24,655 nucleotides of DNA from a virus: positions 1 to 24,655 of the IMG/VR virus record IMGVR_UViG_3300046009_012030; one strand, given 5' to 3'. The position numbers and the translations under genes are program-made. Below the pieces are notes generated by a model. The model saw nothing but the letters and a program-made list of their open reading frames with translations. It was not told where the DNA came from and ran no database searches. This document shows, in pieces, positions 1-24,655 of the stretch (position 1 is its first letter; each line of letters starts with the position of its first letter).

Positions 1-3000
1 GAGGAAAGAAGGGATCCAGCACAGGCTTGCCTTTGTCATCGAAAAGTTTCTCACGAATCATCACGCGGACGATAGGCACCGACTTCGCTTGGGGGATTGT
101 CTTGGGCAGGGATTTTGCTGCTGTTGTGTAAAGCTGCGTCATCGAACCCGCGGGCATGTCGATACCTTTGTCCGGCACCGCATCCGGCATGGCTTGGCCG
201 GGGGTGGGTTGGTTGAACCGCTTTGAAAGCGGAATCACATTGCCCTGCTTATCGCGGGTGAGGGCTGGGAAAACAGGGGGGCGCTTCTTGAGTTTTGAGA
301 TAGCGTTGTAAAGACTTTGTTTGGCTGATACAATCTCCTTGTATCGACTACTATTCATTACAGTTTGCCTAATGCGCTCCTCTCTGGCAATCGCGTCCAT
401 TCTAGCACCAGACATAAAGCTCGCACCAGACACGCTGCTTGTTCCGTATTCGTCCCACAATGACTGCTCCTCCTGTTCTAGCCGCGATATGGTCGCTTTC
501 CTAGAGGTGATAGCTGGGTCTTCTGCCTTTACTTCTTTCGCCGCCGCATTCACCATCCTTTGCGCGGTCTCCATGTCACCACGCTCAACGGCTGCGAGGT
601 AGTCGGCGTCCTGTTTCCCTAATGCTTGTGCTTTAAGACCGCCACGCGAAGGTTGCCCAGATTGTTCGGCGGCCCGTTGATCTTCGGGCATGGCTTGGCC
701 GGGGGTGGGTTGGTCGGTGATGTTCTTGGCAGCCGACCTGATGCGATCTGCAAATTCTTTTGGAAACTGCGGCGCAAGTTCGCTTGTAATGTAATCAGCA
801 AACTCTGCTGCGTCATCTACGGCGCTAGATTGAAACTCCGGCAACTCGTCGCGCATGGAATAGCTTTGCAATTTTAGACCTTGGTCCATGCGTTCTCCGA
901 CCTCGCGCAGAATTTTGTTTATTTCGGAAACTGAATTATCCAACGGGTCGATCTCTGGGTTGAGGCGGCCTTCGCGTTCTAAACCAGAAACAATTTCTCC
1001 AGAAATAGGTTGGTTGCCTTGAACCTGTTTTGCTTGTTGCGCGAGTTGCTGCGCTTCTTGCTGTAAAACAAATCGCCCTGTTGTTGTTACAAATCCAAAG
1101 TTTTTAGTCGGAGGAAACTCGCCGCCATCTAAATTGAAAGAGCTTTCTTCCATAAGTTGGGCGTGTGTTTTAAGTGGGGAACTTAAAATACTGCCGTCCT
1201 TGTCAATTACCGCAGTTGCAGCGATGCGCTCCGGCATGGCTTGGCCTTGTGGCCGCAAGTTTCGGATGTCTACAATTTCGCTGGTGTGGGCTGGTCGGTT
1301 GGGGCCTTTGGATGGCTCGATGGTGACGATTCCGTCATGCCCGGCATTGCGGATGGCTTGCGATAGCTCAAATCCTGTTTTCCCTTCAAACTGGCTTGAG
1401 AGGACATTCTTCCAGTTGGACGCTTCGCCGTAGCCTCCTCCAAAATCAACGACAAGCGGGTTTTCAAAACGAACCACTCCTTTTTCAAATCTTGCGTCAA
1501 GATTTTCAGCAGCACTCGGAGTGGATTCGGCCATGTATTTCCCGTGCGGTTCGATGTCTTGGCCAAACCGTGATCCAAGGAATGGAGATTTTTCCTTGTT
1601 GCGTATGGAGAAAAACTCAAACGGTTTTCCAGAAGTCGGAGTCTCCGGCATCGCTTGCCCTTTAGCGGTTGCCAAATCTTTCGACAAGTCCGGCATGGGG
1701 GCTGGCTTGTCGGGCATGAAGTTGCGGTTGGCGCGGTCGTAGTCGAAGTGGAAGCCGGTGCGGCCGGTGCCTACGGCGGCGTCTACGCGGTCGAGGCGGA
1801 ATTGTTTGATGGCGCTGCCGGGGCCGAAGCTGCCGGAAAGGGCGTTGCGCTCGCGGTTTTTGGTGGTGGCGATGCCGAGGATGGCGTTGATGGCGTCGCG
1901 CTTCTCGTCGCCGATCTTGGTGCTGCCGGGGAGTTCCTGCCGGTGGTTCTCCATGTAGGTCTTGAGGTCGGCTTCGATTTTGCCCATGTCGTAGTCGAAG
2001 GGGGCGAGGGCGGGGTTGCGCTCGGCGATGCCTCGCATGGCGCGGTTGCGGAATTGCGAGAGGTCGAGCACGGTGGCGTTGAGGTTGCCTGCTTTGGTGA
2101 GTTCCCATCCCCAGTGAATGACTTCGCGGGTGATGGCTTCGAGGTTGCCGAGGCGGTTGACTCGGAAGGCGCCGGTGTCTCCGCTGCCGATGGCGTGGTA
2201 GCGGACCTGCATGCTCTCGCCTGCGGCTCCGAGGGCCTCGAACTGGCGGGCGAAGGCGCGTATGTGCGGCATGAAGCCATTAAGGAAATCAAAGCTGGGC
2301 GGGAGGACTCGGCCTCGCACGGTGACGCGGCCGTCTGCGGTCTTCTTGGGGCCGAGGACGGGGTTGGAGTCTGGAATGAGTTTGGAGCCGACGATGTTTC
2401 GGATCTGCTCTTTGACCTTGGCGTGTTCTTGGTTGAGGTCGCGTTGGTCGCGGAGGATGGCTTGTCCGGTGGCGGGGTCTTGCGTGGCGAAGGTGGTGGC
2501 TTTTACTCCGTCACCTCGGTCGTAGAATGTGACCTGGGGGTTGTTGGCGATGTCGCTGGCGCGGCCGCTGGGGGCGATGCGGTTTGGGCGGGGCTTTTCG
2601 TGGCTGGGGTCGTTGGCCCACTGGCGGTAGTTGTTGATGTAGGTGCCGAGCTGGTTGAGGAGGGCTTTGTCGGTGGCGAGGATGGGGTTCTCTTTGAAGA
2701 GGCTGCCGGGGGTGTCGAGGGCTTGGCCGGTCTGCGGGTCGATGCGCACACCGCTGGCGCTGAGGGCGCGGGCTTGGGCACCGAGGACGCTCTCGGCGAA
2801 GGTGAGCATATTGCCGCCGGCGGGGGCTCCTCGGCGGATGGCGGCAAAATCCATGGTGTTGCTGGCCTTGGCGAAGGTCTCGGCGAAAATCTCGTCGCGA
2901 GCCCAGTCGAGGCCGTCCATGTCGCCTCGGGCGAGTCCGCCTTGGCTGAGGTTGTCCATCTCGGCGGCCAGTGTGCTGGGGCTGATCTCGAAGTTGCCGT

Positions 3001-5140
3001 CGGGGAAGGCGCTGGCGTTTTTGCCTCGAATGATATTGCTGGCGTATTCGCGGGCACGGGCTTGGACGCCTTCGGGGCCGTAGGTTTTATCCACCCAGGC
3101 GCGGGCGGCGTATTTTTGCTGGCCGTCGAGGGCACCGCTGGCGAGGAGGGCGTGGCCGAATTCGTGAGGTTCGATGCCGGTGCGCTTGGCGTCGAGGTTG
3201 ATGAAGACCTTGGCGCGTTCTCCAGGGGCGGATTGAACAAAGAGCCCGGCAGAACCTGCTCCGCCTTGCGCTTGGACATTGGCGTTGTAGTCGGTGGAGT
3301 TGAGCGGGACGAAGTCGAGGGCGTTGCGGAAGGTGCCCTGCATGGCGGCGAGCTTGACGAGGCTGTCGGGTGTCTGGGTGGACATCATTTTACTGACATC
3401 ACCACCGTTAAGTTCGACATCGACGAGCATGCGGGAGACATCACTGATGGCGGCTTGTTGGCGGCGCTGCTGGAGGCCGGTGAAGCGCTGCACGCCACCG
3501 CCTGCGGCACCAAATGCTGCGCCTGCTCCAAGTATGGCAGCGGCTTCTTCGTCGTCGCCTGCGTTGGCTGCGAGTAGCGAGAAGGGGGCGTTGATGGCGG
3601 CACCTTTCACTGCGCCTGTGGCGACTGCGCTGGATCCTCGCACTGCTTGGACGATGGCGGGGTTGGAGAGTTTGCTGGCGAGGGCTCGCATCTGCGGGGA
3701 GAGGGCTTGATTGGCAGCGAGGCGGGCGGGGGTGCTCTCGATGCTCACGAATTGGCTGGGGCGCTCGAGGACTTCTTTGAAGGCTTGGGGCACGGCGTCG
3801 TTTGCGAGCACAGCGGCTCGGGCGGCTTGGTCGAGGCCGTTGGTGGCGTCGGCGGATTCGCGGAGGATGATTTTAGCGGTGCCTGCACCGGTCTCGATTT
3901 TGCGGAGCACGCCGAAGCCTGCTTTGTAGACGGGGTAGAACCCGGCGATGGTAGCGGCTAACTCGGGGGGAGCCCCCACTGCGGCGGCTCCTGCGGCAAT
4001 GCCACCGCCGATGCCGACATTTTTACCGAAGTTGAGGACTTTGCCTGCGGCAGAGATGTCACGCGGCGTGAATCCTGTAGCGTTGGTGACGACATTGGCA
4101 AAGCGCTCTGCGAGGGCGTCGTTGCCTTTGACGAAGCCGCCTGCGACTTTTTCCACAGCATTGGCTGCTTCGGAGCTCAAAACCTTCATGCCTCGGGATA
4201 GGCCAATGGCTTTGGCTCCGGCACCGAAGGGGATAAGGTTCGTAGGGTCGGCGACCATTTCGATGACGCCGGCCTGCGACAAGTTGGGCGTTTCCTGCTG
4301 GCGGCGGCCGGTGGTGAGCATGGTGAGAAGCTCGGTGGGGGCGGTCTTGGTGGCGAGGTCTTGGTATTCGGCATCGATGCCTTTTTTGGCGATGTAGCCT
4401 TCAAATTCGTGGTCTTTGAGATCGTCCTCGGTGGTGGGGCGGAGCTTGCGGCCGCTCTCAAGGGCGTTCTGGAGTTGGACCTCGTTGTTGTAGAAGAAAA
4501 ACTCGCCGGTCTCTTCGTCGCGGTATTTGGGGGCGCCTTGAATTCCTTCCTTTACCCATCCGCCAAGCTGCATGGCGCCAAGGGCTGCGCGGCCGATGCC
4601 GGTCTGGAGTGTGGCTGGCGATTTCGCGATGGTCTCAAGTGGCGAGTAGACGGCGGTGTTGAAGGCATCCAGCGCTGTGACGACAAGGCCGCCCACTGCC
4701 TGTGCTGCGAGCTCGGCAGTGCCGGGGATTTTGCCTTCCGATTTGAGGCGTTCCTTGGTGGCCTTGAGCTCGAAATACTCGTCGCGGGTGGGTGAGTAGG
4801 TCGGGTCGTCTAAGGCTGCGACGGCTTCTTGGTCCAACTGCTCGCTGGTGAATTCTTGCGGAGGCGGAGGAGTGGAAGACTTTTCAAGGACATCAATTTC
4901 CTCGGTGGTGTATTCACGGGCCTCAAGCTGGGCAACGGGGCCCATGGCGGGTCCGCGGGCAGGAAGTGCCCCCTCGCCGGTGATCAGTCCGGGTGAGCCT
5001 GTTGGGTCAGGCGCTGTGAGTGTGCTTGCTACGGGAGCAGAGGCCGTTGGGGGAAGAGGCTCCTGCACCGGCAGCTCGGCGGCTGCCAGGGCATCGAGTT
5101 CATCGGATGTGAATTCTCTAACGGGGGATCCAGTTGCCAT
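1..5140 (-). CDS. Giant polyvalent-type virion protein (at least 1713 aa, open at left edge)
   Basis: A frame from ATG 5140 (MATGSPVREFTSDELDALA) has no stop down to position 1. It overlaps the preceding gene by 23 bases. In order: three EFTS/EYTT motifs (residues 9-18, 76-85, 96-103); a long Ala-rich helical region with Gly-rich membrane-like patches (for example IGGGIAAGAAAVGAPPELAA); a zincin-type motif HEFGH at H659-E660-H663, with E750 or E754 (EIFAET) as possible third ligand; a helical and beta region; an ADP-ribosyltransferase-like segment (about 1171-1296: EFFSIRN, FGQDIEPHGKYM, AGHDGIVTI, SEIVDIRNL); and further modules separated by GQAMP(E/D) at 1161, 1299, 1481 and 1648. This is the layout of the phage 'polyvalent proteins' described by Iyer and Aravind, injected with DNA. 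From about base 1650 leftwards GC falls. Domain calls except HEFGH are by resemblance only. Confidence 0.82.
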   Translation of the reverse strand, partial: MATGSPVREFTSDELDALAAAELPVQEPLPPTASAPVASTLTAPDPTGSPGLITGEGALPARGPAMGPVAQLEAREYTTEEIDVLEKSSTPPPPQEFTSEQLDQEAVAALDDPTYSPTRDEYFELKATKERLKSEGKIPGTAELAAQAVGGLVVTALDAFNTAVYSPLETIAKSPATLQTGIGRAALGAMQLGGWVKEGIQGAPKYRDEETGEFFFYNNEVQLQNALESGRKLRPTTEDDLKDHEFEGYIAKKGIDAEYQDLATKTAPTELLTMLTTGRRQQETPNLSQAGVIEMVADPTNLIPFGAGAKAIGLSRGMKVLSSEAANAVEKVAGGFVKGNDALAERFANVVTNATGFTPRDISAAGKVLNFGKNVGIGGGIAAGAAAVGAPPELAATIAGFYPVYKAGFGVLRKIETGAGTAKIILRESADATNGLDQAARAAVLANDAVPQAFKEVLERPSQFVSIESTPARLAANQALSPQMRALASKLSNPAIVQAVRGSSAVATGAVKGAAINAPFSLLAANAGDDEEAAAILGAGAAFGAAGGGVQRFTGLQQRRQQAAISDVSRMLVDVELNGGDVSKMMSTQTPDSLVKLAAMQGTFRNALDFVPLNSTDYNANVQAQGGAGSAGLFVQSAPGERAKVFINLDAKRTGIEPHEFGHALLASGALDGQQKYAARAWVDKTYGPEGVQARAREYASNIIRGKNASAFPDGNFEISPSTLAAEMDNLSQGGLARGDMDGLDWARDEIFAETFAKASNTMDFAAIRRGAPAGGNMLTFAESVLGAQARALSASGVRIDPQTGQALDTPGSLFKENPILATDKALLNQLGTYINNYRQWANDPSHEKPRPNRIAPSGRASDIANNPQVTFYDRGDGVKATTFATQDPATGQAILRDQRDLNQEHAKVKEQIRNIVGSKLIPDSNPVLGPKKTADGRVTVRGRVLPPSFDFLNGFMPHIRAFARQFEALGAAGESMQVRYHAIGSGDTGAFRVNRLGNLEAITREVIHWGWELTKAGNLNATVLDLSQFRNRAMRGIAERNPALAPFDYDMGKIEADLKTYMENHRQELPGSTKIGDEKRDAINAILGIATTKNRERNALSGSFGPGSAIKQFRLDRVDAAVGTGRTGFHFDYDRANRNFMPDKPAPMPDLSKDLATAKGQAMPETPTSGKPFEFFSIRNKEKSPFLGSRFGQDIEPHGKYMAESTPSAAENLDARFEKGVVRFENPLVVDFGGGYGEASNWKNVLSSQFEGKTGFELSQAIRNAGHDGIVTIEPSKGPNRPAHTSEIVDIRNLRPQGQAMPERIAATAVIDKDGSILSSPLKTHAQLMEESSFNLDGGEFPPTKNFGFVTTTGRFVLQQEAQQLAQQAKQVQGNQPISGEIVSGLEREGRLNPEIDPLDNSVSEINKILREVGERMDQGLKLQSYSMRDELPEFQSSAVDDAAEFADYITSELAPQFPKEFADRIRSAAKNITDQPTPGQAMPEDQRAAEQSGQPSRGGLKAQALGKQDADYLAAVERGDMETAQRMVNAAAKEVKAEDPAITSRKATISRLEQEEQSLWDEYGTSSVSGASFMSGARMDAIAREERIRQTVMNSSRYKEIVSAKQSLYNAISKLKKRPPVFPALTRDKQGNVIPLSKRFNQPTPGQAMPDAVPDKGIDMPAGSMTQLYTTAAKSLPKTIPQAKSVPIVRVMIREKLFDDKGKPVLDPFFP
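186..213 (-). repeat. 28-bp direct repeat, copy B (codes for QPTPGQAMP)
   Basis: Identical to 687-714; codes for the fourth GQAMP motif. The copies are 501 bases (167 codons) apart, so recombination between them would remove one module and keep the frame. Confidence 0.9.
687..714 (-). repeat. 28-bp direct repeat, copy A (codes for QPTPGQAMP)
   Basis: Identical over 28 bases to 186-213. On the minus strand it codes for the third GQAMP motif and the QPTP before it, in the same reading frame. Shorter versions that keep only the core occur at 1233-1246 and, more diverged, at 1647-1660. Confidence 0.9.
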
Positions 5141-5945
5141 TGGGTTGTTGGACGAAAGTTTGGCCGCGGATGACGCGGGTGGCGGGTTGCTGGGGTTGTG
5201 CGGGGGCGGCTTGAGGGCTTGCTGGCTGTGAGCGTGCTTGGGCTTGAGCGAGGACGCCGTCGAAATCCATGAGGGCCTTGTTGAATCCGTCTTCCGTTTG
5301 GCGTGGGTTTAGTCGAGCGATGGCTGCGGTGGCTTTGGCGCCCTCTTGCTCGGTGATCTGGCCGGCACCTTTGAGGTTGTTGAAGGCTTGCATGAATGTG
5401 CCGCCTTGGACTTGCTCCAGCAGAGTGTAGAAATCGGCGGCTTTTGTTCCGCTGAATGGCTCTTTGTTAATACCGAAAAGGTATTCGCTTCCTTTAGCAC
5501 CGACCGATGCGCTCATGCCTGCGTGGCCTTTTAATTCGGCCAGCATGGATCTCATGCCGGCGATCTCTGTGGCTGCGGCTTGCTTGCGGGATTCGACCTG
5601 CGCGATGTCGGCTTGGGATTTTTTAAGGTCAAGTTCGGCCTTTTGAATATCGAGCTGCGCTTTTTCAGCTTGGGCTTGGGCTTGGGGAGTGGACTGCTCT
5701 AGGAGGCGGGTGTTGAAGGTCTCGACGAATTCGGCTGCGGCTTGCGGGGTGTATTGGATGCCCTGCTTCATGTTTCGCAGGAGTTGCTTTTGGGACTCTG
5801 GCAACCGGGCGAAATCCTCGGCGGATTGCACGACGATGCTGCCAAAGTCAAAGCTGTTGCCTTTGGATGGCTTGGCTGGCGGGGGAGGCACGGCGCCGGC
5901 GATCTGATAGTTTTGCGCGAAGGCTTCGAGTTCGGAGGGGTCCAT
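5118..5945 (-). CDS. Coiled-coil putative ejection-associated virion protein (275 aa)
   Basis: A 275-residue protein. It begins MDPSELEAFAQNYQ and continues with a Pro-rich linker (about 16-30), helices, and a coiled coil at about 86-139 (AEKAQLDIQKAELDLKKSQ). Residues 165-236 (GTKAADFYTLLEQVQGGTF, then LKGAGQITEQEGAKATAAI and FNKALMDFD) match a helical module found in many phage structural proteins. A Gln/Pro/Ala linker leads to a small C-terminal beta end (RVIRGQTFVQQPNGNWIPR). It overlaps the start of the giant gene by 23 bases. Position supports a role with it in the internal head or ejection apparatus. No catalytic residues are seen. Confidence 0.65.
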   Translation of the reverse strand: MDPSELEAFAQNYQIAGAVPPPPAKPSKGNSFDFGSIVVQSAEDFARLPESQKQLLRNMKQGIQYTPQAAAEFVETFNTRLLEQSTPQAQAQAEKAQLDIQKAELDLKKSQADIAQVESRKQAAATEIAGMRSMLAELKGHAGMSASVGAKGSEYLFGINKEPFSGTKAADFYTLLEQVQGGTFMQAFNNLKGAGQITEQEGAKATAAIARLNPRQTEDGFNKALMDFDGVLAQAQARSQPASPQAAPAQPQQPATRVIRGQTFVQQPNGNWIPR

Positions 5946-5949
5946 ATTA

Positions 5950-6471
5950 TTATTGCACGAAGTTCATGTTGATCCCGCCGGCGGGATTGGCCTGCGGCTG
6001 GGCAGCGGGGGCGGCTGCTGGCACTCCGGTGTAGGGCTGCTGATTCGGAGCCGGTTGCTGGGCGAGCATGTTGGCGTTCACGCGGTTGGCTTGGGCGTTG
6101 TATTGGGTCTGATACATCCAGCGCTTGAGGTCGTGATCCATGACAGATTCAGCCGTTGAGACCATGCCTTGCCGTTTGCCAAGCGGCATGGTGTCGAATT
6201 TATCGATGGTTTCTTTGGTAAATAAGGGTGAACCGTCGGTTTTTGTGTAGTCCTTCAGCATGTCGAACTTGGCGTTGACGCCGTCCGAAGCGATGCGGTT
6301 TTCGGCGGCCTTGGTGAAGCCTCCAGTGACGCCGCTAGCTAGACTCGTCACTCCGCTGGCGATACCTTTAGCCAGGGCTTCGTTGCCAGCGGCGGTGATT
6401 TGGGATGCGTTGGTTTGGTAACCGGCGAGGATTTGGCCGGAGTTGTCGTTGACGGTGGGGGCGTATGGCAT
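5950..6471 (-). CDS. Putative internal virion / tail protein (173 aa)
   Basis: A 173-residue protein. Its first part (about residues 20-60) is Ala/Gly-rich and helical (NEALAKGIASGVTSLASGVT), like a membrane-active or virion helix, then FDMLKDYTKTDGSPLFTKET and a helical DKFDTMPLGKRQGMVSTAES. The end, from about residue 135, is a Pro/Gln/Ala-rich linker ending NMNFVQ. I do not recognise a family. It lies between the Cys-cluster gene and the coiled-coil protein, with a four-base gap after it, in a run that looks like ejection or lower-tail proteins. Confidence 0.55.
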   Translation of the reverse strand: MPYAPTVNDNSGQILAGYQTNASQITAAGNEALAKGIASGVTSLASGVTGGFTKAAENRIASDGVNAKFDMLKDYTKTDGSPLFTKETIDKFDTMPLGKRQGMVSTAESVMDHDLKRWMYQTQYNAQANRVNANMLAQQPAPNQQPYTGVPAAAPAAQPQANPAGGINMNFVQ

Positions 6472-6475
6472 GGGA

Positions 6476-6769
6476 TTAGGTGGGGAGGTTTTTGGATTGG
6501 CGGGCTTCTAGGCAGAGTGGGCTGCCGGGGACAAATGCTCGGCAGGCGTGCGGACGGTGTTGGTATATTGCGCAGGCGACTCCTCGGCCCACCTCGCCAC
6601 GGAGGGCGATGCAGCGTCCGCAGGGGTCTGTCTTGAGCAGGGGGTAGTCGGTGCGGAGGTATTCGGCAGGGATGCCGGTGGCGTCGGAGCGGTCGCGCCG
6701 GAGCACGGGCCAGCTCCAACGGTGCGAGCAACATGCGCCACACCGTTGACAGTCGTATTGGGATTCCAT
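6476..6769 (-). CDS. YkgJ-like Cys-cluster protein (metal/Fe-S binding)
   Basis: A 97-residue protein starting MESQYDCQRCGACC. The C7-x2-C10-x2-C13-C14 cluster, then C50-x2-C53, and CAIYQHRPHACRAF (66-79) match the YkgJ family, which is thought to bind zinc or iron, perhaps as an Fe-S cluster. Nine cysteines are visible (7, 10, 13, 14, 50, 53, 66, 76, 86). I start at 6769; an open frame goes up to 7033, but that part is shadow of the PP-loop gene. It overlaps the PP-loop reading frame by 262 bases in another frame. A partnership with the PP-loop protein is suggested by the shared junction. Reaction and substrate are unknown. Confidence 0.8.
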   Translation of the reverse strand: MESQYDCQRCGACCSHRWSWPVLRRDRSDATGIPAEYLRTDYPLLKTDPCGRCIALRGEVGRGVACAIYQHRPHACRAFVPGSPLCLEARQSKNLPT

Positions 6770-7602
6770 GTGGGTTTGAAGCCTTGCTCTGGGATGGAGT
6801 TGTCTTCGTAGGGGGCGAGGTGGGCGATGCTGTTCACCTCGCTGCGGAGCTTGGGGCACCACACGGGGGCGGAGAGGTGGCGGTTCACGCAGTTCCAGCA
6901 AATGGGGTAGTAGTCGGCGTTGTGGGATTTGTCCTGTTTGTGGCCCCACTTGCCAGAGGCGCGGTCGTAGCGGGTGGGGTCCATCGGGACGCCTTCGGCT
7001 TCGAGGTAGTCGAATATGTCGTCGTCGGTCCAATGCCGCATGAGGAAAAGCTGGGTCGGGCTGTCATCCACACGGCGCACATCCTGGGCGAGTGGGACGC
7101 CGCCTTTGATGAGATCGACATCGGCACTTTTCTGTCCGTGGAATGCGGCATCCCACGGCCAGTTGAATGAGCCGGTGGGGCGCTGGAGGACATCGGTGAG
7201 GCCGCACAGGTAGGGCTCGCCTTCCTTGGGGTGCTCGGTGCCGAGGCTGAGGACGAGGGCGCTGTGGTGGCCCCATTGGTAATATTTGAGGAAATCGAAA
7301 CGGGGCTGGCCGGTCTCGATGTCGAACCCATCCTGGATGGCGATGCGGCCGGGAGCGTAGTCGAAGAGGGTCAAGTCCCACTCGCGGGCGAGCAGGTCGC
7401 TGTGGGCGTAGCGGTGGCGGAAGCGGGGTTCGCGCCATTGCACGCAGGGGAGTCGCACGCCGAGCTTGAATATGAGGAGGTGCAGCATAGCGGTGCTGTC
7501 CTTGCCTCCGCTCCAGAGGACGACAGGGTTGCGAAATTCCCGCAGCCAATACTCGGCACGGTAGAGGGTTTCATCGACGAGGTTTTGCAGGTGTTGGTTC
7601 AT
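6508..7602 (-). CDS. PP-loop ATPase of the PAPS reductase family, with readthrough tail
   Basis: A 364-residue frame. VLWSGGKDSTAMLHLL (28-43) holds the SGGKDS PP-loop that binds ATP or an adenylyl group in the PAPS reductase / N-type pyrophosphatase family. Residues 1 to about 278 form the conserved part. It includes YYPICWNCVNR (231-241) with C235, C238 and C249, and WCPKL, but not the ECGLH motif of true CysH, so a sulfonucleotide reductase function is doubtful. The last 86 residues are read out of frame through the YkgJ-like gene and are Pro/Thr/Ala-rich. Codon 279 is TGG exactly where TGA would give the usual ATGA overlap. I suspect a lost stop; a functional protein of 278 residues is likely the ancestor. 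Confidence 0.8.
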   Translation of the reverse strand: MNQHLQNLVDETLYRAEYWLREFRNPVVLWSGGKDSTAMLHLLIFKLGVRLPCVQWREPRFRHRYAHSDLLAREWDLTLFDYAPGRIAIQDGFDIETGQPRFDFLKYYQWGHHSALVLSLGTEHPKEGEPYLCGLTDVLQRPTGSFNWPWDAAFHGQKSADVDLIKGGVPLAQDVRRVDDSPTQLFLMRHWTDDDIFDYLEAEGVPMDPTRYDRASGKWGHKQDKSHNADYYPICWNCVNRHLSAPVWCPKLRSEVNSIAHLAPYEDNSIPEQGFKPTWNPNTTVNGVAHVARTVGAGPCSGATAPTPPASLPNTSAPTTPCSRQTPADAASPSVARWAEESPAQYTNTVRTPAEHLSPAAHSA

Positions 7603-9845
7603 TAAATAGCAAGAGCGGTCATACCGAGGACCATGCCACCAGCGGCCATGCCTGAGCCCATCATGGAGTTTTGGGAAGCGCCTGCGGTGGCGGCCCCTTG
7701 GATTTGCGCTCCGCGCAGAGCGGCTTGGTTGTTTTGGAAGCTGTTGTAGATCGACGCCTGCATGTTGGTGTTGGTGTTGAAGAGGTCGCTGCCGTAGTTC
7801 ATGGTCTGGCCGTAGGCTGTGCCGATCATGTTGGCGGCGTTGCCTTGGCTGGCTATGGGAATGTTGGATCCGAGGGCGCGTTGGTAGGGGTCGAGGGCGA
7901 CATTGGCCTGGGCGAGGCCGAGATTGTTGGCGTATTGGTTTTGGGCGATGCCTGCCTGCTGGCCGTAGAGGGAGCCGAGCATGCTTTGCTGGCCCGAAAA
8001 TTGGTTGAAATTCTGGCTGGCGACGCCTTGCAGGAAATTTTGGTTGGCGTAGTTCGCGTTGTAGTTTGCCGATTGGTTCGCCTGCTGGGCGGCGAGGTTT
8101 TGGCTGCTGTTGTATTGGGCGGCGCGGAGGTTGGCGTCTTGGTTTGAGAGAGCGGCCTGTTGGGCGTAACCTGCATCGGTTATGGCGCGTTGCTGCGCGG
8201 CGTCGTAGGACGCGCCAATGGCGGCTTGTTGCAGGCGGGCCTGCTCGGCGGCTTGGGAGAGCCCGGCTTGCTGGTTTGCCAAGGAGGCTTGAAGCCCGCC
8301 CTGCTGCGCAAATTCAAGGGCTCGGGCGTTGGCGGCTTGGTTGGCTTGCTGTGCCTGGAGACCGGCAGATTGGTTGGCGAGGCGGCTTTGCTGTAAGAGC
8401 TGGGCGTTTGTTTGGCCGAGATTAAGACCGGCGGATTGGTTTGCCAGGGCGGCTCGAAGTGAGGCGTCTTGATTTGCCAGGGCTGCGGCTTGGGAAAATT
8501 GAGCGTCCTGACTTGCGCTTTGGAAACCCAAACTTTGGTTGGAAAGACCGGCCTGTTGTGCGTAACCGGCCTCGGCGAGCACTCGCTGCTGCTCGTTTTG
8601 GTTGGTGGTAAGGTTGGCCTGCTGCTGGAGCTGGGCTTGCTGGAGGGCGCGATTTGCGGCGACGGATTGGTTGGCGAGCCCTGCTTGGAGGGAGCGGCCG
8701 ACATTGCTTTCTTGGCGGCCCATGTAGGCTTGGTTGGCGGCTTGCTGGACGGCGGTGCCTTGGTTCAGCACATTGCCAGCAAAAGCTCTGCGTTCGTTTT
8801 CCCTGGCAGTGCCGAAGCGGTCACGGTTGAGAAGCTCGGCGGCCATCGCGGATTGGCCGAGGCCAAGGCCACGGGCAGAGGATGCGGCGCGGGAGGATTG
8901 GATGGCGTCGCGGCTTTGCTCGGCGGAGAGGGACCGGCCGAGGGCGAGGTCGTTGCTGGCTTGATCGCGGAGTTGCCCGTAGAGGCCATTGCCTCGGGCT
9001 TCGTCCATCAGGCCACGCTCGGCGGCGCTGGCGCGGATGTCGCGGGATGTGACATCCTGCGTGCGGCGGATGCGGGCGGCTTGCATGGGGTCCACCGAGG
9101 ATACCTGTGTGCCTCCAACACGCTCGATGCCTCCGGTGCTGGCGGCGTTTATTTGCTGGGCGTTGACATCGGCCACGGCCCCCGCTTGAGCGGCGCGGAT
9201 GCGTTGGGCGCGGATTTGGTCAGGCGTGTAGCCTGCTGGGCCTTGGACATCGGCAACTTGGCCGAGGCGGGCGTAGTCCATCTGGCCCACATTAGCAACG
9301 CGAGAGCCGGTCACTTGGTCGGCGGCGACATTCTGGGAGGAAATCTGGTCGGGGCGGTAGAGCTGCCCCATAGCCATTTCGTTGAGCCGGGCTTGGGCGG
9401 GGTCGTTGTAGGCGGCTACGCGGTCGGCGACTTGGCCGACTTGGTTGTAGCTTTGGCCGAGCTGGGCGGCAGAGGTTCCGGCGGCGCGGATGTTTTGGTT
9501 GGCCGCTGCGGTGTAGGTGCTGTCTTCGAGCCTTTGGGCGATGTCGCCGGTGCTTTCGAGGGCTTGGTCGCTGAGGCGGCCTGCGGCGTCTACGGTAGCA
9601 TTGGCTTGGTCCTGTGCAATCTGGCCGCTGGCTGTTCGGATAGCGGCAAGCTCTTTGTCAAACCCTCGCGTGCGGGGGGCTTGCCTGGGATTTACTGACA
9701 TGCCGGTGGCAAGCGGGTTATTGGACATTCCTCCGCCGGACATGGCTGCACTCATTGCGGGGGCTGCGCTCATCGCGCCACCGCCGCCGCCTCCTCCGCC
9801 GGACATTCCCCCTCCTCCGCCGCTGTTGCTCATGTTCATTGCCAT
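7602..9845 (-). CDS. Large Ala/Gln/Asn-repeat protein, probable internal virion (ejection) protein
   Basis: A 747-residue low-complexity protein. The first about 40 residues are Gly, Met and Ser (poly-Gly runs). Residues about 60-360 are helical and rich in Ala, Gln and Asp. From about residue 380 to 640 a short unit is repeated many times, with core (L/S)(A/S)NQ(S/D)A(G/S)L and Q-rich spacers (QQANQ, YAQQA). The C-terminus ends in a Gly/Met-rich hydrophobic segment, GMAAGGMVLGMTALAI, able to insert in a membrane. I infer a protein stored in the capsid or tail and released during DNA entry; such proteins often lie beside long ejection proteins. There is no enzyme motif. Its TAA overlaps the next ATG by one base (TAATG). 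Confidence 0.6.
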   Translation of the reverse strand: MAMNMSNSGGGGGMSGGGGGGGGAMSAAPAMSAAMSGGGMSNNPLATGMSVNPRQAPRTRGFDKELAAIRTASGQIAQDQANATVDAAGRLSDQALESTGDIAQRLEDSTYTAAANQNIRAAGTSAAQLGQSYNQVGQVADRVAAYNDPAQARLNEMAMGQLYRPDQISSQNVAADQVTGSRVANVGQMDYARLGQVADVQGPAGYTPDQIRAQRIRAAQAGAVADVNAQQINAASTGGIERVGGTQVSSVDPMQAARIRRTQDVTSRDIRASAAERGLMDEARGNGLYGQLRDQASNDLALGRSLSAEQSRDAIQSSRAASSARGLGLGQSAMAAELLNRDRFGTARENERRAFAGNVLNQGTAVQQAANQAYMGRQESNVGRSLQAGLANQSVAANRALQQAQLQQQANLTTNQNEQQRVLAEAGYAQQAGLSNQSLGFQSASQDAQFSQAAALANQDASLRAALANQSAGLNLGQTNAQLLQQSRLANQSAGLQAQQANQAANARALEFAQQGGLQASLANQQAGLSQAAEQARLQQAAIGASYDAAQQRAITDAGYAQQAALSNQDANLRAAQYNSSQNLAAQQANQSANYNANYANQNFLQGVASQNFNQFSGQQSMLGSLYGQQAGIAQNQYANNLGLAQANVALDPYQRALGSNIPIASQGNAANMIGTAYGQTMNYGSDLFNTNTNMQASIYNSFQNNQAALRGAQIQGAATAGASQNSMMGSGMAAGGMVLGMTALAI

Positions 9846-9849
9846 AGGG

Positions 9850-10248
9850 TTAGTCCTTTTCTAAAAAGTGTTTGGCGTTTTCTGCGCCGTAGTTGAGGGT
9901 GATCTCTTCGCCTGCGGCGATGTCGCGCAGGGCGTAGTGCCGCATGAGTTCGTTTACTTGGTCGATCTCGTGGGAGGCGTTGGGGGTGTCGTGGTGGTTG
10001 TAGAGGGGGGCTAGGCCGAAGCCGAGGATGCTGTTAGAGTCGTCGAGGTAGTAGCTGTAGGTCTCGCAGGCGGGGGCTTTGGCGAGTTGCTTCTTGGGCA
10101 CGGTGGCGTAGGGGGCCTCCTCGAGCACTTCGTGCTTGGCGATGGGAGCCGTGGCGAAGACGCCCCACCGGTGCAAGGGGGAGCGGCGCACAGCGAGCTT
10201 GGTCGCGTGGTAGGGCTCGGGACGGAGCATGGTGGGGGCGGTGGTCAT
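9850..10248 (-). CDS. SET-domain protein (putative protein lysine methyltransferase)
   Basis: A 132-residue stand-alone SET domain. It has HRWGVFATAPI (26-36), like the RGWGV.A motif that contacts S-adenosylmethionine; a pseudoknot-type motif YNHHDTPNA (83-91) in the place of NHS..PN; and ALRDIAAGEEITLNYG (106-121), like the final GEE(I/L)...Y segment with the catalytic Tyr (Y120). Length is near that of the small viral SET enzyme vSET of chlorella viruses (119 residues). Pre-SET and Cys-rich post-SET regions are absent. It is ATGA-coupled to the S74 fibre and 4 bases before the 747-residue virion protein, so a virion or host protein substrate is plausible but unknown. Confidence 0.82.
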   Translation of the reverse strand: MTTAPTMLRPEPYHATKLAVRRSPLHRWGVFATAPIAKHEVLEEAPYATVPKKQLAKAPACETYSYYLDDSNSILGFGLAPLYNHHDTPNASHEIDQVNELMRHYALRDIAAGEEITLNYGAENAKHFLEKD

Positions 10249-11594
10249 TTGGCTTCGAGGGCTTCGACGCGGGCGGCGAGTTCTTGGACGGCTTTAACTA
10301 ATACAGCAACTAAATGCCCCTCCTTTAAACCTAATCTTTCAACTTCCTGTTCTATGCCATTTTCAGATATTACTTTATTGTATGATATAACAGCATCAGG
10401 TATTTCTTTAACGAGGTCCTGAGCGATAAACCCTAAATTTCCTTTGGGGCCTGTTTTAAAATCAAAATGCACAGGTTTCAAAGATTTTACTTTCTCCAAA
10501 CCATGCTTGAAATTATAGTTAATGTTTTCTTTTTCCTCTAAATCAGAGGTTTGAAATAAACCTGTCGCGGAGCATGTTCCAGAAAAAACAGCATTGCCAT
10601 CACCATTTATGTTGAGCCGACTTACAAAGTTACCGTTGGTTGACCTTGTTTGAATTTGAAAATTTCCTACAGGGCGCTGCGCAAAGTCTGTAGTTATTGT
10701 ATTAACTACCACAGCGGCTTGTTGCTCCCAAGCCCCAAACGAATAACCATTAAATGAAATAATTCCTAAATTAGCGCCTGAGTTAGCAACATTAGCGGGA
10801 TTGGAGACTGTCCCAATTCCTTTTCTAAACTGCAAAACCCCACAATTTGAATCAGAACTAAATCTCTCAGAGATTAAATCTTGGCCTTTTATATTACCGC
10901 TCGTATCCCTCGCCACGATTGTATTTGCTGTGTTTTCAGCGGTAGCCGTGGTGCGGGTGTTGTTAAGGGTGCCAGTCGTAATTGCCGAGGCGTCGTGATT
11001 GTGCGAGGTCGGTGTTCTGGCATCGGACAGGCGGGAATCGGTTGTAATGACTGCCGTTCCCGTGATGGCACTTGGCGCGATACCCGTTGCAGGCGCGTAA
11101 CTTCCAGACGCTTGCTTGCCTGCCAACAGAGTGTTCATCTCGGACTCTGTGTAATAGCGGTCGTCGTGCGTGTGCGCGTCCGGCGTGGCGGTGACGGTGA
11201 TATTGGCCGACCCATTAAACGAGACCCCATTGATGGTGCGGGCCGTTTGCAGGGTTGTCGCTGTGGCAGCGTTGCCGGAGCAGGACGCCGCTGTAGTCGC
11301 TGTGGCAGCGTTGCCGGACAAGTTGGCCGTGATTGTGCCTGCGGAGAAATTGCCGCTTCCATCCCGAGCCACGATAGCGTTAGCCGTGCTGGTATTGGTT
11401 GCGGTAGTGGCGCTGTTGGCGACTTTCCCCGGCGTGGCGATCTGCGCGAGTTTCGTGTCGGCGATAGCGGCGCTGGCAGAAATGTCGGCATTCACAATTT
11501 CTGTGACACTTGCCGCATCCACCAGTTCGTGGATTTTGGCCGGGGTAACGAGTTCGCCGCTGGTGAAGGTTTTGCCTTTGGTGAGAGTTGCCAT
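10245..11594 (-). CDS. Tail fibre with C-terminal self-cleaving chaperone (peptidase S74)
   Basis: A 449-residue fibre. The N-terminal half carries typical fibre segments: ISASAAIADTKLAQI (39-53), repeated SGNAATATT, DAHTHDDRYYTESEM (139-153) and SHNHDASAITTGTL (197-210), where paired His residues could bind metal ions along a trimeric shaft. Residues 350-440 are an intramolecular chaperone: S350-D351-L-E-E-K355, then PVHFDFK, GNLGFIAQDL and GLKEGHLVAVLVKAVQEL. In the family the Ser and a Lys five residues on cause self-cleavage after trimer folding, so about 100 residues should be lost from the mature fibre. The part from about residue 226 on is AT-rich compared with residues 1-225. Coupled by ATGA to the SET-domain gene. 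Confidence 0.88.
   Translation of the reverse strand: MATLTKGKTFTSGELVTPAKIHELVDAASVTEIVNADISASAAIADTKLAQIATPGKVANSATTATNTSTANAIVARDGSGNFSAGTITANLSGNAATATTAASCSGNAATATTLQTARTINGVSFNGSANITVTATPDAHTHDDRYYTESEMNTLLAGKQASGSYAPATGIAPSAITGTAVITTDSRLSDARTPTSHNHDASAITTGTLNNTRTTATAENTANTIVARDTSGNIKGQDLISERFSSDSNCGVLQFRKGIGTVSNPANVANSGANLGIISFNGYSFGAWEQQAAVVVNTITTDFAQRPVGNFQIQTRSTNGNFVSRLNINGDGNAVFSGTCSATGLFQTSDLEEKENINYNFKHGLEKVKSLKPVHFDFKTGPKGNLGFIAQDLVKEIPDAVISYNKVISENGIEQEVERLGLKEGHLVAVLVKAVQELAARVEALEAK
11257..11318 (-). repeat. Two 23-bp direct repeats inside the fibre gene
   Basis: The same 23 bases occur at 11257-11279 and 11296-11318, 39 bases (13 codons) apart. They code for the doubled SGNAATATT segment of the fibre shaft. 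The distance is a multiple of three, so loss or gain would keep the frame. Confidence 0.85.
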
Positions 11595-11604
11595 GGGTGG
11601 GAGA

Positions 11605-11633
11605 GTTTTAAGTTTTAAGAATTAAGTTTTAAG
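11605..11633 (-). repeat. CTTAAAA heptamer repeat, copy 1
   Basis: Four heptamers (CTTAAAA, CTTAATT, CTTAAAA, CTTAAAA) and a final C on the minus strand. It is identical to copy 2. It ends 10 bases upstream of the ATG of the S74 fibre gene at 11594, with a CTCTCCCACCC-type spacer and no Shine-Dalgarno sequence. Confidence 0.9.
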
Positions 11634-11660
11634 CCTCTGTGTTCTCTGTGTGCTCTGTGG
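11634..11660 (-). repeat. Nonamer repeat (CACAGAG core) beside heptamer repeat
   Basis: On the minus strand, three contiguous 9-base units share the core CACAGAG: CCACAGAGC, ACACAGAGA and ACACAGAGG. It fills the gap between the stop of the large tail gene (11661) and heptamer copy 1. Similar CACAGAG strings recur between genes in some bacterial genomes, from memory, so it may be a captured host-type intergenic repeat. Confidence 0.7.
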
Positions 11661-13562
11661 TTAATTCAAAGTTCGGGTTTCGGTGGGGTCGAGGGCGGAG
11701 CGGGTAGCTTCGGCGCTGATCTGGCGGAGGATGGGTCTGCCGGAGGTGGTGCGGAAGCGGAGGTCGAGGCCGGTCGCTTTGCAGCGCAGGGGGGCTTTAA
11801 GCGTGTAGTCTTCCTCCTCCCCGGTGGTGTTCTCCAGGGCGGCGACTTGGAAGTCAGCGTCGTAGTCAGTAGTCACGGCATCTAGCGTGCAGGCGGAGGC
11901 GTCTGGCAGAAGCACGCTGGCTTTGGCTCGGGTGAGGCGCTTGGTATTGAGGCTCCCCCAGCCGTAGCGGCGGGTAATGAGTTCGGAGGGGATTTCGGTG
12001 TAGAGGTCTTGCGCGTTCGCGTAGGGCACTTCGTCGCCGTAGTCCAGCTCATCGAGCAGGAAGAGGGTTCCGGCGCGGCTCGCAGCAAAGAGGCGGCGTT
12101 GGCTGGAGTAGGTGGCGACCAGTAGCTCGTCGAGGTTGATTGCGTAGGTGTCGCGGCTTTCCCATTGCGAGTTCAGAGCGTTCCAGAGGAAAAGGGTGTT
12201 GTTGCTTGTGGTATTTTCGCCGATGGGCACAGCGAGGTAGTAGCGATTGTTCCACCACCGTCCTACGGCGAGGTGCGCGTAGTCGGTGTTGATTTCGTCG
12301 ATCTGGTCGGCGATGGGGTCGGAGAGGGGTTGGGTATTCGCCCTTAACTTGAGATCGAGCTGGGTATCGAGGCGATAAACTCCGGCGTCCGAGAGGAAGA
12401 AGACGAACTGCCCGGCAGTGACTACGCTGCGGCGGGCGACACAGCCGATCTCGTCGGTGAGGAGAGTTAGGCGGGAGACGGCGCTGTCCACCGTGAAGGT
12501 GTCGCCCGTCGCGTTGCTGGTGTCGGAGAGATTGGCGAGCCAGATGCTGTTCCGCATGAAGACGAGCGCCTGCCCCTCGACCCAAGGATGGATGGCGACG
12601 AGGTAGTCGTTGCTGCCCTGGTTGGCGCGGAAAGATTGGAAAAAAGGGTCGAAAAGATCAGGCTCAAGAACATCCGAGATCGCCACCGTGTCGCGGCCGT
12701 CGGGGATCCACAGGCGGTTGCCGATGTAGCTGGCCCAGCCGGTGGAGCGCAGGGTCTTGAATGTCACGCCCTCGGCAGGCACGCCCGAGGCGGCGCGTTG
12801 AAACTCCATTGTCGAGCCATCCCACCAGAGCGGGGCTTTGACGCGGCGGATTGCGATGTCGGCGGAGACATCCGGCGCAGTGCCAGCAGGCACGGCGACG
12901 GTGAAGGAATTTGTGGTAGCGGTGAGGATGTCGAACTCATGCCCTTGAAATGCCGCTTGGCTCCCCTCCTCGATCCGCACGCGCTGCCCGGCAGCGAGGC
13001 CATGGGCAGTGATATGGACGGTGGCCGTGGTGCCGGAGACTGCAATGCCGCTGGCGGTGGTGTATTTCCAATCCCAGCCAGGGAGCGTCATGTCGGCCTC
13101 GCGGAGGAGGTAGAAACGATTGAACGCTTGGATCGTCGAAACGCTGTCCGTGGGCTCGATGATCTCGTCGGACGCTGTGCCAGTGGCGGGATAGTTGATC
13201 TCCTCGATAGGCTCGTCTTGCCGGTAGAGAAATGCCGAGGTCGGCCCGCAGAGGACGATGTATTCATTTTCATCGTCGTAATTTGGCGAGCTGAAAACGC
13301 CCGAGGCGAAGATGCCGCCAGAGTAGATCGTGCGCACGCGGGCATTGGCATCCAGCACAAAGGGCATCACGAGAGGCTGCGTGCCTGCGGCGATGCCATC
13401 ACCCAGGCGTTTCGCGCCTTTGCGGGTCTGGGCGACGCCACGGTCCAAGCGCATGTTTTCGCAATACTGCACCATGCCCGGCTGGAGTTGCAGCGGGTTG
13501 AGGCGGGAGGCCATGCCGAGGAATCCGGCGTCGCCTTCTACGATTGTTTGATCATCGGGCAT
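11661..13562 (-). CDS. Large tail / nozzle-type structural protein (633 aa)
   Basis: A 633-residue protein. Its N-terminus (GFLGMASRLNPLQLQPGMVQ, then YCENMRLDRGVAQTRKGAKRL) is typical of large podovirus tail or DNA-stabilising proteins that line the lower tail. The bulk has repeating beta strands (for example RLWIPDGRDTVAISDVLEPD, LVFMRNSIWLANLSDT and RWWNNRYYLAVPIG) in the manner of a beta-propeller. Residues about 170-240 form an inserted small beta domain, with ATVHITAHGLAAGQRVRIEE and NSFTVAVPAGTAP, a module found in other virion proteins. The end (ATRSALDPTETRTLN) has no catalytic sign. Position before an S74 fibre supports a tail hub or nozzle role. Confidence 0.7.
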   Translation of the reverse strand: MPDDQTIVEGDAGFLGMASRLNPLQLQPGMVQYCENMRLDRGVAQTRKGAKRLGDGIAAGTQPLVMPFVLDANARVRTIYSGGIFASGVFSSPNYDDENEYIVLCGPTSAFLYRQDEPIEEINYPATGTASDEIIEPTDSVSTIQAFNRFYLLREADMTLPGWDWKYTTASGIAVSGTTATVHITAHGLAAGQRVRIEEGSQAAFQGHEFDILTATTNSFTVAVPAGTAPDVSADIAIRRVKAPLWWDGSTMEFQRAASGVPAEGVTFKTLRSTGWASYIGNRLWIPDGRDTVAISDVLEPDLFDPFFQSFRANQGSNDYLVAIHPWVEGQALVFMRNSIWLANLSDTSNATGDTFTVDSAVSRLTLLTDEIGCVARRSVVTAGQFVFFLSDAGVYRLDTQLDLKLRANTQPLSDPIADQIDEINTDYAHLAVGRWWNNRYYLAVPIGENTTSNNTLFLWNALNSQWESRDTYAINLDELLVATYSSQRRLFAASRAGTLFLLDELDYGDEVPYANAQDLYTEIPSELITRRYGWGSLNTKRLTRAKASVLLPDASACTLDAVTTDYDADFQVAALENTTGEEEDYTLKAPLRCKATGLDLRFRTTSGRPILRQISAEATRSALDPTETRTLN

Positions 13563-13985
13563 CTACCTTCTATTCTGCGGGGGCTTGTCAAGGAGGCTGC
13601 GGATGGCCGGGGTGCTCAGGCGGCGGCGGTTGTTTGAGCTGAAAAGGTCGCGGATGCCGGAGGCGGTTTTGTGCGGGTGGGCGAGGATTTTCTCGCGGAC
13701 TTTTGGCAATAGGTCGGCGGGGATGCCGGGGATGGAGTCTGCTGCGGCGGGGGAGGTTTTGGTGCCAGCCGTGCGTTGGCGGTAGCCGGTTTGGTAGAGA
13801 AGTTGGCGGCTGCCGGGTTGCCAGTGTGGGAAGTTCTGCTTCTCGACTTGGCCGTCGCGGATGGCGGCGGCGAGGATTTTGGGGACTTCGGAGATTTCGC
13901 AATCGAGGTCGGCGGCGATTTCGTCGGGGGTGCTCCAGCCTTCGGGGAGACTGTTGGTGCGCTTGGCGAGGTGTTTCCAGGTCAT
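13563..13985 (-). CDS. Putative winged-helix protein paired with the phosphoesterase
   Basis: A 140-residue basic protein, ATGA-coupled to the phosphoesterase (13982-13985). Residues about 12-66 (LPEGWSTPDEIAADLDC, then VPKILAAAIRDGQVEKQ and GSRQLLYQTGYRQR) have the order of a helix-turn-helix with wing: EIA..L.C....V...L..AI..G.V. A second similar half, around 95-135 (VREKILAHPHKTASGIRDLF, then TPAIRSLLDKP), could be another small DNA- or protein-binding helical unit. Its role is unknown. The next gene begins on the base right after its TAG, with AAGG 7-10 bases upstream of that ATG, one of the few Shine-Dalgarno-like sites here. Confidence 0.55.
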   Translation of the reverse strand: MTWKHLAKRTNSLPEGWSTPDEIAADLDCEISEVPKILAAAIRDGQVEKQNFPHWQPGSRQLLYQTGYRQRTAGTKTSPAAADSIPGIPADLLPKVREKILAHPHKTASGIRDLFSSNNRRRLSTPAIRSLLDKPPQNRR

Positions 13986-14989
13986 AGGTAGATGGGAGAG
14001 GTCATGGTCCTGCCGCGCTTCTTATCGAGGAGGAAATAGGTCTGCGTGGGGGGCTCGAAGCTGGCTTTGATCGAGAGGGCGTAGGCGTTGTAGCCGATGA
14101 GGCTGCCGTTGCAGAGCCAGTGCCGGTTCTGCTGGTATTGGTGCCAGTGCCCGAAAAGATCAAGGTCGGCTCGGTTGGGTGACTTATTCCATGAGGCGAT
14201 GGCCTTTTCTGTCGGGATGGTAAGGCCCCCGATGCCGCCTTGAAATTTCAGCCCGTCGCCGTGGTGGAAGCGCAGGCGGCGGTCGAAGACCGTCATGAAA
14301 TTGAAATAGCTGTCGGCGATCTGAAATTCGATTTGCTGGTCGTCGGCGAAGCGGCCTTCGAGGATGCGGTAGAGAAGCCATTCGTAGCTGTGGGCGGCTC
14401 CGGTGGCGTGGCGGGGCTTTTGCGTGGTGCGTCCGTGGTTGCCGTAGCTGGTGGGAATGAGGATGCGCTTGAAGTGAGGCTTGAGCGTGGCGAGGCCGTC
14501 GGCGAGCCGGTCTTGCAGCCAGAGGATGACTTGCGTGGGGGTTTTGGAATTACTCTCGGCGAGTTCTTCGTGGATCATGCCGGTCATGAGGTCGCCGCCG
14601 AGCCAGAGGATGAGGTCGTCGATCTTGGCCCCGTGGCGCTCGATCTCGGTGAGGCGGGCGATGGTGGAGAAAAATTTCTCGATGCGGGTCTTGGCGATGG
14701 GGAGCCGGTATTCGTTGAGGCCATTCACGCTGGCGGATTCGACCGTTTCCTCGACATGCCAATCGCTGGCGAGCGCGATGGCGACGGCTTCGGCTTTGTC
14801 GCTCATCGAGACGGAGAGCGGATGCGGGCGGATGCGGGTCTTGCCGAGCGAGAGCGCGATGCCGAGTTGCTTTTCCAGCGATTCGACGCTGGCTTGGTAT
14901 TGCGCGAGCTTGGCTTTGAGGCTGTCCACCTCGGTCTTGTGGGCTTTGTCCGCTTGCTCGCGGGCGATGCTGCTCCAGGATGTTTTCAT
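13982..14989 (-). CDS. Calcineurin-like metallophosphoesterase
   Basis: A 335-residue protein begun at ATG 14989 (MKTSWSSIAREQADKA); the frame upstream to 15121 is shadow sequence. Motifs of the calcineurin-like phosphoesterase fold appear in order: SDWH (75-78), GGD (131-133), YGNHGR (182-187), FHHGDG (241-246) and GHWH (280-283). These supply the two-metal site. A helical coiled segment (about residues 10-45) precedes the catalytic domain. Substrate is unknown; relatives include nucleases of the Mre11/SbcD group and other phosphodiesterases. It is coupled by ATGA to a winged-helix-like gene downstream, and the pair sits between lysis and tail genes. Confidence 0.85.
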   Translation of the reverse strand: MKTSWSSIAREQADKAHKTEVDSLKAKLAQYQASVESLEKQLGIALSLGKTRIRPHPLSVSMSDKAEAVAIALASDWHVEETVESASVNGLNEYRLPIAKTRIEKFFSTIARLTEIERHGAKIDDLILWLGGDLMTGMIHEELAESNSKTPTQVILWLQDRLADGLATLKPHFKRILIPTSYGNHGRTTQKPRHATGAAHSYEWLLYRILEGRFADDQQIEFQIADSYFNFMTVFDRRLRFHHGDGLKFQGGIGGLTIPTEKAIASWNKSPNRADLDLFGHWHQYQQNRHWLCNGSLIGYNAYALSIKASFEPPTQTYFLLDKKRGRTMTSPIYL

Positions 14990-15234
14990 TCTTCGTCCTC
15001 CTCGTCTTCGTCTGGCTCGTAGGGCCAGAGCATGTCTTCGGCTTCGCGGCAAAGAGATTTTGCTGCGTAGTCGTTGCCATACTTTATGTCCATGTAGTAG
15101 GTCGTGCCTTCGTCCTCCCAACTCACCACGGCAATGCCGACATCGAAATGCTCGGCAAGCAAGGAGCGCACCTGGAGCATGATGGCCTCGCGGTCTTTGG
15201 GTGGGGAGGCTTTGGGTTTGCGAATGCGGCTCAT
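14986..15234 (-). CDS. Small acidic-tailed protein (82 aa)
   Basis: Starting at ATG 15234 (MSRIRKPKASPPKDREAIML) gives an ATGA overlap with the endolysin. The protein has a basic start, a central alpha/beta core (VGIAVVSWEDEGTTYYMDIKYG) and an acidic end rich in Asp and Glu (DEDEEDEE). I do not recognise it. The purine-rich codons of the acidic tail provide a GAGGA Shine-Dalgarno-like sequence for the metallophosphoesterase that starts 4 bases before its stop. A regulatory or DNA-mimic role is possible from the acidic tail, but this is speculation. Confidence 0.55.
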   Translation of the reverse strand: MSRIRKPKASPPKDREAIMLQVRSLLAEHFDVGIAVVSWEDEGTTYYMDIKYGNDYAAKSLCREAEDMLWPYEPDEDEEDEE

Positions 15235-15683
15235 GCGAAGATGTCTTTCCCTGCGGCGACGCGCTCGCGCATTTGGGCGAGGGTGAGGCCGGTGGGCACT
15301 TCGTAGTGCGGTGTGTCTTTGAAGCTCTTGAAATCCCCTCCCCATGTCAGGCCGAGGCTGCGGGAGGCTTGGCCGATCTCTGTGTAGATAGGCGAGTCGG
15401 TTAGGTAGGCTTTGTCTTTGAAGAGGCCGATGTCCCAGGCGGTGCCGAAATTGTGATTGGAAAAGCCAGCGCGGGCGTTGGTCACTTTCGGGCCTGCGGT
15501 GGTGCGGCCTTTGGCGTAGAGCGCATCCTGCTCGGCGTAGCTACGCAGGCCGCTGATGATGCGGACCACTACGCTATGCTTGCCTGCGAGGTCGAGCGCG
15601 AGTCGCATGAACTCTCGCGCTTTAGGCTGAACAGCCGGGTGCAGCGTCGAGATATTCCGCTCGGTGCGCTCGTCGAAGGTCAT
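15231..15683 (-). CDS. Endolysin, M15-type L-alanyl-D-glutamate (VanY-like) peptidase
   Basis: A 150-residue single-domain peptidoglycan peptidase. The fingerprint includes SGLRSYAEQDALYAKGRT (residues 44-61), SNHNFGTAWDIGL (75-87) and TPHYEV (124-129). H77, D84 and H126 are the expected zinc ligands of peptidase family M15, the subgroup used by many phage endolysins to cut cell-wall stem peptides. No signal peptide or wall-binding domain is present, so export through a holin is expected. It starts with an ATGA overlap on the lipoprotein gene (15680-15683) and overlaps the next gene the same way. Length matches single-domain enzymes such as the T5-like lysins. Confidence 0.9.
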   Translation of the reverse strand: MTFDERTERNISTLHPAVQPKAREFMRLALDLAGKHSVVVRIISGLRSYAEQDALYAKGRTTAGPKVTNARAGFSNHNFGTAWDIGLFKDKAYLTDSPIYTEIGQASRSLGLTWGGDFKSFKDTPHYEVPTGLTLAQMRERVAAGKDIFA

Positions 15684-15847
15684 TTGCTTGAGGACGGCTT
15701 GGGCAGCTCGGGGAGGGTGTAGCTAAACCTGCCGTAGTCGGTTTCGAGCGAGACGCCGAGGGTGGAGCAGCCGGTGAGGAAGGAGATGCAGAGAAAGATG
15801 TAGCCGAGCAGCAGGCCGGTGGCGGCGATCTGGGCGGGCGAGGTCAT
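15680..15847 (-). CDS. Short phage lipoprotein, possible outer-membrane spanin
   Basis: A 55-residue protein started at 15847 (MTSPAQIAATGLLLG), which gives ATGA coupling to the gene before. An upstream in-frame ATG at 15934 exists but lies within the preceding gene. A hydrophobic signal segment leads to a lipobox, L24-T25-G26-C27, so the predicted mature lipoprotein is only 29 residues (CSTLGVSLETDYGRFSYTLP, then a Pro/Ser/Lys end). Rz1-type outer spanins are short, proline-containing lipoproteins in the same place. There is no clear Rz partner, so a spanin role is a guess. A lipobox would imply a diderm host if it is an outer spanin. Confidence 0.65.
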   Translation of the reverse strand: MTSPAQIAATGLLLGYIFLCISFLTGCSTLGVSLETDYGRFSYTLPELPKPSSSK

Positions 15848-16008
15848 TTCTCGTCGCGGAAAACCTCGTAGGCTCCCACGAGCGCGATGACAACCGCACT
15901 GATGGCCGAAAATTGGTCGGGACTGACTTGCCAACCGGTGAGGGCTACGAGCGAGGCGATGCCTGCCCAGGTGGATCTTTGCTTTAGGTGCGAGAGGATT
16001 TTATTCAT
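15844..16008 (-). CDS. Second small membrane protein, holin-like or inner-membrane lysis protein
   Basis: A 54-residue protein that begins MNKILSHLKQRSTWAGIASL and ends VGAYEVFRDEK. Two hydrophobic stretches are visible, about residues 14-26 and 34-50, with a basic N-terminus. It lies between the first holin candidate and the lipoprotein, overlapping the latter by ATGA (15844-15847). It may be a second holin, an antiholin or, less likely, an inner-membrane spanin partner, as it lacks the coiled-coil periplasmic part of classical Rz proteins. Its start follows heptamer-repeat copy 2. Confidence 0.6.
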   Translation of the reverse strand: MNKILSHLKQRSTWAGIASLVALTGWQVSPDQFSAISAVVIALVGAYEVFRDEK

Positions 16009-16019
16009 GGGGGGAGGGA

Positions 16020-16048
16020 GTTTTAAGTTTTAAGAATTAAGTTTTAAG
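16020..16048 (-). repeat. CTTAAAA heptamer repeat, copy 2
   Basis: Identical over 29 bases to the copy at 11605-11633. On the minus strand it is made of CTTAAAA and CTTAATT heptamers. It supplies the TAA stop of the upstream holin gene and ends 11 bases before the ATG at 16008. The spacer is CTCCCTCCCCCC-like, with no Shine-Dalgarno sequence. Confidence 0.9.
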
Positions 16049-16229
16049 GGTCGAGCGGCGGGCGCTTCTTGTTGAGGATGGCGTAGAGCGAGGCCACGCC
16101 GACCGCGATGCCGACTAGAAGCGAGGCGATGCGCAGCCAGGCTTCGATCTCGGGAAGCATCGACACCCCGAGCCCCGTCGCGGTGGCGACGAGGCCGGTG
16201 AAGGAGGCGGCGGCTTGGTGCGTGTCCAT
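16044..16229 (-). CDS. Putative holin (61 aa, two membrane segments)
   Basis: I begin this at ATG 16229 (MDTHQAAASFTG), not at the upstream ATG 16283, because the upstream part overlaps the previous gene and looks like a frame shadow. The protein has two likely membrane segments, about residues 9-25 and 31-52, and a basic end (NKKRPPLDP), the layout of class II holins. Its TAA at 16044-16046 falls inside heptamer-repeat copy 2. It heads a lysis cassette with a second membrane protein, a lipoprotein and a peptidoglycan peptidase. The role is inferred from topology and neighbours, not from a recognised family motif. Confidence 0.65.
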   Translation of the reverse strand: MDTHQAAASFTGLVATATGLGVSMLPEIEAWLRIASLLVGIAVGVASLYAILNKKRPPLDP

Positions 16230-16231
16230 GG

Positions 16232-17671
16232 CTAGCTCAGGGCGGCGGCCAGTTGCGCTCCGGTGGTGGCGACGGTGCTGCACTGGCCGAGGCGGTCGGT
16301 GTTGAGCAGGTCGGTCTTGGCTTTCACCGCGTCGAGCTTCGAGGCTTCGGAGGCAGCGAGTCTGCTGCTCACGGCTTGGTCCACTCGGGCCAACTCGACC
16401 GAAAGCTCGGAACGCACGGCTGCTGCCACCGTGCTGGCGGACGGCGCAGTGACTCCGGCGATGGCGGCTTCGAGGAGGCTTTGGTCGGCAGGATCGCTCG
16501 GCAGCGCATCGGTCTTCGATTTGATCGCCGAAAGCTGGGTCGAGTTGCTATCGAGTTCTTGGCGAATCTCGATGGCTGTCGGGCCGCTGGCGCTGGTGAG
16601 CGTGCGGGTGGCGTGGCTCCAGATGTCGCTTGGCGTGACTGATGCTGGGGCGTTGGTGAGCGTGTCAACCACGCCGCCGGTGATGGTGCGGCTGGCGGCT
16701 CCCCACACGGCATTTGCCACAGAGGCTGCGGTTGGGGCGCTGGTCGGCGCGTTGTAGTCTGCCGATGCGAGGCGGCTTGAGATCGTGGCATCGAGGTTGA
16801 TGAGCTTGCCGCCGGTGCGCTCAAGGTCGGCTCGGATCGCGGCGACGAGGGCGATCTGGTCAACATTGCTGTTTCCGATTGCGGCGACGATGGCGTTCAG
16901 AACGGCTTGTCCATCGCCTTCGTTGAGAATGGAGGACTCGACGGCGGCGGCAATGGCCGAGCGTTCTGCGCTGGTGAGTGAGTAGCCTGTCTTGTCTGCC
17001 GCCGCCCAAACTGCTGAGGCGATGTCTCCGGCTGTTGGTGGAGTGCTTGGCGCGGTGTAGGCCGAACCGGCGAGCCTGCTCGACACGGTGGCGTCGAGGT
17101 TCGCCAGCTTGGTGGAGTTGGCATCTAGTTCAGTGCGGATGTCTGCCACGCTCGGGATCGAGAGGGCGGAGATAGCGGCCTCGACGAGGCTTTGGTCGGC
17201 GGGGTCGCTGGGGAGATTGTCTGTGGAGGACTTGATGGCGGCGATGTCGGCGGTTGGTATGTCGCTGACGGCTGCAGGGCTTGCTGGCAAGTTGTCGGTT
17301 TTGGCCTTGATTGCCGAGATGTCTGAGTTCGCTGGGGCTGTGTAGCCAGAGGAAGCGAGTCGTGAGCTGGTGGCAGCATCGAGATTTTCGACTCCGGCGC
17401 GGCCGAGGACCCAGAGGCTCGGGATGTGCTGGGCGTCCACGGTGGAGTCGGTGGTTTTGAAGATGGCGGCGTATTCGCCCTCCGAGGAATTGTCGGTTGA
17501 GAGCGTGTAGGCATACAACCCGCCGCCGAGGGCGGTGGCGCTGCCGTCTGTGACGATCTGCGTGCCGCTTGGATTGTAGATATCGACCGTGACGGTGAGG
17601 CCGGTTTTGCCTTGTTTGCTCGCCGTGTAGAAGGCGAGGAATTTAACGGAGGTGGAGACTTGTTCGAGCAT
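16232..17671 (-). CDS. Repeat-containing tail / fibre-associated protein (479 aa)
   Basis: A 479-residue protein. Residues 1 to about 90 form a beta domain (FLAFYTASKQGKTGLTVTV, then GGGLYAYTL and GEYAAIFKTT) that is common at the N-terminus of phage tail-associated proteins. The rest is made from repeating segments of types IR.EL(D)..S.KL.NLDA.(V/I)SSRLA, (A/S)IK.(S/K)TD.LP(S/A)DPADQSL.EAAI, and A..VWGAA. The order shows at least three degenerate copies. No enzyme signature is seen. I infer a shaft or scaffold built of repeated helix-beta units, with a particle-binding head. Its leader upstream of 17671 is C-rich (CCACCACCC) with no Shine-Dalgarno sequence. The holin gene follows two bases after its stop. 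Confidence 0.6.
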   Translation of the reverse strand: MLEQVSTSVKFLAFYTASKQGKTGLTVTVDIYNPSGTQIVTDGSATALGGGLYAYTLSTDNSSEGEYAAIFKTTDSTVDAQHIPSLWVLGRAGVENLDAATSSRLASSGYTAPANSDISAIKAKTDNLPASPAAVSDIPTADIAAIKSSTDNLPSDPADQSLVEAAISALSIPSVADIRTELDANSTKLANLDATVSSRLAGSAYTAPSTPPTAGDIASAVWAAADKTGYSLTSAERSAIAAAVESSILNEGDGQAVLNAIVAAIGNSNVDQIALVAAIRADLERTGGKLINLDATISSRLASADYNAPTSAPTAASVANAVWGAASRTITGGVVDTLTNAPASVTPSDIWSHATRTLTSASGPTAIEIRQELDSNSTQLSAIKSKTDALPSDPADQSLLEAAIAGVTAPSASTVAAAVRSELSVELARVDQAVSSRLAASEASKLDAVKAKTDLLNTDRLGQCSTVATTGAQLAAALS

Positions 17672-17685
17672 GGGTGGTGGTGGGT

Positions 17686-18003
17686 TTAGATTTCTTCTTC
17701 GGGTTGGGGCAGTAGCGGGAGGACTTGGGACATGGGGAGGACTTCGACGCTGGGGAAAAGCTCGGCGGGCAGGTGCGCAAATCCGCCGGAGTAGAGGCCG
17801 CCGGGGCCGATTTCGGTCAGTAAATCCGCGCAGAGCATTTTTCGGCCATCGACGAGATCGACCGGAGAAGCGACATGGCGGGGGTTGCCGTGCTCGCTCT
17901 GGACGGCGGCGAGTTGGGCCGCGAGTTCGGGCGAGAAGACGAGCGCAAGGTCTTTTGTGGTATCGTAGCTCACGGGCTGGGTGATGAGGTCGGCGAGTGT
18001 CAT
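17686..18003 (-). CDS. Small protein following the tip gene (105 aa)
   Basis: A 105-residue protein that I do not recognise, starting with an ATGA overlap on the tip gene (18000-18003). It has a short helix-rich beginning (TLADLITQPVS), PELAAQLAAVQSEHG, then RHVASPVDLVDGRKMLCADLL and an acidic end EEEI. No signal peptide or transmembrane helix is visible. Given the coupling with the tip gene it could be a fibre assembly chaperone or a small virion component, but nothing in the sequence decides between these. Confidence 0.5.
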   Translation of the reverse strand: MTLADLITQPVSYDTTKDLALVFSPELAAQLAAVQSEHGNPRHVASPVDLVDGRKMLCADLLTEIGPGGLYSGGFAHLPAELFPSVEVLPMSQVLPLLPQPEEEI

Positions 18004-18809
18004 ATGGCGGCGGCGAGGGCGGTCATGAGCGTGGACACGCGGGTGTCGAGGAGGGCGAGGTCGAGGTTTTCCCCCACTGAGTAGAAGGAAATGCGTCCGT
18101 CAAAAAAGAAGTTGGGGTTATTTGTTCTTGAAAAAAAACTCATGGCCACTTGACGAGGGATTACTGAATTAACACTAACAATCTGGGATGCCCCGTTTCT
18201 TCTAAAAATAAAGGAGGCGCCTACAGAGCGGCTTACAGCAAATGTTCCGGGTGTTGGTGCAAGTGCTGTTGTGGTTTGCACTAAGCAATTTAATCTTGAA
18301 AAAGACTGCGAGGTCGAAAACGCAACGGATATGTTTGTCGCTGCTAAACTGCCCGTTGCCTCGTCGCCCAGCAGCAATTTTGCTGCTCCAGTAATGTCTG
18401 AAGCAAAACATGCGGCGTGAGCATTATTTTGGTTCGATGTTGGGAAAAAATAATTTGAGTTCAATCGCTTAGTTGATCCGTTGCCTTTCAGGCCAGTCTT
18501 TCGACTAAAATCGCCAGAGACAAAATTAGAGTTTGTCGGCGCAGATCCAACGAGTGGGACGAGTGCACCGGATAGGGTGCGAGCCCCAGCCAAAATGCAA
18601 GAGGATTTTATCGCGCTCCAGATGCCGTCTGCTTTGCAACCTACTACAAATGAATTTATAGCATCGGCAACCGATTGTTCCAACTGCATTGCATCTGCGT
18701 TTTCAACGGCTACCAAATAAGCCTCGGCATCTGAATCTGAAACAGGAGCACGAACTGCCTTGGTCGGCACGCGGAGGGGGGAGAGTTGGCCGTAGAGGGG
18801 CGAAATCAT
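18000..18809 (-). CDS. Putative receptor-binding tail tip protein
   Basis: The frame is open to 18839, but the ATG at 18809 (MISPLYGQLSPLRVPTKA) gives the ATGA overlap typical here, so I start it there (269 residues). The N-terminal part holds helical SVADAINSFVVGCKADGIW and then CILAGARTLSGALVPLVG and SRKTGLKGNGSTKRL. This resembles a module I know from phage tail and lectin-like (LamG/concanavalin-type) virion proteins, where jelly-roll strands follow. The interior (about 18075-18735) is far richer in A+T than the flanks, with 35% GC in hand-counted lines, while its last about 25 codons return to high GC. This mosaic pattern is common in proteins that bind the host surface. Sugar or protein receptor is unknown. 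Confidence 0.6.
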   Translation of the reverse strand: MISPLYGQLSPLRVPTKAVRAPVSDSDAEAYLVAVENADAMQLEQSVADAINSFVVGCKADGIWSAIKSSCILAGARTLSGALVPLVGSAPTNSNFVSGDFSRKTGLKGNGSTKRLNSNYFFPTSNQNNAHAACFASDITGAAKLLLGDEATGSLAATNISVAFSTSQSFSRLNCLVQTTTALAPTPGTFAVSRSVGASFIFRRNGASQIVSVNSVIPRQVAMSFFSRTNNPNFFFDGRISFYSVGENLDLALLDTRVSTLMTALAAAI

Positions 18810-19174
18810 GAATAGCTCAGGTTTTCTTTGTTGCTCCACTGCCCGACTGCGGATTGCTCCGAGACGACATTGCCTGCGGCGTCGGTGGTGATGCGGTAGA
18901 TGGTCCAGGATGGGGCGTCCTCGGCTGGGCCGGTGGCGGGGTAGTCGGCCCAGGCGAGGCGGCCCATGTAGAGGGTCGTGCCGTCGGTGGCGGAGAGTTG
19001 CAGGTAGTCGCTGGGGTCGCGGGGGCGGGCGAGGCGGAAGACTTCTCCCAGGTGGTCTTTCGAATACAAGCGCCGGTCGGCGAGGTTTAAGGCGAGGCTC
19101 CCTTCGGCCACTTGGGCGGCGGTGGGGACTCGGCCGGGAACCGTGCTGCGGAGGAGCTTGAAGACCGTGGCCAT
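18806..19174 (-). CDS. Fibre-base / tail module protein (122 aa)
   Basis: A 122-residue protein starting MATVFKLLRSTVPGRVPT followed by EGSLALNLADRRLYSKD. The pattern 'LLRS..PG..P....(V/L).EG.LALN.AD.RLY.KD..G' is a widespread N-terminal module of phage tail fibres and side-tail proteins. The remainder has TLYMGRLAWADYP and WTIYRITTDAAG, further beta strands seen in fibre-type proteins. It overlaps the receptor-binding candidate by ATGA (18806-18809), so one reading is a split fibre in which this protein supplies the particle-binding base and the next supplies the tip. It begins after heptamer-repeat copy 3. Confidence 0.65.
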   Translation of the reverse strand: MATVFKLLRSTVPGRVPTAAQVAEGSLALNLADRRLYSKDHLGEVFRLARPRDPSDYLQLSATDGTTLYMGRLAWADYPATGPAEDAPSWTIYRITTDAAGNVVSEQSAVGQWSNKENLSYS

Positions 19175-19181
19175 GAGGGAA

Positions 19182-19210
19182 GTTTTAAGTTTTAAGGATT
19201 AAGTTTTAAG
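19182..19210 (-). repeat. CTTAAAA heptamer repeat, copy 3
   Basis: On the minus strand this is four 7-base units (CTTAAAA, with one CTTAATC variant) plus a final C. It differs by one base from the copies at 11605-11633 and 16020-16048. It ends 7 bases before the ATG at 19174 and lies in the 102-base gap between two fibre-type genes. No Shine-Dalgarno sequence is present between it and the start codon. Confidence 0.85.
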
Positions 19211-19276
19211 TGGGGCGGCCCTGGGCGGCGGCGCGGGTTGGGACCGCGCTGCCGCTTTGAGGGGGATGGGGGGCGA

Positions 19277-20170
19277 TCAGAAGGTTCCGCCGTCGATCTC
19301 GGTCTCGAGCGCGAGGACGCGAACTTCGAGCGAGTCGATGTCGCCTTCGTTGGTCGTCACACGACCGGCGAGGGTCGTTGCGGCGGACTCGATGGCTTCG
19401 ATGTCGGACTCAGCGGTGGAGACGCGGCCGGTGAGGGCTGTGGCGTCGCTCTCGATGGTGCTGGCGCGGCTCTCAAGCGCGGCGATGTCGGACTCGACTT
19501 CATCGAGGCGAGCGTCGGCGCTGGCGTTTTCGAGCACGACCACTCGGCTATCGAGGGCGCTGATGGCCGAAGCACGGGTGCTGGCTTCGCTGTCGATATT
19601 CGACTGGAGGGTCGCGTCGTTGTTCGAGCGGGTGGTCGCCTCGCTGTCGATGTTGCCCTGGAGGGTCAAATCATTGGCGGCGCGGGTCGAGGCTTCGCTG
19701 TCGATGTTGCTCTGGAGGGTGGAGTCGGCGGCTTCGAGCGTGGCCACAGCGGAGCTGAGGGCGCTGGAGGCGCTGTTGGCGAGGGAGGTGATCGCACCGT
19801 TGAGGTTGCTGTCGGCGGCCTCGAAGGCGGCGACCACTTCCGTCAACGAATCGAGCGAGCCCTGCGTTGTGTTCGAGAGAACATTGTCGATGCGAACGCC
19901 GAGGGCTTGTTCCGCTGCGGTGGCGCGGGTGACTTCGGAGGAGAGATCCGAGGATACGCTGGTGATCGCGGCTTCGCGGGCCGAGGTCTCGGAGGAGAGC
20001 TGGCTGAGGGTGGCGAAGTGGCCGGGGCCAGCGAGAACGATGTTCTCGACGCCATCGCCTACATAGAGTTTGCCGTCAACTTTGTTCCAGGCGAGTTCGC
20101 CTGCATTGGCTGTGGAGGGGGCTCCAGCGGCACCGCTGAGGCGGCGTTTGATTCTGAGGATGTTTGCCAT
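19277..20170 (-). CDS. Coiled-coil fibre protein with tandem repeats
   Basis: A 297-residue protein. The N-terminus (ILRIKRRLSGAAGAPST, then GELAWN and KLYVGDG) is the short beta module that anchors many phage fibres to the particle. The rest is nearly all helix-forming, with Ala, Ser, Glu and Asp in heptads. A central 18-residue unit (pattern TLQ.NIDSEA.TR..ND) is present three times, and SDI.A.ES-type coils follow towards the end. I infer a long, trimeric, coiled-coil shaft, perhaps a spacer bearing a tip encoded by a neighbouring gene, as no receptor-binding head domain is visible at the C-terminus, which ends VLALETEIDGGTF. The 54-base DNA repeats could change shaft length by recombination. 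Confidence 0.7.
   Translation of the reverse strand: MANILRIKRRLSGAAGAPSTANAGELAWNKVDGKLYVGDGVENIVLAGPGHFATLSQLSSETSAREAAITSVSSDLSSEVTRATAAEQALGVRIDNVLSNTTQGSLDSLTEVVAAFEAADSNLNGAITSLANSASSALSSAVATLEAADSTLQSNIDSEASTRAANDLTLQGNIDSEATTRSNNDATLQSNIDSEASTRASAISALDSRVVVLENASADARLDEVESDIAALESRASTIESDATALTGRVSTAESDIEAIESAATTLAGRVTTNEGDIDSLEVRVLALETEIDGGTF
19580..19735 (-). repeat. Three tandem 54-bp units inside the fibre gene
   Basis: The string TCGCTGTCGAT starts at 19587, 19641 and 19695, exactly 54 bases apart, followed each time by a near-identical CTGGAGGGT. Each unit codes for 18 residues of the coiled-coil shaft. The frame-preserving length means copy-number change would lengthen or shorten the shaft without frameshift. 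Confidence 0.85.
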
Positions 20171-20212
20171 TGTGTTATTGGGGGGTGTTTGGGTTGTTAC
20201 TGCGGGGTTGTC

Positions 20213-20485
20213 CTAAAACTCACCGCCGTCCGTGTCGGACGAGATGGGGATGTAGGAAAGGGTGTCGGGGTCCCAACGGTGGGGGATGTTGGTGTCGGCC
20301 GGAAAATAGATGCGGGCTACGACGCCCTCGGCGGGGAAGGCGGCCACGGAGTCGAACCGCTGCACATCGTCGAACTCGTCTGGAATCATCGAGCCGGAGA
20401 CTTGGCCCGAGGAGTCAAGCTGCGCCACCTGGGCGGTGGTGCTGATCATCGTGCCAGTGAGGGGATCGAACGAAACTTGCGACAT
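20213..20485 (-). CDS. Small putative tail or fibre accessory protein (90 aa)
   Basis: A 90-residue acidic protein. Residues around 45-78 follow the pattern F(D/S)..AAFPAEG...RIYFPADTN...RWD...YIPI. This is a recurring phage fibre-type strand pair (IY...TN..YRW....Y..I), usually found at the base or within repeats of tail fibres. The protein is therefore likely a virion component, though a free-standing copy this short could also be a decoration or assembly factor. It starts two bases after the preceding gene and is followed by a 42-base gap before the trimeric fibre gene. Confidence 0.55.
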   Translation of the reverse strand: MSQVSFDPLTGTMISTTAQVAQLDSSGQVSGSMIPDEFDDVQRFDSVAAFPAEGVVARIYFPADTNIPHRWDPDTLSYIPISSDTDGGEF

Positions 20486-20487
20486 GG

Positions 20488-20775
20488 TTACGCGAAGGGG
20501 GGATACTGAACGAATGAGGTTTTGAGTTGGGCGTTGTCGGTCGCGGGCACGCCGCCGAAATAAGTCATGCGGATGCGGGCGACTGCGGTTCCGCCAAAGC
20601 TGTATTCGGTGTAATCGGTGTTGTTCGTGGCACCGACTTTGAAGACTTCAAACTTGTCGTAGAGAGGAACTGGAAATCCGGTGGTGACTCGCAGAGCCCC
20701 ATCTGATGTGGCTTGGACGGGTTGAACGATGCCAGCAGAGGAGCGGGCGGCGATCTGGACGGTGGGGTTGCTCAT
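20488..20775 (-). CDS. Small putative virion protein (95 aa)
   Basis: I do not recognise a named family. The 95 residues begin MSNPTVQIAARSSAGIVQPV and continue as alternating beta-strand sequence with TEYSFGGTAVARIRMTYFGG near the middle, which looks like a small all-beta decoration, fibre-base or tail protein. It opens a run of small genes between the connector and fibre genes. The leader is AT-rich (20776-20800) with no Shine-Dalgarno sequence. It is followed two bases after its TAA by the next gene, so it is probably part of the same transcript. Confidence 0.6.
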   Translation of the reverse strand: MSNPTVQIAARSSAGIVQPVQATSDGALRVTTGFPVPLYDKFEVFKVGATNNTDYTEYSFGGTAVARIRMTYFGGVPATDNAQLKTSFVQYPPFA

Positions 20776-20814
20776 GTCGTTAATTTAATTATGGTGAAGG
20801 GTGTCAAGGGGTGG

Positions 20815-21762
20815 TTATTGGAAGCTGGCGGAGTAGCGGCGGACCTCGCCTTTGCGGAGCCAGGCGTCGTCCATTCGCTGCTGGAGGATGCCTTCGGCGC
20901 GGGCGAACTGGTAGGTGGCCTTGTCCATCTGGCCGTCCTCGGAAAGCGTTTCAGCGAGGGCGTAAAACTTGAGGTAGTCCGCGAGGAATGCCGGGATGCG
21001 ATGGCGCAACCAGAACTCCTCATTCGTCGGGAGATTGCCAGTCGTGTCGGCGAGGGCCTCGTAGCAATCGCCGGTGGTGTTGTAGTAAACGAGATCGCCC
21101 GCTGCGTAAGCGGTGGAAGAGTTGAAAGCGGTCGCTGTGAATTTCGGCTGAGGCAGCGAGAACTCGACCCAGACTTGGCCGGAGATGTAGTCCGTATCCG
21201 TGATGAGAATGCGGTCGTCGGTGACAACAAAAGAGAGAGACTTGGTGACACGGCCCTCGTCGGGTTTGATGTCATAAACCTTCAGCACATTGCCGATCAC
21301 CTTCATGCCATTTTGCACCAGCAGCACATAGGGAATGAACTCATCGGCTGGGGCATTCTCGCTGGTCTCGATGTAGGTCGCGGTCAGGCGGTCGTTCCAC
21401 GCGACATTCTCCGCCGTGTCGATATTCAGCAGATCGCCCGCTGCGGTCGTGGTGACGCGCTTGATTCGCCATTCGAGATCAGCGAACGACGATCCCTGCA
21501 AGGCACGGCCAATGTAAGAGGTCGTGCCGACATAATCCGATTCGTAGGTGAAAATCCCCGGCGCGTAGCCATCGCCCACCGGCGTGCGGGCCTCGGTGAG
21601 ATAGATGTCCGGCCAATCGAAAAATGTCCAAGCGGTCGCGGCAGCGGTAGTGAGATACTCCGCCAGCGCCGTGGCCTGCGAAGCCATGAGCGGCTGCGCG
21701 GGGTCGATGCCCATGCGGGAGATCACGCCATCGCGGACGGTGCGGTAGGGAGTGGCCTTCAT
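20815..21762 (-). CDS. Head-tail connector / adaptor protein
   Basis: A 315-residue protein directly after portal with an ATGA overlap (21759-21762). The N-terminal half contains a helical YLTTAAATAWTFFDWPDIYLTE segment. Residues 218-251 (AYAAGDLVYY, then CYEA and NLPTNEEFW) have the Y..GD.V.Y...CY.A.....P....W spacing of the small carbohydrate-binding-type beta fold often found in phage connector and tail proteins. Residues 252-305 form a long helix-rich end of the sort seen in podovirus adaptor and gatekeeper proteins. Position next to portal is the main reason for calling it an adaptor; the sequence alone would also allow a tail tube or head-completion protein. I see no catalytic motif. 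Confidence 0.65.
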   Translation of the reverse strand: MKATPYRTVRDGVISRMGIDPAQPLMASQATALAEYLTTAAATAWTFFDWPDIYLTEARTPVGDGYAPGIFTYESDYVGTTSYIGRALQGSSFADLEWRIKRVTTTAAGDLLNIDTAENVAWNDRLTATYIETSENAPADEFIPYVLLVQNGMKVIGNVLKVYDIKPDEGRVTKSLSFVVTDDRILITDTDYISGQVWVEFSLPQPKFTATAFNSSTAYAAGDLVYYNTTGDCYEALADTTGNLPTNEEFWLRHRIPAFLADYLKFYALAETLSEDGQMDKATYQFARAEGILQQRMDDAWLRKGEVRRYSASFQ

Positions 21763-23840
21763 TGTGGGCCTCCTTGCATTTCTTCGGCGACTTTCTGGAG
21801 ACCCGGCTGGGCGCCGACGCGGCCGATTTGGGCGTTTTGTTGTTGTTGGACTTGGAAAGCGAAGGATTCCATGCGGGCGTTGAGCATGGCGCTGAAGATT
21901 TGATCCTGCTGGAGGCGCTGCTGGATTGCCGGGTTGCTCTGGATGATGTTTTGGAGGGTTTGCAGGCGGAGCTGGAAGTTTTGGCCTTCACCTTTGAGAG
22001 GCGGCTCGGTGCCGGCGGCGATTTTGGTGAACTGGACCTGCTCGTCGTCGATCTCTTGCTGGCTGGCGGCCTCGGCGTCGCGGATGAGGAGCTCGGAGAG
22101 ATTGGGGTCGATGGAGCCGAAGAGGAATTTGACGAGACCGGCCCGGTCGATGACGCCTTGCGTGTCGAGGGGGATGAGCTGGGTGAGCCCTTGCAGCTTG
22201 ATCTTGAGGGCCTCGGAGTCGAGCGTGCGGGCGTCGAAGTCGAGGCGGAGGTCGTATTTGCCCTGGATGTCTTGGCGGCTGGCGCGGAAGGGAGTGGGCA
22301 GTCCGCCGGCGACTCGCACGAACTGGATGTCGTCGAGGTATTGCTGACAAAGCTGAAATGTTTGGCCGAGGATGAGGGCCATGTCGGCGAGCCAGGTATC
22401 GACCAAATCCTGCTGGGCGAGGAGAGCCCGCTGCGGGGCCATGTCGGCGCGGGGAATGCCGAAATACTCATCCACATCGCGGCGGGTGGCGGCTTCGATT
22501 TCGATGGTTCCCATGTCATTCACCGGCGGGGCCATCCATTGGAATTCGCCGGGGCGCCGCTCTGGGAGCTGCTTGGCGGGACCGAGGACGATTTCCATTT
22601 TGCCTCGGTTGGCGGGGACTTTGAGCGGTGGGAGAATTGTCAAACTGGCGCGATCACTGCGATAGTCGCGCTGCACCTTGATCTCGCTCTGCTGGGTGGC
22701 GACGAGCTCGGGCACGCCTCGGGCCTCGATGAGCGGGCGGCTGGTGCGCTCGAGGGGTAGCTCGATGAAGGGATACTGGCCGTGCTCGTAGCCCATGGCT
22801 TCGGACTTGGCGACGCGGTCCACGACGCTGGGCTGGATGTGGGTGCACCAGACCTCCATGGCGCCGATCTTTTCGTTCCACTTTTTCTGATAGACGCGCC
22901 AGACCTCGATCATGTCGCGGTCGTCGGAGAGCAGGAATGTATCGGTGATGCGATACATGTTGCGCCCGGTGCGGCGGGAGATGCCTTTGTGCTTCACGGC
23001 CTCTTCGATCCAGCGAGGGTCGTAGTCCTCTGTAACCTCGCGCTCGCGGAGCTCGTCTTCGCGGAGGAGTTCGCGGCAGGCGATGAATGGGGCCCTCTGG
23101 AGGTCGTAGGTCGAGGGCGGGAAGATGATGTCCTCCCACGGCTCGTAGGCTTGCCAATCGGGGAGGTTCTCAAAAATGTAGGGCGAGTCGTATTCAAACG
23201 CGCCTGTCTCGCGGAGCTTGCGGACATTGGCGGCGGTGCCTTGGCCGGGGAGCAGGAGATCCATCTCGCGGGCCACGGCTTCTTCCTGCGTGGGGTCAAG
23301 GATGGCCTCGATGATCATGGCGAGCTGGGGGTCGCCGGTCTCCATGTATTGCATCTGGAGAGACTCAAGCGTGAAGGTGAGTTTTTCGTTGCGAGTGGTG
23401 CGGCGCCAAAAGACGCCCATGACGGCCAAGCCGTAGGTCTCGCGGATGTTTGCGGCGAGCTCGATCTCGCGCTTGGTCATGGCGGAGCAGTGGGAATTCA
23501 AAATCCACTGGATGACGGTCTCGACTTTTCGGCCGGCTTGGATGTCGGTCGTCTCGGTGGGCATGACGGCGAGACGGGCGCGGCTGAAGGAGTTTTTCAT
23601 CAAGCGCACACGCTCGTTGATGAGCATGTCGGAAAGGCGGATTCGGGAGTCGGAAGCGCCATCCCATGGGAAGGCGTTTTTGCCGAGGTTTGACGAGTAT
23701 TTGCGGCCGGTGTCGTCTTGCCCTGGCCAGAGACAAAACCTCTGATTGTAGTTGAGATTTTTGCGCGACCAGTAGTTCGCTGCGTCGGTCTCCGCTTCTT
23801 CGACGAGGCCGATGATTTCTGAAATGGCGGAGGATTTCAT
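21759..23840 (-). CDS. Portal protein
   Basis: A 693-residue protein that would form the dodecameric DNA portal at the capsid vertex. The frame is open back to an ATG at 23933, but the start at 23840 (MKSSAISEIIGLVEEAE) gives the ATGA overlap common in this genome, and the extra upstream residues look like a frame shadow. The region around residues 37-60 (WPGQDDTGRKYSS, then FPWDGASDSRIRL) is typical of large portal proteins of podovirus- and SU10-like phages. Later parts hold ETYGLAVMGVFW and the PFRASRQDIQGKYDLRLDFDA type of wing and crown segments. The C-terminal end is Gln-rich and helical, compatible with a barrel. Length fits the 650-750 residues usual for this portal type. Confidence 0.9.
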   Translation of the reverse strand: MKSSAISEIIGLVEEAETDAANYWSRKNLNYNQRFCLWPGQDDTGRKYSSNLGKNAFPWDGASDSRIRLSDMLINERVRLMKNSFSRARLAVMPTETTDIQAGRKVETVIQWILNSHCSAMTKREIELAANIRETYGLAVMGVFWRRTTRNEKLTFTLESLQMQYMETGDPQLAMIIEAILDPTQEEAVAREMDLLLPGQGTAANVRKLRETGAFEYDSPYIFENLPDWQAYEPWEDIIFPPSTYDLQRAPFIACRELLREDELREREVTEDYDPRWIEEAVKHKGISRRTGRNMYRITDTFLLSDDRDMIEVWRVYQKKWNEKIGAMEVWCTHIQPSVVDRVAKSEAMGYEHGQYPFIELPLERTSRPLIEARGVPELVATQQSEIKVQRDYRSDRASLTILPPLKVPANRGKMEIVLGPAKQLPERRPGEFQWMAPPVNDMGTIEIEAATRRDVDEYFGIPRADMAPQRALLAQQDLVDTWLADMALILGQTFQLCQQYLDDIQFVRVAGGLPTPFRASRQDIQGKYDLRLDFDARTLDSEALKIKLQGLTQLIPLDTQGVIDRAGLVKFLFGSIDPNLSELLIRDAEAASQQEIDDEQVQFTKIAAGTEPPLKGEGQNFQLRLQTLQNIIQSNPAIQQRLQQDQIFSAMLNARMESFAFQVQQQQNAQIGRVGAQPGLQKVAEEMQGGPQ

Positions 23841-24169
23841 TGGACGACGATGGTCGGCTTGGCGGTGGTGGTGACGACGGTGTGGGGGTTGGCCTTTTTG
23901 AATTCCTCGCGGAATCCTTTGTCCTTCCAGCAACCGGGGTAGAGGTTGTTCCAGTAGATGTAGCTGTCGAAATCGACGCTCATGGTGTGTTGGCCGATTC
24001 CTTCCACCGTGCTGCGGGCTGCGGCGATGCGGTCGCTGGCGGCTTTGATGCGCTGCTGGCGCATCTCGGCGTTGACCATGCTGGCGTGCCAGCCGGTGCG
24101 GAGTTCCTCAGTGACCAGCGTGGCGAGGTCACCAAGATCGGCTTCGAGTTCTACTGCGAGGTCGGACAT
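23837..24169 (-). CDS. Small putative structural protein between capsid and portal
   Basis: A 110-residue protein that I do not recognise. The N-terminal half is acidic and helical (SDLAVELEADLGDLATLVT) and looks able to form a short coiled coil. The second half has an aromatic stretch, SYIYWNNLYPGCWKDKG, then a basic segment and a beta-like TTTAKPTIVVQ end. It lies between the major capsid and portal genes. Its stop overlaps the portal start by ATGA (23837-23840), so the two are probably translated together. The site suggests a small head or head-completion protein. No Shine-Dalgarno sequence is visible; the leader after the hairpin is AT-rich. Confidence 0.6.
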   Translation of the reverse strand: MSDLAVELEADLGDLATLVTEELRTGWHASMVNAEMRQQRIKAASDRIAAARSTVEGIGQHTMSVDFDSYIYWNNLYPGCWKDKGFREEFKKANPHTVVTTTAKPTIVVQ

Positions 24170-24181
24170 TTAGAAAATTGT

Positions 24182-24250
24182 CCCGCATTGGGAGGGGCGC
24201 TCGGGGTTTATCTGGAGGGTGTGAGCGCCCCTCCGATGGGCCTATGCGGG
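24182..24250 (-). terminator. Nested hairpin after capsid gene (terminator or attenuator)
   Basis: Bases 24191-24202 (GGAGGGGCGCTC) pair perfectly with 24223-24234 across a 20-base loop. An outer 7-base stem (24182-24188, CCCGCAT, with 24244-24250) encloses it. On the transcribed minus strand only a four-base T run follows, so it may be a partial terminator, a processing site or an RNA 3'-end stabiliser that limits readthrough from capsid into portal. Confidence 0.65.
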
Positions 24251-24260
24251 GGAGGCTGGA

Positions 24261-24655
24261 TTAGGCTGTCGGTGCGAACTTGCCGAGAGCCAGAGGGCTC
24301 TTGACGCAGAGGGCGCAGATGGCGTCTACGATGCCGCGTGGTCCACCGCCACGGTCTTCCAGTTCTTGGAAGCGGGGCTTGCGGTTGTAGCGGAGCTCGA
24401 CCATGTCCATGTCGAGGACATAGCCGCGGCCGTTCTGCACGGCGGCTGCGTTTGTGGTCGCGTCAGCGGCCAGGAAGAGGCTTGGAATGAGTTCCAAAGT
24501 GCCAAAATCTCCCTCAAAAATATCGACCGTCGAAACGATCTTATTTTCGTCCTTTTGGTTCAACACGCGGATCGCGCTGGCGACATTCGTCGAGGCGAAC
24601 TGGGTGCGGGTGAAGGAGGTGAACTGGCGCTTGAGCGTCTCCTCTTCCCTTCCTT
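24261..24655 (-). CDS. Major capsid protein, C-terminal part (cut by window edge)
   Basis: This is the last 130 codons of a gene that begins beyond the right edge, read in frame from base 24653 to a TAA at 24261. The visible part contains VSTVDIFEGDFGTLELIP, then VLDMDMVELRYNRKP, and ends in a short beta-rich tail. The pattern of a 'DFGT..(L/V)(I/V)P' strand followed by 'VLD.D.VELR' is what I know from the C-terminal end of SU10-like capsid proteins (DUF5309, HK97 fold). Its place just before the portal gene in transcription order supports this, although many phages put portal first. A strong hairpin follows the stop, as often seen after abundant capsid transcripts. The HK97-fold core and N-arm are outside the window, so the exact family is likely but not proven. 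Confidence 0.8.
   Translation of the reverse strand, partial: GREEETLKRQFTSFTRTQFASTNVASAIRVLNQKDENKIVSTVDIFEGDFGTLELIPSLFLAADATTNAAAVQNGRGYVLDMDMVELRYNRKPRFQELEDRGGGPRGIVDAICALCVKSPLALGKFAPTA

Follow-up and report, generated by a model that had tools for sequence, protein, structure and literature searches.

Repeat arrays before a phage tail-fibre gene resemble gene-junction sequences of Terrimicrobiaceae and may serve as a G-free leader

The short non-coding gap that precedes the tail-fibre gene of the phage studied here is, as we suggest with moderate confidence, a junction module of the type used by its putative Terrimicrobiaceae hosts, composed of one arm of a hairpin-forming element followed by a G-free leader that would work independently of a Shine-Dalgarno (SD) sequence, and this module may help the translation of the fibre gene. 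The observations behind this reading are the position and orientation of the repeats, the sequence common to the host family and the phages, the presence or absence of the insert among phage relatives and its linkage to a haplotype of the upstream gene.

The window is the whole stretch of DNA analysed, a virus record of 24,655 bases with about 60% G+C, whose assignable genes all lie on the minus strand. Its gap before the fibre gene, which occupies exactly 11595–11660, had been said in a preliminary description to be made of two arrays, three CACAGAG nonamers and a set of CTTAAAA heptamers, and this was confirmed: there are three nonamers and four heptamers of the CTTAAAA type, both arrays running in the same orientation as the genes. 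Read in gene sense, on the minus strand, the order is the TAA stop of the gene at 11661–13562, a single C, the nonamers, a G, the heptamers, CTCCCACCC and the ATG at 11594. The features concerned are the following:

11661–13562, minus strand: upstream structural gene (phrog_3287, 3e-8), last codons ACT TTG AAT TAA
11635–11659, minus strand: array of three CACAGAG nonamers (CACAGAG-CA-CACAGAG-AA-CACAGAG), directly 3' of the upstream stop (TAA-C-CACAGAG)
11604–11633, minus strand: heptamer block, copy 1 (CTTAAAA-CTTAATT-CTTAAAA-CTTAAAA-CT), sense strand without G
11595–11603, minus strand: G-free tail CTCCCACCC between the heptamers and the ATG, without an SD-like motif
10245–11594, minus strand: tail-fibre gene 3' of the leader (phrog_5668 tail fiber, 7e-19)
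16019–16048, minus strand: heptamer block, copy 2, directly 5' of a 54-codon frame with its ATG at 16008
19181–19210, minus strand: heptamer block, copy 3 (CTTAATC variant), directly 5' of a tail-fibre-like gene whose ATG is at 19174

In the window there are three copies of the 30-nt heptamer block, that at 19181–19210 with one mismatch, against no match in 100 shuffles; the exact triple nonamer occurs once and likewise gave no match in 100 dinucleotide shuffles. Since seven is not a multiple of three, the block carries TAA in all three frames, and at copy 2 the stop codon of the preceding frame (CCT TAA) comes from the first heptamer. Immediately 5' of copy 3 lies a G+C-rich stretch with the look of an inverted repeat (AGCGG...CCGCC type; 19211–19276, minus strand), which is also present in most of the relatives examined and could form an RNA hairpin. 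The small protein that adjoins the fibre gene (9850–10248, minus strand) looks by eye like what we take to be a SET-domain methyltransferase.

Among viral sequences the exact 28-mer of the heptamer block was found in 90 stretches and its reversed sequence in none. The exact 30-mer was present in 8 stretches from three MAGs of an 84,980-species collection, all assigned to Verrucomicrobiota, namely Terrimicrobiaceae M30B24 (G001), Verrucomicrobia REEB449 (G002) and Spartobacteria UBA5019 (G003), and all three fall into one family, of which 26 genomes were compared. With up to three mismatches allowed, the block was found in 16 of these 26 genomes, the reversed control giving a single match, while a looser heptamer pattern (up to one mismatch) was found in 12 of 288 genomes of the phylum, its reversed control giving 12 matches in 3 genomes. 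Among the places listed in the phylum sample, the AATT second unit was seen only in G001 and G128, both of the Terrimicrobiaceae-type family. A heptamer search of plasmid records gave no match, and among 50,697 records of known phages there were only partial matches, with E values up to 10, in 26 records, none covering 80%.

The 95 viral instances of the 28-mer form 10 flank clusters (13 by the downstream flank alone), and the fact that an identical 28-mer with its odd CTTAATT second unit recurs in these clusters argues for copying and not for repeated slippage; an identical second unit at unrelated sites speaks for one ancestral block having been copied. A region of G001 (G001:C2:651079-653502) holds ten near-identical heptamer blocks in two clusters, mostly 130–220 nt apart, each forming part of a composite repeat that also contains CAGAATT and ACAGGA words as well as a GCCCGTAGGGCGAGCAAGGCGAGTCAAT module, and the frame between the two clusters is, judged by eye, presumably BrnT-like. 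A 42.6-kb viral contig of another lineage, IMGVR_UViG_3300009185_000039, contains three exact heptamer blocks and several CACAGAG arrays.

The block is strongly associated with gene starts. An ATG lies 2–23 nt 3' of the 28-mer in 93 of the 95 viral instances, and the intervening tail contains no G in 77 of the 93 viral instances whose ATG is no more than 42 nt away; frames of at least 35 codons open with an ATG within 30 nt on the sense side in 90 of the 95, against 2 of the 95 in antisense. From the cellular genomes 44 distinct blocks were examined, about half of the 88 places counted in the family genomes, and an ATG follows on the sense side of 24 of the 44 and on the antisense side of 3, with no sense ATG nearby in 20; with the composite loci of G001 excluded, the sense count becomes 24 of 35. 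An antisense stop is found near 15 of the 44, and in G001 composite arrays of the block also occur away from ORF starts. Some cellular blocks are followed by N-termini that we take to be those of GroEL, Der, ribosomal protein S4 and TatD.

The CACAGAG arrays behave differently in position. Exact unit pairs number 22, 16 and 66 in G001, G002 and G003, the reversed pattern giving none, and triple arrays were found in 7 of 115 Verrucomicrobiota genomes, one of which has 83. The earlier statement that such strings are intergenic repeats in several environmental bacterial groups holds insofar as multi-copy arrays do occur in cells; it does not extend to naming a host. Similar arrays were matched in 17 of 72,556 plasmid records, by name Bacteroides (9), Pseudoalteromonas, Streptomyces and Gemmatirosa (2 each), Nostoc and Calothrix, and with matches spread across such groups CACAGAG alone names no host. 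The nine Bacteroides records (NZ_OY7259xx) bear the name of the gut species Bacteroides finegoldii, a label that may be mistaken.

Of 71 cellular arrays, taken from 60 stretches of G001–G003, 59 start with a stop-like T[AG]AC-CACAGAG, and the T[AG]AC start is present in 46 of 51 distinct viral contexts. A sense frame of at least 50 codons ends within 30 nt of 42 of the 71 arrays and an antisense one of 16, the sense count being an overestimate, as T[AG]A is part of the element; a start is found nearby in sense in only 9 of the 71 and in antisense in 15. The start-side bias differs between heptamer blocks (24/44) and CACAGAG arrays (9/71; Fisher p = 4e-6). Arrays on both strands are present in 9 of the 60 cellular stretches, and two full host elements chosen for folding are palindromic and give long hairpin structures (-49.5 and -71.8 kcal/mol; z -9.9 and -11.2), whereas the folding of the single arm in the window is not stronger than that of shuffles (z -0.95). 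Given the opposite positional preferences of the two repeats in cells and viruses, the gap in the window can be regarded, by position, as the fusion of a stop-side with a start-side module.

Among the viral sequences a CACAGAG array and heptamers lie within 30 nt of each other in 63 instances from 62 stretches, and 58 of the 63 are flanked by a stop no more than 12 nt away on one side and by an ATG no more than 40 nt away on the other. The instances form one cluster of 45 (L008, for example), one of 16 comprising the fibre junction and its relatives, and two isolated cases, both from a single contig of a different lineage. In the cluster of 45 the pair lies 5' of a start resembling the one of the endolysin gene in the window (phrog_2649, 2.7e-31), and the window's own endolysin-type junction, within 15661–15760, is the empty counterpart. 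In the preliminary description the pair had been put forward as a clue to the host; the clue stands in part, by way of the heptamers, found in three MAGs of one family, more than of CACAGAG, and not by way of the adjacent pair, which within 30 nt was found in none of the 26 family genomes. In one junction of G002 (L097) CACAGAG and heptamers lie 32 nt apart.

Independently of the repeats, the host assignment is supported by a putative prophage in the same Terrimicrobiaceae-type family. The upstream protein has a full-length, 76% identical homologue in one genome of the family, G309, whose 76-kb contig G309:C4 carries chromosome-type genes, which we take to be SMC-, TrxB- and IspH-like, followed by a prophage with only one flank on the contig. 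Of 24 window genes tested, 13 are matched in this prophage, four at 75–83% identity and the others at 25–59%. The gene most conserved there (83%) is that at 6508–7602 (minus strand), whose N-terminus is PAPS-reductase-like (phrog_424, 1.1e-9). The upstream protein matches only 2 of the 26 family genomes, the second at 34% identity, and 1 of 194 genomes in the phylum sample, also at 34%. The heptamer block was not found in G309 and, judging from the match coordinates, 6 nt separate the upstream and fibre proteins in its prophage, so that no insert fills the junction there. Most probably the host belongs to Terrimicrobiaceae, though not necessarily to the G309 species, and the heptamer block is a possible host marker for uncultivated phages of this little-studied bacterial family.

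Relatives of the phage were collected with the upstream protein, a search blind to the repeats, and the best 80 of 197 were compared at the fibre junction, one of them (L176), which had no data there, being dropped from the counts. The junction is empty in 65 of the 80, the stop and the ATG lying 1–7 nt apart, mostly two (TAACC ATGG), and an insert that is missing in so many relatives is not essential. The 14 filled junctions contain both arrays (5), both arrays together with a nested 62-nt module (5), heptamers only (3) or CACAGAG only (1). The 62-nt module, which lies inside the heptamer block in L139, L140, L141, L167 and L186, closely resembles the sequence beside a G001 block (L094).

On the tree of the upstream gene the filled state is scattered, requiring 13 changes, with as few in 82 of 500 shuffles; on two fibre trees it is modestly clustered, with 10 changes each and as few in 3 to 7 of 500 shuffles. 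The insert was rejected as a marker of one fibre type, being scattered, with modest clustering on the fibre trees, and no donor of the fibre gene, to which the pair had been suggested to point, emerged. A tie exists with the upstream gene: the synonymous ending ACT TTG AAT TAA (ACTTTGAAT) is followed by a filled junction in 11 of 11 cases and other endings in 3 of 68 (table 11/0/3/65). With filled forms scattered and 11 of the 14 sharing this upstream synonymous haplotype, the insert probably spreads by recombination and probably takes the terminal part of the upstream gene with it. Heptamer-like units were also counted in relatives at the other two heptamer sites of the window: at the 19181–19210 junction they are present in 51 of 57 junctions read (80 loci), and at the 16019–16048 junction in 11 of 24 comparable junctions, judged by eye with 45 of 79 loci read.

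What the insert might do is suggested by the composition of the leaders. An SD-like motif precedes only 2 of 23 mechanically called starts in the window, some of which are surely miscalled, and none was found before blocks 1 and 3 or in the stretch that separates block 2 from its ATG. Four window leaders in gaps without heptamers contain 0–7% G and that of site 2 contains 0%, while the whole gaps at sites 1 and 3, nonamers and G+C-rich stretch included, contain 11% and 16%; eight ORFs of the window together have 25% G. In the groES-groEL gap of 21 family genomes (L531, which gave no such gap, was dropped) the leader is 39–51 nt long with 0–10% G, and it is heptamer-like, by a loose pattern, in 13 of the 21. 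Leaders poor in G, with or without heptamers, point to a constraint for a G-poor leader, and the heptamer arrays are G-poor in one orientation only; this combination favours, as we infer, a leader for SD-independent translation. A gain in start-codon accessibility was considered as the benefit of the insert and discarded, since 12 distinct filled sequences do not differ in it from 48 distinct empty ones (p 0.49), and the folding energy of the start region is also alike in the two sets (p 0.45).

Taken together, the mechanism that we propose would run as follows. The CACAGAG array would be one arm of a host element typically starting with T[AG]AC, both arms of which, in cells, would fold into a long hairpin; the CTTAAAA block with its pyrimidine-rich tail would be a G-free leader common to many host and phage genes and placed a few bases 5' of the start codon; ribosomes would start there without an SD sequence, perhaps with the help of S1 or of a different protein that binds single-stranded RNA; and the insert would move by recombination. 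In a bolder form, which we regard as speculative and rather doubtful, Terrimicrobiaceae would possess a lineage-specific code of junction repeats, nonamers on the stop side and a heptamer leader on the start side, with a dedicated RNA-binding factor that reads the leader and replaces SD pairing, and phages would copy such modules from junctions of the host for their late genes, so that the module would serve translation and at the same time be mobile and mark the host.

The alternative that deserves the most attention, possible although somewhat unlikely, is that these are neutral or selfish intergenic repeats which are copied around and survive between genes, their proximity to an ATG reflecting the tight packing of genes and not function. 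The patchiness on the upstream-gene tree, the composite arrays of G001 away from ORF starts, the G001-like module nested inside the block in 5 of the 80 junctions and the copying implied by the identical 28-mers would all fit such repeats; they would not by themselves account for the sense bias (90 against 2 of 95 in phages, 24 against 3 of 44 in cells), for CACAGAG arrays lacking a start-side position in three of the same genomes, or for groES-groEL leaders that are G-poor whether heptameric or not. A recombination linker at module boundaries, by which fibre genes would be exchanged through homologous recombination, is compatible with the translational-leader reading and is in our view unlikely: the block does occur at three junctions of the window and at further ones in relatives, and the filled state is tied to the upstream haplotype and modestly clustered on both fibre trees, yet it is scattered on upstream and fibre trees alike, and a stretch of 28 nt offers little length for general homologous recombination.

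A role as promoter or terminator is very unlikely, even though the block is A-T rich and lies just 5' of genes and both of the full cellular CACAGAG elements that were folded form strong hairpins. This candidate was rejected after a sigma-70 scan of 11400–19400 which gave nothing above shuffles (1 match against 1.7), the second hexamer of that match lying past the start codon at 16008; at the fibre gap there was neither a terminator-like match nor a promoter match of the sigma-70 type, the only type scanned for. Moreover, the single arm in the phage does not form a hairpin, and the G003 block sits between groES and groEL, which usually constitute one operon. Mobilisation of REP/REPIN-type elements by a RAYT (Y1) transposase, finally, is highly improbable. 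The full CACAGAG element is palindromic, and matches to PF01797, which also covers other Y1 transposases, are present in 25 of the 26 family genomes, 87 in all, but at the 30 loci examined out of these 87 (up to about 1.5 kb on each side, 92.7 kb in all) no heptamer, CACAGAG or related array was found, and this candidate too was set aside.

Among known repeat systems, REP, BIME and ERIC sequences are intergenic palindromes and the STRR of cyanobacteria are heptameric intergenic repeats with many copies per genome. The CACAGAG repeats are like the former in that the full cellular elements, of which two were folded, are intergenic hairpins; they differ in being 9-nt direct repeats, in having no Y1 neighbourhood in the 30 loci and in being present as a single arm in the phage. 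Our search of the open-access journal literature found no account of CTTAAAA or CACAGAG repeats in Verrucomicrobiota or phages. Heptameric intergenic repeats that are G-rich and quadruplex-forming are described for Xanthomonas (GGGAATC), where they lie nearer to the 5' neighbouring ORF than to the downstream ORF, and for Nostoc (GGGGA(C/T)T) (PMC4692102); the period of seven, the intergenic location and the many copies are shared with CTTAAAA, whose sense strand, in contrast to the repeats so described, is without G.

The closest parallel is offered by the TAACTGA heptamer direct repeats, which the main text of MacGregor 2015 (PMC4679880) describes in marine Beggiatoaceae, Cyanobacteria and some Bacteroidetes. 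As presented there, they occur in 2–6 copies in the main genome treated, mostly intergenic, mostly forward and a few nt from the start codon; SD sequences are rare, some units are replaced by related 7-mers, indels between two cyanobacteria come in 7-nt steps, relatives have shorter gaps free of repeats, no transfer mechanism is known, and binding by S1, Csp or Csr is proposed as a hypothesis (PMC4679880). The CTTAAAA repeats agree with that description (PMC4679880) in the role put forward for them and in being forward, start-proximal, intergenic 7-nt direct repeats with scarce SD sequences, here at the starts of the window, where all three blocks consist of direct 7-mers in forward orientation a few nt before a start codon. 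The unit, CTTAAAA/CTTAATT, is different from the one portrayed there, as are the carriers, Verrucomicrobiota and phages, neither of which is named in the main text of that paper (0 occurrences); the two systems are thus of the same kind by behaviour and not the same repeat family. As far as our searches show, start-proximal heptamer repeats had previously been described only in cells, not in phage. Further differences from the TAACTGA system in its main-text account (PMC4679880) are that the CTTAAAA block is joined to a stop-side nonamer array and that dozens of phage relatives show where it is present and where it is missing. Because these related phages vary at one and the same junction in whether they carry the module and in how it is composed, gain and loss are directly readable, and the natural filled and empty alleles make the function of the leader testable by swapping.
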